A DNA stretch of 64,000 bases from Candidatus Methylobacter favarea (lineage in GTDB: Bacteria; Pseudomonadota; Gammaproteobacteria; Methylococcales; Methylomonadaceae): contig NZ_CADCXN010000001.1 in the NCBI RefSeq assembly GCF_902806695.1, positions 62,001-126,000 on the forward strand, given 5' to 3'. The position numbers and the translations under genes were made by a program. Within the stretch, counting starts at the first letter, position 1, and every line of letters begins with the position of its first letter. The notes under the pieces are model-generated. The model worked only from the letters and a program-made list of their open reading frames with translations. It was not told the origin of the DNA and made no database searches. Below, one piece after another: positions 1 through 64,000 of this stretch.

Positions 1-1
1 T

Positions 2-337
2 CCTGTATTTATGCTGCGCGTTGCTCCGCGACATATTGAGACCTTAGCGGTCAGTGATATGCCGTTGGGAATAATGGCAAACAATTCTTACCATCAATGG
101 AAATCCATAGCATTTAATACGGGCGATATCCTTATTGCCTTTACGGATGGTTTTTTTGAATGGGAAGATGCGCTCGGAAACTGTTTTGGAACCGACAGAA
201 TTTGCAATACTGTATTTTGTAATGCAGAGCTGCCCGCCGCGGCCATTATCGAGAAAGTTCACAGTCATTTGCTCAGCTTCACTAAAGGCACTCAGCAGCA
301 GGACGATTTGACTGCTATTGTCATTAAAAAATTATAG
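2..337 (+). CDS. SpoIIE/PP2C-type serine phosphatase, C-terminal part only
   Basis: The reading frame is open from the window edge, so only about the last 111 residues are visible. They match the end of a PP2C-like SpoIIE domain: a ...FTDGFFE... strand carrying the metal-binding Asp-Gly pair, followed near the C-terminus by QQDDLTAIVIK, where the DD pair completes the metal site. Such proteins dephosphorylate anti-sigma antagonists or act as receiver-coupled output domains. The upstream sensory or receiver portion lies outside the window, so the specific pathway cannot be stated. Confidence 0.8.
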   Translation, partial: PVFMLRVAPRHIETLAVSDMPLGIMANNSYHQWKSIAFNTGDILIAFTDGFFEWEDALGNCFGTDRICNTVFCNAELPAAAIIEKVHSHLLSFTKGTQQQDDLTAIVIKKL

Positions 338-658
338 GTTGGGAAGATTTGGATAAGGCATTCAACCGCTGCCTGTATAAAAACACCGGCATACTCATCG
401 CCTGATTTCTGTTAAAAGCCGGTAAACTTTTCCATCTTGACAAGTTACGGTTAGCTTGCGATAAACACAGCTGTTCCTTCAATCCTATTTGTTCATACAG
501 CACTGTATTTTAATTAAGCACGTTCTCGGGACAAGACTACGCTGGTGAGGAAGCGCCGAGCGATTAAGCAAGGCCTTAAATTAATCGTCATATTGAACAC
601 AACCCGAAGCGAGGGCACAAAAGCCGAACTATTTAAAAGCCTGGCGAGTCATAAACAG
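338..658. other. Intergenic region upstream of uvrC
   Basis: This stretch of about 320 bases holds no convincing gene. It contains one reasonable sigma-70-like promoter (listed separately). The open frame that extends uvrC upstream to a GTG at 545 has no counterpart in the UvrC family. Confidence 0.5.
437..465 (+). promoter_or_regulatory. Candidate sigma-70 promoter for uvrC
   Basis: A perfect TTGACA box (437-442) is followed after 17 bases by GATAAA (460-465). Spacing is ideal and the -10 box is a 4/6 match. It points toward uvrC, about 190 bases away. Judged by consensus only. Confidence 0.4.
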
Positions 659-2506
659 ATGATTACGTTGAGTGAAAATTCAGAAAATACATTTGATGTC
701 AAGACGTTTTTAAAACATCTGACCTCGCGCCCGGGCATTTACAAAATGCTCAATGAGCAAGGCGAGATTATTTATATCGGCAAGGCCAAAAATCTTAAAA
801 ATCGCGTTTCCAGTTATTTCAAAACCCAGACAGCCTCATGTAAACAACAGACCATGGTCGCTAAGGTAGCGGCCATTGAAGTGACAGTGACGCGCACCGA
901 AGGCGAAGCATTGTTGCTCGAATGTCAACAAATAAAACGCTATAAACCGCGCTACAATATCTGTTTAAGAGATGATAAATCCTATCCGTATATTTTTCTG
1001 TCAAGCTCTCAGGATTTTCCGCAACTCACGCTGCACCGCGGTGCAAAAAATAAACCCGGAAAATATTTCGGCCCGTATCCCAGTGCAGGCGCCGCGCGGG
1101 AAAGCCTGAAGCTGCTGCAGAAAATATTTCCGGTCAGGCAGTGTGATGATTCCATCTATAACAATCGTACCCGCCCTTGTCTGCAATATCAGATAGAACG
1201 CTGTACCGGCCCCTGTGTGGGCTTGATTGACAAGCAAAGCTACGCACAGGATGTTAATAGCACTGTAATGTTTCTGGAAGGCAAAGGCGGCCTGCTTATC
1301 GAGCAATTGATTGCCAAAATGGAGCAGTCAGCAGAAGCTCATGACTATGAACAGGCCGCCGGATTCAGAGATCAAATCGCAAAATTACGCGTTGTGCTGG
1401 AAAAGCATTTCGTTCATGGCGAACGGGGGGATGTCGATATTATTGCCTGCGCAACCAAACTCGGCGTGGCTTGTGTTCAGGTATTTTTTATACGCCACGG
1501 ACAACAGTTGGGCAATAAAATATTTTTTCCGAAAATCACTGATGAATACGACCCGGCAAAAATCGTGCAGGCTTTTATTCCCCAATATTATCTGGATAAG
1601 CAGGTACCCCATGAATTAATAGTAAGTCATGAGCCGGAGGAAATGGAACTGTTAATGGAAGTTTTATCCCGGCAGGCAAAGCATTCAGTGAATATTTCGC
1701 CCAACGTCAGGGGCGAGCGTTTAAAATGGCTGCAAATGGCTGGCGCCAATGCGGAAAATTCCTTATTAGGAAAGTTATCCGATAAACAGGGCATTTATGC
1801 GCGCTTTTTAAGCCTGCAGGAAGAGTTAGGCTGCAAAGAACTGCCAAAACGCCTGGAATGCTTTGATATCAGTCACATGCAAGGTGATCAGACGGTCGCT
1901 TCGTGTGTTGTTTTTGACCGGGAAGGACCGGTTAAATCAGCTTACCGCCGCTTTAATATAGAAGGCATAAAAAGCGGGGATGATTATGCAGCCATTAATC
2001 AGGCGATTTTTCGGCGCTTTAAACGGCTGAAACAGGGTGAACATGAGGCGCCCGATATCCTGTTTATTGATGGCGGCAAAGGTCAGGTGAAGGCCGCGCA
2101 AATGGCATTGGCGGAATTAGACATAAACAATGTTATGATAGTCGGCGTTTCGAAAGGACCGGATAGAAAAGCCGGCATGGAAAAACTGATTCTGCCAGAA
2201 CAGGCGCAACCGGTTAAAATAACGCCAGGCGCCAGCGGCTTGTTGTTGATTCAGCACATTCGCGATGAAGCGCACCGCTTTGCAATAACCGCGCACCGTC
2301 AGCGTCGCGGCAAGGCAAAAAGGCAATCCATACTGGAAAATATTGCCGGGCTGGGGCCCAAGCGGCGGCAGCTTCTATTAAAACAATTTGGGGGACTGCA
2401 AGGAATTTCACGGGCTGGCGTGGATGCACTTTGCGGTATAGACGGCATAAGCCGTCCTTTGGCAAAACGAATTTACGAACTATTTCATCATCAAGATGAT
2501 GCTTGA
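659..2506 (+). CDS. uvrC: Excinuclease ABC subunit C
   Basis: UvrC makes the dual incisions in nucleotide excision repair after UvrAB loads on damaged DNA. With the ATG at 659 it is 615 aa, close to the usual 610. Visible are the N-terminal GIY-YIG nuclease (GIYKM at about 26-30 and YIGKAKNLKNR from about 39), a UVR motif near 205-240 (AHDYEQAAGFRDQI), the RNase H-like C-terminal nuclease (ECFDISHMQG, LFIDGGKGQ) and terminal helix-hairpin-helix motifs (IAGLGPKRRQ). An in-frame GTG at 545 would add 38 residues not expected in the family, so I prefer 659. The gene overlaps pgsA by 11 bases, indicating co-transcription. Confidence 0.95.
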   Translation: MITLSENSENTFDVKTFLKHLTSRPGIYKMLNEQGEIIYIGKAKNLKNRVSSYFKTQTASCKQQTMVAKVAAIEVTVTRTEGEALLLECQQIKRYKPRYNICLRDDKSYPYIFLSSSQDFPQLTLHRGAKNKPGKYFGPYPSAGAARESLKLLQKIFPVRQCDDSIYNNRTRPCLQYQIERCTGPCVGLIDKQSYAQDVNSTVMFLEGKGGLLIEQLIAKMEQSAEAHDYEQAAGFRDQIAKLRVVLEKHFVHGERGDVDIIACATKLGVACVQVFFIRHGQQLGNKIFFPKITDEYDPAKIVQAFIPQYYLDKQVPHELIVSHEPEEMELLMEVLSRQAKHSVNISPNVRGERLKWLQMAGANAENSLLGKLSDKQGIYARFLSLQEELGCKELPKRLECFDISHMQGDQTVASCVVFDREGPVKSAYRRFNIEGIKSGDDYAAINQAIFRRFKRLKQGEHEAPDILFIDGGKGQVKAAQMALAELDINNVMIVGVSKGPDRKAGMEKLILPEQAQPVKITPGASGLLLIQHIRDEAHRFAITAHRQRRGKAKRQSILENIAGLGPKRRQLLLKQFGGLQGISRAGVDALCGIDGISRPLAKRIYELFHHQDDA

Positions 2507-3059
2507 ATTTAACATCCCGACTAATCTTACACTGTTAAGAATTGCCTTAATTCCTTTATTAACCGTAGTTTTTTATCTTCCGTGGCAATATTCAAATATT
2601 GTTTGTACATTAATTTTTATAATGGCTGGGCTCACGGATTGGCTGGATGGTTACCTTGCCAGAAAAATGCAACAGGAAACGCCTTTTGGCGCTTTTTTAG
2701 ATCCGGTCGCTGACAAGCTTATGGTCGCTATCGTCCTGGTTCTGATTGTTCAGCAACAGGCAAACCCTTACCTTGCTATTCCGTCGGCTGTTATTATCGG
2801 CCGGGAAATAACCATTGCTTCATTGAGAGAATGGATGGCTGAACTCGGCGAGCGCGCAAAAGTTAAAGTCTCATACTTGGGAAAATGGAAAACAACTGCG
2901 CAAATGGTGGCTATTGGCATGTTGCTATATCGTGAGGACCTTATCGGGATACCCGTTAACTTATGCGGTTACGGATTATTGTATATTGCCGCCGTATTAA
3001 CGCTGTGGTCTATGATTAATTACCTGGTTGCCGCATTAACAGTGATCAGGGCAAAATAA
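2496..3059 (+). CDS. pgsA: CDP-diacylglycerol--glycerol-3-phosphate 3-phosphatidyltransferase
   Basis: Inner-membrane enzyme that makes phosphatidylglycerophosphate, the first committed step to phosphatidylglycerol and cardiolipin. The CDP-alcohol phosphotransferase signature is intact (DWLDGYLAR, then GAFLDPVADK, giving the D-G-x2-A-R-x8-G-x3-D-x3-D pattern at about residues 48-72). Several hydrophobic helices flank it and the length (187 aa) is typical. The start overlaps the end of uvrC by 11 bases, the classic uvrC-pgsA arrangement. The second codon is also ATG, so the start could be 2499. Confidence 0.95.
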   Translation: MMLEFNIPTNLTLLRIALIPLLTVVFYLPWQYSNIVCTLIFIMAGLTDWLDGYLARKMQQETPFGAFLDPVADKLMVAIVLVLIVQQQANPYLAIPSAVIIGREITIASLREWMAELGERAKVKVSYLGKWKTTAQMVAIGMLLYREDLIGIPVNLCGYGLLYIAAVLTLWSMINYLVAALTVIRAK

Positions 3060-3149
3060 TTACCCTGCAAATCCGGTCTTATAATTTATAAGCTTTTGAA
3101 TTTTTATTAACCATAATACAGCTTATTGAATTAGCTGTAAAAGAAGAAG

Positions 3150-3752
3150 ATGGATAAGGAAACAGAAAAAAACACCCGGATGAAATCTGCAATTCAGAAC
3201 GAAATATTGCTGGCAGCTTTGATTCTATTTGCCGAAAAAGGCTATTTCAATACCTCGTTAAGCGATATTACCCAGGCCGCGGGTATAAAAACCCCAAGCG
3301 GGATCTATCAGTTCTTTAAAAATAAACAGATGATTGCCTCTGCGCTCTATACCAGTATCCTAGACAGCCTGAATATATCTATCGATGACATAAAATGCAG
3401 AAACCAAAAATCATCCGAGCAACTTCGAGGCATTGTTGATTTATTATTCAGATTAACTGATGACGCGCCTTATGTGATGCAGTTTTTGTTAATTTTGAAA
3501 ACCAATGAGTTTTTACCCGAAGAGAAGCCGCTTTGGGAAACCGCTCCTTTCGCCAAATTCATCAAGATAATTGAAGCCGGCATTAAAGCCGGGGAAATAC
3601 GTAATATTGATCCGTTGATAGGCTATGCGTATTTTTTCGGTATTATCAATAACACCTTAAGCATGGTATTGAGCGGGAGGCTAGGAAAGAAAGCCAACGC
3701 CTATCAATCGCAAACCTGGCTTACGGCCTGGAATGCCATCGCCAGGAAGTGA
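3150..3752 (+). CDS. TetR/AcrR family transcriptional regulator
   Basis: A 200-aa protein with an N-terminal TetR helix-turn-helix (ILLAALILFAEKGYF...SLSDITQAAGI...SGIYQFFKNKQ, about residues 16-60) and a divergent all-helical ligand domain. It stands alone on this strand; no efflux pump or dehydrogenase is adjacent, so the ligand and targets are unknown. A purine-rich stretch (AGAAGAAG) just before the ATG can serve as ribosome binding site. Confidence 0.85.
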   Translation: MDKETEKNTRMKSAIQNEILLAALILFAEKGYFNTSLSDITQAAGIKTPSGIYQFFKNKQMIASALYTSILDSLNISIDDIKCRNQKSSEQLRGIVDLLFRLTDDAPYVMQFLLILKTNEFLPEEKPLWETAPFAKFIKIIEAGIKAGEIRNIDPLIGYAYFFGIINNTLSMVLSGRLGKKANAYQSQTWLTAWNAIARK

Positions 3753-4142
3753 GTTTACCATGCAAGAATGAAACCTCCGTTTGGGATAAAGCCAATGATC
3801 GAGACGAGGTCTTCTCTCCACATCCGCACCAGCGAAAGCAATGATCTTGCTCCGGCTAGAGGCAATCCCTGATCTTCAGGCCGAGGTCTGAAACCGGCAA
3901 GGCGATTTGACAAGCTTTTATCTATAGATAATATTGGATTCATGTTTCCTTAATAACAAAGGTATAATAATAAAATATGACAACGGCAGGCCGAGAGACG
4001 AGCAGTTACGCGGCAATTGATCGCTCAGTAAATCGCCAATGCCGGACAGTATCGGCCGAACCGCTACTTTTATGGAACTGATATAATTTCACCTCGCCTA
4101 CCACCGCTGTAAAGATTTTCTTCCCAGGTCAAACCTGATTAA
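3753..4142. other. Intergenic region upstream of trpD
   Basis: About 390 bases without a gene. The first half is occupied by the divergent repeat described at 3783-3912. I see no clear attenuator or leader peptide with clustered Trp codons before trpD. Confidence 0.5.
3783..3912. repeat. Divergent intergenic repeat, copy 1
   Basis: Two blocks here resemble a second intergenic stretch at 21192-21270: a GATAAAGCCAATGAT...GACGAGGTCT block and a GGCCGA...TGAAA...CAAGGCGA block, in the same order and orientation, with different lengths of sequence between them. This looks like a decayed dispersed non-coding element. The short minus-strand open frame over it (3755-3943) is therefore unlikely to be a gene. 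Confidence 0.4.
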
Positions 4143-5159
4143 ATGCCTATACAACAAGCACTGCAAAAGCTGTTAAACAAAGAGGATTTTACAGCTGATG
4201 AAATGCGCAAGGTAATGCGCTTTATCATGAGGGGCGGCGCGACTGATGCCCAAATCGGCGGATTTTTAATTGCGTTGCGCTGCAAAGGCGAAACCATAGA
4301 CGAAATCGTTGCTGCTGCTGAAGTAATGCGCGAATTGGCCACCAAGGTTAACGTAACAGGCAAGCATATCATTGACACCTGCGGCACCGGTGGCGATGGC
4401 GCCCATACCTTCAACATCTCCACAACCTGTGCTTTTGTAGTGGCCGCTGCGGGCGGGCAGGTAGCCAAACATGGCAATCGTTCTGTTTCCGGCAGCTGCG
4501 GCAGTGCCGATGTGCTGGAAGCTGCCGGTGTTAATCTGAATTTAACAGTCGAGCAGGTAGCGCAGTGTGTAAATGAAATCGGTATAGGCTTTTTATTTGC
4601 ACCTCATCATCATGGCGCCATGAAACATACGATTGGCCCGCGCAAGGAAATGGGCGTTAGAACTCTGTTCAATCTATTAGGCCCCTTATCCAATCCTGCC
4701 GGCGCCCCTAACCAGTTAATCGGAGTATATTCCAGGGAATGGGTAGAACCTTTGGCCCAGGTTTTGACAAAACTCGGCAGCCAGCATGTGCTGGTGGTTC
4801 ATGCCGAGGATGGGCTGGATGAAATCAGTATTGCATCGCCTACAACGATTGCCGAACTTAAAGACGGCAGCGTCTCTGTTTATACCATTACCCCGGAACA
4901 GTTTGGTTTTAAACGCTCCAGTCTTGCCGAATTAGCCGTAGATGACGCAGCCTCCAGTTTAATAAAGGTAAAATCGGCGCTGGATAACGAGGCGGGAGCA
5001 GCAAGGGCCATTGTCGCGCTCAATGCCGGCGCAGCCATTTATACGGCAAATATCACTGAGTCCCTGGCGGCCGGCATAGAAAAAGCCTCCTGGCTCATTG
5101 CCAGCGGCGCAGCCCGCGCCAAGTACGAGGCGCTGATTGCTTATTCAAAAACTTCATAA
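4143..5159 (+). CDS. trpD: Anthranilate phosphoribosyltransferase
   Basis: Second step of tryptophan synthesis: transfers phosphoribose from PRPP to anthranilate. The protein is 338 aa, normal for the family, with the glycine-rich PRPP loop ([14 protein letters not shown], near residue 80), [15 protein letters not shown], and the [10 protein letters not shown] and GPLSNPAG motifs. It lies 16 bases before trpC and the two form an operon. trpE and trpG are not in the window, so the pathway is split in this genome. Confidence 0.96.
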
Positions 5160-5175
5160 ATACAACTAAAAAATC

Positions 5176-5979
5176 ATGGCTAATACTCCAGACATCCTGA
5201 AAAAAATTCTCGACAAAAAAGCCGAAGAAGTCGCCAGGCGTAAATTAGGCATGACCATTGCCAATCTGGAGGAAATTGCCGAAGCAGTAGAAAAACCCCG
5301 CGGATTCTATAATGCGCTGCAAGCCAAAGTATTAGCCAAAAAACCTGCCATTATTGCCGAAATCAAAAAAGCCTCGCCCAGTAAAGGCGTGATCCGGGAA
5401 GATTTTCAACCGCTCGTCATCGGTCAGGATTACGCCATGAATGGAGCGGCCTGCCTGTCAGTGCTAACCGATAAGGAATTTTTCCAGGGCGCCGAGGTTT
5501 ACTTGCAGCTGGTCAGGGAACGCTGTCCGCTGCCGGTATTGAGAAAAGACTTCATGATCGATCCTTATCAGATCTATGAAGCGCGCGCTTTGGGCGCCGA
5601 CTGCATTTTGCTGATTGTAGCCGCTCTCGAAGACAGCCAAATGCAGGAATTATCAGATATTGCGACACAACTGAATATGGATGTGCTGGTCGAGGTTCAT
5701 GATGCCGGGGAACTTGAAAGAGCGTTAGTGCTGAAAACCAGATTGATCGGCATCAATAACCGGAATCTGCGCACCTTTGAAACATCATTGCAGACTAGCC
5801 TGAATTTAAAAGCACGCATTCCCGATGACCGCATTATCATTACCGAAAGCGGTATTCATAACCGGCAGGATGTGCAGTTAATGCTGGATAATGATATTTA
5901 CACGTTTTTGGTTGGCGAAGTCTTTATGCGGGCGGAAAATCCCGGCCAAAAAATGCGCGAAGTGTTTTCTTTAGGCTGA
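5176..5979 (+). CDS. trpC: Indole-3-glycerol phosphate synthase
   Basis: Closes the pyrrole ring of tryptophan precursor CdRP to give indole-3-glycerol phosphate. A single-domain enzyme of 267 aa, not fused to TrpF. The TIM-barrel signatures are present: the catalytic Lys in [35 protein letters not shown] and the phosphate loop ITESGIHN. It follows trpD by 16 bases. Confidence 0.96.
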
Positions 5980-6254
5980 TCTGATCTTCCTCTTGCCGGC
6001 ATTCTTTATTTGCTAAATTAATTCTCAGCTGAGCATATTGTACGGCCAAAGCAAAAAATCTCAATTGCATCATGCAGCAGCGGTATGATTGCGATGGAAT
6101 TAAATGCCGCCATGTTGTATCTGAAAGCTATTTTTTGCCTGTGGCTTGCCGTATTAGTAGCAGCATCGGTCTGAAATTACAATTCAAAGCCGCTGCCTAG
6201 CGCCAATGTATAATGCTTCATTGATTTTCATCTATTTATTAAGAGCCTGCAACC

Positions 6255-7055
6255 ATGCTGAGTTATCCGCAAATCGACCCCATAGCCATCAGCCTGGGGC
6301 CTCTTAAGATTCATTGGTATGGCCTGATGTATCTGATCGGCTTTGCGGCGGTCTGGTATTTGGGCCAAAAACGCGCCCAACAACCGTGGTCGCCGGTTAG
6401 GCCGGAAGCCATTGAAGATATGGTGACCTATGGCGCCATAGGCGTAATTTTGGGCGGCAGAATCGGCTATATCCTGTTTTATAATTTTAGTGAATTTCTC
6501 AATAATCCCCTTGTCCTGTTTAAAATATGGCAAGGCGGCATGTCCTTTCACGGCGGCATGCTGGGTGTTTTTATCGCCATGTGGCTATTCGCCAGAAAGC
6601 AGCACTGCTCCATGCTGCAATTAACCGATATTATCGCGCCCCTGGCGCCGATAGGACTAGGCGCAGGCCGCATCGGTAATTTTATTAATGGTGAGTTATG
6701 GGGCAGGCCGACGGATGTTCCGTGGGCCATGATCTTTCCTGCCGGCGGCCCGTTGGCCAGGCATCCTTCGCAACTGTATGAAGCCTTTCTGGAAGGCGTT
6801 GTGTTGTTTGTCATTCTCTGGTTGTATTCCAGCAAACCGAGACCGGTGGGCGCAGCTACCGGCATGGCGCTGTTTTTTTACGGCTGCTTCCGGTTTTTTG
6901 TCGAATTTTTCAGAATGCCGGATGTGCAGCTAGGTTATCTGGCGCTGAACTGGGTGACGATGGGACAGATACTGTCAACACCGATGATCATAGCGGGCGC
7001 TTTGCTCTTGTATTTTTCCTGTAAAACTGAGAATTCCGAACAAGTAAACCAATAA
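6255..7055 (+). CDS. lgt: Prolipoprotein diacylglyceryl transferase
   Basis: Inner-membrane enzyme that attaches diacylglycerol to the lipobox cysteine of prelipoproteins, such as the MlaA and OmpA-like lipoproteins encoded later in this window. It is 266 aa with several membrane helices and the signature [16 protein letters not shown]; the HGG segment in MSFHGGMLG is also present. Its upstream gap of 275 bases contains no gene I can support. Confidence 0.95.
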
Positions 7056-7070
7056 GGAATACTCCAATAA

Positions 7071-7235
7071 GAACAAGGGACTGACTCAAGCAATTTTTTG
7101 CGTCCGGACAACTGCCGGCCGGACGGTCAAACATTCTATCATTATCGCCTGAACGATACTGATTTTGAACCCTTAAAAAAACAGCGTGTTATCAGAAGAG
7201 TACTTTTCAACTATGCTCTAAACCGGGCACGCTAA
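7071..7235 (+). other. Open coding-like remnant without a start codon
   Basis: Between lgt and the helicase a frame stays open for about 54 codons and ends in TAA at 7233-7235. Its composition (FYHYRLNDTDFEPL, then KKQRVIRRVLFNYAL) looks like real protein, but it has no ATG or GTG in a sensible place. It may be the tail of a gene lost when the accessory block was inserted. I do not recognise the family. Confidence 0.25.
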
Positions 7236-7281
7236 GTTTGCCTGTATTGATTTAAATCCTCTCACCTCGAACCGGCAAGCT

Positions 7282-10200
7282 ATGAAAACGGCAGTTCTTA
7301 ATATTCTCACGCATCAACTTACTCATATTTTAAGAGACACACTACCCAAGATTTCCACATCGTGGTGGACATCCTTAGTCATTGAAAAACTGACCTTTCA
7401 ACAACAATCTTTTGCCAGACAACATAGTCCAGATGCACTCGAACAGCTTGATCTGGCCGCGTTGCTTCGCGTGGCAGACCAGAATTGGTATAAGCTTTCC
7501 CAGCAACGCAATCTCGATAAAACTGTACGGAACTGGCTTAAAGAAGCACAAACTATCCGTAACCGCTGGGCACACGCACCGGCCGGCGATTTGCCGGATG
7601 AAGTTTACTACCGCGATCTGGACACCATCGAAAGACTGTTGCAAGTCTTCGCTGCCAGCGCTGAGGTATTAAACAAAATCAGTGGAGAAAAACAAAATCT
7701 GCTACTCAAGCTCGCAGCAAACAAAGCATCGACACTAGCATCCACAACAGAAAATGCGGTAACCAACTTATTCAAATCTGGTGATATGGTCAGGCTGAAA
7801 GCCAAGCCGCAGACCAGCGGCGCCGTTATTGCCCATTTGCCAGGCGTACCGGAAGATCGCTACCAGGTTTTTCACGATGGTACAACACCCTACTATTACG
7901 CCTCGCAAATAGAACCGATACCGCCCGTTTCAACACATTCTGAAGTTGCTTTGCCTGATTTGCACGCCGCCTTGTCCGCATTGCAACTGCGCCATCCATC
8001 TATCCGCCACTTGTATTCGCTGTTCGCCTCGCGCATCCAGTTTGTGCCTTACCAGTTTCGTCCGGTGCTAAAACTGATACAGGCAGACCGGCCACGGCTG
8101 TTAATTGCCGATGAAGTCGGTGTCGGTAAAACCATTGAAGCGGGACTGATTTTGAAAGAACTGCAAGCCCGCCGGGAAATCAAATCGGTGCTGGTAATTT
8201 GCCCCAAGCCGCTGATCGCCGAGCGCAAATGGCTGGAAGAAATGAAGCGTTTTGATGAGCGCTTCGAGCATCTGGACGGCAAGTCGCTACGCTACTGCAT
8301 TAATGAAACTCATTTTGACGGAATCTGGCCGCAAAAACACGCTCGCGTCATTGTGCCTTATTCGCTACTTGACGAAAGCCTGCTCATGGGCAAACACGAC
8401 GGACGCAAAAAGCAGCATGGCCTGCTTGATCTTGACCCGCCGCCCGCTTTCGATCTGGTCATCGTCGATGAAGCCCACCACATCCGCAACACCGACACCT
8501 GGGCGTATCGTAATGTCCGCCATTTTTGCGACAATGCCGAAGCCGTGGTATTGCTGTCGGCAACGCCCATCCAAATGAGAGATAATGATCTTTACACCTT
8601 GTTGCACCTGATTCGTCCTGACGTGCTGACCAGCCGCCGGGATTTTGAACACATGGCCGAACCCAATCCGCACCTGAATGACGCCATCGAAGCGGCACGA
8701 AGTCTGCAAACGGACTGGCAGGACAAGGTACGCACTCACATCGATAGCGCTTTGGCAACTACCTGGGGCCGAGGCGTTCTGGCCGCTGGTCCAGGTCTGC
8801 AATCAGCCTATGATCTGCTGGATGCCGACCACAACGATCCTGCACAACGTCTGGCGCTAATCCGGCAACTGGAAGAACTCTACACGTTTGCGTCACTGAT
8901 TAACCGTACCCGCCGGCGCGACATCGGCAACTTTACCACGCGCAAACCGGAAACGGTCACTGTCGAATTTACCCCAGAGCAGGCTGATTTACACCAAAAC
9001 CTGATTAACCTGATGGCCCGCATCTTGGCTTTTCGTCACGGCGACCAGAATCTCAGATTCATGTTGTCAACCGTCAGGCAGCAAGTCTCCAGTTGCGTAT
9101 TCGGGCTGGCACCACGCTTGAAAGACATGCTCCAACAGCATTTGTCGCAACTGGAATTAAGCGAGCTGGACTACGAAAACAGCCCGGACGACATTCAGGC
9201 GATACTGGCTGAATTCCGCGCCGATGTGGAGGCCTTGATTCGGCAAGCCCAGCAACTGACCGGCCACGATCCCAAACTGGAAGCCTTTCTCAAAGTCATA
9301 CGCGACAAACAACAATTACCCAACAATAAACTGCTCGCTTTTAGCAGCTTTCGCCATACCATCCGCTACTTGGAAGAGCAACTCAGCCAGGAACCGGTGC
9401 GCTTCGGCATTATACACGGCGGTGTTGCCGATGACGAACGCCGCGCAATACGCAACCGCTTCAGCATGGAAAAAGCTCACCCGAACGCTCTGGATGTGTT
9501 GCTAAGTTCCGAAGTCGGTTGTGAAGGTCTCGATTACCAGTTCTGCGACGGCATGATCAACTATGACCTGCCCTGGAACCCAATGCGCGTCGAACAACGC
9601 ATAGGCCGTATCGACCGCTACGGACAACTTAGCCCAACCGTTGTCATCTACAACCTAATCACACCTGGCACCGTCGATGCTGAAATCTACGAGCGCTGCC
9701 TGCTCCGTATCGGTATTTTCCGCCAGGCATTAGGCAGTAGTGAAGAAATACTGGGAAAACTGACCCAGGAAATTCACGCCATTGCCGAAAACTTTGATCT
9801 CACCCCAGACGAACAAGCCGCCCGGCTGCAACAGATCGCCGACAACGACATCCGCCTGATACAGGAACAAGCCAGGCTGGAAGAACAGCAGGCGCAACTG
9901 TTCGGACTCATGCCAGGCCAACATACCGACGAAATGATTAAACAGGCTGCCAGCTTCTGGTTATCGCCTGCCATGCTGGTCAACCTGATCAGCCGTTATC
10001 TGCAAACTCTGGGCGTAACCAATCTGCCCGCTTCGCTGGGACAAAAACCCCTCACCACGTTGCAACTTGGCCAGGACATCCGCAGCAAACTGCTGGCAGA
10101 CTATCAAAAACTCGATGCCAGCGGTGAAACTGCTCAAATCTGGTCACGCTGGCTGACAGGCAATGAGCCGAATTTACCGCTGACCTTTGACGCTTCCACC

Positions 10201-10713
10201 GCCGCCGAACGCCGTGATCTGCTTTTCATCACACCCACCCATCCGTTGACGCGGCAAGCCGCTCAGTCGCTTGAACCGCGCATGCCGCTACACTGCGACC
10301 TGAGCATAACGATAGCCGACTTACCCGCAGGACGTTATCCTTTCGCCATTTACCGCTGGCGAAAACTGGGCTTGAGAGAAGACTTCACCTTTCAGCCGAT
10401 AAGCCAACATCCCGAGCTCACCGAACGCATGCTGGAATTACTGGAAATCGCTCAACCAATCAAAAACACCGTTGCGCCGATCAGCGCCGATGAAAAAACC
10501 GCGCTGGAACAGGCGCACTACCCGCACTGGTCAAACAGCCGCGCCGCGCACATCGAGCAAGTGACGCAAACCACACAAGCGCGGCTGGCTTCTCTTAACA
10601 CCAGCCACGCCGCCCGCCTGGCTTTATTGGAAGAGCAACGCGACATGAATCCGGACGAGAAAATCCAGCGCATGAAAAACTCGCAGATTGCCTCAGCAAG
10701 CCGCGATTACTAG
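7282..10713 (+). CDS. HEPN (Swt1-like) domain - SNF2-family helicase
   Basis: A 1143-aa protein. The N-terminal ~130 residues look like a Swt1-type HEPN domain with an R-x4-H element at residues 93-98 (RNRWAH), a motif that in many HEPN proteins is the RNase site. A SNF2/superfamily 2 helicase follows: Walker A DEVGVGKTIEAG from 277, DEAHHIRN at 396, motif III SATPIQM, and in the second lobe SSEVGCEGLDY (about 742) and QRIGRIDRYGQ (about 772). About 300 C-terminal residues are unassigned. The frame continues after the TAG at 10711 with plausible protein until a TGA overlapping the next gene, so the annotated end may be a recent nonsense mutation. With the GHKL ATPase downstream it forms a likely operon; a role in anti-phage defence is inference. 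Confidence 0.85.
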   Translation: MKTAVLNILTHQLTHILRDTLPKISTSWWTSLVIEKLTFQQQSFARQHSPDALEQLDLAALLRVADQNWYKLSQQRNLDKTVRNWLKEAQTIRNRWAHAPAGDLPDEVYYRDLDTIERLLQVFAASAEVLNKISGEKQNLLLKLAANKASTLASTTENAVTNLFKSGDMVRLKAKPQTSGAVIAHLPGVPEDRYQVFHDGTTPYYYASQIEPIPPVSTHSEVALPDLHAALSALQLRHPSIRHLYSLFASRIQFVPYQFRPVLKLIQADRPRLLIADEVGVGKTIEAGLILKELQARREIKSVLVICPKPLIAERKWLEEMKRFDERFEHLDGKSLRYCINETHFDGIWPQKHARVIVPYSLLDESLLMGKHDGRKKQHGLLDLDPPPAFDLVIVDEAHHIRNTDTWAYRNVRHFCDNAEAVVLLSATPIQMRDNDLYTLLHLIRPDVLTSRRDFEHMAEPNPHLNDAIEAARSLQTDWQDKVRTHIDSALATTWGRGVLAAGPGLQSAYDLLDADHNDPAQRLALIRQLEELYTFASLINRTRRRDIGNFTTRKPETVTVEFTPEQADLHQNLINLMARILAFRHGDQNLRFMLSTVRQQVSSCVFGLAPRLKDMLQQHLSQLELSELDYENSPDDIQAILAEFRADVEALIRQAQQLTGHDPKLEAFLKVIRDKQQLPNNKLLAFSSFRHTIRYLEEQLSQEPVRFGIIHGGVADDERRAIRNRFSMEKAHPNALDVLLSSEVGCEGLDYQFCDGMINYDLPWNPMRVEQRIGRIDRYGQLSPTVVIYNLITPGTVDAEIYERCLLRIGIFRQALGSSEEILGKLTQEIHAIAENFDLTPDEQAARLQQIADNDIRLIQEQARLEEQQAQLFGLMPGQHTDEMIKQAASFWLSPAMLVNLISRYLQTLGVTNLPASLGQKPLTTLQLGQDIRSKLLADYQKLDASGETAQIWSRWLTGNEPNLPLTFDASTAAERRDLLFITPTHPLTRQAAQSLEPRMPLHCDLSITIADLPAGRYPFAIYRWRKLGLREDFTFQPISQHPELTERMLELLEIAQPIKNTVAPISADEKTALEQAHYPHWSNSRAAHIEQVTQTTQARLASLNTSHAARLALLEEQRDMNPDEKIQRMKNSQIASASRDY

Positions 10714-10821
10714 CATCGTGCGGAAGAATTGCAAAAAGCACCGGAACAGGCTGATGTAATTGCCGAGGCGGTGGCGTTTGGGGTTTTGGTTGTGACAAAA
10801 GGAGAAGAAAATGACAAGTGA
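10711..10821 (+). other. Amber stop and in-frame coding continuation of the helicase
   Basis: The helicase frame stops at TAG (10711-10713) yet the next 35 codons read as normal protein (HRAEELQKAPEQADVIAEAV, then FGVLVVTKGEE) to a TGA at 10819-10821. That TGA lies 11 bases into the ATPase gene, giving the overlapping stop-start typical of a translationally coupled pair. A single C-to-T change of CAG to TAG is the simplest explanation; readthrough is the alternative. Confidence 0.7.
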
Positions 10822-13800
10822 TTACCACGCAATTTCTGTTTATAACGAAGAGCAGCTTGGTAAAGATCGCGCATCTCGCAAATCCCAGGTGGCAATGTAT
10901 ACCGATCCGGTTCATTTTATATTCGAACTGTTGCAAAACGCCGATGATGCTTGTGCTACTAAAATCAGTTTTACAGTTACGCCAGACCAGCTAATCATTG
11001 AGCACAACGGCAAACCATTTACAGAAAGCAACGTTAAAGCCATTAGCTATTTTGAAAAGAGCGATAAAACCGAAAATGGCGAGGAAATAACAAAAATCGG
11101 TCATTTTGGCTTGGGCTTTAAATCAGTGTTTGCGTATACTGCTTCACCTCATGTGTATTCCGGTCAGGAAAGCTTCAAGATAACTCAGCTTTACAGTGTG
11201 GAAACTGTGCCTTATCCAACTGGTCTTAAAGAAGGTCAAACGCGTTTTGTATTACCATTCGATCACCTTTTTGAAAAACCTAATTATATTGAAAACCGTA
11301 AGCTTAAATCATCAGAGATTGCTTACCAAGATATAGCAGGAAAGCTTAGGAAACTGGGGGCCGATACGCTTTTATTCACCAAGTATCTTCAAGAAATCGA
11401 ATGGGCAACCCAAGATGACACTAGACATTATCTACGTGACTCCATTTCGATAAATGAGTGGATGCGAGAAGTTTGTATTAATGACGGCGTGTCAGACCAA
11501 CGGTGCTACTTCGTCTTTGACCGTCCTATTTATTGGCCTGACGATAATGAAATTGAAAAACAGCATCGTCCGGTTCAAATAGCCTTTGGACTCGACAAAC
11601 CCCGGAAAGATGGCGGAGTCATTAGAAAAATTAACAACGCACAACTGTTCGTATTTTTCCCAACAGCAAAGGAAACACATGTTGGCTTTATTTTGCAAGG
11701 TCCATTTCGTACTAACCCGCCACGCGAAAACGTTTTTCCTGACGATGAATTCAATCAACACCTTGTTAACCAAACCGCTGAATTATTAACCGAAAGCCTA
11801 CATCAGCTTAAAGAATTAGACTTGCTCAACTTGGATACCCTTTCTGTTCTTCCTCTTGACAAAGAGAAATTCAAGGAGGGTATGTTTTTTGAACCACTAT
11901 ATTTGCAAGTCTGTAAGAATTTACAAACATCACAGTTACTTCCTAAGTATCGAGGAGGATTTACTTCTACCAATGAATCAAGGCTGGTAAGAGGCGCAAA
12001 ACTGGCCGAAGTATTTGATGCTGAGCAACTAGGTATGCTTTTTGGCAGAGAGAAAATGGAATGGTTGGATACCTCCCTGACCATAAATAACTACCCTGAT
12101 TTACATGGGTTTTTAACTGAGCTTGTTGATGGTATTGAAGTAAGTCCTGATACTTTAGCTCCGAAGCTAACCACTGATTTTTTTAGCAAGCAATCCTCTG
12201 ACTGGCTGATTAAGTTCATCCAATACGCTGAAAAAAGCACCGATAAAATTAAGCAATGCCGGTTTATTCGCCTTGAATCTGGCGAGCAGGTTCCTTTACG
12301 TCAAGATGATGGAAATCCAACCGCATGGTTTGCGCCTGAAAACAGTACAGGGCTGGATTTAATAAAGGACTTTCCACTGGTTCATCACAAGCTGTCTGAA
12401 AACGAAGGAGTCAGAAAGTTTTTGGAAAAAGAAGAGATTCATGAAATTAAGTCGGTGGATATAGTCGAGCAGTGCATCTTACCTAAATATCAAGATACGC
12501 CATTGCATGAAGGCACGCCATTTAGCGAATACGAAAAGACCTATCGAGCTGATTTGTACCAGATAGGTAAAGCTTACGCGGATGCAGATGATGAAATAAA
12601 AGAAGGCCTCAACAAGAGCCTGGACGATATTGAATGGCTAGCCTGTATTCATGCCAACGGCAATGAACCGGATAAAGTGTTCTGGAAAACGCCCGAATCA
12701 GCATATTTATACGCCAAGCCTACTGAAAAACTTGGGTTTACAGTGCCGGAAGATAAAACTGCCTTTTTTTTACATCCGGTAGTCAGTGAAGCACTGGCCG
12801 AATTCAAATCCATTAATGATTATCTAAACGAGTTCATTCAACCGATTGCCCCGCTAACCATTGTTAAAGACTTTATTCTACCGAACTATAAAATACCTTC
12901 GAAATTTGACGAATTCAGCTACCGCAAGGATTTACTGTGGATTTGCAAGGCTTTTAGTGGTGACGAATCGGTAAAAGAGCAATTGAAGCAAAGCCTCAAC
13001 TCATCATATCCTCACACAACATGGCTGGCTTGTGTTCATGCCAGCGGCAAAGAGCCGCTAAGTATTACTTGGAGAAAACCAAATGCCGATGATTTATTCG
13101 AAAAGCCTATCGATGAACAAACATTTCGCGTTCCCGAAAACATGAATGGCTATTTTTTGCATCCGTCGGTTGTCGATGAATTCAGCAAAAACGAATCTGC
13201 TCGAATGTACTTGGAAAAATGCGTCAATGAAATGGATGCAATAGTCATTGTCGAAAAATTCATTCTGCCAAAATACACCAATCCAGACACAACAGTGGAT
13301 TTTGATGAAGACCTCTACCGTGCTGATTTGCAGTGGATTGGCAAGGCTTATAATAGCAATAAGAAAAATTTGATTGCTGACAAACTAAAAAATATAGCAT
13401 GGCTGGCCTGTGTTCATGCCAGTGGTAATTACCCTGATTGTGTTATCTGGGAAAAATCGGATGCAACGGGGTTATTTAAATCAACAGAAACTCATTGTGA
13501 GTGGTTTTCAGGATTAGAAGATGTCGATGTTTATTTTCTACATCGGATTGTGAAAAAAGAGCTAAATGGTATTGCCGATGACTTAATTAGTTCAATCGGC
13601 AAGGGAGAACTTGTAATAAAACAAACACCCAATTATCAACGCTATGTTGTTATTAGCAACCAACACGGATGTCACAAACGCGGACTTGATGGTTTTGACT
13701 CTAATTGGGAAATTACGGGAATTAAACAAATGCTAACAAAGCCACGGCCAGAGCAAAGTAAGATTCTGTGGAATCTCTTGCTAATTAATAGCAAATGTAT

Positions 13801-14761
13801 TCGAGGATTCACTGAGAGTTCCAATCGTTCTAATTGGTCAAACATTAAAAAAAAAGAAGAGCTTTCAAAAATAGGAAACCAGTTATCTACTTCTAAATGG
13901 CTTCCAGACAAAGCAGGCATCTGGCACAAGCCCAGCGAATTGCTTTTGACCGATTTGCCGGATGAGTTCGACACAGAATCGCTCTCTGCAAAAAAAGTAG
14001 CTGATAAGCTGGGGATGAAGAAGCCGGAAGTTCAACAGGCTATTAATGTTATTGCTGGCGATGACCCAAGTAAATTAAGCAGGCTTGAACGTTTTTTATC
14101 TGCTTCTGAAGCAGAACAGGAAAAAATGCTCAAAACAATTCCTCAAGAAATCCCACCGCAACCAGCACCATCTTTTAAGGAAGGCGTGGGCAATTTATTT
14201 CGACCACAACGCGGCAGCAGTTCGACAAGCACCACAGATAAACCAACTTATCCACTCAGCAATCCAGAACGCTATCAAAACAAGATCCATCAAGAGATAG
14301 ATGAAAAATTGGCATTACAACAAACCACTCCGCAAACCATCCGTTTTTCTTTAGTACGCCAATCCTCATCGAATCAAAAAGCGCGTGATTTTCTCTATGA
14401 AGAATACCAAGGTAAATGTCAGATTACCGGTAATACATTCCCTAAAGCTTCAGCGAATGCTAACGGCGAGGCGGAAAATTATTTTGAGGCATGTTCGCTA
14501 CTTTCATACACTAACGCAGATTACTTAAACGATGTCGGGAATATGTTATGCGTCAGCGCTGATACGATGGCAAAACTCAAAAACGCCAGTTTTGAATGGC
14601 TGGATGATTTGGAAGCAATTATTGAGAGTTTTAAAAACAGACAACCAGCAGAAGTTGAAAACGTAAAAGCAAAAATTAAATTAGCGGGTGAAGAATGCGT
14701 AATGACCTGGAGCGAACGCCATTTCGCACATCTAGTGGCTTTATGGGACAAAGCATCATAA
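10811..14761 (+). CDS. Sacsin-like GHKL ATPase with tandem repeats and a degenerate HNH-like tail
   Basis: A 1316-aa protein with a good ribosome site (AAAAGGAG). The N-terminus is a GHKL/Hsp90-type ATPase of the sacsin/NO VEIN kind: N-box ELLQNADDA from residue 39, IEHNGKPF at about 63 (His where most have Asp), and the G2 box GHFGLGFKSVF from 97. Three tandem repeats of about 130 residues begin at 551, 684 and 813, each with IV-x2-FILPKY, YR-x-DL-x-WIGKAY, WLACVHASG and YFLHP elements. The C-terminus (from about 1180) resembles an HNH fold (GKCQITG ... YFEAC ... LNDVGNMLCV) but lacks the histidines, so is probably not a nuclease. Coupled to the HEPN-SNF2 gene upstream. Confidence 0.85.
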   Translation: MTSDYHAISVYNEEQLGKDRASRKSQVAMYTDPVHFIFELLQNADDACATKISFTVTPDQLIIEHNGKPFTESNVKAISYFEKSDKTENGEEITKIGHFGLGFKSVFAYTASPHVYSGQESFKITQLYSVETVPYPTGLKEGQTRFVLPFDHLFEKPNYIENRKLKSSEIAYQDIAGKLRKLGADTLLFTKYLQEIEWATQDDTRHYLRDSISINEWMREVCINDGVSDQRCYFVFDRPIYWPDDNEIEKQHRPVQIAFGLDKPRKDGGVIRKINNAQLFVFFPTAKETHVGFILQGPFRTNPPRENVFPDDEFNQHLVNQTAELLTESLHQLKELDLLNLDTLSVLPLDKEKFKEGMFFEPLYLQVCKNLQTSQLLPKYRGGFTSTNESRLVRGAKLAEVFDAEQLGMLFGREKMEWLDTSLTINNYPDLHGFLTELVDGIEVSPDTLAPKLTTDFFSKQSSDWLIKFIQYAEKSTDKIKQCRFIRLESGEQVPLRQDDGNPTAWFAPENSTGLDLIKDFPLVHHKLSENEGVRKFLEKEEIHEIKSVDIVEQCILPKYQDTPLHEGTPFSEYEKTYRADLYQIGKAYADADDEIKEGLNKSLDDIEWLACIHANGNEPDKVFWKTPESAYLYAKPTEKLGFTVPEDKTAFFLHPVVSEALAEFKSINDYLNEFIQPIAPLTIVKDFILPNYKIPSKFDEFSYRKDLLWICKAFSGDESVKEQLKQSLNSSYPHTTWLACVHASGKEPLSITWRKPNADDLFEKPIDEQTFRVPENMNGYFLHPSVVDEFSKNESARMYLEKCVNEMDAIVIVEKFILPKYTNPDTTVDFDEDLYRADLQWIGKAYNSNKKNLIADKLKNIAWLACVHASGNYPDCVIWEKSDATGLFKSTETHCEWFSGLEDVDVYFLHRIVKKELNGIADDLISSIGKGELVIKQTPNYQRYVVISNQHGCHKRGLDGFDSNWEITGIKQMLTKPRPEQSKILWNLLLINSKCIRGFTESSNRSNWSNIKKKEELSKIGNQLSTSKWLPDKAGIWHKPSELLLTDLPDEFDTESLSAKKVADKLGMKKPEVQQAINVIAGDDPSKLSRLERFLSASEAEQEKMLKTIPQEIPPQPAPSFKEGVGNLFRPQRGSSSTSTTDKPTYPLSNPERYQNKIHQEIDEKLALQQTTPQTIRFSLVRQSSSNQKARDFLYEEYQGKCQITGNTFPKASANANGEAENYFEACSLLSYTNADYLNDVGNMLCVSADTMAKLKNASFEWLDDLEAIIESFKNRQPAEVENVKAKIKLAGEECVMTWSERHFAHLVALWDKAS

Positions 14762-14887
14762 TAGAAACCATTAACACCTAGAGCGGCTTCAGCCATGTAT
14801 GGACAAAAAATTGGAGCAGGTAATTAACCCCTTGTTTTATCGTAGTTTGGTTTGGCCGATGAAGGTGTAACATTGTGGAGAAAAAAT

Positions 14888-15139
14888 AATGAATACATTG
14901 CCGGAAATAATTAACAAAGAAACACACTGCCTTTAACGCCACAAAAAGAATTTCTCGATTTTGTGTTGTTTCTAAAGAAACGAATTAAAATGGAAACCGA
15001 CAACAATTATTTGTCAAAAAATCCAGAAGTTAACCAAGCGATTATTGAGGGTTTAAATACATCAGAGGATGAATGCCCAGAGTATTTGAATGTGTTATGT
15101 ATAAACTGTACTATACCGACCGCTTGTCGGATTCCTTGA
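14888..15139 (+). pseudogene. Remnant antitoxin, DUF2281-like
   Basis: An ATG at 14888 starts MNTLPEIINK and then frameshifts to a stop. In another frame the text resumes as TLPLTPQKEFLDFVLFLKKR and then NPEVNQAIIEGLNTSEDECP, which resembles DUF2281-like antitoxins that begin MNTLPE...LP...EVLDFV.FL. It runs to the TGA at 15137-15139 and overlaps a possible toxin start at 15097. One small insertion or deletion after codon 10 accounts for the break. Confidence 0.5.
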
Positions 15140-15198
15140 AGAAACAACCGGATGAAAAAGATCTTGCCGGAAGCCGAGCGAAACGCCGTCAGGATTAG
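15097..15198 (+). pseudogene. Truncated RelE/ParE-like toxin remnant
   Basis: An ATG overlapping the end of the antitoxin frame gives a 33-residue peptide beginning MYKLYYTDRLSDSLKK, similar in flavour to the start of RelE/ParE-type toxins, then stops at TAG. The rest of the fold is missing, so it is non-functional if this reading is right. The overlap with the antitoxin frame is the usual module architecture. Confidence 0.35.
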
Positions 15199-15983
15199 CA
15201 CTCTGAAGAGCGTTTGCAGGCGCTTCAGAAAAGTCCTGTTTATCGGAAAACTCATTACATGGCTGCTGCCGGGAGCGCGTTTTATTTCCCGCAAATTTGC
15301 AGGATTTCTGTCAGCTCTGGCCGGAGCGGCCTTTGCATAGGCTGAAAAACCAGCACCTTGAACGCGAATTGAATCGCGAGGAAAAAGCGGCGGTGTTGCC
15401 GGGGCGAGGTTGGATAGGTGTTCTCGAAGAGCGCCGACCCGTGATCGCATTGCTAAAAGAGGCAACTGTCGCTACACACCTGAAAAAAGCTGGTGAAGTG
15501 TTGAAGCTGAGTAAAAAAACCTTGCTATGCTGGCTGTCAAGACTTTCCCAGTGGCATCAGTGCCAGCCAGCCCATCAAACTGATCGCAGCCGAGCGTGCA
15601 GAAGTTACGGCTGTGGCCATTTGCCGCCTAGCCGGATTGCGCCGTCTATAATCAAATGTCCGGGTTGTTCTGCGTTGTGGATAAGAGCAAAAATGTTCCC
15701 GGCAACCGTTCGAGTTAAAAGAGATTGAGGTGACAACCGGCACTCTTACCGCTTTTAACACCCGCAGGGTCAAGAATTTGCCACAGCATTTTCAGATAGC
15801 CTTTTAATTAAGCACCGTTTATTGTCACTGCCAAATATACAAGGACACAGATAGAACTTATAGCCATCCTCATAATCTTAAAGTGGACGCTTATACAGAC
15901 TACTGAGCCGTAAAGAAGCAAGTCTGTTACGGTCTGCCTGTCTGACTTCCTTTTAAACTCATTTACCAGAAGGAGCCGCTGCA

Positions 15984-17375
15984 ATGGAAAATACCCAAGG
16001 CAATACCCATCCTGATCTACGCGGTCTGTCACTGATGGTGGTAGACGACGATCATAACAATTTACGAACTCTGGGGCATGTTTTCCAGCATCTGGGAGCC
16101 AGCGTAACCGGCTGGGGCAGTCTGCGTCAGGCTCGTTTATCTCTGCGTTTCCATGGCCAGGATGCAATAGTATCCAATTTCCGGCTTAAGGACGGCACTG
16201 GACTTGATCTGTTGCCCGATTACCAGGCCCGCTGCCCGGAAGGCAGTTTTTATTTAACCGGAGACAGCAGATTTTTTAATGTCGACCCGGTGGATAGCCT
16301 TAAACAAGGCATCCGCGGCTATTTTAAAAAACCTGTTGATCCTATCGAGCTGGCAAACCGGCTCGTTGCCGACCTGGCTTCGAAAACGCCAGCTGAAGGT
16401 TTGGCCAAACAGTTGGCGCCTTATTTAATTCTCCAGGATCCGGTTATGGCTGAAGCCCTTGCTGAGCTGCCGAGCTTCGCGGTAACCAGTGAACCGGTCC
16501 TGATTCAGGGTGAAACAGGCACAGGTAAAGAGTTGGTGGCGAAAGCGCTGCATGGACTGGGATCTCATGCTGAAGGCCCTTTTGTAGCTGTCAATTGCGG
16601 GGCTATTCCGGAAAACCTGCTGGAGGCAGAATTGTTCGGCTATGAAAAAGGGGCTTTTACCGGCGCCAATCGCATGCATAAAGGCTACTTTGAACAGGCT
16701 CATCAGGGTACGCTTTTTCTCGATGAAATCGGTGAAATGCCGCCGTCGGCGCAAATCAGCCTGTTGCGGATACTGGAGGAAGGCAAGCTTCAGCGCCTTG
16801 GCGCTGAGGGCCAGGTAAGGGTGAACATCCGGGTTGTAGCCGCCACGCATCGCTCTCTGGAAGAGCTGGTCGAAGCCAGGCAGTTCCGCAGCGATCTGTT
16901 TTACCGGCTCAATGTGCTGCCGCTGTTCTTGCCGCCGTTGCGCGAACGGCCTGCTGACATTGCGCTGCTGGCAGAGCGCTTTCTCGCTGACAGCCTCAGG
17001 GACAGGAACTGGCAAAGCCCTATACCCTGCCTGAGCATTGAAGCCAAAACCTTCCTGCAATATCATGGCTGGTCTGGAAATGTACGCGAGCTGCGCAATG
17101 TAATGGCTCGTCTAGCCGTGCGACTGACGGAAGACATGCGTGAAATCCCTCCAAAACTGTTGAGGTCGGTCTTGCGCTCGCCTTCTGCCCTGCCTTCTCC
17201 TTTTGCCTCCGGCCAGGAAGGCGGGATTTATATTCCCAAAGGCACTACTCTGACCGATGCGGAATGGCTTTTAATTGATGCGGCTCTTCAGCAAAGCGCC
17301 TACAACCGAAGCCAGGCAGCAAGACTGCTGGGTATTGGAGAGCGTACTTTACGGCGTAAGCTGAATGAGAGCTGA
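15984..17375 (+). CDS. Sigma-54-dependent Fis-family activator with a degenerate receiver domain
   Basis: An NtrC-like protein of 463 aa: receiver (about 14-125), AAA+ sigma-54 interaction domain (Walker A GETGTGKE at 176, GAFTGA loop at 223, Walker B TLFLDEIGEM) and a C-terminal Fis helix-turn-helix (NRSQAARLLGIGERTLRRKL). The receiver keeps the acidic cluster (VVDDD at 19-23) and the Lys-Pro (116-117), but the phosphoacceptor position is Asn65 (VSNFRLKDG), so ordinary phosphorylation is unlikely. Strong ribosome site AGAAGGAGCC. It faces away from the stress island but abuts it and is the obvious candidate regulator of a sigma-54 type promoter found at 24560-24575. No partner kinase is nearby. 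Confidence 0.9.
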   Translation: MENTQGNTHPDLRGLSLMVVDDDHNNLRTLGHVFQHLGASVTGWGSLRQARLSLRFHGQDAIVSNFRLKDGTGLDLLPDYQARCPEGSFYLTGDSRFFNVDPVDSLKQGIRGYFKKPVDPIELANRLVADLASKTPAEGLAKQLAPYLILQDPVMAEALAELPSFAVTSEPVLIQGETGTGKELVAKALHGLGSHAEGPFVAVNCGAIPENLLEAELFGYEKGAFTGANRMHKGYFEQAHQGTLFLDEIGEMPPSAQISLLRILEEGKLQRLGAEGQVRVNIRVVAATHRSLEELVEARQFRSDLFYRLNVLPLFLPPLRERPADIALLAERFLADSLRDRNWQSPIPCLSIEAKTFLQYHGWSGNVRELRNVMARLAVRLTEDMREIPPKLLRSVLRSPSALPSPFASGQEGGIYIPKGTTLTDAEWLLIDAALQQSAYNRSQAARLLGIGERTLRRKLNES

Positions 17376-17483
17376 TTTTCCGTGTTACCAGGTCATTGAA
17401 AAGTAAAAGTTAAAGGCGAAATAAATAAGTATTTATTACTTTATGAGCCCACGCTTTGTTAAATCTGACAATAGACAGTCGGC

Positions 17484-17801
17484 TTAAAACTCGCCCAACA
17501 TTTTTATTTGGGCCCGTAGGCTTTCAATTTCATCCATTAAATCAAGCGCCAGCGCAATACCCGACAGGTTGACTCCCAGCTCACGCTGCAATCTGAGCGC
17601 GGAACGGACCCGGCGCACGCTGGTTCCGGAAAAGCGCCATACCTGAAGGTCTTCCCCTTCAGGTTCAACAATGCTTTCTTCAACCAGACTTATAACCCAG
17701 TCGGCACTGACATCACAGGAACGACATAACTGCCCCAGAGTTAAATCGCCCTCTTCAATAACTACGCCTGTATATATTAATGACAGCTCATCTGCTTTCA
17801 T
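17484..17801 (-). CDS. cbpM: Chaperone modulator CbpM
   Basis: A 105-aa MerR-like-fold protein that binds the J domain of CbpA and inhibits it. It has the DLTLGQLCRSCDVSADWV start, the RRVRSALRLQRELGVNLSGIA helix segment and a C-terminal coiled coil (LMDEIESLRAQIKML). It begins 5 bases after cbpA ends, the usual cbpA-cbpM pairing, which supports the assignment. Confidence 0.92.
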   Translation of the reverse strand: MKADELSLIYTGVVIEEGDLTLGQLCRSCDVSADWVISLVEESIVEPEGEDLQVWRFSGTSVRRVRSALRLQRELGVNLSGIALALDLMDEIESLRAQIKMLGEF

Positions 17802-17806
17802 GGGCC

Positions 17807-18760
17807 TTATACTCCCAACGATTGACGCGGATTAAAATCAAGTTCTTTCTGCATGGCTTGATAGATCGATTTGGATTTTTCGGTATGTGCAGGAGGCAGG
17901 GCAATTTGAAGCACGACAAAAAAATCTCCAGGCGTTTTACCTGAGAGCCCTCGTCCTTTCAAGCGTAATTTATCGCCCTGTTGGGAATTTGCAGGGATTT
18001 TCAAATCGACTACTCCTTCCGGTGTAGGCACCTTGACTCTGGCGCCTAAAGCCGCCTCCCACGGAGCTATCGGCAGGTCCAGATAAATATCCGACTCGGC
18101 AACCCGATAAAAAGGATGCTTGTTGAACTCAATTTCAAGAATCAAATCCCCCGCCTGGCCCCTGCCTGATCCGGGATTACCCTGACCGGCGAGTTTAATG
18201 TGCTGGCCTGGTTTAATGCCTTTGGGAATTTTGATATTCAGCGTTCTCTGTTTGGTATAAACATGACCTTGCCCATCCATTTCAGGAGCATTCAGGGTAA
18301 TGCTGCGCGTAGCTCCACGAAAACTGTCTTCCAGATCTATATGGATTTTTGCATGACTATCCTGCCCCCGCGCATGAAAGCCCTGTTGCCGTCTGCCCGC
18401 TGTACCGAACCCGAACCCCGCGCGTCCGAATAACTGTTCAAAAAAATCACTATATTCCCCGGCATCTCCGCCGGTGAAGCCGCCGCCTCTAAATTCGAAA
18501 CCTTCATTCCAGTTCGGCGGCGGGCGAAAATCCTGCCCGGCTTTCCAGTTGGCGCCCAGTTGATCGTAGGCCGCTCGTTTTTCCGGATCCTTGAGCACTT
18601 CATAGGCCTCGCCCACTTCCTTAAAGCGTTCTTCGGCGTTCTTTTCCTTGCTTACGTCAGGGTGATACTTTCGGGCCAGTTTTCGATAGGCGCGTTTAAT
18701 CTGATCCTGAGTGGCATCGCGGGATAGACCCATAATCTTATAGTAATCTTTATACTGCAT
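17807..18760 (-). CDS. cbpA: DnaJ-like co-chaperone / curved DNA-binding protein
   Basis: A 317-aa type II J protein: J domain with the HPD tripeptide at residues 33-35 (YHPDVSK), a Gly/Phe-rich linker ([22 protein letters not shown]), then two substrate-binding beta domains; no zinc-finger repeats. It stimulates the ATPase of an Hsp70, here probably the DnaK encoded in the same island. It lies 75 bases downstream of an hsp20 gene and immediately before its inhibitor cbpM. Confidence 0.93.
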
Positions 18761-18835
18761 CGGGATTTTTTCAGTTGATTACACAGCTAATGAGTTTATT
18801 GTCTGTATCCTGCGGAAAATTTGCAACCGCTATAT

Positions 18836-19348
18836 TTAATTCGCTGGCGAAACCTGAACTTTTACAATTTTACGGCGTTTATGAGCTGCTTTGGGTAACT
18901 CAACCCGCAGGATGCCATTTTTGTATTCGGCTTGAGCTTTAGCGGTATCGACTTCATCAGGCAGTTCTATGGCACGTTCAAAGCGGCCATAGGCGCATTC
19001 CTTGATATGATAATGGCCCTCGGTGCGCTCTTTCTGGATTTTCTTTTCCCCGCTGACTATAAGACGGTCATCAATAACCTGAAGATCCAGTTCGGCAATA
19101 TCCAGGCCAGGCGCTTCCAAGCTGGCAATAATCTTGTCGCCATCGTCAAACACCTCTGCCGCCATAACTCCCCAGCCGAGATTACGCCTCGCCAGTTCAG
19201 GACTTTGCTCCTGACAAAGCTCGCTGCTGTTATCGCCTGTAAACCGCGTGATGGCGCTTGCCGCCTTATGGGTTAACTTTTCCCAGCCTTCAGAGACCTG
19301 CTCCCACGCTTGGCTGATATTATGTTTCAATTGCTGAAATGTTTCCAT
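18836..19348 (-). CDS. Hsp20/alpha-crystallin family small heat-shock protein (third copy)
   Basis: A 170-aa sHsp: an N-terminal helical extension of about 65 residues (amphipathic, Trp-rich), the alpha-crystallin beta-sandwich (SLEAPGLDIAELDLQVIDDR, LIVSGEK, ...FERAIELPDEVD..KAQAEYKNGILRVELPK) and a short tail. Holdase that keeps unfolded proteins refoldable by DnaK. It is divergent from the other two copies of the island. It has its own ribosome site (CAGGAGTT) and heads the hsp20-cbpA-cbpM unit. Confidence 0.9.
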   Translation of the reverse strand: METFQQLKHNISQAWEQVSEGWEKLTHKAASAITRFTGDNSSELCQEQSPELARRNLGWGVMAAEVFDDGDKIIASLEAPGLDIAELDLQVIDDRLIVSGEKKIQKERTEGHYHIKECAYGRFERAIELPDEVDTAKAQAEYKNGILRVELPKAAHKRRKIVKVQVSPAN

Positions 19349-19505
19349 AATAACTCCTGTCAGAAATGTATGTGTCCGATTGTACGGGTAAAAAAAATTA
19401 CTCGACGCTATTTAGCCTTTATCCTCATTTATTCCATGCGCTCTTTATTTTAGGCCTGCCAACACATAAGGCGCCGTTAATATAAGAAAAAATTATCGAA
19501 CTTGT

Positions 19506-20114
19506 CTAGGAAGTTGATCCTGCAGCTTGGTGACCTTTTTTACGCACCGTTAAGGCAACAAAGATGAGCAGCCAGCCATTTATAATCATTTCGATGGAAA
19601 TAAACAATCCAATCACCCAGAGTCCCGAAAACGGCCAGCTAAAGAGAATGATTGCGGCCAGTATCAGGTTCAGTATGCCGGCAATTAGCGTCCATGCCCA
19701 TTGCCAGCCGGAGCGTCGATAACGTAGCGCATCAATAATCCGCACCACGCCGATTCCGGCCAGCAGAGCGCCCAGAAACAGGGTCAAGCCTGCCGACGCC
19801 GCAAGCGGATCCCATATGATAAGAGCGGCGATGGCCAGATAAAACAGCGCCACCACAAATTGCTGGGTCCTGCCGGACCACGTAGTTTCTTTGGCTTTGA
19901 GACTGTGCCACAACTGCAATAAGCCAGCCCCGAGTAAAATGCCGCCGTAAACAAGCACACTGGCTAAAGTTACATAAAACGCCATACCCATGCCCAATGT
20001 GCCGAGTACAACCATTAAAATACCCAGCGCCAGCAGCCAGCCCCACTGCCTGGGCAGTTCTTCCAGGACGCTTTCCGTTCGAAAGCTTTCATCATAAGTG
20101 TTTTCAGTTTTCAT
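19506..20114 (-). CDS. HdeD-family (DUF308) membrane protein
   Basis: A 202-aa integral membrane protein with about six hydrophobic helices in the DUF308 pattern (WGWLLALGILMVVLGTLGM; WDPLAASAGLTLFLGALLAG; ILNLILAAIILFSWPFSGLW). HdeD in E. coli contributes to acid resistance at high cell density; the biochemical role of the family is unknown. Being between yfdX and hsp20 it matches gene content seen in transmissible stress-tolerance loci. The ribosome site AAGGAGTT is strong. Confidence 0.88.
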   Translation of the reverse strand: MKTENTYDESFRTESVLEELPRQWGWLLALGILMVVLGTLGMGMAFYVTLASVLVYGGILLGAGLLQLWHSLKAKETTWSGRTQQFVVALFYLAIAALIIWDPLAASAGLTLFLGALLAGIGVVRIIDALRYRRSGWQWAWTLIAGILNLILAAIILFSWPFSGLWVIGLFISIEMIINGWLLIFVALTVRKKGHQAAGSTS

Positions 20115-20220
20115 GAGATTAACTCCTTGATCTGATATACGTTTAGTTCAAGCCTTGAGAGGCGCTCTGAAACAATAGCCGATCGGATTTACTTCAGAGT
20201 GTCAACTCTCAAAATAGGGG

Positions 20221-21135
20221 TTACTTCATAATGGAGCGTTTAATATCGGCCAGGGATTGCCTGATTTTGTCAAAGAAGCCATGCCCGGATTTTCCGCCTT
20301 TTGTTCTTTTTTCTATGTCATTGATCTGATCAGCCAAATTTTTATGCACTTTTTTATCCCCGTAACCCAGTGCCCTAGCTATTTCAAGCTGAGTTCCGGC
20401 ATCGTTCAGGAAAGTTGCCAGCTCTTTGTTTTCCTTATCAGTACGCTTTTTATTCTCGGCCAGAGCCTCCGCGTTCTCCAACAGAAGCTCAGCACGCATG
20501 ATAGGCAGCGGAAAGATAAACTCTTCAACCACAAGCGTATTTAAAGCCAATTCAAGAGCGGCTTTGGCCTCGTCTATTTTGCCTTGATCAATAAGGGGTA
20601 TAACCGCTTTGATAGCCCCAGGATAAGTAGCCAAGGGAATGGATGTGACGCGGACAGTCATTTGGCTCATCAACCCGGAAATCAGCGTGCGGGCCTCCTG
20701 TACCCGGCCTTTTTCCAGATAATCTTCGGCTTCCTTGATGGCTTTTTTAATGGCCGCTTCGGAAGCATAAAGATCACTTGTTATAACGCTGACTTTCAGC
20801 GGTGCAAGCGTCAATTGCGGATCGCGTGACAGAATGACTTCAAGTTTGCCGGTTACTTTTTCAAGAGCCGCAATGGCTTCATCAGTTTTTTTCGCCTCCA
20901 GCGCCAGCAGAGCTTTCTCTGTCTCTTCAATACTCGTGACTGCCTCGCTGATAATCCGCCGGCGCTTTTCGCTGATCTTGTCCTGCGCCTCCGGCGTCAC
21001 CTCAGTCTGTACAGACTGCATAGGCCGGGAAGATTCCTCCGCCTTCCTGGTTTTGGCAAGGACGGAGGAATTCAGGGCAAGTAGAATAACAGTTAAGAGA
21101 ATGCCGGTAAGTTGATGCCAATTATTTTTATTCAT
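20221..21135 (-). CDS. YfdX family protein, exported
   Basis: A 304-aa protein starting at the ATG at 21135, which has a strong ribosome site (AAGGAGAACGT). An upstream in-frame start would add 42 residues covering non-coding repeat DNA and is rejected. The N-terminus is a signal peptide (LLTVILLALNSSVLA, then cleavage near residue 27). The rest is helical and charged with the YfdX pattern (RIISEAVTSIEETEKALLAL, ..LYASEAAIKKAIKEAEDYLEKG..). YfdX proteins are acid- and heat-responsive periplasmic chaperone-like proteins. It sits between dnaK and hdeD. Confidence 0.85.
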   Translation of the reverse strand: MNKNNWHQLTGILLTVILLALNSSVLAKTRKAEESSRPMQSVQTEVTPEAQDKISEKRRRIISEAVTSIEETEKALLALEAKKTDEAIAALEKVTGKLEVILSRDPQLTLAPLKVSVITSDLYASEAAIKKAIKEAEDYLEKGRVQEARTLISGLMSQMTVRVTSIPLATYPGAIKAVIPLIDQGKIDEAKAALELALNTLVVEEFIFPLPIMRAELLLENAEALAENKKRTDKENKELATFLNDAGTQLEIARALGYGDKKVHKNLADQINDIEKRTKGGKSGHGFFDKIRQSLADIKRSIMK

Positions 21136-21191
21136 ACGTTCTCCTTGTGCAAGTAGTGAATACCAGCAAGCAATAAGAAATGATCCCTTCA

Positions 21192-21270
21192 GGAATGAAG
21201 CCGATGATGAGAGCGAGGTCTGCATGCAGGCGTTCCTGGCCGACAGATTTGAAATTCCCAAGGCGACTTA
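21192..21270. repeat. Divergent intergenic repeat, copy 2
   Basis: The non-coding gap between dnaK and yfdX carries blocks AATGAAGCCGATGATGAGAG, CGAGGTCT and CTGGCCGACAGATTTGAAA, AAGGCGA that parallel those at 3783-3912 in order and orientation. Similarity is partial, about 80 percent over the first block by eye. Probably an old dispersed element. Confidence 0.4.
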
Positions 21271-21331
21271 ATTGAAACTTATAACAACAACTGACAAATT
21301 GTCGAGAATTCCAATTGCTCCTGCTTCAACG

Positions 21332-21346
21332 CGGCTAATGTAGCCG
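21332..21346 (-). terminator. Weak hairpin downstream of dnaK
   Basis: A 6-bp stem (CGGCTA/TAGCCG) with a 3-base loop lies 20 bases after the dnaK stop. No U-tract follows, so intrinsic termination is doubtful; it could protect a 3' end. Confidence 0.25.
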
Positions 21347-21365
21347 ATAGCCTTTACGGATCCGG

Positions 21366-23273
21366 CTAATGTTTAGTCACATCCTCGAACTCGGCATCAA
21401 CTACACCGTCCTCACTAGCAGAACCTGCTTCCGCGCTCGATGCTTTATCTTCCGGCTGCTGCGCATACAGTCTTTCAGCCATTTTTGCCGAAGCTTTGCT
21501 CAGCTCATTGCTTCTTTCTTCAATAGCGGCTTTATCATCGCTTTTTACGGCCTCTTCAACAGCCTTGATCGCAGACTCGATAGTTTCTTTTTCGCCGGCT
21601 TCCAGTTTGGCGCCAAGCTCGTCCATGGACTTGCGCGTTGCATGGACCAAGGCATCGGCCTGGTTGCGCGCGTGCACCAGTTCATGAAATTTCTTGTCCT
21701 CCTCGGCATGGGCTTCGGCATCCTTGATCATACGTTTTACTTCAGCCTCGGAAAGTCCGCTTGAAGCTTTGATCACAATTGACTGCTGTTTGCCGGTGGC
21801 CTTATCCTTTGCCGAAACATTGAGTATGCCGTTAGCATCGATATCAAAGGTGACTTCAATCTGCGGCGTGCCGCGCGGCGCAGGCGGAATGCCAGCCAGG
21901 TTAAACTGCCCCAGCGATTTATTATCGGCGGCCCGTTCGCGCTCGCCTTGCAGCACATGGACGGTAACGGCGGACTGGTTATCGTCGGCGGTAGAAAATA
22001 TCTCAGCTGCACGGGTTGGAATTGTGGTGTTTTTTTCGATCAGTTTGGTCATGACGCCGCCCATGGTTTCAATACCCAGCGACAAGGGCGTGACATCAAG
22101 CAGCAGCACATCCTTAACTTCACCGGATAGCACGGCAGCCTGGATTGCTGCGCCAATCGCTACTGCCTCATCGGGATTGACATCCTTGCGCGGCTCCTTG
22201 CCGAAAAACGACCGGACTTGTTCCTGGACCTTGGGCATGCGCGTCTGACCACCCACCAGAATGACCTCATCAATGTCGGAAATTTTCATGCCCGCATCTT
22301 TCAATGCGGTTTTGCAGGGTTCGATTGTACGCTTGATCAAATCTTCCACCAGGGCTTCGAACTTGGCGCGCGTCAGCTTGACATTAAGATGCTTCGGACC
22401 GCTTCGATCGGCGGTGATATAGGGAAGATTCACATCGGTCTGCTGACTCGATGAAAGCTCGATTTTGGCTTTTTCGGCGGCTTCTTTCAAACGCTGCATG
22501 GCCAACGGGTCGCCGCGCAAATCCATGCCATGTTCTTTCTTGAATTCATCGGCCAGAAAGTCCATCAGACGCTTGTCAAAATCTTCGCCGCCCAGAAACG
22601 TATCGCCATTCGTGGAGTGCACCTCGAACTGGTGCTCACCTTCCATTTCGGCTATTTCGATAATCGATATATCAAAGGTGCCGCCGCCCAGGTCATAGAC
22701 AGCCAGTTTCTGATCGCCGCGTTTTTTGTCCATGCCGTAAGCCAGGGCGGCGGCGGTGGGCTCATTTATAATGCGTTTGACGTCTAAGCCGGCAATGCGG
22801 CCGGCGTCCTTGGTGGCCTGACGCTGTGAGTCATTAAAATAGGCGGGGACGGTAATGACTGCCGAAGTAACCGCTTCGCCTAAATATTCTTCAGCCGTTT
22901 GCTTCATCTTCTTCAATACCGTGGCCGAAATCTCAGGCGGCGCCATTTTTTTTCCGTTTACCTCGACCCAGGCATCGCCGTTTTCCGCCTTGATAATCTT
23001 ATACGGCACCATATCGATATCGCGCCTGACCACAGAGTCATCATAGCGCCGGCCGATCAGTCGCTTGATAGCGAACAGGGTATTATGGGGATTGGTGACG
23101 GCCTGGCGCTTCGCGGTCTGGCCAACCAGCACCTCACCCTCTTTCGTAAACGCCACAATGGAAGGCGTAGTACGGCTGCCCTCGCTGTTTTCGATGACCT
23201 TGGGCGCATCCCCTTCCATTATGGCCACGCAGGAGTTAGTAGTTCCCAGGTCAATTCCAATGGTTTTGCTCAT
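21366..23273 (-). CDS. dnaK: Molecular chaperone DnaK (Hsp70)
   Basis: A 635-aa Hsp70 of canonical architecture: nucleotide-binding domain ([37 protein letters not shown]), conserved linker [16 protein letters not shown], substrate-binding domain, and a helical lid ending with VVDAEFEDV. The Gram-negative-type N-terminal insertion is present. It is embedded with small heat-shock proteins, yfdX, hdeD and cbpA rather than with grpE and dnaJ, so it may be a second, stress-dedicated copy; whether another dnaK exists elsewhere cannot be seen here. Confidence 0.96.
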
Positions 23274-23586
23274 AATCTTATCCTCTTACGTTAATAACTT
23301 AATGCTAACTAAAGTAAAACTCCAGAAGAGCCAAATGCTTGAATATTGGACTGGTATTTAACAGTGCCCTCTGGCGACTGGATAATTATCGTTAGCCGTT
23401 TTATTGCGGAGGATTTGACAGCGTTTTTGAAATAATTCTCCTGTTAAATTAGGGGTATCAACTAATAAATTAATAAAATCACAGTGCTTTTCAAAATCGC
23501 TGATAATTAATTCAAATGTTGATACCCCGCAGTAAAGCTGCGCTATCAGATAATATCCCGCTAATATCCGGGTTAACCCGACTTCG
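23274..23586. other. Regulatory gap between hsp20 and dnaK
   Basis: 313 bases without a gene. It contains an 11-bp inverted repeat with arms 55 bases apart (listed separately). On the minus strand, a TTGATA box inside one arm followed after 18 bases by AATTAT is a possible housekeeping promoter for dnaK. I found no good sigma-32 consensus and no CIRCE element. Confidence 0.45.
23452..23528. repeat. Long-spaced perfect inverted repeat upstream of dnaK
   Basis: GGGGTATCAAC (23452-23462) and GTTGATACCCC (23518-23528) are exact inverted copies with a 55-bp AT-rich centre. Could be a pair of operator half-sites looping across the dnaK promoter, or two divergent promoter elements. Confidence 0.45.
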
Positions 23587-23988
23587 TCATCCCGCTTTGA
23601 TTTCGATTTTACGCGGCTGCAATTCGGAGCGCTTAGGCACTTTCAGGGTTAAGACTCCATCTTTCATTTGAGCCTCAATTTTATCTACTTCCAGTTCGCT
23701 GCTCAGGCTGAAGCTGCGCTGAAAACGGCTTCCGCGCACCTCGGCATACAGTGACTCCATGCCTTCGGGCATATCAATGACCATTTGGCCTTCGATGGTC
23801 AAATTGTTTTTATCAACCTGAATATTGAGCCGGTCCCGGGAAACGCCGGGCAAATCGGCCAGCAAGGTAATACCTGTTCCATCCTCGTAGACATCCACTG
23901 CCGGACGCAAAACAATATCGCGATCGGGTTGGCCCTGCACATTGGGCACTTCTGATTTTCCGGCTTGTGTTAATTGACTTTCATTCAT
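23587..23988 (-). CDS. Hsp20/alpha-crystallin family small heat-shock protein (second copy)
   Basis: A 133-aa sHsp with the alpha-crystallin domain (IVLRPAVDVYEDGTGITLLA; ADLPGVSRDRLNIQVDKNNL; GVLTLKVPKRSEL). It follows the first copy by 50 bases in the same direction, so the two probably form a dicistronic unit, possibly making mixed oligomers as with paired sHsps in other bacteria. Ribosome site GAGGAGAATT. Confidence 0.92.
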   Translation of the reverse strand: MNESQLTQAGKSEVPNVQGQPDRDIVLRPAVDVYEDGTGITLLADLPGVSRDRLNIQVDKNNLTIEGQMVIDMPEGMESLYAEVRGSRFQRSFSLSSELEVDKIEAQMKDGVLTLKVPKRSELQPRKIEIKAG

Positions 23989-24038
23989 GATGAATTCTCC
24001 TCACGATAATTATTTACCTGATTTATTTAACTTCGAGC

Positions 24039-24479
24039 TTATTTAACCTGAATCTGACGAGGTTTAACTGCTTCACGCCGCTGAACAATGACATGCAGGA
24101 CGCCGTCGCGATAGCTGGCTTCAACCTTTTCAGAATCTATATCTTCCGGCAAGGTCAAAACCCGGCGAAACTCGCCATTGAAGCGTTCGCTCAGGTAACA
24201 AGTGGCGTTCTCCTGGCTTTTTAACTCGCGCTTGCCGGAAAAGGTCAGCAGGTTTTGCTGTAATTGAATATCGAGACTGTTCGGATCAATGCCTGCGGCA
24301 AAAATATAAACATCCACGCGTTCGGCTGATGCCCCCACATTCGTAGCCGGAAAGCTTCCGGCGGCAGCGGCGCGAATGCTGGAAATGCTTGGCCATGCCC
24401 CGAACAAACTGTCCATTTGCCTGCGCATGCGCTCGAACTGGTCGCTTAAATCACTTTCTAAATAGGTTTGATATAACAT
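24039..24479 (-). CDS. Hsp20/alpha-crystallin family small heat-shock protein (first copy)
   Basis: A 146-aa sHsp: a short N-terminal arm (FERMRRQMDSLFGAWPSISS) of the kind that drives oligomerisation, then the alpha-crystallin domain (RVDVYIFAAGIDPNSLDIQL; LLTFSGKRELK; GVLHVIVQRREAVKPRQIQV). Ribosome site GAGGAGGAACC is very strong. Upstream lie a sigma-54-type promoter candidate and a perfect 17-bp dyad. It heads the hsp20-hsp20 pair. Confidence 0.92.
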   Translation of the reverse strand: MLYQTYLESDLSDQFERMRRQMDSLFGAWPSISSIRAAAAGSFPATNVGASAERVDVYIFAAGIDPNSLDIQLQQNLLTFSGKRELKSQENATCYLSERFNGEFRRVLTLPEDIDSEKVEASYRDGVLHVIVQRREAVKPRQIQVK

Positions 24480-24521
24480 AGTAGGTTCCTCCTCGGCTTT
24501 AAGAAATTCATGCCATTTATA

Positions 24522-24538
24522 GGGTTATGACATAACCC
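24522..24538. promoter_or_regulatory. Perfect 17-bp dyad upstream of hsp20
   Basis: GGGTTATG-A-CATAACCC is an exact palindrome with one central base, 43 bases before the hsp20 start. On the minus strand it is followed directly by TATAAA, so it fills exactly the spacer of a potential sigma-70 promoter (weak TATTCT, 17 bases, TATAAA). This is the geometry of an operator; the binding protein is unknown. Confidence 0.5.
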
Positions 24539-24559
24539 AGAATAGACCATAAATTATTC

Positions 24560-24575
24560 AGCAGAATTTATGCCA
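24560..24575 (-). promoter_or_regulatory. Candidate sigma-54 promoter for hsp20
   Basis: On the minus strand TGGCATAAATTCTGCT places GG and GC ten bases apart, the invariant spacing of sigma-54 promoters, with a TGGCA upstream box and a CTGC downstream box against the consensus TGGCAC-N5-TTGC. It points at the first hsp20 about 80 bases away. The island carries its own sigma-54 activator at 15984, which makes the match more believable. Confidence 0.45.
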
Positions 24576-24626
24576 TATCATAAGCCATTGTATTTGTAAG
24601 AAATACTTATAGAGACTTCGAATATC

Positions 24627-24677
24627 CCGGCCATGCTGACCACCTTGCCACAGGAACTCCGGCCAAATTGACCGCCT
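24627..24677. mobile_element. Possible IS21-type end remnant
   Basis: Two imperfect direct copies of a 19-mer, CCGGCCATGCTGACCACCT (24627-24645) and CCGGCCAAATTGACCGCCT (24659-24677), differ at 4 positions. Repeats of this CCGGCCA...TGACC kind occur at the ends of IS21-family elements. No transposase remains, so this would be a relic at most. Confidence 0.3.
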
Positions 24678-24888
24678 CTTCAAGGCCCTCGCTAAGGAAC
24701 AAATGACGGCTGTGTACAGGCTGTTGTAACTAACGGGCGAGGCGCGAGAATCCGCCATTGACAGAGCAAGTTAAAGCCTTAAACCTAATCCACTGGCTTA
24801 AAATTAGAGGGCAGGAGCAGTTTTAGCTGGAACTTCAGCAGCGATCAATAGCCGATAAAGAAGGCCTTTAAGCGGATTAAAAACCCGC

Positions 24889-25905
<1,017 letters not shown>

Positions 25906-26058
25906 TTATGGGTTTGAAGTATTGGAATCTCTCCCTAAATCATCCAGCGGGTTAACGCATTAAAGTGATTTATCGAGAGATTTATTGTATCAGGGAATGC
26001 TTGTTGCTTGGTATTTTGGGATGAAGATCATTCACCAGTTGAAATTTTAGAGGATTTT

Positions 26059-26694
26059 ATGAAGTCTAGACAATTTACAATATTCGGGTTATTTGCAGTA
26101 TTACTCGGTTTAATGCCTGCCGCTCCGCTAACAGCTGCTGATTTGCTGCCTCCGCAACAGCCCATCCAAACTGCTTCCGACCAATTGCAGATTAAATTGC
26201 AGGACAAATCCTTTACCAAAGATTTTGCCCAGATTACCCGGTATGTTAAGCAGGTTATCGACCCGCATACTGACTTCGACAGAATTGCCGCCTTAGTGCT
26301 CGGAAAATTATGGAAAACAGCCACGCCGCAGGAACGGGAGCGTTTTAAAGACGAATTCCAGACTCTGCTGGTGAGAACCTATTCCCGGGCATTTGTAGAA
26401 TTCAAGGATTGGACGATACGCTATTTGCCGCTGCAAATGGAAAATAATGCGAAAAAAGTGATTGTGAAGACAGAAGTTTTACAACCTGGAAAGCAGCCGG
26501 TTAGTGTAAATTACCGGATGCTGCTAAGTAATGGCCAATGGAAAGCCTACGATATTATGATTGAAGGTGTAAGTCTGGTTACTAATTACCGTACCACCTT
26601 CACCAATGAAGTTAAAACCAAGGGTTCACTAAGTGCAGTCATTGATAGCCTGTCCAAGCGTAATGCCGAAGCGCTTGCATCAAAAAATTCATAA
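26059..26694 (+). CDS. MlaC/Ttg2D-like periplasmic phospholipid-binding protein
   Basis: 211 aa from the ATG at 26059, preceded by a good ribosome site (AGAGGA); an earlier in-frame ATG at 26008 lacks one and would bury the signal peptide (FTIFGLFAVLLGLMPAAPLTAA). The body follows the MlaC pattern (VLGKLWKTATPQERERFKDE, then FQTLLVRTYSRAF). MlaC proteins ferry phospholipids between the outer-membrane MlaA complex and the inner-membrane MlaFEDB pump. No mlaFED genes are adjacent. A second family member, HpnM, is encoded at 30777. Confidence 0.85.
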   Translation: MKSRQFTIFGLFAVLLGLMPAAPLTAADLLPPQQPIQTASDQLQIKLQDKSFTKDFAQITRYVKQVIDPHTDFDRIAALVLGKLWKTATPQERERFKDEFQTLLVRTYSRAFVEFKDWTIRYLPLQMENNAKKVIVKTEVLQPGKQPVSVNYRMLLSNGQWKAYDIMIEGVSLVTNYRTTFTNEVKTKGSLSAVIDSLSKRNAEALASKNS

Positions 26695-26872
26695 TGATTG
26701 AGTAGCTGATCCTGCCACTTGCCGGCCCGATTAATTATTGTTATGTATAAATTTAATCTTGCTGACCTGCTTCCCCCTACAGATTCCTTGCCTTTCTTTT
26801 TTCCCGGTCCGGATGCTGTATCTCATCACTAGAGAGCATTCGGTCCGCATATCCGGCAATCAATAGCCTGAA

Positions 26873-27844
26873 ATGCTTGATTATCAACCCTTATATGAAG
26901 CCTTGCTTGATGCAAAAGCGGATGCCTGGACAAGCATTTTGCCCCGACAACTGGCCAGTGCATTCACTTCCAGGCATGGCAATTTAGCTAAATGGCAAAC
27001 GCTGATCAATCAGCTGCCGGAATTGACGCCAACGCTGAATTTACTGGATGCTGATGCGGTGCAGATAGGTTGTTCTAAAGATGTTTCTGATGAAGCACGA
27101 GCGCAACTGGAAAATTCACTCAGAGCATTACATCCCTGGCGTAAAGGCCCGTATGATATATTCGGCATTAAAATTAACAGCGAGTGGCGGTCGGACTGGA
27201 AATGGAATCGACTGAAAGATCATATCGCCCCGCTTAAAAATCGCCTGGTATTGGATGTGGGTTGCGGCAACGGCTATCACTGCTGGCGTATGCGGGGGGC
27301 CCAGGCAAAAATGGTAGTCGGCATTGATCCGCTTTTGCTCAACGTGATGCAGTTTCAGATGATCAGAAAGCTAGCCGGTGAAGCGCCTGTTTATGTTTTA
27401 CCGCTGGCCATGGAACAGCTGCCTCAGGGCTTGAAGATCTTTGCTACGGTATTTTCCATGGGCGTGCTTTATCATCGGCGCTCGCCTGTTGACCATCTGC
27501 TGGAATTAAGAGATTGTCTTCAGCCCGGCGGCGAATTAATACTGGAAACCATCGTAATTGACGGCGGCCCAGGTAAAGTATTATTACCTGAAGAACGCTA
27601 TGCCAATATGCGAAATGTCTGGTTTCTGCCCAGCTGCGAAACTTTGGCCAGTTGGCTGAAACGCTGCGGTTTTGTAAATATCCGGCTGATCGATATTTCT
27701 ATAACCGGCATTCATGAACAGCGAACGACAGACTGGATGACTTTTCAATCACTGAAAGATTTTCTTGATGAAAAAAATCCACAGCTAACCCGTGAAGGTC
27801 TGCCCGCCCCAAAACGGGCCATTTTTATTGCCAATTCAGCCTGA
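26873..27844 (+). CDS. cmoB: tRNA U34 carboxymethyltransferase
   Basis: Converts 5-hydroxyuridine at position 34 of certain tRNAs to 5-carboxymethoxyuridine using carboxy-SAM. 323 aa, normal for the family. Signatures: HPWRKGPYDIFGIKINSEWR, SDWKWNRL, the SAM loop LDVGCGNGYHCWRM and GIDPLLLNVMQFQ. The partner cmoA is not in this window. Confidence 0.95.
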   Translation: MLDYQPLYEALLDAKADAWTSILPRQLASAFTSRHGNLAKWQTLINQLPELTPTLNLLDADAVQIGCSKDVSDEARAQLENSLRALHPWRKGPYDIFGIKINSEWRSDWKWNRLKDHIAPLKNRLVLDVGCGNGYHCWRMRGAQAKMVVGIDPLLLNVMQFQMIRKLAGEAPVYVLPLAMEQLPQGLKIFATVFSMGVLYHRRSPVDHLLELRDCLQPGGELILETIVIDGGPGKVLLPEERYANMRNVWFLPSCETLASWLKRCGFVNIRLIDISITGIHEQRTTDWMTFQSLKDFLDEKNPQLTREGLPAPKRAIFIANSA

Positions 27845-28016
27845 GCGCATTATGGGCAAGCAGGCGCTCAGGCGGCTAACCAGGCTTTCAGAAATATCTG
27901 AGATGAAAAATTTCTGCGGCCAGTTCAAGGAGTTGTACTTTCCATTTTTACAGTCCAGTTTCATATATAATTAAGCCACTTGATTTGTACATTACCCCCT
28001 TTAAAATTTTTATCAG

Positions 28017-28250
28017 ATGGCAAGAAAGAAAAGCGTAACTTTATTTGAAGACGCCCTCAAAGAACTGGAACAGTTGGTTAGCCAGCTTGAACAGGGCGAT
28101 ATTTCGCTGGAAGAGTCATTAAAGTCGTTTGAACGCGGCGTCACCCTCACCCGAATATGTCAAAAAGCCTTACAAGAAGCCGAACAGAAGGTTCAGATTT
28201 TGATTGAAAAAAACGGCACTCAGACCCTGGAGCCTTTTACCGATGAGTAA
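28017..28250 (+). CDS. xseB: Exodeoxyribonuclease VII small subunit
   Basis: A 77-aa two-helix protein that binds XseA to form exonuclease VII. Typical sequence FEDALKELEQLVSQLEQGDI followed by SLEESLKSFERGVTLTR. It overlaps ispA by 8 bases, the conserved xseB-ispA arrangement. Confidence 0.95.
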   Translation: MARKKSVTLFEDALKELEQLVSQLEQGDISLEESLKSFERGVTLTRICQKALQEAEQKVQILIEKNGTQTLEPFTDE

Positions 28251-29139
28251 TGCATTAAAAGAATACCTGGGCTTTTGTCAAAGCCGTATAGAAAAGGCGC
28301 TGGAAGCTCGTCTTCCGAATGAAAATGTATTGCCGAAAAAACTTCATCAGGCAATGCGATACAGCGTCCTGGACGGCGGCAAACGTACGCGCCCTCTGCT
28401 GACTTATTGCACTGGAAAAACGCTCGGCATTGCACCGGAAAGCCTGGATGGCCCGGCTTGCGCTGTTGAATTTATCCATGTTTATTCTTTAATTCATGAT
28501 GATCTTCCCGCTATGGATAACGATGATCTCAGACGTGGAAAAGCTACCTGTCACGTGGCTTTTGATGAAGCGACTGCTATTTTAACGGGTGATGCGCTGC
28601 AGGCACTGGCCTTTGAAATCCTGGCCAATGATCCAAGCATCACAGCATCCGCCGAAAGCCGCATGAAAATGATTACGGCGCTAGCGAAGGCCGGCGGCTC
28701 TCAGGGCATGGTTGGCGGTCAGGCTATAGACCTGGATTCGGTAGGGACTCAATTAACCCTGCCTGAGCTGGAAAACATGCATATTCATAAGACCGGTGCC
28801 CTAATCCGCACCAGCGTTAATATGGCCACGCTGGCAAAAGCAGATCTAGATCCGGTCATTGCTACAAAGCTTGATAATTATGCTAAATGCATTGGTTTAT
28901 CCTTTCAGGTTCAGGATGATATTCTCGATGAAGAAAGCGATACCGCAACTTTAGGTAAAACCCAGGGCAAGGACAAAGACAATAACAAACCTACCTATCC
29001 TGCGTTATTAGGTCTGTCAGGAGCCAAACAAAAAGCCCTGGAGCTTCATGAGAAAGCGATGGATAATTTAAGCATTTTTGGCACCGAAGCCGATTTATTG
29101 CGCGATTTATCGCTTTATATAATTCAGCGAGATCACTGA
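28243..29139 (+). CDS. ispA: (2E,6E)-farnesyl diphosphate synthase
   Basis: Makes C15 farnesyl diphosphate, the precursor for squalene and hence for the hopanoid genes downstream. 298 aa from the ATG at 28243, which overlaps the xseB stop; a start at 28204 would add 13 non-homologous residues. First Asp-rich motif DDLPAMD at 86-92 and second DDILDEESD are intact, with GGKRTRP and the KTGALI segment. In many gammaproteobacteria dxs follows directly; here dxs is 12 kb away in the hopanoid operon. Confidence 0.95.
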   Translation: MSNALKEYLGFCQSRIEKALEARLPNENVLPKKLHQAMRYSVLDGGKRTRPLLTYCTGKTLGIAPESLDGPACAVEFIHVYSLIHDDLPAMDNDDLRRGKATCHVAFDEATAILTGDALQALAFEILANDPSITASAESRMKMITALAKAGGSQGMVGGQAIDLDSVGTQLTLPELENMHIHKTGALIRTSVNMATLAKADLDPVIATKLDNYAKCIGLSFQVQDDILDEESDTATLGKTQGKDKDNNKPTYPALLGLSGAKQKALELHEKAMDNLSIFGTEADLLRDLSLYIIQRDH

Positions 29140-29222
29140 TTAGTTGAATTATTGTTCTGAGACCGTAGCCAACCCATAGTCAACGATAAAATCTTGAACT
29201 TTAAATAACCCTGCTTAAAAAA

Positions 29223-29738
29223 ATGGACAGACTAAAAAGCAAAATCCGCGATATTCCCGACTTCCCTAAACCTGGCATTATCTTTAAAGATATTACCCCG
29301 CTGGTGAAAGATCCCGCCGCCTTACGATATGCCGTTCATCAATTGCTGCATCCTTTCCTGGACAGAAATATTACGGCCATTGCAGGTATGGAAGCACGCG
29401 GCTTTATTTTTGGCTCATTAGTCGCCTGGGAATTGGGGCTTCCTTTTATACCGCTGAGAAAACCGGGCAAATTACCCTACGATGTACAAAGTGTATCGTA
29501 TGATCTGGAATATGGCTCCGCTGCTCTGGAAGCGCATATTGATGCTTTTGAAACGGGTGATAGGGTTTTATTAATTGATGATCTATTGGCTACCGGAGGC
29601 ACAGCCAAAGCAAGCTGTGAGTTAGTTGAAAAGCTGGGAGCGAAAGTAGCAGCCTGTGCTTTTATAGTAGAACTGGATTTTCTTGAAGGACGCGAAAAAC
29701 TCAAGGATTATGAAGTATATTCTTTATTGCATTTTTAA
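29223..29738 (+). CDS. apt: Adenine phosphoribosyltransferase
   Basis: Salvages adenine to AMP with PRPP. 171 aa with IRDIPDFPKPGIIFKDITPL at the start and the PRPP-binding VLLIDDLLATGGTA. In a hopanoid neighbourhood it may also recycle adenine released by the HpnG phosphorylase step, which is inference. It converges on mlaA with a 43-base gap. Confidence 0.95.
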   Translation: MDRLKSKIRDIPDFPKPGIIFKDITPLVKDPAALRYAVHQLLHPFLDRNITAIAGMEARGFIFGSLVAWELGLPFIPLRKPGKLPYDVQSVSYDLEYGSAALEAHIDAFETGDRVLLIDDLLATGGTAKASCELVEKLGAKVAACAFIVELDFLEGREKLKDYEVYSLLHF

Positions 29739-29781
29739 TAGAAACGCTGTAGGGCCGGAGCCCTAGGCAATTTGTGCTATT

Positions 29782-30765
29782 TTATTTTTCCAGCTTATCT
29801 ATTTTACTGCCGGCATTCTTGAATGCCCGGGCTGTTTCATCAAATGATCGGGCAGTACTGCTGAACGAATTGGAAACTTGCTTAAACTCCCGGATGTCGG
29901 CGCTTAAGCGCAGCGTTAGTCCTGATTTACTGTTTGCAGTCTCAACTGATTTTTCACTAACTCCTGATAAACCTGGTTCAGCTGAGGCACCTTTTTTATC
30001 ATCTTCAAACAATTCGTCATCATAATCCATTAAATCAGAGGTTGCCTGAGCCTTGCCATCCGTAGCCAAATGATTTCGCCACTGCAAAAAGGATTCACGG
30101 GTAAAAACGTAAGGATCTAATGCCGCTTCATCTATAAACTTCAATGATCCTTCAGCATTGGCCCGGGTGTTCAGCAAAGACACAAGGTATACCGGTGCGC
30201 CCACATAGCTGGATGGATTTGCCGCTGTATCAAATATAGCACCCGGAATGCCGCGGACAGTAGAAGGCCCTAAAAAAGGCAATACCAAATAAGAGCCTTG
30301 AGGAACCCCCCATACGGCCAGGGTTTGTTCAAAATCTTCATCACTCTGTTCTAATCCAACATCCTCGGCCACATCAACGAGGCCTGCCAGACCTATTGTT
30401 GAATTAATTGCAAATCGTCCTGTGTCTTTAGCGCTTTGCCTGAATTTTGCCTGTAAAACATCATTAAGGACTATATTGATATTTTTCAGATTATTAAAAA
30501 AATTAAATACTCCCGTTTGCACAAACTGGGGCGTTATCCATTTATACACATCGGCGATAGGTTCGGCAATATAGTCATCAACCGTATCGTTGAAATTATA
30601 AATTTTTCTGTTAATGTTTTCATGCGGATCAATCTTACTGTGTTGTTCAGGAACGTCTGTTGTGGCACAACCGCCAAGAATCAGGGCCGTCCAGACAAAA
30701 ATCCCGAAGCAAACCTGTTTATATTTATCCTTATGATGACTAGGGCATAGTTTGTTCACTGACAT
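29782..30765 (-). CDS. mlaA: MlaA/VacJ family outer-membrane lipoprotein
   Basis: 327 aa with a lipoprotein signal ending LILGGC (lipid-modified Cys33). The MlaA core is present (DPHENINRKIYNFNDTVDDY; GLVDVAEDVGL; WGVPQGSYLVLPFLGPSTVR). The C-terminal ~70 residues are an extra Ser/Lys-rich tail, longer than in E. coli. MlaA sits in the outer membrane and removes misplaced phospholipid. It starts 11 bases after hpnM, so the MlaA-MlaC-like pair is co-transcribed beside hopanoid genes. Confidence 0.92.
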   Translation of the reverse strand: MSVNKLCPSHHKDKYKQVCFGIFVWTALILGGCATTDVPEQHSKIDPHENINRKIYNFNDTVDDYIAEPIADVYKWITPQFVQTGVFNFFNNLKNINIVLNDVLQAKFRQSAKDTGRFAINSTIGLAGLVDVAEDVGLEQSDEDFEQTLAVWGVPQGSYLVLPFLGPSTVRGIPGAIFDTAANPSSYVGAPVYLVSLLNTRANAEGSLKFIDEAALDPYVFTRESFLQWRNHLATDGKAQATSDLMDYDDELFEDDKKGASAEPGLSGVSEKSVETANSKSGLTLRLSADIREFKQVSNSFSSTARSFDETARAFKNAGSKIDKLEK

Positions 30766-30776
30766 AAAACCTGTAA

Positions 30777-31394
30777 CTAAAGTTTTGAATAAATATCAAT
30801 TTTTTCGTTTATCTTTGCTATTAAAGCATCAAAACCTTCACGTTGTAAAATAGTGGTGTATTCTGATCTTTTCAATGCCAGATCACTTACTCCATTCGCA
30901 ATAATATTAATTATTCGCCAACTATTTCCTTTTTCCTTAAGCATATAATCAAACTTTACCGGTTTTTTGTCGGGAATGACAAGATGGGAATGAATAACAA
31001 CTCCTCCTCTTGCCGTTTCTTCTTCCGAGTCAAATTTAAATGATTCGCCGGCATATTCCTTAAAGTTATGCGCATAGGAGGCAACACTAAAACGGCTAAA
31101 TACATCAACCAGTTTTTTTTGTTGCTCTCCAGATAATTTCTCCCATTCTTTCCCGACTACGATACGGGCAATTTTGGTTAAATCATGACTATTCACTACC
31201 GGCTCATAAAGTTTTTCATATCTTCCGGAGAATCCTAACTGTTTGCCATTCTTCATGACCTGAATCAGCTCTTCCTGAAACTTCTCCACTATTTGCCTTG
31301 CGGTTGCACCCTTCGCATCCTGGGCAAGACAATTTCCCATGCCCACTAACCAGAACATGAAAATAACAGCTAACTTCATATTTTTTAAAACCAT
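30777..31394 (-). CDS. hpnM: HpnM, MlaC-like hopanoid-associated periplasmic protein
   Basis: 205 aa from the ATG at 31394; the signal peptide is MKLAVIFMFWLVGMGNCLA with cleavage before QDAKGA. The MlaC fold is recognisable (VVGKEWEKLSGEQQKKLVDV, then FSRFSVASYAHNF; later VKFDYMLKEKGNSWRIINII). HpnM members are defined by linkage to hopanoid genes, as here with hpnH upstream and mlaA downstream. Likely carries lipid or hopanoid across the periplasm; cargo not shown by sequence. An extended frame to 31499 lacks a signal peptide at its start and is rejected. Confidence 0.85.
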   Translation of the reverse strand: MVLKNMKLAVIFMFWLVGMGNCLAQDAKGATARQIVEKFQEELIQVMKNGKQLGFSGRYEKLYEPVVNSHDLTKIARIVVGKEWEKLSGEQQKKLVDVFSRFSVASYAHNFKEYAGESFKFDSEEETARGGVVIHSHLVIPDKKPVKFDYMLKEKGNSWRIINIIANGVSDLALKRSEYTTILQREGFDALIAKINEKIDIYSKL

Positions 31395-31621
31395 GACCAA
31401 AAAGCCTCGTAAAATCTTAAAGTGTATACATAATCTTCGGGTAATGCGAAATTCCAGGATTAACCTGATAGATGAGCCTGCCTGCCTAACTATAAGCATG
31501 GATCATGCCGGTAATCTTAATATCCAGTTTTTGACGTTTGATATAAAAAATGGTGCGAAAAAAATATTGGCTTTTATCAAAAAACAAATAAGGCGGATTA
31601 CCATGCCTTAATCGGTAAAAT

Positions 31622-32746
31622 TCAGGCACTGGCATTCTTATCGATCATCTCCACTCTGATGGGAATGCCTGAAAATGTTGGTAACGGTTTTTCATTGATA
31701 TACCGCGGCTTAAGTTCGGGCACCATCTCACCTTCGGTCTTTGGACCTCTGATAGAGGTTAATAGCGCCTTTAAAGGATGTTTTAACATATCTTCCACAG
31801 CGGTCGCTTCATAGCCGCAATGCGCCATACAGCTGGCACACTTGGGATTATTGACCGTGCCGTATTTTTCCCAAGGCGTGGTATCCAGCAGTTCTTGAAA
31901 ACTTGAGGCATTACCCTCATCAGCCAATAAATAGCAGGGCTTTTGCCAGCCAAATATATTGCGGGTCGGATTACCCCACGGCGTGCATTCATAGTTTTGA
32001 TTACCTGCTAAAAAATCCAGATAAAGCGAAGAGTGGTTTAATTTCCATTTGCGGCTTTTACCGATCTTAAAAATGCCCCGGAATAAATTCTTGACATCTT
32101 TGCCTTTAATAAAGACATCCTGCTGAGGCGCGCGCTCATAACTGAACCCCGGTGCAATGGTTACACCTTCAACCCCTAATGCCATCGCATAATCCAGAAA
32201 TTCGGCGACTTCCCTGGGCTTTTCACCCTGGAAAAGCGTACAATTAACCGTGACACGAAAACCTTTTTCCAGCGCCAGTTTAATGGCTTCCACTGCCCGC
32301 TCAAAAACACCCTCCTGACAGACCGAAGCATCATGTTTTTCCTGCATACCGTCCAGGTGGATTGAAAAAGTCAAATAAGGAGAAGGCGTATAGTCCTTAA
32401 TCCTCTTTTTTAATAACAGGGCATTAGTACACAGATAGACGTATTTCCTGCGCGCGACAATACCGGCAATAATTTGCGGCATCTCTTTGTGTATCAGTGG
32501 CTCACCCCCTGGAATCGATACCATGGGCGCATTACATTCATCGACAGCCTGCATACATTCTTCAAAAGAAAGCCGCTTGTCGAGAATTTCGTCTGAATAG
32601 TCTATCTTGCCGCAGCCTGCGCAGGCCAAATTGCAACGAAACAAAGGCTCCAGCATCAGTACCAACGGATATTTTTTTACCCCCCTTAACTTTTGCCTGA
32701 TCAGATAACTACCGACAGTCAGCTGTTGACGTAAAGGAACTCCCAT
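31622..32746 (-). CDS. hpnH: Adenosyl-hopene transferase (radical SAM)
   Basis: Adds 5'-deoxyadenosine to diploptene, the first step of the C35 hopanoid side chain. 374 aa from the ATG at 32746, which has an excellent ribosome site (TTGGAGGA); the open frame extends 34 residues further but without family support. The radical SAM cluster is CNLACAGC (Cys38, 42, 45), and there are C-terminal cysteines CASCMAHCG. It is divergent from the squalene synthase operon across a 478-bp gap. Confidence 0.95.
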   Translation of the reverse strand: MGVPLRQQLTVGSYLIRQKLRGVKKYPLVLMLEPLFRCNLACAGCGKIDYSDEILDKRLSFEECMQAVDECNAPMVSIPGGEPLIHKEMPQIIAGIVARRKYVYLCTNALLLKKRIKDYTPSPYLTFSIHLDGMQEKHDASVCQEGVFERAVEAIKLALEKGFRVTVNCTLFQGEKPREVAEFLDYAMALGVEGVTIAPGFSYERAPQQDVFIKGKDVKNLFRGIFKIGKSRKWKLNHSSLYLDFLAGNQNYECTPWGNPTRNIFGWQKPCYLLADEGNASSFQELLDTTPWEKYGTVNNPKCASCMAHCGYEATAVEDMLKHPLKALLTSIRGPKTEGEMVPELKPRYINEKPLPTFSGIPIRVEMIDKNASA

Positions 32747-33224
32747 GCGCAAATCCTCCAAAAAATTTAAAAACAGCAACCCATCAATATGGTCACTTTG
32801 AAATTGATAAATCTGCGGATAAACAACCGTGTCGTAATAAAACAACATCCTGACAGTATGTATTTAATTAATCATAAATAAAGCTTTTTAAGCGCATAAA
32901 TACAAAAATACAAACAGGCGTGTTATATAATACAATCGCTTACCGATTGTTGAGTAGAATACTATCTTTTATCTACAGACTCCAGTTTTTAGGCTGAATT
33001 ATCTCTAAATCGTTGTTGTATTCTCAATTTTATTACAATTTGTACAAATACAACACAGGTGATTAAATCCTTGTTTTTATTGTTAATAAATTACGGTGCA
33101 GCCCTTCAAAACGGCTGCATTAGCAACAAAACAACATTACTTTGCAAAATCCCAACAAACGGGCTATGATTGCCTTAAATAATTACTAACTTGAACAATA
33201 AGTGCGGGTCGACATCAAAATATC
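32747..33224. other. Divergent intergenic region between hpnH and squalene synthase
   Basis: 478 bases, AT-rich and without a gene. It must hold the promoters for both arms of the hopanoid cluster. Several TTGACA-like and TATAAT-like pieces exist but none is good enough to choose. Confidence 0.5.
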
Positions 33225-34418
33225 ATGAGCGAAACTCAAATATCGTTGAACAACCCAAAATCGCTTTGTCAATTGCCTGACCCGGACTTTCAGGCGCTAT
33301 TGCTTGAAGGCGTATCCAGAACGTTTGCCCTAACCATTCCTCAATTGCCGGATAAACTTTATCCTGCGGTAGGTAATGCTTATCTGTTATGCCGCATTGT
33401 CGATACTATAGAAGATGAAATTTCACTCACTGCCGGGCAAAAAAAATATTTTTGTTCGGAATTTACCGGCCTGGTTAAAACCGGCACCGGTTCCGAGACC
33501 TTCGCCGTAGAACTGGCGCCATTGCTTTCCGAGCAAACTCTTCCGGCCGAGCACACATTAATCAATGTATTGCCGCGGGTTATCGAGATCACGCATAAAT
33601 TTGATCCCGACCAGATCAATGCACTGTCTTCCTGCGTAGAAACTATGGGCCAGGGCATGAGTTTATTCCAATCCCAGAATCTGCATCATGGTCTCGCCAC
33701 CCTCTCAGACATGAATAGCTATTGCTATTATGTGGCCGGCTGCGTGGGTGAAATGCTAGCTAAACTTTTTTGCCATTACTCACCGGAAATTGCCCAGCAT
33801 AAAGAGCAACTGCTTGACTTATCGGTGTCTTTTGGCCAGGGATTGCAAATGACCAATATATTGAAAGATATTTGGGATGATGCAGAGCGGGGCGTCTGCT
33901 GGTTGCCGCAGGACATTTTTACGGAAACAGGGTTTGACCTTAAAACCCTGAGCCATGAAGCCAACCATGAGAATTTCCGAAAAGGCCTCGAACATTTAAT
34001 TAGCATTGCTTACGGCCACCTGCATAACGCCCTGGTTTTTACGCAATTGATCCCGGCTCATGAAACCGGCATCCGCAATTTCTGTTTATGGGCATTGGGC
34101 ATGGCGGTTTTGACCCTGAGAAAGATCAAACAGAACCTGGAATTCCAAAAATCCGAACAGGTCAAGATAACGCGCAGCAGCGTTAAAGCAACGATCCTGG
34201 CAACCCGATTAACCGGACGCAGCAATATGATGCTATCTCTGCTTTTTAACTTCGCAAGCCGCGGACTGAAATGTCCCGACTGGACATATTCCCTTTCATC
34301 CTCACATTGCGCTTCAGATCCTGCTGCTTATGCTTTTCATGCCCCTGCAGGGGCAAAGATCCGGCAGCCGTCGAAAGCCAAATCAGAGCAGCCGTCGAAA
34401 GCCAAATCAGATAGTTAA
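33225..34418 (+). CDS. Squalene synthase (farnesyl-diphosphate farnesyltransferase type)
   Basis: Condenses two farnesyl diphosphates to squalene. The 397-aa protein resembles the one-enzyme, eukaryote-like squalene synthases more than HpnC/HpnD: VSRTFALTIPQLP, the first Asp motif DTIEDE (60-65), YCYYVAGCVGEML, and the second NILKDIWDDAERG from 211. Neither hpnC, hpnD nor hpnE is nearby. The C-terminus is not a membrane anchor but a short polar tail ending in two copies of QPSKAKS, encoded by an exact 24-bp tandem repeat. shc follows after 9 bases. Confidence 0.92.
   Translation: MSETQISLNNPKSLCQLPDPDFQALLLEGVSRTFALTIPQLPDKLYPAVGNAYLLCRIVDTIEDEISLTAGQKKYFCSEFTGLVKTGTGSETFAVELAPLLSEQTLPAEHTLINVLPRVIEITHKFDPDQINALSSCVETMGQGMSLFQSQNLHHGLATLSDMNSYCYYVAGCVGEMLAKLFCHYSPEIAQHKEQLLDLSVSFGQGLQMTNILKDIWDDAERGVCWLPQDIFTETGFDLKTLSHEANHENFRKGLEHLISIAYGHLHNALVFTQLIPAHETGIRNFCLWALGMAVLTLRKIKQNLEFQKSEQVKITRSSVKATILATRLTGRSNMMLSLLFNFASRGLKCPDWTYSLSSSHCASDPAAYAFHAPAGAKIRQPSKAKSEQPSKAKSDS
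34341..34411 (+). repeat. Palindrome and 24-bp tandem repeat at the squalene synthase 3' end
   Basis: A perfect 14-bp palindrome GCCCCTGCAGGGGC (34341-34354) is followed by two exact 24-bp direct copies (34364-34387 and 34388-34411), the second ending seven bases before the end of the gene. They encode the low-complexity tail. Likely slippage product. Confidence 0.8.
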
Positions 34419-34427
34419 GGACATAAA

Positions 34428-36383
34428 ATGTTTACCGAAGCAACTACATCGATAAATATCAGCCGTGCATCAAGCTCATCGACTGCTATTAATTCCCACG
34501 CATTCGATCTTGATAAAGCCATAAGTAAAGCCCGGGATAAATTATTAAGTCTTCAGGATAAAGAAGGTTTTTGGGTGTTTGAGCTGGAAGCAGATTGTAC
34601 GATTTCAGCAGAATATATTATGATGATGCACTATATTGGTGAAATCGACGAATCGCTACAGGCCAAAATTGCCAATTACTTGAGAGCCCGGCAATCTGAA
34701 GAGGGGGGTTATCCGTTATTTACCGGGGGCCCTAGTGAGATCAGTTGCAGTGTTAAAGTCTATTATGCCTTGAAAATGGCCGGTGATTCCATCGACTCGT
34801 ACCATATGACCCGCTTAAGAAATTATATTCTAAGTCAGGGCGGCGCTGCGAAAGCCAATGTTTTTACCCGAATTGCTCTGGCCACTTTTAAACAGCTGCC
34901 CTGGCGCGGCGTTCCCTATATTCCTGTGGAAATCATGCTGTTGCCCAAATGGTTTCCTTTCCATTTGGACAAGGTCTCGTATTGGTCCAGAACAGTGATG
35001 GTGCCATTGCTTATTCTCTGCACTCTAAAAGCGAGCGCCAAAAACCCCGATAATATCGATGTGCTGGAACTTTTTGTTACCCATCCTGATAAAGAAAAAC
35101 ACTACTTCCCCCAGCGAACCCTGTTAAATAAAATCTTTCTGGGACTGGATGCCATGGGCCGTATCGCTGGCCCCTTTATTCCCAAAAAAATGCGCGAACT
35201 TGCTATCGAAAAAGCCAAGGATTGGTTTATTGAACGACTGAATGGCGAAGATGGTCTGGGCGGTATTTTTCCTGCCATGGTCAATTCTTATGAAGCCATG
35301 CTGCTTTTAGGCCTGCCTAAAGACCATGAGCATGTGATTATGGCGCGCAAAGCCATAGATAAGTTACTCATTATTAATGAACAGGATGCTTATTGCCAGC
35401 CCTGTCTTTCTCCGGTTTGGGATACAGCCCTTGCCGCACTTGCTTTGCAGGAAGTCGACAAAATCGCTAATCATAAAAGCCTGGCTGACGCGTATAGCTG
35501 GCTTAAATCCAAACAACTATCCAACGAACCTGGCGACTGGCAAGTTTCCAGGCCGTATCTGGAAGGCGGCGGCTGGGCGTTTCAATTTAATAATCCCCAC
35601 TATCCGGATGTCGATGACACGGCAGTCGTCGCCTTTGCCATGGCGAATTCTAATTTGCCGGATCTGGAAGAATCGATCCATCGAGCACTTCGCTGGATTA
35701 CCGGCATGCAATCCAAAAATGGCGGTTTTGGGGCTTTTGATGTGGACAATACTCATTATTACCTGAATGAAATTCCGTTTGCCGATCATGGCGCCTTATT
35801 AGACCCGCCTACAGCCGATGTAAGCGCGCGCTGCGCCATGCTTATGGCCAGGGTAGCCAGTACTCATGCCGAATATCTGCCTGCTCTGGAACGCACGCTT
35901 GCCTATCTCCGCAATGAACAGGAAAAAAATGGCTCATGGTTTGGCCGTTGGGGAACCAATTACATTTATGGCACATGGTCTGTTTTATTCGGACTGGAAC
36001 AAACCGCCATACCTAAAAATGATCCTGTCTATACCAGGGCTGTAAAATGGTTAAAAAGCGTACAACGTGAAGACGGCGGCTGGGGAGAAGACAATTACAG
36101 TTATCATGATATAAGCCATAGCGGAAAATACCGTTTCAGCACCGCATTTCAGACTGCATGGGCACTGTTGGGATTGATGGCAGCCGGCGAAGCCCAAAGT
36201 CCCGAAGTGAAGGCCGGCATTTATTTCTTACTGCGTAGCCAACAAGCGGATGGGGTCTGGAATGATAAATGTTATACTGCCCCGGGTTTTCCCAAGGTTT
36301 TTTATCTTAAATACCACGGTTACGACAAGTACTTCCCGCTTTGGGCGCTTGCTCGATACCGCAATGAGCTTAACAAAAAGTGA
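34428..36383 (+). CDS. shc: Squalene-hopene cyclase
   Basis: Cyclises squalene to hopene/hopanol, the pentacyclic core. 651 aa, normal length. The catalytic D-x-D-D is DVDD at 394-397, and multiple QW repeats are present (QSKNGGFGAFD; QEKNGSWFGRWGTNYIYGTW; QREDGGWGED; QQADGVWND). A membrane-associated enzyme. The stop overlaps the GTG start of hpnG by 4 bases. Confidence 0.97.
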   Translation: MFTEATTSINISRASSSSTAINSHAFDLDKAISKARDKLLSLQDKEGFWVFELEADCTISAEYIMMMHYIGEIDESLQAKIANYLRARQSEEGGYPLFTGGPSEISCSVKVYYALKMAGDSIDSYHMTRLRNYILSQGGAAKANVFTRIALATFKQLPWRGVPYIPVEIMLLPKWFPFHLDKVSYWSRTVMVPLLILCTLKASAKNPDNIDVLELFVTHPDKEKHYFPQRTLLNKIFLGLDAMGRIAGPFIPKKMRELAIEKAKDWFIERLNGEDGLGGIFPAMVNSYEAMLLLGLPKDHEHVIMARKAIDKLLIINEQDAYCQPCLSPVWDTALAALALQEVDKIANHKSLADAYSWLKSKQLSNEPGDWQVSRPYLEGGGWAFQFNNPHYPDVDDTAVVAFAMANSNLPDLEESIHRALRWITGMQSKNGGFGAFDVDNTHYYLNEIPFADHGALLDPPTADVSARCAMLMARVASTHAEYLPALERTLAYLRNEQEKNGSWFGRWGTNYIYGTWSVLFGLEQTAIPKNDPVYTRAVKWLKSVQREDGGWGEDNYSYHDISHSGKYRFSTAFQTAWALLGLMAAGEAQSPEVKAGIYFLLRSQQADGVWNDKCYTAPGFPKVFYLKYHGYDKYFPLWALARYRNELNKK

Positions 36384-37108
36384 TCACTGGCATCGTTGTT
36401 GCCTTACCCGAAGAAATCAGCACCCTGACGACAAAAAGAATTGCCAAGGGGAATTGCCTTTTCATTGCCGATAAAATATTAGTCGCTTATTCAGGGGCCG
36501 GCTCTAAAAATGCCCAAACAGCTGCCGAGCTTCTGGTTTCCAAAGGCGTAACCCGGCTAATCAGCTGGGGCTGCGCCGCCGCCCTCAGTTCATTAGTAAA
36601 ACCGGGGGATTTGACATTGGCGGCAACACTGATCGATGCGGAGTATACTCGGATTGATATTAACTCTCCGTGGCACCGCAGCACTAAAAATCTGCTATCG
36701 CAATCTATAGTAGTGCATACCGGCCAGTTAGCTGAAAGTAAAAGCCTGATTTCCTCCAGCAAAGACAAAAAACAACTGCAATCAAAAACCGGCGCAATCG
36801 CCCTGGACATGGAAAGTATCGCTATCGCTAAAGTGGCCAAACAACACAAGCTGGCTTTTTTGGCTATCCGGGCTATTGCCGATCCTGTTACCATGGATTT
36901 GCCAGAAGCGGTAAATCACTCGCTTAATGATCAGGGTGATATCCTTTTAGGAAAGTTACTTTTTTTTATTGTGCGACATCCGGCTCAACTGCCTGGTTTA
37001 ATAAAGCTGGCCCTGCACTTCCATGCGGCAAGGAAAACCTTAAAACAGGTTGCAGAAGATATTGATAATGTGATTTGTTTTAGTCACTTTACGCCGACAG
37101 CAATATAG
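36380..37108 (+). CDS. hpnG: Hopanoid-associated nucleoside phosphorylase
   Basis: Removes adenine from adenosylhopane to give ribosylhopane. 242 aa, PNP/UDP phosphorylase fold: GIVVALPEEI at the start, VAYSGAGSKNAQTAAELLVS, SWGCAAAL, and the late DMESIAIAKVA-LAIRAIADP motif that binds substrate. GTG start overlapping the shc stop, so translation is coupled. The freed adenine could be salvaged by Apt encoded 7 kb away. Confidence 0.93.
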   Translation: MITGIVVALPEEISTLTTKRIAKGNCLFIADKILVAYSGAGSKNAQTAAELLVSKGVTRLISWGCAAALSSLVKPGDLTLAATLIDAEYTRIDINSPWHRSTKNLLSQSIVVHTGQLAESKSLISSSKDKKQLQSKTGAIALDMESIAIAKVAKQHKLAFLAIRAIADPVTMDLPEAVNHSLNDQGDILLGKLLFFIVRHPAQLPGLIKLALHFHAARKTLKQVAEDIDNVICFSHFTPTAI

Positions 37109-37113
37109 ATGTC

Positions 37114-37338
37114 ATGCGCAGACATCATTCCGGTTTATATGAAAAAGATTTTTTAACGAGCCTGTATAGTAGTTTCGGTTTAGCTTTCGTCTTACTCGAA
37201 GATAAGGCAAATATTAATTTATTACTATTCACAGGCATTTCTTTTACACTAATCTCTTCTTTAATAGTTCTTTCTGCTTTTTGTACTCTCGAGGGCGTGA
37301 AGAGGTACAGACAGCAAGGCAACCTAGTTTTGAGGTAA
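37114..37338 (+). CDS. Possible small membrane protein between hpnG and hpnO
   Basis: A 74-codon frame starting 6 bases after hpnG and ending 2 bases before hpnO. It would contain two hydrophobic stretches (FGLAFVLLEDKANINLLLF; ISFTLISSLIVLSAF). I do not recognise it, base composition differs from its neighbours and there is no ribosome site. It may be spacer DNA. Confidence 0.25.
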   Translation: MRRHHSGLYEKDFLTSLYSSFGLAFVLLEDKANINLLLFTGISFTLISSLIVLSAFCTLEGVKRYRQQGNLVLR

Positions 37339-37340
37339 AC

Positions 37341-38732
37341 ATGACTTTCAGCATCGCCGATCTCGTTGCTCAACATAGCAGTGATAAATTTGATCTGCAT
37401 GAACAGCATCTCAATAACCAAATGGTTAGAATGTTAAAAACCATAGGCTATGACCGGCATTACAAAAGAGCTATCGGGCAATATCTTTATGACCAGAATG
37501 ATACCGAATATCTGGATTTATTAAGTGGTTTCGGCGTATTTGCCATTGGCCGCAACCACCCTGCGGTTATCAGCGCATTGCAGGAAACCTTGACCCTGGA
37601 ACTGCCTAATCTGGTGCAAATGGATGTGTCGATACTCAGCGGTTTGCTAGCCAAGGCAATTCTGAAAACCACTCCGGATAATCTGGGCAAGATGTTTTTC
37701 TGCAATTCAGGAACCGAATCGGTAGAAGCGGCCATCAAATTTGCCCGTTATGTCACCAGACGGGAAAAAATTGTTTTTTGCGAACATGGCTATCATGGCC
37801 TGACCCTGGGAGCTTTGTCCTTGAATGGCGAAAAAATCTTCCGCGAAGGTTTTGGCCCGCTACTGCCCGAGTGCCGTGCAATTCCTTTTAATGATCTTGA
37901 GTCCCTGGAAAAAGCATTAGCCGGTAAAGATGTTGCCGCATTTATTGTGGAACCTGTGCAGGGAAAAGGCGTTAATGTACCGGATGACCATTATTTGCCT
38001 GAAGTTGAACGTTTGTGTAAAAAGTACGGCACTTTGTTTGTAGCTGATGAAGTTCAAACGGGCTTAGGACGGACCGGTAAATTCTGGGCAGTAGATCACT
38101 GGCAGGTGAAACCCGATATGATCTGTATGGCCAAGGCGTTATCGGGAGGTTTTGTTCCGGTAGGCGCAGTCGCCATGACGCAAAAAATCATGGATACGGT
38201 TTTTAACCGTATGGACCGCGCTATTGTCCATGGCTCAACCTTTTCCAAAAACAATATGGCAATGGCTGCCGGTCTTGCTACGCTGCGCGTTATGGAAGAT
38301 GAAAAACTGGTAGAAAACGGAGCCAGAATCGGCACAGATATCATCAACAGCCTGAGCGCCCTGACTGAAAAGTATGAGTTTCTGAAAGAAGTTCGAGGCA
38401 AGGGCATGATGATTGCCATTGAATTCAAATCACCCAAGAGCCTGAAGCTGAAAGCTGCCTGGGGGATGCTGGAAGCCGCCAATAAAGGTCTGTTCTGCCA
38501 AATGATCACCATTCCTTTATTTAAAGAACACCACATGCTGACTCAGGTTGCAGGTCATGGCATGAATGTAGTTAAACTGTTGCCGCCTTTAACTCTGACG
38601 CAAAAAGACCGCGATCATATTATCACCGCATTTGATAAAGCCATTGCTGATACTCACCAGATTCCGGGTTCAATCTGGGACTTGGGCAAGAACCTGGCTA
38701 GTCATGCGCTGAAAGTCAAAAAAAGCCAGTAA
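37341..38732 (+). CDS. hpnO: Aminobacteriohopanetriol synthase (class III aminotransferase)
   Basis: PLP enzyme that puts the terminal amino group on the C35 side chain, giving aminobacteriohopanetriol, a lipid typical of methanotrophs. 463 aa from the ATG at 37341 with GAGGT spaced 5 bases before it; an in-frame ATG at 37281 would add 20 unrelated residues. Class III signatures: FCNSGTESVEAAIKFAR, IVEPVQGKG, DEVQTGLGRTG and the PLP lysine in CMAKALSGG (Lys265). copC follows after 14 bases. Confidence 0.93.
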   Translation: MTFSIADLVAQHSSDKFDLHEQHLNNQMVRMLKTIGYDRHYKRAIGQYLYDQNDTEYLDLLSGFGVFAIGRNHPAVISALQETLTLELPNLVQMDVSILSGLLAKAILKTTPDNLGKMFFCNSGTESVEAAIKFARYVTRREKIVFCEHGYHGLTLGALSLNGEKIFREGFGPLLPECRAIPFNDLESLEKALAGKDVAAFIVEPVQGKGVNVPDDHYLPEVERLCKKYGTLFVADEVQTGLGRTGKFWAVDHWQVKPDMICMAKALSGGFVPVGAVAMTQKIMDTVFNRMDRAIVHGSTFSKNNMAMAAGLATLRVMEDEKLVENGARIGTDIINSLSALTEKYEFLKEVRGKGMMIAIEFKSPKSLKLKAAWGMLEAANKGLFCQMITIPLFKEHHMLTQVAGHGMNVVKLLPPLTLTQKDRDHIITAFDKAIADTHQIPGSIWDLGKNLASHALKVKKSQ

Positions 38733-38746
38733 GGCAGGCGACAGCA

Positions 38747-39154
38747 ATGAAAAATACATTTCAGTTAAGCTTGCTGTTTATTCTTTTGATCCAGCCGCCA
38801 TTACTTTTTGCACATGCGGTAATAACTTCTCATTCCTTAAAAATTGCTCCCTTGCGCCCTGCCCGGCAAGAAAAAGTAGAACTTACCTTTAATTCCCAAA
38901 TAGAATTGGGATTGTCGCAAATTTTCCTGGTCCATAAGGGCGATAAACATGAATTGCTGCATGCAGTCAAAGGTAGGCAGCAGGGCCATATTATTGTAGA
39001 TATTCCCCCCTTAAAAACCGGTCATTATGCCATCCGGTTCAGAATTTTTGCCGCCGACGGTCATTTAACAGAGGATGTTATTCATTTTACTGTCGAAGCC
39101 TTGCCCTCCGATACCAAGGCTAAGGACAGCAACTCCAATAGCAGCAGGTTCTGA
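38747..39154 (+). CDS. copC: CopC-domain periplasmic copper-binding protein
   Basis: 135 aa with a signal peptide (LSLLFILLIQPPLLFA) cleaved to expose His23 as the mature N-terminus (HAVITSH), the copper-ligating histidine of CopC proteins. The C-terminal AADGHLTEDVIHF gives the Asp and His that complete the Cu(II) site. Followed by copD after 2 bases. Unusual position inside the isoprenoid operon. Confidence 0.9.
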   Translation: MKNTFQLSLLFILLIQPPLLFAHAVITSHSLKIAPLRPARQEKVELTFNSQIELGLSQIFLVHKGDKHELLHAVKGRQQGHIIVDIPPLKTGHYAIRFRIFAADGHLTEDVIHFTVEALPSDTKAKDSNSNSSRF

Positions 39155-39156
39155 TA

Positions 39157-40812
39157 ATGGCCGGGATAGCTGACTTTCTTGATTCGCTGGTTGGCGGATT
39201 TGATCTGATTTGTTTCTCACTCGTGATCGGGGGGCTGTTCTGGGGCCTTTTTGTTTTACGTGCGTGGAACAACCCTAATCAATACAATGATGTATTGATG
39301 CAAAAAACCGTGGCCCTTCTATATAAAGGGGGTTTTGCGCTGGCCTTAGCCCAACTTTTAAAAATTATCCTTAAAATCTGGTTAATGACGGCCCTGCTCA
39401 ATAGATGGCCTTTTCCTGAATTTGCCGCCACTACGCAATTCCTGGGCGGCACTTTGCGCATGACGCTGGCTTTACTCCTGGCCGGATATTGTTACCGGTA
39501 TTTGCGTAAAAATCCATTCTCCCAATATCACTGGAGAATCGCTGCAGCGGCGGCTTTGCCCATGATTATTTCCGGAGCCTGGCTGGTTCATGCGGCCGGT
39601 CGTTTTGAAAACCAGTTTATGCTCATGTCGCTGACAGTCATCCATCAATTGGCTGCGGCGGCCTGGGTTGGCGGAGTTTTCCAGCTGGTTAATCTGTGGT
39701 TTTTACATTCCGCCAAACGTATTCCAGCCGAATTATGGCCTTTATTGCTACGACGATTCACTGCTTTTGGCATAGCTTCGGTCGCCATGATTTTGATCTC
39801 GGGCGTGCCTATCGCCCTGCAATATATCGACACCTGGAATGGCCTTATCGGTACCGGCTACGGCAATTTATTGCTGGTAAAAGTAACATTACTGGTAATG
39901 GCCCTGGGGTTTGCCTGGTTAAATAAATCAGCCGTTCTGGAATTTGGCATTTCAGGCAATCACCGGCGTTTAAACCATTGCGTCCCTTATTATATTGAAG
40001 CGGAAACATTCGTCTTAATCACCTTGTTATTTACTGCCGGCAGCCTGGCTTCCCAGCCTCCGGCCATTGACATTGCCAACCTGACCGCAAGCTGGCAGGA
40101 AGTCCTGGATACCTTTAGCCCGCGAATCCCGCGAATAAACTCTCCTACTCATGAAGATCTTATAGCAGGCGAAGCAGGCCGTGTTGCTATCGTAGGCCAG
40201 ATACCCTCATTAGCGGCAACGGAATGGTCAAATTACAATCATAATATTGCCGGAATTTTTCTGACAGTCATGAGTATCTTTGCCATGCTGTCTTATGCCA
40301 GATCAAATAGCTCCGCTCCGGATAAGTTTCTGGGCTGGACTCAATACTGGCCTTTCGGTTTTGTCGCTCTGGGTGTATTTCTGTTTTTCCGCAGCGATGC
40401 TGAAACCTGGCCATTAGGGCCTATAGGTTTCTGGGAAAGTACTTTTAATAACGGTGAAGTATTGCAGCATAGAATTGCGACATTTCTGGTATTTGTGTTG
40501 GGTATAATGGAACTGCGCGCCAGAATGACAAGAAATTCGCATGCCAAACTAGCCTTTGTATTTCCTATTTTGACTGCGTTTGGCGGATTAATGCTGCTGA
40601 CCCATTCACATACCGGATTTCAACCTAAAAGCGCATTTCTTATCCAGATAGGCCACACCTCAATGGGTGTTTTTTCTCTCATTATGGCATGCGGACGTTG
40701 GCTGGAACTAAAACTGGACAGTCCGGGCAAGGACATTGCCGGTTTTATTTCTGTTGCTGCCTTGTTTCAGATGGGACTCATCCTGATGTTCTATCGCGAA
40801 CCTCTTTATTAA
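39157..40812 (+). CDS. copD: CopD-family copper membrane protein with an extra C-terminal membrane domain
   Basis: 551 aa. The first ~300 residues are a CopD domain of about eight helices ([20 protein letters not shown] is characteristic). Residues from about 345 add a second helical domain rich in conserved-looking histidines near the membrane ([31 protein letters not shown]), longer than the classic 310-aa CopD. Likely moves copper into the cell with CopC as periplasmic donor. dxs begins 1 base after its stop. Confidence 0.88.
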
Positions 40813-40813
40813 T

Positions 40814-42676
40814 ATGAACACATCAAACAAATATCCCTTGCTTAAAAACATTCATATCCCTGCCGATCTTCGCAAACTGCCAAAAGACATGCTAAAACCA
40901 TTAGCCAAGGAACTGCGTGAGTTTTTAACGCAGTCGGTAAGCATTTCGGGCGGCCATTTTTCCGCCGGGCTGGGTACCGTTGAACTGACTATAGCCTTGC
41001 ATTATGTCTTCGATACGCCGTCTGATCAGTTGGTCTGGGATGTCGGTCATCAGGCATATCCGCACAAGATCCTGACCGGGCGCAAAGACCGGATGACGAC
41101 GATTCGTACCCGGGGCGGCCTATCCGCTTTTCCGAGCCGGGCAGAGAGTGAATACGATGCCTTTGGCGTCGGTCATTCCAGTACGTCGATCAGCGCAGCG
41201 TTAGGGATGGCGATTGCCTCGGAACTGAAGGGTGAAGACAAGCAAATGGTGGCTATTATCGGCGATGGCAGCATTACCGGCGGGATGGCGTATGAGGCAA
41301 TGAATCATGCTGGCTGCATCGATGCCAATTTGCTGGTCATTCTGAACGATAATGATATGTCGATTTCACCTAACGTCGGAGCAATGAATAATTATCTGAC
41401 CAAGATTTTATCCAGCAAACTGTATTCATCAGTACGCGAGGAAAGCAAGAAAGTATTGAGCAGAATGCCCAGTGTCTGGGAGCTCGCCCGACGCACGGAA
41501 GAACATATGAAAGGCATGATTGTGCCGGGTACTTTATTCGAGGAACTGGGCTTTAATTATATCGGCCCGATTGACGGCCATGATCTGGATATGCTGGTGT
41601 CTACGCTGGAAAATCTTAAGGGTATTTCCGGCCCGCGCTTTTTACATATCGTCACCCGCAAAGGTAAAGGTTACCCTCCGGCTGAAAAAGATCCTTTGGC
41701 CTATCACGGCGTGCCGGCTTTTGATCCAACCAAGGATTGTTTGCCCAAATCAGCGCCATCCCCGCATCCAACCTATACGGAAGTATTTGGCAACTGGCTG
41801 TGTGATATGGCCAGACAGGACAAGCGTTTATTGGCGATTACCCCGGCGATGCGCGAGGGCTCCGGTCTGGTGAAATTTTCCGAGCAATTTCCAAAACGCT
41901 ATTTTGATGTGGCCATTGCCGAGCAACATGCCGTAACACTGGCAGCAGGCCAGTCCTGTCAGGGCGCCAAACCGGTAATTGCCATATATTCCACATTTTT
42001 GCAGCGGGCTTACGACCAGCTGATTCATGATGTCGCGCTGCAAAATCTGGATGTTCTGTTTGCGCTGGATCGAGCCGGTGTAGTCGGCCCGGATGGACCT
42101 ACCCACGCCGGCAGTTTTGATTATACCTATATGCGCTGTATTCCCAATATGCTGGTTATGGCGCCGGCTGACGAAAATGAATGCCGGCAGATGCTCACTA
42201 CCGGTTTCAGGCATCAAGGTCCGGCATCAGTGCGTTATCCGCGCGGTAAAGGACCTGGAGTTACTGTTGAAAATTCCCTGACCGAGCTGCCGGTAGGCCA
42301 GGCGGAACTGCGTTATCAGGGCAGCCGCATTGCCATCTTGGCCTGGGGCAGCATGGTGACTCCGGCTGTAGCTGCGGGCAAGCATTTGGGCGCGACCGTG
42401 GTGAATATGCGTTTTGTCAAGCCCATAGATGAAGCGCTTATTCTGGAATTGGCCAAAAGCCATGAAATATTCATCACTGTGGAAGAAAATGTCATTTCCG
42501 GCGGCGCGGGCAGCGCCGTGAGTGAGTTCCTGCAAGCGCAGCATATTCTGATGCCGGTATTAAATATCGGCCTGCCGGACAGCTTTATTGACCAGGGAAC
42601 CCGGGAAGAACTGCTGGCTATCTGCAGGCTTGATGCCCCGGGCATAATTGCCCAGATTGAAACATTTTGTGCCTGA
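40814..42676 (+). CDS. dxs: 1-deoxy-D-xylulose-5-phosphate synthase
   Basis: First enzyme of the MEP isoprenoid pathway: pyruvate plus glyceraldehyde phosphate to DXP, thiamine-dependent. 620 aa with the N-terminal [17 protein letters not shown], thiamine motif [29 protein letters not shown], and transketolase core [16 protein letters not shown] and [15 protein letters not shown]. It is transcribed with the hopanoid and copper genes, so flux into isoprenoids may be set together with hopanoid output. Confidence 0.96.
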
Positions 42677-42774
42677 AGGTTCCACTCCACTATAAAGTTT
42701 GCGACGGATATTTTATTCTTCGTATACTTTGTGATAGAAATACAATTCCGGCAATATCCTTGTGTTAACCAGTT

Positions 42775-43539
42775 ATGTTGGAAATAATACCTCTTCCGGT
42801 CTTAACCGATAACTACATTTACCTGCTTAATGAACCGGTATCAAATGAGACGGCTGTTGTCGATCCGGCCCTGGCCCAGCCGGTTCTTGATATTCTGGAT
42901 AAGAAAAACTGGAAGCTGACCTATATTCTCAATACGCATCACCATTGGGATCATGTGGGCGGCAATCTGGAGCTGAAACAGAAAACCGGCTGTAAAATTA
43001 TCGCGGCCGAATCAGACCGGGACAGGATTCCAGGCATTGATATTGGCCTTAAGGAAGATGATGTTATGGTAATCGGCAAGCAATCGGCTCAAATCATTTC
43101 AACGCCCGGCCATACCAGCGGGCATATTGTTTACTATTTCGCTGAAGACAATAGCCTGTTTTGCGGCGATACTTTATTTGTAATGGGATGCGGCCGACTG
43201 TTTGAAGGCACCGCCGGACAAATGTGGAATTCGCTGCAGAAATTGAAAGCGTTGCCTCCATCAACCCGGCTATATTGCACTCATGAATACACTCTGGCCA
43301 ATGGGCGCTTTGCGCTAAGCGTGGAACCCTATAACCTTGCATTGCAAAAGAGGATGATTGATGTGCGGCAACTCAGAGCGGAAAATAAACCAACCGTCCC
43401 TTCAACTATTGAACAGGAAAGGGCAACCAATCCGTTCTTCAGGGCTGACAGTTTAACGATTCAAAAAAACCTGAACATGCAAAGTCAGCCGCATGTTCAG
43501 GTCTTTGCCGAGCTGAGAAAACGCAAGGATTCGTTTTGA
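42775..43539 (+). CDS. gloB: Hydroxyacylglutathione hydrolase (glyoxalase II)
   Basis: Hydrolyses S-D-lactoylglutathione to lactate, the second step of methylglyoxal detoxification. 254 aa, with the binuclear metal motif THHHWDH at 54-60, STPGHTSGHIVYY, FCGDTLFVMGCGR and the substrate loop YCTHEYTLANGRFA. A 12-bp perfect inverted repeat lies in its last 70 bases (separate entry). Confidence 0.94.
   Translation: MLEIIPLPVLTDNYIYLLNEPVSNETAVVDPALAQPVLDILDKKNWKLTYILNTHHHWDHVGGNLELKQKTGCKIIAAESDRDRIPGIDIGLKEDDVMVIGKQSAQIISTPGHTSGHIVYYFAEDNSLFCGDTLFVMGCGRLFEGTAGQMWNSLQKLKALPPSTRLYCTHEYTLANGRFALSVEPYNLALQKRMIDVRQLRAENKPTVPSTIEQERATNPFFRADSLTIQKNLNMQSQPHVQVFAELRKRKDSF
43469..43502 (+). repeat. Strong hairpin inside the gloB 3' end
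   Basis: ACCTGAACATGC (43469-43480) and GCATGTTCAGGT (43491-43502) are exact inverted copies with a 10-base loop, lying in coding sequence 37 bases before the stop. No U-tract follows. It may slow 3' exonucleases or be chance. Confidence 0.6.
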
Positions 43540-43558
43540 TTAAAATAAAATTATGGCT

Positions 43559-44137
43559 TTATTCGGCGCCGGAAGATTTCGGCACCCAGAGATCACTTAA
43601 AACCAGGCTTGTTTCAATAAATGGCGGCGCCTGCACCCGCTCATTTTCCTGCCAGGTGTGTTCCAGCAGCCAATGCCCTTCATGCAGACTGTAAACTTCC
43701 AAAGTCCAGCAATCCGGGTCAACCAGCCATAACCAGCTGACGCCCTGTTCAGCATAAATAGGCATTTTCACGGCGCGGTCGATGCGCGCTGTAGCGGGCG
43801 ATAATATTTCGCATGCCCAGTCCGGCGCTATGCTGATATAGGCTCCTTCGGGAAATTGCGGCAGGCTTTCGCGCCGCCAGCCCGCCAAATCCGGCACAAG
43901 AATATGTTTATCCAGGTGTAATTCAGGCTCAAACAATATCCACTAGCCGCCCGGACCGCCTTTTCCCCGTTGATATGGGCTGACAAATTCATCCCCTATA
44001 ACAGAGGCTGCAAGGGCATGCCTGGGCGCAGGACGCGGTTGAGTTATCAATTGACCGTGCAGAATTTCGCCGATCAGATTATCGGGCAAGTCGAACAGAT
44101 CTTCATAGGTTGCTAAACGGAAAGCTGGTTGAGTCAT
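43559..44137 (-). pseudogene. Uma2-family (DUF820) putative nuclease, interrupted by an amber stop
   Basis: The two halves read as one 192-codon Uma2 gene. The 5' part (44137-43943) begins MTQPAFRLATYEDLFDLPDN and stops after GKGGPGG at a TAG (43943-43945); the next codons continue in frame as WILFEPELHLDKHILVPDL through the catalytic-type core EILSPATARIDRAVKMPIYA to 43559. The family usually has GGPGGWW there, so TGG became TAG. These PD-(D/E)XK-like proteins are common accessory genes of unclear role. The product is probably lost unless the stop is read through. Confidence 0.85.
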
Positions 44138-44245
44138 GTTTTAATCCTCTAAGCCTAGTTTAATTATCCGATCTGTATTCGGTCTGAAGCAGGAAATAAG
44201 AAAAAACTCCCCCTTCTCACCGCCGCGTTCAAATACTAAAAAACA

Positions 44246-45742
44246 TCAGCCTTTCGGCCGCATATGCGGAAACAATAATACATCGCGAATGGAAGGCGCG
44301 TCGGTAAACAGCATGACCAAACGGTCGATGCCTATGCCCTCGCCTGCTGTCGGCGGCATCCCGTGTTCCAGAGCGACGATATAATCCGCATCAAAGTGCA
44401 TGGCTTCATCATCGCCGGCTTCTTTTTCCTCCACCTGTTTCCGGAAGCGATTCGCCTGATCTTCGGCATCATTCAGTTCGGTAAAGCCATTGGCAATTTC
44501 ACGGCCGCCGACAAAGAATTCAAACCGGTCAGTCACCTGCGGATTATCGTCATTACGCCTTGCCAAGGGCGAGACTTCAACAGGATAAGCGGTAATGAAG
44601 GTGGGATTCATCAAGCGATGCTCAACGGTCTTTTCAAAAATCTCGATCTGTATTTTACCCAGGCCATAGTTTTCCTTTAGGGATAAACCGAGCTTTTCAG
44701 CTACCTTGACGGCCGCCTCGCGGTTATCAATATCGCCGGCTTGTAATGCGGGATTAAAGTGCAAAATCGAATCAAATACCGTCAATCGATCGAAGGGCTT
44801 GCCGAATTCGTATTGCTCGCCCTGATAGGTGATAACCGTCCGGCCCAGCACTTCTTCCGCCAAACCGCGCAGCATGGCTTCGGTCAAATCCATCAAATCC
44901 TGATACTCAGCATAAGCCTGGTAAAACTCCAGCATGGTAAATTCAGGGTTATGCCGGCTTGAAAGCCCTTCATTACGAAAATTGCGGTTGATTTCGAAAA
45001 CTTTCTCAAAGCCGCCGACCACCAATCTTTTTAAATACAGTTCCGGGGCAATACGCAGATATAAGCCCATATCCAGCGCATTATGATGCGTGGTGAAAGG
45101 CCGTGCGGTTGCGCCGCCCGGAATCGCCTGCATCATCGGCGTTTCAACTTCCAGAAATTGGCGATCGATCAGGAACTGACGGATAAAAGCTATAACCCTG
45201 GAGCGCATTAAAAAAGTTTTGCGCGACTGCTCACTCATAATCAAGTCCAGATAGCGCTGCCTGTATTTGATTTCCTGATCTGCAACACCGTGGAATTTTT
45301 CCGGCAAAGGCCGCAAAGCCTTGGTTAGCAGTCGAATATCATCGACCTTGACGCTGAGTTCGCCGGTCTGTGTTTTAAACAATACGCCTTCGACGCCGAC
45401 AATATCGCCAATATCCCATTTCTTGAAGTGATCGTTGTAAAAACCTTCAGCCAGTGCATCACGAGTCACATAAAGCTGTATCTGGCCGGACATATCCTGA
45501 ATATGCGCGAAACTCGCTTTACCCATAACTCGACGGGTCATTAGCCGGCCGGCCAGTTTTACGCGTACCAGTTCGGTTTCCAGCTCTTCCTTGGATTTTT
45601 CCCCGTATTCAGCCAGCAGTTCGCCTGCAACCACATTGCGGCGAAAATCGGTGGGAAAAGCAATACCGTTCGCCCGCAAATCCTTTAATTTGCTGCGGCG
45701 CTGTTTGATTTGTTCCTGCTCGTCGTGCTCAATTTCTGACAT
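44246..45742 (-). CDS. lysS: Lysyl-tRNA synthetase, class II
   Basis: 498 aa from the ATG at 45742, giving [16 protein letters not shown] like the family; a GTG ten codons earlier is less likely. OB-fold anticodon domain first ([20 protein letters not shown]), then the class II core: motif 2 [20 protein letters not shown] and motif 3 [12 protein letters not shown]. It follows prfB by 103 bases, the conserved prfB-lysS pair. Confidence 0.96.
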
Positions 45743-45845
45743 TTGTAATAACTGGCTCTTTATTTTTACCACAGAGAATACGAAGGTCCCGAAAGAGAGA
45801 AAAAATAGATCTCGTACTCTTCATGACTTTCGCGGCATTGATTTT

Positions 45846-46944
45846 TTACAGCCCGCTCTTCAAGCTCGCCTCGATAAACTGATCCAGGTCGCCGTCCAGA
45901 ACGGCCTGCGTATTGCCGGTTTCCACACCGGTGCGCAAGTCCTTGATGCGTGACTGATCCAGCACATAGGAACGTATCTGGCTGCCCCAGCCTATATCGG
46001 ATTTGGAATCTTCGAGAGCCTGTTGCGTCTCGCTGCGCTTGCGCATTTCCAGTTCATACAATTTGGCTTTCAATTGCTTCATCGCGGTATCGCGGTTTTT
46101 ATGCTGTGAGCGGTCGCTTTGACATTGCACGACAATACCGGTGGGAGTATGCGTCATGCGCACAGCCGATTCAGTCTTGTTGATATGCTGGCCGCCGGCA
46201 CCGCTGGCGCGATAGACATCGACACGGACATCGGCCGGGTTAATGTCTATATCAATATCGTCATTAATTTCCGGCGAAACAAACACTGAGGCAAAGGATG
46301 TATGGCGGCGGTTGCCTGAATCAAAAGGCGATTTTCGCACCAGCCGGTGCACGCCCGTTTCAGTGCGCAGCCAGCCAAAGGCATAATCGCCTTCGAATTT
46401 AATCGTGGCGCTTTTGATGCCGGCGACATCGCCCTGCGATTCTTCAATCAACTCGGTTTTAAACCCTTTACGCTCGCCCCAGCGTAAAAACATGCGTTCA
46501 ATCATGGCTGCCCAGTCCTGCGCTTCAGTACCGCCGGAACCGGACTGTATGTCAAGAAACGCATTATTGGCATCCATTTCGCCCGAGAACATGCGCCGGA
46601 ACTCAAGAGCCGCCACTTTGGTTTCAAGATGAGCCAAATCGGCTACGACAGTATTAACGGTTTGTTCATCTCCTTCATCAACCGCCATCATCAGCAGTTC
46701 TTCGGCATCCTCCAGACCGCGTTCCAATTCATTAATCGTATTAACGATAACTTCCAGTTGTCCTCGTTCCTTGCCTAAAGCCTGCGCCTCTTCCGGGTAA
46801 TTCCAGATTTTCGGGTAAGCCAGCTCTCTTAATACTTCAACCAGCCGCTCACTCTTGACATCAAAGTCAAAGATACCCCCTTAGGGCATTACCACGGCTT
46901 TTCAGGTCGGCTATTTTATTTTTAATCGGATTTATTTCTTGCAT
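45846..46944 (-). CDS. prfB: Peptide chain release factor 2, with programmed +1 frameshift
   Basis: RF2 recognises UAA and UGA. The first 25 codons run from the ATG at 46944 ([16 protein letters not shown]...) to an in-frame TGA at 46869-46867; the remaining 340 residues are in the +1 frame from 46868, total 365 aa, the same as E. coli. Later motifs are the SPF anticodon tripeptide (RKSPFDSG) and the catalytic GGQ ([12 protein letters not shown]). RF2 thus controls its own synthesis: scarce RF2 allows the frameshift. Naive gene calling gives only the piece 46727-45846. Confidence 0.96.
46866..46881 (-). promoter_or_regulatory. prfB +1 frameshift site
   Basis: On the minus strand AGGGGGTATCTTTGAC matches the known prfB signal: an internal Shine-Dalgarno-like AGGGGG three bases before CTT, the slippery CTT, then the TGA stop with a C after it. 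Confidence 0.95.
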
Positions 46945-47216
46945 AGGATTTAACTGATGATAATACCCCAGCTTGTTGAGCTCGGGACTATGAAACCTAA
47001 AAAAACACAAATTGTAAACTATAATCTGGCGGCTCGCATGCAGAACCTGTTACAAGCCTGATAAGTAAAGTACCCTTAACGCAGGCATGACCAGAAACAT
47101 CTGCTGCTTATTTTTCTAAACATTATTATGTAGGTTATAAATGACAAGCTCGAATTAAACCCCGGTAACGACTATTTATTATTCCGCCAAATTGCTGCCA
47201 AGTGCGCCAGGAAAAG

Positions 47217-47537
47217 TTAATCCCAGCGGTCGTCCCGGACCTGTACTTTTCCCTTCTCAATTCGCACTGGAAAAGAATGAATGTTTTCATAGGCAGGCGG
47301 GGATTTGACTTCGCCGGTCCTTACACAAAAACGCGCGCCATGACGAGGACAGATAATTTCGTCGCCTTCCAGTACCCCGCTGGCGATTTCCGCTCCATCA
47401 TGAGTACAGACATCTTCAATAGCGTAAAAATTGCCTTCAATTTTAAAGACGGCAATTTCTGTCCCATCCACGTCAACGACCATATTTTCACCATCGGCTA
47501 AGGCGTTTTCACCTGCTACATTTATCCATTCGGACAT
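47217..47537 (-). CDS. Rieske-type [2Fe-2S] ferredoxin
   Basis: A 106-aa soluble Rieske protein. The cluster ligands are in CTHDG (Cys44, His46) and CPRHGARFC (Cys63, His66). Resembles the ferredoxin subunit of non-heme iron oxygenases or NirD-like proteins. No oxygenase gene is adjacent, so its redox partner is unknown. Confidence 0.9.
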   Translation of the reverse strand: MSEWINVAGENALADGENMVVDVDGTEIAVFKIEGNFYAIEDVCTHDGAEIASGVLEGDEIICPRHGARFCVRTGEVKSPPAYENIHSFPVRIEKGKVQVRDDRWD

Positions 47538-47681
47538 TTCAAGACCTTTTGACTTATCAGACCTGTTTAAACTTTAATAGTGTTTGACTATAGTATAGCG
47601 TTACGCCGCCTTTGGATAGCATTGCAAGCTAATAGGAATTCGTCACTTTCTTCAATAATAAAAACCTCTCCAGAGATCAAA

Positions 47682-48326
47682 ATGGACAATCTTCACTTCT
47701 ATCTACAAAACTTTTTATCATTATTGACTACAGGAAATATTCGCGAAATCTCGACAACAACGGCAACCAGCTTTGCCCTGATTGCCGCAGCTGAAATTGG
47801 TGATAAAAGCCAACTGGTCTGCATGACCCTGGCATCCCGCTATAGAGCCTTGCCGGTCATGCTTGGCGCTATAGCCGCCTTTGCCTTTTTAAATACCCTG
47901 GCCGTGGTTTTTGGCATCGCCATCGCCAGCTGGCTTCCGCATTATATAGTAGCAGCAACGGTGTCTGTGTTGTTTGCCATTTTCGGCATTCATTCCTTGC
48001 GCCTTCTCGGAAGTAATGGAAATGAAGTAATCAAGGAGAAAAGCGGCCACAGTATTTTCTTTGCCACTTTTTTATTGATTGCAATGGCTGAATTCGGCGA
48101 TAAAACCCAGCTTGCCGTCGTTGCCTTAACCAGTACTACCGTGCCGCTTGCAGTATGGCTGGGTTCTACAGCCGCCCTGACGTTAACATCAGCTTTGGGA
48201 ATTATAACCGGCCGCGCTTTTATAAAGCGAATTTCTTTAATTTTGCTACACAAGATCAGCGGAACCATTTTTCTGATTCTATCTGTTTTTGCGGCCTATC
48301 GCAGTTATATCAGTTATCCCGCCTGA
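47682..48326 (+). CDS. TMEM165/GDT1 (UPF0016) family cation transporter
   Basis: 214 aa from the ATG at 47682. Two homologous halves each carry the family motif E-x-G-D-K-(S/T): AEIGDKSQL and AEFGDKTQL, in the first and fourth of about six helices. Family members export Mn2+ or Ca2+ across membranes. A longer frame from 47580 is unlikely. I looked for a yybP-ykoY manganese riboswitch upstream and did not see one. Confidence 0.88.
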   Translation: MDNLHFYLQNFLSLLTTGNIREISTTTATSFALIAAAEIGDKSQLVCMTLASRYRALPVMLGAIAAFAFLNTLAVVFGIAIASWLPHYIVAATVSVLFAIFGIHSLRLLGSNGNEVIKEKSGHSIFFATFLLIAMAEFGDKTQLAVVALTSTTVPLAVWLGSTAALTLTSALGIITGRAFIKRISLILLHKISGTIFLILSVFAAYRSYISYPA

Positions 48327-48477
48327 TAGCCAATCAGTGCCCGTCTTTGACATTACAAAAGCGTTCATAGCTTAGCGGGCCCATAATACCCCTTAATCCA
48401 TGAACGCCTACGGGTGGCCGGTAATCAGATATTCATCTATTTGATACAGAACCAATTAAATACCGACATGGTTGAAT

Positions 48478-49251
48478 TTACTGAGGATAACCCTGCTGCT
48501 GCGGATAGCCTTGCTGCTGCGGATAGCCTTGTTGTTGAGGATATCCCTGCTGTTGGGGATAGCCCTGTTGCTGTTGCTGGCTACCTTGCTGGGAGCCCGC
48601 ATTCTGATTGGCGACAATTGCTAATTCCACACGACGATTCTGCGCCCTGTTAGCCTCACTGGTATTAGAGACTTTCGGCATTCTCTCGCCCATTCCCTGT
48701 TGAGTAAGCCGGGAATAATGCACATTATGCTGGGATAAATAATTTGAAACACTGGCAGCGCGTTGTTCAGACAACCTCTGGTTATAATTATCGGCGCCTA
48801 TGTCATCAGTATGCCCTGTTATCGTAATTTTTGAATCCGGATACTGGTTTAATACATTAGCTACCGAGTCCAGAGCACTTTGAGCCTGCGGAGTCAAATT
48901 TGCAGAATCAAATCCGAAAGTAATATTGCTGGGCATAGTCAAATTAAGCGTATTTTCAGCCGTACGCTGCACTTCAATACCGGTGCCCTGCAATGATTGC
49001 TGCAATTCTTTTTGCTGATGATCCATATAAGCGCCAACAGCCGCGCCCACAGCACCGCCTGCTAAGGCTCCAAAACCGGCATTCTTAAGATCGTTGCCGC
49101 CGAATAACGTGCCCGCGCCCGCACCCACCGCAGCTCCTATGCCGCCGCCTTTGGCGGTATTGCTGATAGTGGATTGGCCTGTATAAGGATCAGTAACACA
49201 GGCCGCCAAAAGCATCGAGCTTATGCCTGTAATTAATAATTTCTTTTTCAT
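48478..49251 (-). CDS. OmpA-family lipoprotein with glycine zipper and a Q/G/Y/P repeat tail
   Basis: 257 aa from the ATG at 49251. Lipoprotein signal ending LLAAC (Cys18); glycine-zipper region (GGGIGAAVGAGAGTLFGG, GALAGGAVGAAVGAYM; about 33-75); OmpA C-terminal peptidoglycan-binding domain (FGFDSANLTPQAQSALDSVA, ITITGHTDDIGADNYNQRLS, NRAQNRRVELAI). The last ~35 residues are five GYPQQQ-type units. Anchors the outer membrane to peptidoglycan. Frame from 49299 is rejected because the lipobox must be near the start. Confidence 0.9.
   Translation of the reverse strand: MKKKLLITGISSMLLAACVTDPYTGQSTISNTAKGGGIGAAVGAGAGTLFGGNDLKNAGFGALAGGAVGAAVGAYMDHQQKELQQSLQGTGIEVQRTAENTLNLTMPSNITFGFDSANLTPQAQSALDSVANVLNQYPDSKITITGHTDDIGADNYNQRLSEQRAASVSNYLSQHNVHYSRLTQQGMGERMPKVSNTSEANRAQNRRVELAIVANQNAGSQQGSQQQQQGYPQQQGYPQQQGYPQQQGYPQQQGYPQ
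48480..48575 (-). repeat. 18-bp tandem repeats coding a QQQGYP tail
   Basis: Roughly five 18-bp units at the 3' end of the OmpA-like gene encode GYPQQQ repeats. Several units are nearly identical, so unit number may vary between strains by replication slippage. Confidence 0.75.
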
Positions 49252-49618
49252 AAATTCACTGCCTTTAGTTATACAAATTTGTCGATAAAATATACCCATA
49301 GAAACTTAACAAACGCTGAATAAAGCTACCATCATGTTAAGACCAATAGCTGAGAACTCTGCGGCAAGGAAACCTTCAAACAGAACCTGTCACAGCCTGA
49401 ATTTCACGCTAATAAATCGGGGAGTCCCACTGCTTTTGAATACATTATCCAATCACTTGGCAATAGGAAAATAACCTCGTCGATAAGCCGTGCTCGAGCT
49501 TTCGGATTATTTGGCATACCTCACATAAAAGTAACGGTTAATGCATGCCCTGTTCACGGCATCCGCCTCATAAGTAATATAACCGTAAATAAAACCGGCT
49601 CATGTACGCAAGCTGGCT
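49252..49618. other. Intergenic region between two minus-strand genes
   Basis: 367 bases between the OmpA-like gene and the flippase. I see no gene, clear hairpin or repeat. Confidence 0.5.
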
Positions 49619-51097
49619 TTAATGCCTGGCCTGAAAGGTTTTTTTGCGATATTCAAACAGGGCGATAACCAGAATATAAACCAGTAGCAGTTCACTGGCG
49701 GATAGCCATGGCTTGCGGCCGGTATAAATTCGCAGTCCTTCCTGCATGAAATACAAAGCCATGCCCAAGCCGATATAGCCGATAATACGTTTAACATCAT
49801 AATCGACCGGGTAATATTTTCGCCCCAGTAAATACGACATTATAGCCATACTTGCATAACAGGCCAGTGTCGCCCAGGCCGAACCTGCATATCCGTAAAC
49901 AGGAATCCACCAGACGTTAAGCACGACTGTCAGCACTGCTCCTGCTAACGATACGATAGCGCCTATCAGTGTATGGTCAGTGAGTTTATACCAGATAGAC
50001 AGGTTCACATAAATACCGAGGCACAGATTCGCAAGCAATAAAACCGGCACTACTTCAAGTCCTGCTCTAAATTCATCGCCGACGAAAAATTTAAAGAAAT
50101 CAATAAATAATGTCACCAGCAGAAATATGAATACGCAAAATATGACAAAAAACCTAAGCACGTCAGCGTAAATCCTGCGGGCGTCTTTTTGATCGGCATA
50201 GGCAAAGAAAAATGGCTCGGCCGCATAGCGAAAAGCCTGGATGAATAGCGACATCAGTATGGACAGCTTATAACAGGCGCTGTAAATACCCAGCATTTTC
50301 ATGTTGGTCTGAAAGTCATAAGGCAACAGGTATTTTAGCAGCACGCGATCGAGCATTTCATTGATAATCCCGGCGAAACCGATAACCACCATAGGCAGCG
50401 AATAGCGAATCATGCGCCCGAACAAGGCTTTATTAAAGCCCCAGGCAAGCCCGATTAATTGCGGCGTCAGCAATAAAAACTTGAAGATGCTGGCTATCAG
50501 GTTGGCAATGAATATGTAGCCGACACCTATGGCCGGATTATAATTTCTTGCTAGCCAGGCATAAGGATTTTCCGCGTAAATTCTGGGCCAGTAAATGATG
50601 AAAAACAGGCTTAGCAGGACGGTTATCATTATTTCCGTAATTTTTATACCGGCAAAACGCAAGGCCTTGTTTTCCGCCCGCAGACGCGCAAAAGGGATGG
50701 CGGAAATCGCATCCAGAACCAGAATAATGGCAAACCACAATATGTATTCGGGATGATCGGGATAACGCAGTAAAGCTGAAAGCTCAGGATTAATGACTGC
50801 TATAAGCAGAAGAAATCCGAGATTGACCAGCACGACAAATAATAAGGCTGTTGAATAGGCTACATCCCTGCCTGTTGACTGCTTGTCACGAAAACGAAAA
50901 TAGCCGGTTTCAAAACCGAACAAAAGCAGTACGGAAAAAAAGCCGGCATAGGCATAAAATTCCGATACCACGCCGTATTGCGCCGCTGAAAAGTGATAGG
51001 TATACAACGGTACCAACAGGTAATTGAGGAAGCGGCCAAAAATACTGCTAATGCCGTAGATTGCAGTTTGAGACGCGAGTTTTTTTATAATACCCAT
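49619..51097 (-). CDS. Polysaccharide/O-antigen flippase of the MOP superfamily
   Basis: 492 aa from the ATG at 51097 with about 14 hydrophobic helices. N-terminus LASQTAIYGISSIFGRFLNY and LVPLYTYHFSAAQYGVVSEF is typical for Wzx-like or MurJ-like exporters. Probably flips a lipid-linked oligosaccharide. No glycosyltransferases are adjacent, so the substrate is unknown. Confidence 0.82.
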   Translation of the reverse strand: MGIIKKLASQTAIYGISSIFGRFLNYLLVPLYTYHFSAAQYGVVSEFYAYAGFFSVLLLFGFETGYFRFRDKQSTGRDVAYSTALLFVVLVNLGFLLLIAVINPELSALLRYPDHPEYILWFAIILVLDAISAIPFARLRAENKALRFAGIKITEIMITVLLSLFFIIYWPRIYAENPYAWLARNYNPAIGVGYIFIANLIASIFKFLLLTPQLIGLAWGFNKALFGRMIRYSLPMVVIGFAGIINEMLDRVLLKYLLPYDFQTNMKMLGIYSACYKLSILMSLFIQAFRYAAEPFFFAYADQKDARRIYADVLRFFVIFCVFIFLLVTLFIDFFKFFVGDEFRAGLEVVPVLLLANLCLGIYVNLSIWYKLTDHTLIGAIVSLAGAVLTVVLNVWWIPVYGYAGSAWATLACYASMAIMSYLLGRKYYPVDYDVKRIIGYIGLGMALYFMQEGLRIYTGRKPWLSASELLLVYILVIALFEYRKKTFQARH

Positions 51098-51413
51098 AGG
51101 TAACGGAGTCTTTAAGTAACAGGGTAATCGCAGGTGAAGCGCAAAATTATACATGAATCAGCTTAGCCGAGGCTGTTTATGCTCAGCGGACCCGATTAAC
51201 TTTATAGTTAAAACAGAAGCTTATGGAGCATATCTTCCAGTATTCCACAGCCCGGAAGCTGTATTAATTAAAGTGCGCTTTTGAGTTGAATAGCCGGCTA
51301 TGTTTTTCATGCAAAAAAATGGCCAAGCATTGAACCTGCTTGCTGTTTAAAAACAGGCTCAACAGTAATTTCCCTATCATCCCTCGTAGTGGTATTTCTT
51401 TTCTTTAGACTTA
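51098..51413. other. Intergenic region
   Basis: 316 bases between the flippase and the QEGLA-motif gene, both on the minus strand. No gene or regulatory element seen. Confidence 0.5.
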
Positions 51414-52706
51414 TTACAGAACATTTGCATAGTCCTGTTCCAGTTGCCGGAAATTCATTGACGACATGAAGCGGCTGAAACTTAGCCAGGCGGAAAGCCC
51501 CATCAGATCGGTGAACTGCGGCGGCAAAAAGCGCGGCGCAATGACGGTGCCTTCTTCAACCAGATCGACCAGTACTTTCATATCTTCAAGCATGGTCTTA
51601 CCGCAGAACAGCAGGGGAATGCGATCCGGTTTGCCTTTGCTGACCGCCAGACGCATAAAATTATAGGTCAGCACAAAGCCTTTGATATAAGTAAGGTCTT
51701 TGGTAAAAGGCATGCCATCCGGACTACTGCCTCTGAATACCCGGCTGCTGAGCGTATAGCTTTCTTCCTCATCCAGTCCTTTGTCCCTGAAAAAAGTAAA
51801 TATATCCATAAAATCTGCGCCTTGTTCAGTAAGCGTGATAGCGCGCACGCGGTTAATCAGGCGCATCAGCCGGTGTGGCGTGGAGCTCAATGTCAATATT
51901 TCCATTAATACCGCCAGCCCTTCCTGGGTAATAGTGGCCGACGGCGGCCCTTTACCAAGAAATGTGCAGTAGGGCTGGGCCAGGCCATTCAGCGTAGTGC
52001 CCAGATGCACCCAAATTTCATGTACTTCTAGAACGCGCAGATCGCGCATATTAAATAATGCGTCCGCGCGCAGCTTGATGTAATCGGTACCGGCTGCAGA
52101 ATCGGCGAGGATACCATCACTGATCATTGCCCGCAGGCCATCACCCGGAAAGAGGCCTTCTATTTTTTCATTGAGAATGGCCACCGCATCTTTGGCCTGA
52201 ATTGTTTTCGGATCTTCCAGCAGGAAGTCCAGTTTCAGCAGTTGAGACAGGGTTTCTTCCATCATAGTGCCTAAATCGGCAATAGTCGGGTCGCCGACAT
52301 GAAAAACATCCTGGGCCGAGCCGTATAATTCCTGGGAAATATTGGAAAATGCAGGAGTTCCCCTGGCTTCAAGCATATTAACTACATCCTGGTATTCGCG
52401 GCAAATCCGGCGCATGATAACACTCAGCGGATTGAGTTGGCCAAGCTTGCGCACTAAAGCCCGTTCAATCTGGTAAAACTCGTGTTTTTTTTCCTTGGGA
52501 TCAAACCCCAGCGGACGATTTAAATAATACTCAGGCGTCACTAACGGCAGATTTTTGCAGTTACCTTTAAAAAAAGCCTGCTTGATATGGTCGTCCCATT
52601 TGATAGCATCGAGAATACGGATGGGTTGCTGGGCCTTGACAATTCGATCAGAGAGCGTTTTGACTTCAACCAGATAAGCGGAGGGTTTGAGGTTTTTTTT
52701 AGGCAT
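51414..52706 (-). CDS. QEGLA-motif (DUF1704) putative metallopeptidase
   Basis: 430 aa. Contains the eponymous TQEGLAVLMEIL and, about 32 residues earlier, HEIWVH (H229-E230...H234), the H-E-x3-H zinc motif that relates DUF1704 to the MATCAP tubulin carboxypeptidases of animals. Bacterial members are listed as modulators of flavohemoglobin expression, but a peptidase role is more consistent with the motif. Substrate unknown. Confidence 0.85.
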   Translation of the reverse strand: MPKKNLKPSAYLVEVKTLSDRIVKAQQPIRILDAIKWDDHIKQAFFKGNCKNLPLVTPEYYLNRPLGFDPKEKKHEFYQIERALVRKLGQLNPLSVIMRRICREYQDVVNMLEARGTPAFSNISQELYGSAQDVFHVGDPTIADLGTMMEETLSQLLKLDFLLEDPKTIQAKDAVAILNEKIEGLFPGDGLRAMISDGILADSAAGTDYIKLRADALFNMRDLRVLEVHEIWVHLGTTLNGLAQPYCTFLGKGPPSATITQEGLAVLMEILTLSSTPHRLMRLINRVRAITLTEQGADFMDIFTFFRDKGLDEEESYTLSSRVFRGSSPDGMPFTKDLTYIKGFVLTYNFMRLAVSKGKPDRIPLLFCGKTMLEDMKVLVDLVEEGTVIAPRFLPPQFTDLMGLSAWLSFSRFMSSMNFRQLEQDYANVL

Positions 52707-53336
52707 GGGGAGTCTCAGTTGGGCCAGCAGCGTTCAAAAAGAAGTAATTACCCGGATTAGTCATACCCATAGCAGAACCAAAGCCAATATATCAACAAAT
52801 TAACAAAGCCCAAGGAAATTCCATCCAGGTCAAATTCAAAAAATCCCAGCGTACTGCCATGTTTTTCCGTATGTTGAATAATAATATTCCTGGAAACGCC
52901 CTGGGTCAGTAATTTACCCGCAATAGCGCTGCACGCCGCCAAAGCTATCAGTGGCTTCAGCCCCAAGGTTAGCCAACGTAGGCCAATAAAGCCCACTCAC
53001 ATATAAAAATACCGATTTTACTTACTGCACAATCAGTATAAATACCGCAATCAGAACCATTACGGATATATTCACTAAGGATTACGCCCGCCTAAAATCT
53101 TATATGTTAACCACTGCTTAATTATACTGGGTATTCAGCACACCCGAATTGCTGAATCTCATTGAAGAAAAAATTTCTCTTCGTGGTCCCGTCGGTTAAA
53201 AGTCAATTTCCGACATCTTTATTATATTCAAATATTTACAGGGTATTGATAAAAAAAATTATAAATACAGAAAAATTTTAAGATTAATTTAAGATTCAGC
53301 AATGAGAATAAAATAAAGCTTTCCAAAATATAGACT
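52707..53336. other. Intergenic region with one doubtful small gene
   Basis: 630 bases between the DUF1704 gene and the YcbK-like gene. It contains only the doubtful 79-codon frame at 52757-52996; the part nearest the YcbK-like gene is AT-rich and is probably its promoter region. Confidence 0.45.
52757..52996 (-). CDS. Doubtful small membrane protein
   Basis: A 79-codon frame with a GTG start, an N-terminal hydrophobic segment (LTLGLKPLIALAACSAIAGK) and a C-terminal one (LGFVNLLIYWLWFCYGYD). The sequence reads like protein but I do not recognise it and there is no clear ribosome site. Confidence 0.3.
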   Translation of the reverse strand: MGFIGLRWLTLGLKPLIALAACSAIAGKLLTQGVSRNIIIQHTEKHGSTLGFFEFDLDGISLGFVNLLIYWLWFCYGYD

Positions 53337-53930
53337 ATGAATGAAGCCACCTCCAAAAATCAAAGTATGGACGACGAAGACGCTGCTGTAACTTCTAGAC
53401 GCAAATTCCTGAAGAATATGGCCTATGGCTCTTTGCTCTCAGTTGCGGGCTCAAATATTGCCAATGCGGGTATTCTGCATTTTCCGTCCTTCAAAACGCT
53501 CGCTCTGGAAAATATGCATACCGGCGATAAATTAAAATTAACCTATTTTGAAGCAGGCAGCTATATTAAGGATGCGCTGCAGGAAATCAGTTATCTGTTC
53601 CGCGACTATCATACCGGCGATATCCATCCGATTGACCCGGCATTATTGGATCAATTATACGATTTGAAGCTCATTCTCGGCGTCAGAAAGCCTTTTCACG
53701 TTGTTTCCGGGTATCGCTCTCCTCTTACCAATGCCAAATTACGGCGAAACAGCCGAGGTGTCGCCAAGAACAGTTTCCATATGCAAGGAAGAGCCATAGA
53801 CATACAGATTGCCGGCGTGGATACTAAAAGGATTAGAAATGCGGCACTCGCGATGCAGCGGGGCGGGGTCGGCTATTATCCGCGATCCGAATTTGTTCAT
53901 CTGGATACAGGCAGCTTTAGAACCTGGTGA
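53337..53930 (+). CDS. YcbK-family (DUF882) M15-like peptidase, Tat exported
   Basis: 197 aa. A twin-arginine signal (TSRRKFLKN) precedes the hydrophobic stretch MAYGSLLSVAGSNIANA. The M15/DUF882 zinc site is visible: GYRSPLTNAKLRRNS, FHMQGRAIDIQI and the C-terminal FVHLDTG. It probably cleaves peptidoglycan peptides in the periplasm. Convergent with the L,D-transpeptidase, mirroring the ycbB-ycbK neighbourhood of E. coli. Confidence 0.9.
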   Translation: MNEATSKNQSMDDEDAAVTSRRKFLKNMAYGSLLSVAGSNIANAGILHFPSFKTLALENMHTGDKLKLTYFEAGSYIKDALQEISYLFRDYHTGDIHPIDPALLDQLYDLKLILGVRKPFHVVSGYRSPLTNAKLRRNSRGVAKNSFHMQGRAIDIQIAGVDTKRIRNAALAMQRGGVGYYPRSEFVHLDTGSFRTW

Positions 53931-54021
53931 AAATTTCTTCTCGTGTCGATTTTGAAATAGTGTTAGGTTGACTTCTGATTATTCCCGTTTAAGCGGGTTT
54001 ATGATAGGCCAGGATAATAAA

Positions 54022-55860
54022 TTATTTCCCTAATTCTACAGGCGAACTGTTTTTGCTGATAAAAAGCGAATGGTCGGATACGTCTTCGGGTTTCTTAAGA
54101 GCCCCGAGCAACACAGCGTCATGGCCGTAAATATCCGGGTAAAATACTAAATTATTATTTTGATCAAAAAACGACGTGGTATAAAAAAATAATACCGGTA
54201 TCGACTTTTTCAATACTACCCGTTGCGTTTTAGGTGTTTTCATAGCTTGTTCTACAGCTTCTCTAGTCCAGCCCTCCTGATTTTTAAGAACGAAATCCGC
54301 CAGCTTCTTAGGATCTTCAACGCGCACACAGCCATGACTGAAATCTCTTCGCGACTTGCTGAATAAGGAATTGGCAGGCGTATCATGCAGATAAACATCA
54401 TTCTCGTTCGGGAAAATAAACTTCACCCTGCCCAGTGCATTCTTTAAACCCGGCCGTTGACGGACTTTTAACAGGCCTTGTTTGAGCTGAGCAATCGAGG
54501 TTTCGGTAACAGGAACGGGCAACGCCTCATTACCAAATCTTGAAACCAGCTCCATATTTTCTGTAGCCAGATAATTATTATTTTGAATCAATTTTGGCAA
54601 TATTTCTTTTTTTGTAATGCTGTAAGGAATATTCCAGTACGGCATAAAATCAATAAAGCGCATTTCCGCCATCAGCACCGGAGTTTGATTTTTTAGCGCT
54701 CTGCCTACAACTACTTTCATGTTGACTATATCAGCTGCCTTTGCCCCCGCCGGTGCGTCGTCAAATGCCCATAATTGAAAAGCTGGAATATTGACAATAA
54801 TCGAAGCGCCGACGCTGAGTTCGGGAAGCCAGCGCAGCCGTTCCATCGCCAATTCAATTTGCGTCACTCTTTCCTTTAACGGGACGCTGAGCGCCTCTGC
54901 TGTTCCCTTCCCGATCACTCCATCCGGCGTCAAACCGTGCCGATACTGAAATTTTTTAACGCCGGCAGCAATTTCCTCTGTGTACACAGGGAATTTGTCA
55001 CTAGGGCTTTCAGGATATTCTGGGGGTAAGTCACCCACGGCATTTTCTTGGGGTAAATCACCCACGGCGACTAAAAAGCGGCGAAGTTCCGCAATTTTTG
55101 GATGATGGTCTCCAGAACGAACTGGTTTGTTAATTTTCATCTCGAAAAGCGGAGATTTTTCTGCCAGTTGCTTATAAGTAACCAAGGCTTCTTTTAATTT
55201 TCGATATTGTTTAAAGTTCGGCTCAACTAACTCCGGTAACTGAAGTAAAGCGCCGGCGTCCAGATTGGCTTTAATCAGCGATGCCAGATCCGTCAGTTTT
55301 TTTTCCCGCAATTTTAATTTAAAATTTATTCCTTGAGGATTCACCCGGCCATAATGTAAATCATGTGCGTATCGCAATAAAGATATGCTGATCGCTGTGT
55401 CATATAAAGCAAGCTCTTTATAAGCCTCCGGCTTAAGGCTTAAGGCCGGGATTAATTTCTGGCGCAGCGTTTCAGTATCGTAATGTACTGGATTCAAACC
55501 ATGAACACTTGCATTCGCCAATAAATGGAGGACATCGGCGATATTTTTTTCTGAGTGGCCGTTACCCAGCCAAAGTAATCGATAATCGGCCATTTTATAA
55601 AGATTATCCATATCTTCCGCCCGATTCTGGAAACTCGATAGCATTAAATAGGGATGCTGTCTGGCAGCAATAATGGCAGTAATTTCCTGGTCTATGCCGG
55701 ACACCTCCAGACTGGAGCCTTCGCCGAACAGCGGCTGCATGGACAGATTTAAAAACAGAAACATCAGCGACCAGCCGGCATATCGTTTTAGCAGGATTTT
55801 CCAGTCGTTTGCCGGCTGGAAGGATAATTTTTTTATAATGATAAGCATAATCAGCTTCAT
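54022..55860 (-). CDS. YcbB/LdtD-like L,D-transpeptidase
   Basis: 612 aa. Signal or anchor helix at about 25-47, a helical lid region, a peptidoglycan-binding domain (IAAGVKKFQYRHGLTPDGVI, about 300-330) and the YkuD catalytic domain with the nucleophile Cys511 in SHGCVRVEDP. Makes 3-3 crosslinks between meso-DAP residues. A 27-bp tandem duplication (55023-55068) repeats the residues AVGDLP before the binding domain. Confidence 0.92.
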   Translation of the reverse strand: MKLIMLIIIKKLSFQPANDWKILLKRYAGWSLMFLFLNLSMQPLFGEGSSLEVSGIDQEITAIIAARQHPYLMLSSFQNRAEDMDNLYKMADYRLLWLGNGHSEKNIADVLHLLANASVHGLNPVHYDTETLRQKLIPALSLKPEAYKELALYDTAISISLLRYAHDLHYGRVNPQGINFKLKLREKKLTDLASLIKANLDAGALLQLPELVEPNFKQYRKLKEALVTYKQLAEKSPLFEMKINKPVRSGDHHPKIAELRRFLVAVGDLPQENAVGDLPPEYPESPSDKFPVYTEEIAAGVKKFQYRHGLTPDGVIGKGTAEALSVPLKERVTQIELAMERLRWLPELSVGASIIVNIPAFQLWAFDDAPAGAKAADIVNMKVVVGRALKNQTPVLMAEMRFIDFMPYWNIPYSITKKEILPKLIQNNNYLATENMELVSRFGNEALPVPVTETSIAQLKQGLLKVRQRPGLKNALGRVKFIFPNENDVYLHDTPANSLFSKSRRDFSHGCVRVEDPKKLADFVLKNQEGWTREAVEQAMKTPKTQRVVLKKSIPVLFFYTTSFFDQNNNLVFYPDIYGHDAVLLGALKKPEDVSDHSLFISKNSSPVELGK

Positions 55861-55989
55861 AAAGGGTATTGCCTGTTATTATTATACTTAATTTTTAAAT
55901 TTACTGGGCGATAGTAAGGGTCTAGTTTAAGACTATAGCGCCGCCGCATTTATTCAATCAGCTTGGAAACTTGAAGACCACGAAAAAAG

Positions 55990-57215
55990 CTAATTCAACA
56001 ACTCTGAACATATTTAGTAAAGGGGGTTCCCATTAAACCAAATATCGGTGCCCCCATCCGGGGGATAGCAAGCACTTTGTCCAGAAAACGCGCAGGACGC
56101 ACGGATTCAGACAAAGCCGTAATAGCAACCGTAATTGCTAGGGAACCGATTAGATGATCACTATTCGCTTGCGCTCCTTGCGTACTAAATATTAATCGGG
56201 TACACATTAATTAAAATCCAGTAGCCGTGCTCAAAATTAATGACCCGGGAAGATTGACTCTGCCCTACCCTGGACTCTGCTCTTAATAATGGCGCGGCGA
56301 GCGTTCAAAATACCTCGGGCCCGGTTTTACGGCCTCATTTATTAGTAAATGACCTTGAGAAATACCAGAATAATTAAGATGCCCTTGCGCCGGCATTCGG
56401 CCAGAAACTGAAAGGCAGTAATCAATTCATCAATGGAATAAGGAAGCTGGATAAGCATAGCTGCGGCCGCGATCAGACAGAGCGTGCACCAAGTCCCGAC
56501 AAGAAGGTGCCGAATAATAATAATGAAAAATATACTGACAGCGTCTAAAGGCACAAACCTTATGTCAAACAGAATGACCAGACAGAGCATAATGCCCCAG
56601 CGCGCCGGATACTTCGTTAAGGCCGGCCAAATTTCCCGTAAATAGATCCCCCGCCAAGGCCTGCGCCAGCAACAGGCTGGACCTTGGCGATATCTAAAGT
56701 GATAATCCGTGCTGTACCGTCCCCATAATGGGGATCTCATAAATTATCGATAGGGTCCAATTGATAGGCCGCCAAATAGAGGAAAATATAAAGCCTCATA
56801 AGTGCAAAAAATGACCAGTATGCGCTTCATCCATGCGAAGAGGTGTTAGTTTCAGCGGCGCAATATCAGGGTCGACAGGGCGCGACAACGCCAACTCCAG
56901 ACATTGGTTGCACCAGCATGGCAAAGCTCATCACCAGGGGCCTGCCAGGGTATTGTTAAGATTGGCTGCGACACTCGGCGTCCAGAAAACCTAAAAAGCG
57001 AATATTAGCCACAACCCGTCCAATGCCCCGGCAAAGCTTGCCCATCATGCGCCTTAAAAGTGGCAGCGCCCCGAACAGAACCACTAGAAGGCTGCTAAGC
57101 AGGTCATTGACTATCAAGGCCTGGTCTTGATAGTCCAGAATAAGCGGGCTGGTAGCAGCCCTGTACCCATGCTCATAGCTAGAAAATGAGCCGAAAGATT
57201 TCCGGTGCTGATTAC
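55990..57215 (-). pseudogene. Degraded SPW-repeat / vitamin K epoxide reductase-like membrane protein
   Basis: Scattered over three frames of the minus strand, in the right order, are: SPLILDYQDQALIVNDLLSS (near 57130) and FWTPSVAANLNNTLAGPW (near 56970), which are SPW-repeat-like; PARWGIMLCLVILF, FVPLDAVS and VGTWCTLCLIAAAAMLIQLP, then YSIDELITAFQFL (56400-56620), the CxxC-bearing VKOR-like part; and SDHLIGSLAITVAITALSES (near 56130), a second SPW repeat. Intact relatives have SPW-VKOR-SPW order. At least three frameshifts and stops separate them, so this is a decayed gene. Confidence 0.7.
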
Positions 57216-57222
57216 GCGTTGA

Positions 57223-57615
57223 CTAATTATATTCCTCCAGAGGATGTTCAGAAGATTCAGGCGGGGAAGCCAGCGTTTCAACACCGTCCGGCGGAGTAAG
57301 CTTGTTGCGCTTGTACCCCCCTACAAAATTGTTTTTTAATTTCTCGACAATTACAGGAAGCGTATGGGACAGCAAATTCCAGGTTCCCAAGCCAGCAATT
57401 TTTCCGATTGGGAAATATTCCGCTCCTATATCCGTCAGTTCAAGACTCAGTAATTTATAGATTAATTGCATAAAATTCATTACTTTGAATTTATTGAATA
57501 CAAAAAGCCATAGAAGTGCATGTTCAAGCACGACAGAGGCCCTTTGCGGATCAGACAACCACTTGATTATCAATAGATTCTTCTGGATGTACTGCCTAAT
57601 TATAGGCCCTGGCAA
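57223..57615 (-). CDS. Hypothetical protein
   Basis: A 130-codon frame with a TTG start right after a stop codon. Coding-like helical sequence (SDPQRASVVLEHALLWLFVF, FMQLIYKLLSLELTDIGAEY) and a polar Pro/Glu-rich end. I do not recognise the family. It lies just upstream of the SPW/VKOR pseudogene on the same strand and may be equally decayed. Confidence 0.35.
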   Translation of the reverse strand: MPGPIIRQYIQKNLLIIKWLSDPQRASVVLEHALLWLFVFNKFKVMNFMQLIYKLLSLELTDIGAEYFPIGKIAGLGTWNLLSHTLPVIVEKLKNNFVGGYKRNKLTPPDGVETLASPPESSEHPLEEYN

Positions 57616-57816
57616 ATTACTTATTGCGGCTGATCAAAACTCGCCAGGGTCGCGGTCAATTATTAAAATAAGTTATACATAAGCTTTCTATATCAAAATC
57701 CCTGTTTACCTTTTCTGCTAAGATTAATCTGCCGGCCTGGTAAATTTGAGCGTTCATTTTTTTGTAAAACCTTAGCCTTTATGTACTTTTCCCTTTTCAG
57801 CTTTAACTTGAATCCA

Positions 57817-60800
57817 ATGAAAACTCTTGCTCCTGGTATTGTATTTTCAAGGACTCATACTCTCCTGACGGTATTACTGATTATTGTCTTGGGATCAGCC
57901 GGATCATGGACAGCAACGGCTGCGTCGGAGAAGGAACAAAACCCCGGAACGATTGAAACCAGGGATACTGTGCAAGCCAGCATTGAGGCTATAAATGCCA
58001 GACAGGGAATTGATGAGGCGACAAAATCCAAAATACTAAAATTATATCAATCGGCCCTGGATAATCTTGGCAAAATGGAAGCTTTTAAAGCTCAGGCAAT
58101 TGACTTTAAGAAAGCCATACAGCAGGCGCCGGAAAAAACCAGAAAGCTGCAAAAAGAAATTGAGCAGAGCCAGCTAAAGCTGACCAAACAAAACCTCGAG
58201 GATTTTAACCGCATCCCCGTTGAAGAGCTGGAGCAGCGGCTTATTATTGAAAGGGAAAAAGTCAGTAATCTCGATGAACAGATAAAAAATAAGGAAAGTG
58301 ATCTGGGATTGCAAAACAGCCGTCCGCAAATTATCCGGCAAGAAACGCTGACAGCAAAACAGGATCTCGAAGCAGCCCAGAAAAAGCTTGGGGCATTAGT
58401 GACCAGCCCAGGCTCAGCGCCGGAAACTGAAGCCAGGCAGATTTACCTGAAAACTACAATTGAAAGCCGTCTTGCCGAATTAAAAATGCTGGATGTCGAA
58501 GCTATCAGTAATCCCGCCCGAGTCGAGTTATTAAAAACCGAGCTTCAGTTGCTGGATATTCAAAAGAACGCCTTAAGTCCCGTAATCACTGTTATAGAAA
58601 ATCTTTTATCCGAGCGCAGGCAGCAGGAAGCGAGAGAAGTGCAGGATGCTCTCAGTCAGGCGGAAAAAGCAGTGTCCGGCAAGCATGCGCTGATTCAATC
58701 CATTACCCTGGAAAATATCCACTATAGCCGGGATTTACAAAATGTCACCGACAAGACTGAACAATACATTGACCAGAAAGCCAGGGTAGAAGCCCAGGCT
58801 AGCGAAATTGACGAAGACTTTAAAAGCGCGGAAAAGAAAATAAGCCTGGCCGGTCTAAGTCCGGCGCTGGGTAAAATTCTGCGCGAACAGCGCCGTAATC
58901 TAGCCACCCAGGATCAATCTGACCAGCAGTCAGAAACCATTCAGAATGAAACGGCGTTAACCAGCCTGGAGCAGTTCAAGATTGAAGACAAACTGAAACA
59001 GCTCGCGGATGTTGATGCCGCCTTGCAGAAAATAATGAAAGGACAGGTTGACCTAACCTTACCAGCCGATCAACGCATGATGATACAGGCTGAGTTGCGC
59101 GTCTTACTTAATGCCCAGAAAGAGGTATTGAATAAATTATCGGCTACGTATACGACGTACCTGCGTATTTTAGGCGATTTTGACTTTGCCCGGCAGCAAA
59201 TGATTAACAAGGCAGAAAAATTTGCTGTGTATCTGGATGAACGTCTGCTATGGGTACCCAGCAGTGAGCCCATCAATTCCGACTTTATAGCGGGCCTTTA
59301 TCATTCACTGCAATGGCTGCTGTCTCCGCTTAACTGGATGGCGCTGATAACGGACATGCTCAAAATTGCCTTTCAGAATCTGTTTCTTAGCCTGATTGCA
59401 ATCGTGAGTTTAATTATTGCGCCCTATTGCAGAAAATGGGCAAAACAACAATTAGCAGCTATTTCGGATAAAGTCGACAAAATTTTTACAGACAGATTTA
59501 ATTATACCTTGCGGGCGCTGGCTTACACCTTGATTCTGGAATTGCCGTTGCCGCTGCTTGTCTATTATCTTGGATGGTTTTTAAATAGCGATCTCCGTGT
59601 TGCCGATTTCACCCAAGCGATTGGGCAAGGCTTGCAAGGTGCTGCGGCTCCTTTGTTTATGCTGCAGTTTTTTTACCGGCTGTTCACTGCCGACGGTATA
59701 GCGCGTAAGCATTTTCAATGGCAAAAAAGCTCCACCTGTTTATTGCGCAAACACATTGCCTGGCTGCGTTTTATTGCGGTACCGGCTATCTTTATCATCA
59801 CTGTCACCGGCGCCTCAAAAACCTCTATCCATAGCGACTACCTAGGCCGGCTGGCGCTTGTTACTCTTATGATGGCGCTGGCCATCTTTTTAAGTTATCT
59901 GCTAAAACCTGGCAGCGGCTTATTGCAAGGGTATATTAAAGTTCATCCCTTGGCATGGTTTACCCGCTTGCGCTATGTCTGGTATCCGGTCGCAATTTTA
60001 ATACCGTTAATCATCATCGGATTTGCTATTGCAGGTTATTACATGAGCGCCCTGGAGTTACAGCAAAAATTAATTATTACCCTGCGTTTGATATTTTTAG
60101 TTGTCCTTATTCATGAAATGGTGATTCGCTGGCTAACGCTGGTTAACCGGCAGTTAGCTTTGGAAAATGCCCGGCAGAAACGCAAGGCCATGGCGATCAG
60201 GGAAAAACCGCAAGCAGGACCGGAAGATCCTGCTCTGCCTGTGGAAGAGCAAAAAATCGATATCCCTAAAATTAATGCGCAAACTATAAAATTGCTGAAT
60301 GTTTTTATTGGCTTCAGTGTGATTATCGGTTTTTGGATAACCTGGAAAAATATTTTGCCTGCGTTCTCATTTCTGGAAAATATTGTTCTTTGGGAGGAAG
60401 TCGTTAGCACTGATAATCAGGAAATCACCAAACCGGTCACCCTGACCAATTTGCTGCTGGCGGGCTTGTATGCTTTTATTGCGATTGTCAGCGTACGGAA
60501 TTTCTCCGGTATTATGGAATTATTTGTATTTCGCCGCTGGTCGATAGAACCGGGCATTCGCTATGCCATCGATCAACTGGCCAAATATATTTTAATTGCC
60601 ATCGGTTTTATTACTGTAGCTAATGAGCTGGGCGGCAGCTGGGCAAAGGTGCAGTGGCTGGTTGCTGCCCTCAGTGTCGGTTTAGGCTTTGGGTTACAGG
60701 AGATTTTTGCCAATCTGGTCTCAGGCATAATCCTGCTTTTTGAACGTCCTGTCCGGGTCGGCGATGTGGTTACCATTGGCGATATTACCGGCAAAGTCAG

Positions 60801-61278
60801 CCGTATTCAAATGCGCGCCACGACCATTGTCGACTGGGATCAAAAAGATCTGATTGTTCCGAATAAGACTTTAATTACGGACAAACTGGTGAACTGGACG
60901 CTAACTAGCGCCATCCTCCGCATTGTAATACCTGTTGGAATTGCCTATGGCGCAGATATTGAATCCGCGCATAAAGTGATAGTCAATGCCATACGATCAA
61001 CTCCGCTGGTATTGACGGAACCTGAGACCAGCGTATGGTTCGACGGTTTTGGCGATAGTGCGCTCAATTTCTCGATTTTTATTTTTGTCGAGCTGGCAAA
61101 TGGATTGGCAGCCAAACAGAATGTGCTTATCCGGCTCGAAAAAGCGCTGCGGGAACATAATATAGCTCTTCATTTTGTCAAACGCGAAATCAGCTTCAGC
61201 CCGATCGTCCAGGACTCAGGCCGGACAATACAGGAAACTCAGCGGATAGTAGGAACGCCTAATCCAAAGCAGGCTTGA
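57817..61278 (+). CDS. Large MscS-family mechanosensitive channel (MscK/MscM-like)
   Basis: 1153 aa from the ATG at 57817. Signal peptide (HTLLTVLLIIVLGSAGSWTA), a periplasmic coiled-coil region of about 450 residues rich in Glu, Lys and Gln, then around eleven membrane helices, and the MscS core near residues 950-1130: GLGFGLQEIFANLVSGIILL, RPVRVGDVVTIG, VDWDQKDLIVPNKTLITDKL. It releases solutes under hypo-osmotic stress. An ATG 12 codons earlier is possible. Confidence 0.92.
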   Translation: MKTLAPGIVFSRTHTLLTVLLIIVLGSAGSWTATAASEKEQNPGTIETRDTVQASIEAINARQGIDEATKSKILKLYQSALDNLGKMEAFKAQAIDFKKAIQQAPEKTRKLQKEIEQSQLKLTKQNLEDFNRIPVEELEQRLIIEREKVSNLDEQIKNKESDLGLQNSRPQIIRQETLTAKQDLEAAQKKLGALVTSPGSAPETEARQIYLKTTIESRLAELKMLDVEAISNPARVELLKTELQLLDIQKNALSPVITVIENLLSERRQQEAREVQDALSQAEKAVSGKHALIQSITLENIHYSRDLQNVTDKTEQYIDQKARVEAQASEIDEDFKSAEKKISLAGLSPALGKILREQRRNLATQDQSDQQSETIQNETALTSLEQFKIEDKLKQLADVDAALQKIMKGQVDLTLPADQRMMIQAELRVLLNAQKEVLNKLSATYTTYLRILGDFDFARQQMINKAEKFAVYLDERLLWVPSSEPINSDFIAGLYHSLQWLLSPLNWMALITDMLKIAFQNLFLSLIAIVSLIIAPYCRKWAKQQLAAISDKVDKIFTDRFNYTLRALAYTLILELPLPLLVYYLGWFLNSDLRVADFTQAIGQGLQGAAAPLFMLQFFYRLFTADGIARKHFQWQKSSTCLLRKHIAWLRFIAVPAIFIITVTGASKTSIHSDYLGRLALVTLMMALAIFLSYLLKPGSGLLQGYIKVHPLAWFTRLRYVWYPVAILIPLIIIGFAIAGYYMSALELQQKLIITLRLIFLVVLIHEMVIRWLTLVNRQLALENARQKRKAMAIREKPQAGPEDPALPVEEQKIDIPKINAQTIKLLNVFIGFSVIIGFWITWKNILPAFSFLENIVLWEEVVSTDNQEITKPVTLTNLLLAGLYAFIAIVSVRNFSGIMELFVFRRWSIEPGIRYAIDQLAKYILIAIGFITVANELGGSWAKVQWLVAALSVGLGFGLQEIFANLVSGIILLFERPVRVGDVVTIGDITGKVSRIQMRATTIVDWDQKDLIVPNKTLITDKLVNWTLTSAILRIVIPVGIAYGADIESAHKVIVNAIRSTPLVLTEPETSVWFDGFGDSALNFSIFIFVELANGLAAKQNVLIRLEKALREHNIALHFVKREISFSPIVQDSGRTIQETQRIVGTPNPKQA

Positions 61279-61754
61279 TAGGGTTAGCAATAACCTTATC
61301 ACAAGATTATGATCGTAAAAGCTAGCCGCTGGCCATGATAGTTTCTGCCTGATTATTCCTGACATGTCCTCTGATTCCAAAATATGACCGTCATGCCGAG
61401 CTCCTCCCACACGCCCCGTGCCGTTAGCAGGGTTTATTATTGTACAGGAAATGGCGGCCGCTACCCTGAAGCAATAAACTGCCAGCATTATTTCGCGACA
61501 ACTAGAAAATAATATTGAATTTTAAAAACCCTATGCCTTCCATAACGTAATCCATAAGCCCTTCTCCTTTTCAGTTCATAGCAATATCATATACTAAAAA
61601 ATCATGGATTAATCTGACGGACTAAAAGGCGGTGATTTTAAGCTGCTACGGACTTATAAAAACCAATTTGAATACCTTAAAACTAGCCCTGACAATTTTA
61701 TGAAATTTTTTTATGAACAGCATTTTGTATTGCCTATGACGCTGATGGACTCTC
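61279..61754. other. Intergenic region
   Basis: 476 bases between the channel and the repeat protein. No gene, repeat or clear terminator recognised. Confidence 0.5.
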
Positions 61755-64000
61755 ATGAAGAAAAAACCGTTTGGCGCGCCTAAATCCTGTGATGCTAATG
61801 TCAGTGTTCTTGAAAGCCAGGCATCGTCCAGGTTGAAGGCAGGGCAATACAAGGACGCCATCGACCTGTACAAGGCGCTGTTAAAACGCGCGGATAATGC
61901 TGCCTGGCGACAGGCTCTGGCGCAGTGTTACTTGCAAAGAGCTATGGCATTTGCCGCCAAAGGCATGGTCAAAGAAGCGCTGGTATTGTGGGAAAATTAT
62001 GCCCGGAATGCCGAGCCGCCGCACGAAGCCTATGATCACTATATCAGCTGGCTATTGCAAACGAACGATATGGCAAAAGTCAAAAACTGTCTTGGCCAGT
62101 TATCTGCGCAACAGCTGGACGAATATTATGCTGATCTTGCCGGTTTATTAGGGTTGCTTATCATTACAGATAAAGTCAGTTGCCAGGAATTGCTGCCGAA
62201 GGATTCGGCATTCATGAGGCAGCTGGGTTTTGTGCAGGAAGCGTTGAGCGCCTACCGGAACAATAAGCTGGAAGACATTGAGCCGGCATTGAAAAAGCTG
62301 CCGTTTCGTTCCGCTTTCCGTGATTGTCGCACGCTTATGAAAGCGGCCCTCCTGATTCCTGAATCGGTCGAACAAGCGCAAGCGCTGCTTATGAAAATTC
62401 CTGCCGGTTCGCCGTATCAGCAAGCGGGCGCATTGCTGCTTGCTATTACGCATGAAGGTGCGGCGCTGGTTAATGACTTATTGCAACTGACCACGCCGCA
62501 AATCAGGATTATTGAAGCTGCAAAAAACTTAACTAAAGAACAGACCGAGCTACTTGATGTATTAACCAAACAAAAAGGCCGCTTGTCGGACAAAACAAAA
62601 TTTAATTTGGCTATTCAGTATCAGGCATTGATGGGTGCGGACTTGGCGCAACGTTACTGCCACGCCGCACTGTCAAACTATCCTGCCGGACAGCGCGATT
62701 ATATCAGGCGCTTTGGCGCTATGGATGACTTTGAAGCATGGCGCTTAAAAGCGCTTTCGTGCGAGCGTGACAGGGATTTTCATGGCGCCGAATATTACTG
62801 GCAGCAAGGCATTACTGTTTTAAAGAATCAAGGTACTGAAGGCGCTTTCAGGATAGCGCTGATTATGAGACATATCGCGGAGTATCAGGAGAGACCCGAA
62901 GAGGCGGTCTCGTGGCTGATAGACAGCCTTGGTCATGATCCGGATGATCGTGAAAGTTACGTAAAAATTCTCCAGTATTATGAACGGCAGGAACAGGAAA
63001 CCGATGCCTATAAGGAATGGCTGGATAAAAGCATCAAGAAGTTTCCAGGCGATGTTGAGCTGTTAGGTCTGGCGATAAAAGCCTCGACGCGCAACAAAGC
63101 CTTTAAAAAAGCCACCCAATATGCGCAGGCCTTGTTAAAAATTGACCCCGTTAACACGTTTGCCAAACAGGTTCTATTTACCAGCCGCCTGGCTCATGCG
63201 CGCAAATTAATTAAAAGTAAAAAGTTGCATCTGGTAGAAAAGGAAATTCAACAGGCGGAACAGATAACAATCGGCAAACGTTACCAGACGCTGGCGCAGT
63301 TAATGCGCGGTTTTCTTGTGTTTGTTGCAGAGAATAAAAAACAGGGTGCCGAGTTGATTGCAGAATCCGTGCAAAAATTGCATGACGGGCTTGTTTGCGC
63401 CTATTTTTGCGCGACTCTGGAAGCGTTATTATTGGATTTGCAAAGCGCCCCCGTATTAAAAGAATTGCCGCCCTTGGCAAAAGATTATTTGCTGTCCCAG
63501 CAGGAAATGACTCAGCTTATTCAACTGATCCACCAATATGCTGATGATAACGTAAACCAGACACAACTGCATAAGGCGCTGAAAAAGGTCAAGGCCGTTA
63601 TTAAACAGTCCATCAGTCAACAAGATTATGGTGAAGAACTTTTATTGTCGCTATGCCAATGCCTGGAACGCATCCAGCATTTTGAATTGCTGCGGGCTTG
63701 CGTCAAGATTGCCCGGCCACTGTGGATTAAACCGATCTGGATGTACTATCGGGTTTATGCTGAAGTCAACGGCATTGCCGGCAAATGTTCTTATATGAAC
63801 TACTTGCGCTTACGAGACAGCCTGGACAATGCCCAGGAGAAAAAAGACCAGCGGGCTGTTGCTTTGATCGGTAAATTTCTCGATCAATATCATGAAGCGC
63901 GCAATCCAGCCGGCTTCTCCCATATTTTCGATTCATTATTTGGCGGCAGTATCGAAAATGACGACGAAAACCCGATAGACAAGTTATTTGGTCATCTTCC
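61755..64000 (+). CDS. Large helical-repeat (TPR-like) protein, open at the window end
   Basis: The frame starting at ATG 61755 (MKKKPFGAPKSCDANVSVLE) is open for 748 codons to the edge of the window. The sequence is almost entirely helix pairs in a TPR-like pattern (AGQYKDAIDLYKALLKRADN; EYYWQQGITVLKNQG; EEAVSWLIDSLGHDPDDRES). No signal peptide, so cytoplasmic. Such proteins scaffold partners; the partner is not visible here. Confidence 0.75.
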   Translation, partial: MKKKPFGAPKSCDANVSVLESQASSRLKAGQYKDAIDLYKALLKRADNAAWRQALAQCYLQRAMAFAAKGMVKEALVLWENYARNAEPPHEAYDHYISWLLQTNDMAKVKNCLGQLSAQQLDEYYADLAGLLGLLIITDKVSCQELLPKDSAFMRQLGFVQEALSAYRNNKLEDIEPALKKLPFRSAFRDCRTLMKAALLIPESVEQAQALLMKIPAGSPYQQAGALLLAITHEGAALVNDLLQLTTPQIRIIEAAKNLTKEQTELLDVLTKQKGRLSDKTKFNLAIQYQALMGADLAQRYCHAALSNYPAGQRDYIRRFGAMDDFEAWRLKALSCERDRDFHGAEYYWQQGITVLKNQGTEGAFRIALIMRHIAEYQERPEEAVSWLIDSLGHDPDDRESYVKILQYYERQEQETDAYKEWLDKSIKKFPGDVELLGLAIKASTRNKAFKKATQYAQALLKIDPVNTFAKQVLFTSRLAHARKLIKSKKLHLVEKEIQQAEQITIGKRYQTLAQLMRGFLVFVAENKKQGAELIAESVQKLHDGLVCAYFCATLEALLLDLQSAPVLKELPPLAKDYLLSQQEMTQLIQLIHQYADDNVNQTQLHKALKKVKAVIKQSISQQDYGEELLLSLCQCLERIQHFELLRACVKIARPLWIKPIWMYYRVYAEVNGIAGKCSYMNYLRLRDSLDNAQEKKDQRAVALIGKFLDQYHEARNPAGFSHIFDSLFGGSIENDDENPIDKLFGHL

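Follow-up and report, generated by a model that had tools for sequence, protein, structure and literature searches.

A near-invariant pair of HEPN-SNF2 and sacsin-type GHKL genes in Candidatus Methylobacter favarea, a candidate two-gene anti-phage system

The window, a 64,000-nucleotide stretch of the genome of the methane-oxidising Candidatus Methylobacter favarea, carries two very large, adjacent genes encoding an SNF2-type translocase with an N-terminal HEPN domain and a sacsin/Hsp90-type GHKL ATPase. The pairing of these genes is near-invariant across genomes. We propose, with a probability of about 0.5, that they constitute an undescribed two-gene system against mobile elements, most likely against phages. 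Near-invariant pairing, intact HEPN and ATPase motifs, a defence-gene neighbourhood and a sporadic spread are observed; a role in defence is inferred and has the support of context. The first-pass annotation had put forward a candidate two-gene defence system, and both the adjacency and an excess of defence families in the flanks of the pair in 13 genomes support it. No description of an SNF2-GHKL pair was found in the literature searched. The two genes are arranged as follows:

7282-10713, + strand: SNF2 protein with N-terminal HEPN domain, 1143 amino acids, ended early by a TAG codon (open reading frame, Pfam)
10811-14761, + strand: sacsin/Hsp90-type GHKL ATPase, 1316 amino acids (open reading frame, Pfam, NCBIfam)

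Both open reading frames lie between housekeeping genes, as had been described from the sequence. The six nearest neighbour genes tested with Pfam and NCBIfam encode TrpD, TrpC and Lgt on one side, and an NtrC-type regulator, a DnaJ/CbpA-type protein and an Hsp20-type protein on the other. The decayed toxin-antitoxin DNA that had been placed in the flanks was not recovered: each flank matches only itself within the genome, with no sign of repeated DNA, and Pfam gives nothing at E ≤ 0.01 for three right-flank open reading frames. In a genome of the same genus (G001), the lgt block and the regulator block sit on different contigs and so reveal no clean empty site.

A scan of 84,980 species genomes supplied the relatives of the pair, of which the 80 best were retained. 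Loci were located through the SNF2 gene, and the pairing count covers the 76 that extend 150 nt or more downstream. In 73 of these 76 the GHKL gene overlaps the SNF2 stop or begins less than 100 nt from it, and in 37 the overlap is exactly 4 nt. The genes are also adjacent in all four plasmid records that cover at least 80% of the query, and the SNF2 and GHKL distance matrices correlate (r 0.59 vs a maximum of 0.24 over 2000 permutations; 67 loci). The Walker and DEAH residues of the SNF2 protein do not vary in any of the 90 aligned sequences, nor does the N-box of the GHKL protein in any of 45. Exceptions to close pairing are gaps of 512 nt (L021) and 2213 nt (L098), and one locus (L084) has no GHKL gene within 477 nt of the SNF2 gene. 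Genome G026 carries a broken SNF2 gene with no GHKL gene in the remaining 1.7 kb of the contig, and in L158, a locus on a viral contig, the SNF2 frame is short and no GHKL match was obtained. The pair occurs in 5 of 398 sampled Pseudomonadota genomes, its own genome counted, as well as on plasmids and in IMG/VR contigs. A single FastTree tree spans many phyla and two archaea, a scatter that is in itself no proof of transfer.

The surroundings of the pair were compared with control stretches from the same genomes at 13 loci, the pairs L056/L120 and L063/L122 having been left out of 15, and any non-overlapping frame of 90 amino acids or more counted as a gene, in place of annotated genes. At E ≤ 1e-25, 141 flank proteins match 78 PADLOC families and 138 control proteins match 26, these being counts of families and not of distinct proteins. 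Among the 25 families listed for each set, those of the flanks include type I and type III restriction-modification and DRT2, and those of the controls are mostly generic, mainly sigma-54 regulator and PD-T4-6 models. Known defence families are commoner beside the pair than in the control stretches of these 13 genomes. Restriction-modification and Abi genes often adjoin the pair, and across 86 loci the recurrent neighbour families are SF1 helicases (7), HsdR-like proteins (6), a type III-type methylase family (5) and TM0106-type nucleases (4). A third core gene was rejected because the commonest of these families reaches only 7 of the 86 loci. A defence-gene neighbourhood is no proof of defence.

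The SNF2 protein has the following features:

7294-7644, + strand: HEPN_Swt1 domain, residues 5-121 (Pfam PF18731, 55.8 bits, cut-off 27.5)
7558-7575, + strand: R93-x4-H98 motif, codons 93-98 (translation; R and H in 70 of 72 fused relatives)
7780-7926, + strand: small beta domain, residues 167-215 (strands in the predicted model)
7999-9771, + strand: SNF2/RapA-type motor core, residues 240-830 (Pfam; RapA the best fold match)
8107-8133, + strand: Walker A region ADEVGVGKT, residues 276-284 (K283 and T284 in all 90 aligned sequences)
8467-8478, + strand: DEAH box, residues 396-399 (90 of 90 aligned sequences)
9772-10710, + strand: RapA-like C-terminal region, residues 831-1143 (VIA alignment to RapA over model residues 217-1143, rmsd 7.6)
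10711-10713, + strand: TAG stop within the conserved C-terminal tail (alignment of relatives; one TAG inside the genome-scan match)
10714-10818, + strand: rest of the conserved tail in the same frame, 35 codons following the TAG, overlapping the start of the GHKL gene

The fusion of a HEPN domain to an SNF2-type translocase, proposed in the first-pass annotation together with R-x4-H at residues 93-98, is confirmed by the profiles, SNF2-rel_dom scoring 81.7 bits (cut-off 24.9) and Helicase_C 65.6 (cut-off 23.5). With a profile score above cut-off and an R-x4-6-H motif, the N-terminal domain belongs with the Swt1-like HEPN proteins and is a predicted RNase. The small beta domain appears, in the predicted model, to occupy the place of the Tudor/SH3-like domain of RapA and BrxHII; the portions of PMC12839542 drawn on here give BrxHII a RapA-like order of Tudor, SNF2, degenerate REase-like and C-terminal domains. 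The amber codon seen earlier is present, and the frame beyond it encodes a tail resembling that of the relatives. By a length test, at least 20 residues follow the point of the TAG in 84 of 89 relatives; this test served as the measure, a tail-motif pattern matching 20 of the 89. Of the five relatives without a long tail, three run into contig ends and the other two have a short SNF2 frame. The TAG deprives the window motor of a conserved tail of about 35 residues, and the window copy of the pair may therefore be impaired or weakened, or may not work.

The GHKL protein comprises an ATPase domain, a repeat region and an HNH-like end:

10892-11170, + strand: sacsin/GHKL ATP-binding domain, residues 28-120 (PF25794 and NF047352 above cut-off)
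10925-10948, + strand: N-box ELLQNADD, residues 39-46 (E, N and D kept in all 45 aligned sequences)
12446-12838, + strand: internal repeat 1, residues about 546-676 (pairwise alignment)
12845-13225, + strand: internal repeat 2, residues about 679-805 (pairwise alignment)
13226-13564, + strand: internal repeat 3, residues about 806-918 (pairwise alignment)
14396-14596, + strand: C-terminal HNH/treble-clef-like domain, residues about 1196-1262 (family profile vs McrA; alignment)

It belongs to the sacsin-type GHKL ATPases by its profiles (PF25794, 52.1 bits vs cut-off 32.8; NF047352, 88.9 vs 50) and by the E, N and D of its N-box. The repeats that had been noted resolve into three units, with pairwise identities of 46/134, 46/120 and 43/115 and alignment scores of 171-209 vs a maximum of 53 in shuffles (300 per pair). 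Copy number, taken from alignment, is three in the window protein, two in L014, two in L015 and one in L013 (a simple pattern search gave 3, 1, 1 and 1 for the window, L014, L015 and L013). At its C-terminal HNH-like domain the family profile matches McrA (E 1.4e-5). The histidines of the McrA EVHHV motif have a catalytic role. The domain here lacks these histidines, which face V and E in the profile alignment; the window protein reads EACSL at this position, and three of four presumed metal-ligand positions are altered in its copy.

We postulate that the GHKL protein would close as an ATP-driven clamp, built with a variable middle region and an HNH-derived C-terminal domain that lacks the McrA histidines, and that it probably senses the trigger or licenses its SNF2 partner. 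The RapA-type translocase would move on DNA, possibly at transcription complexes, carrying the HEPN RNase with it. Upon a trigger, both proteins may act jointly, and the HEPN domain would cut RNA, either phage transcripts or, as a suicide response, host RNA. Cleavage of RNA and this division of labour are likewise inferred. The pair is well defined, its layout hardly varies, and it occurs across many bacterial phyla as well as in methanogenic archaea; the libraries and literature searched yielded no name for it. Should it serve defence, an Hsp90/sacsin-type ATPase joins an RNase-bearing, RapA-like motor as partner, and the mode of chaperone-like GHKL proteins in immunity, transcription sensing by RapA-like motors and the role of HEPN as effector or back-up become testable.

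Helicases of DISARM and BREX-related systems are thought to remodel or block invading DNA. Defence at the level of DNA, in which a RapA-like motor and a GHKL clamp would act in this way and HEPN would be only a back-up suicide domain, is a tentative alternative of lower likelihood. It accords with the SNF2 part, which matches DrmD, BrxH, RapA and DpdE models, and with the distribution of HEPN, which is fused to SNF2 in 70 of 80 loci and missing from at least 8, as well as from L009-L012 and L015, none of these being contig-end cuts. As HEPN-less loci exist, the pair must function without HEPN or with other effectors. A split HEPN gene was considered and dropped: the upstream genes of about 180 amino acids in Ensifer and Rhizobium do not match the HEPN profile, and for the Ensifer gene Pfam gives nothing at E ≤ 0.1. 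Nor did a rule of nuclease substitution emerge from the ten neighbours tested at HEPN-less loci, which are mixed (AAA_15/AAA_21 ATPase, NERD helicase, RtcB, HNH protein, WYL regulator, RecD-like helicase, EF-G-like protein and others). In the portions of PMC12839542 drawn on here, HEPN is proposed as a last-resort effector in HEPN-DUF499 systems. Against DNA-level action, no DNA nuclease was recognised within the pair, its HNH-like domain lacking the McrA histidines, and where HEPN is present both R and H are kept in 68 of 70 loci, the motif being lost in only two.

RapA of E. coli is the best fold match of the SNF2 model (Foldseek E 6.5e-30). VIA aligns 766 residues to it over 217-1143 (Z 21.7, rmsd 7.6), so that the domain order beyond the ATPase core matches, whereas at most 457 residues align for other SNF2 chains among the VIA matches listed. 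The fold-search rows cover mainly residues 14-462 of the GHKL model and 240-858 of the SNF2 model, HEPN and other parts being barely covered. RapA serves host transcription, and this role and the housekeeping character of the six nearest window genes are points against defence. A stress or RNA-quality system without a phage link, combining a RapA-like RNA polymerase recycler bearing an RNase with a sacsin-like chaperone, draws on this match, on the housekeeping and chaperone genes beside the pair, and on animal sacsin, described in the portions of PMC3710099 drawn on here as a chaperone with a HEPN domain. The GHKL region resembles animal sacsin in profile (E 2.4e-17) and structure (Z 15.0, rmsd 3.0, 173 residues aligned), but there GHKL and HEPN share one giant chaperone, and here a Swt1-type HEPN sits on the SNF2 partner. 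The window protein differs from RapA in its N-terminal HEPN domain and GHKL partner, and scores 185.9 bits vs a cut-off of 576 with the NCBIfam RapA model. The sporadic, phylum-scattered occurrence of the pair, its presence on plasmids and IMG/VR contigs and the restriction-modification and Abi genes often adjoining it make a stress system improbable.

That the pair had not been recognised as a named system holds for the curated full-length NCBIfam system models, none of which passes its cut-off for either protein tested singly; its parts, in turn, are known kinds, a RapA/BrxHII/DrmD-type helicase and a Tiamat-like GHKL protein. When PADLOC was run protein by protein, class 1 DISARM DrmD was the best model for the SNF2 part (385 bits; best 25 of 46 matches listed). 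NCBIfam DrmD reaches 324.9 bits vs a cut-off of 610 (294.7-323.3 in L012, L031, L060 and L086) and DpdE 185 vs 500. No DrmA, DrmB, DrmC or methylase lies among the six nearest window genes, and the sole MZB/DUF1998 match in the genome sits on another contig. Type 1 BREX-related systems also have HEPN, carried there on the DUF499 ATPase and here on the SNF2 protein (PMC12839542, in part), and ARMADA has a RapA-like helicase (PMC12458937, in part). Unlike BrxHII, Hma or ARMADA systems, the pair has a GHKL partner ATPase; neither a DUF499/BrxC ATPase nor an N6-methylase was found in the pair or its six neighbours, nor a YprA helicase among those neighbours. Anantharaman et al. (2013, PMC3710099) report an 'active' protein, WQE_15321, that joins a Swt1-family HEPN to a SWI2/SNF2 ATPase, as well as helicases fused to HEPN in restriction-modification systems; the portions of that paper drawn on here mention no sacsin/GHKL partner gene, which is present here.

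The relation of the pair to Tiamat is partial. The window GHKL protein matches nine PADLOC TmtA models (best 202 bits), the best stretch spanning only residues 29-563 of 1316. Best TmtA models give 136-488 bits in four paired relatives, the highest from Methanoculleus (L036) over positions 19-1108 of a 1302-position model, and PADLOC might therefore call that GHKL gene Tiamat. Tiamat is a single-gene system; here SNF2 accompanies the GHKL gene in 73 of 76 loci, these having been found through SNF2. The PADLOC matches favour membership in an already named system, as a whole or as a fragment (Tiamat, DISARM or a BREX-related/Hma type). Against it stand this pairing, the sub-threshold DrmD, RapA and DpdE scores, the short TmtA stretch and six nearest window genes that include neither a methylase nor a DUF499 partner, and such membership is very improbable. 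Taken singly, DISARM, Hma and, by its cut-off, RapA were rejected.

A broader and rather doubtful version of the two-gene defence reading would make the pair one branch of a novel type of immune module. In it, a GHKL clamp of the sacsin/Hsp90 kind would control an exchangeable motor-nuclease, either RapA-SNF2-HEPN or UvrD-PD-(D/E)XK. If true, the sacsin GHKL and HEPN combination of the animal chaperone would exist in prokaryotes as a functioning antiviral pair. Two UvrD-associated GHKL proteins score 219 and 247 bits with their best TmtA models. Two loci speak for the two-gene defence reading as such. At L182, where there is no SNF2 gene, a related GHKL gene lies 3 nt after a UvrD-PD-(D/E)XK helicase-nuclease gene in the same direction; at L181 the UvrD-PD-(D/E)XK gene is divergent from a related GHKL gene, 335 nt apart, so that only L182 is operon-like.

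We propose that the large SNF2 motor gene and the sacsin-type GHKL ATPase gene that follows it constitute a two-gene defence system against mobile elements, most likely phages. The host genome comprises 4.07 Mb in 134 contigs, and the SNF2 gene has its closest named relatives in Methylococcaceae. The pair has the following features.

Window 7282-10713: gene 1, SNF2 protein with HEPN, 1143 aa
Gene 1 protein, residues 5-121: HEPN_Swt1 domain (Pfam)
Gene 1 protein, reaching residue 781: SNF2 and helicase C-terminal domains (Pfam)
Window 10811-14761: gene 2, GHKL ATPase, 1316 aa
Gene 2 protein, residues 28-120: sacsin-type GHKL domain
Window 12446-13564: repeat region of the GHKL gene, repeat unit of about 125 aa

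Gene 1 ends at a TAG codon, beyond which the same frame encodes a tail known from relatives. At least 20 residues extend past this position in 84 of 89 relatives, the five exceptions being cut by a contig end (L062, L072, L073) or short frames (L016, L033). Because the relatives' tail continues past the TAG, the window copy is about 35 residues short; intact copies with the full tail are present in relatives.

The SNF2 and GHKL genes form a unit. Scanning a single genome for each of 84,980 species with two peptide patterns yielded 382 relatives; the best 80 were retained. In 76 loci the sequence extends 150 nt or more past the SNF2 gene, and among these the GHKL start overlaps the SNF2 stop or lies within 100 nt of it in 73, with an overlap of exactly 4 nt in 37. 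The remaining loci have 512 nt between the genes (L021), a 2213-nt gap containing an AAA_15/AAA_21 ATPase gene (L098), or no GHKL gene within the 477 nt available (L084). The protein distances of the two partners correlate (r 0.59, 67 loci), against at most 0.24 in 2000 permutations. On plasmids, the pair occurs in all four records in which one place spans at least 80% of the query, drawn from 50 records matching at 1e-20. In the family of the window's organism, 6 of 101 sampled genomes match: four carry the pair (the window's own genome G000 and G059, G031, and G022), while G026 holds a broken SNF2 gene and a distant one, with no GHKL match in the remaining 1.7 kb and in 2.7 kb, respectively. 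The sixth, G050, matches by the HEPN part only; its 286-aa protein (L018 9656-10516) carries a domain of the same HEPN family ahead of an otherwise different C-terminus, on a 19-kb stretch with neither SNF2 nor GHKL match. Four genomes with more distant SNF2 relatives (L104-L107) show no GHKL match in the fetched flank.

Across 398 sampled Pseudomonadota genomes, the SNF2 profile matched nine at 1e-60, four with distant SNF2 proteins lacking GHKL and five with true members, the window's genome included. The pair is present in G164 and G168. In G245 (contig C408; L101, L177, L179), a full-length SNF2 gene adjoins a GHKL gene split into short frames, the first of 325 aa and the second, of about 205 aa, running to the contig end. 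In G260, the profiles for HEPN, the SNF2 N-terminus, and the GHKL C-terminus all match a single shortened 641-aa frame (L103 570-2495), which looks like the two genes fused by a deletion. The GHKL profile matched eight genomes, namely the same five plus G152 (short contig, no SNF2 match), G319, and G223, the last two without an SNF2 match within 16 kb. Both carry a related sacsin-type GHKL gene next to a gene whose product combines a UvrD helicase and a PD-(D/E)XK nuclease domain.

L182 5185-11193 (G223): GHKL gene without SNF2 gene; UvrD-nuclease gene 3 nt upstream, same direction
L181 5027-11562 (G319): GHKL gene without SNF2 gene; UvrD-nuclease gene divergent, 335 nt away

In the SNF2 tree (FastTree), phyla are intermixed, two methanogens included, and the Pseudomonadota label needs nine changes, a pattern consistent with, though no proof of, horizontal spread.

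The AlphaFold model of the SNF2 protein (pLDDT 80.0, 41 sequences) has RapA as its best PDB match (Foldseek 6.5e-30). In the VIA comparison, 766 residues across 217-1143 align with RapA (Z 21.7, rmsd 7.6), against at most 457 for other SNF2 chains among the matches listed, and sequence comparison likewise ranks RapA first among solved relatives (6.2e-49). The protein falls far under the NCBIfam cut-offs of the DrmD (DISARM helicase), RapA, and DpdE models. PMC12839542 likewise reports a RapA-like order past the ATPase core in BrxHII and BREX-related helicases, and PMC12458937 a RapA-like helicase in ARMADA.

The HEPN domain is fused to SNF2 in 70 of the 80 best-scoring loci; because selection by score favours proteins with the domain, this proportion may exceed the true one. 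R93 and H98, the putative RNase motif, are both retained in 68 of these 70 and lost in L092 and L094. According to PMC3710099, a metal-independent endoRNase site is present in most HEPN domains. Two of the ten loci without a HEPN match start at a contig end (L027, L085), leaving eight, and the domain is likewise absent from L009-L012 and L015. HEPN is thus strongly retained where present, yet optional. Immediately upstream of one HEPN-less pair, in a Poribacteria genome, lies an RNA ligase RtcB gene (L088 8394-9935).

For the GHKL protein, a fold model of the relative L019 (1071 aa, pLDDT 80.5) matches sacsin SR1 (Z 15.0, rmsd 3.0, 173 aligned), but Hsp90, topoisomerase VI, and GyrB are nearly tied with it, all scoring Z 13-15; the family profile finds sacsin at 2.4e-17. 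Its C-terminus matches McrA at 1.4e-5, but the two histidines of the McrA EVHHV motif align with other residues in the GHKL family. Putative ligand positions C, C, C, and H/C are kept in 44/45, 41/45, 42/45, and 39/45 rows, respectively; three of the four are altered in the window protein and L019, and two in L031. Mid-region, the window protein bears three tandem repeats. Three copies of their W-[LV]-A-C core are present here, two each in L014 and L015, and a single one in L013, so copy number differs among relatives of one family. Such variability resembles fast-evolving recognition regions.

GHKL proteins close upon binding ATP, and double-stranded DNA is the track of SNF2 motors. Drawing on this knowledge of the GHKL, SNF2, and HEPN families, we postulate that the GHKL protein would act as a sensor or clamp licensing the RapA-like motor, whose input would be either DNA or stalled transcription, and that HEPN would cut RNA once triggered. 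The UvrD-nuclease partner in L182 fits a motor-borne nuclease as effector, and the HEPN-less loci speak against HEPN as the sole effector.

HEPN-SNF2 fusions are already published (PMC3710099). We found no description of the SNF2-GHKL pair in the literature text searched, mainly open-access papers and earlier system lists. Some GHKL members may already be classified as Tiamat, because the L036 protein matches the Tiamat GHKL protein TmtA at 488 bits.

In 13 genomes (two of 15 prepared pairs were left out for size), PADLOC matches were counted by family at E<=1e-25. In the flanks of the pair, 141 proteins match 78 families, against 138 proteins and 26 families in controls from the same genomes. 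Those listed for the flanks include type III methylase and restriction subunits, type I restriction, DRT2, HNH, PDC-S60, PDC-S68, and HEC-06; those listed for the controls are sigma-54 regulator models, PD-T4-6, mad6, a kinase, PglW, and MkoA. Nine hand-chosen neighbours, tested one by one, comprised type III restriction (L034, L095), type I restriction (L056), PDC-S60 (L060), a weak MkoA (L063), AbiEi and an HKD-SNF2 protein (L154), Vsr (L155), and a McrBC component identified by Pfam, with no PADLOC match (L157). IMG/VR contigs hold 16 relatives, five of them close: the pair occurs on L154, L155, and L157, L156 has its GHKL match on the opposite strand followed by phage-like genes (portal-/protease-like by eye), and L158 has a short SNF2 frame with no GHKL match.

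There is no constant third gene, the commonest neighbour family reaching 7 of 86 loci, many with short flanks. A large SF1 helicase family (AAA_30/UvrD_C_2, RecD-like) is represented close to the pair in seven of the 86 loci.

L044 16791-20663: SF1 helicase family member
L046 16785-20657: SF1 helicase family member
L079 18870-22466: SF1 helicase family member
Four other loci: SF1 helicase family members

A TM0106-type RecB-like nuclease-helicase is encoded directly downstream of the pair on an Ensifer plasmid (L009 15147-18533) and close to it in Roseovarius (L063 4327-7779), with family members also in L034 and L089. Elsewhere in the window's genome (contig C12 4151-4420, L170), an MZB/DUF1998 domain lies within a 1730-aa frame that is perhaps another defence helicase.
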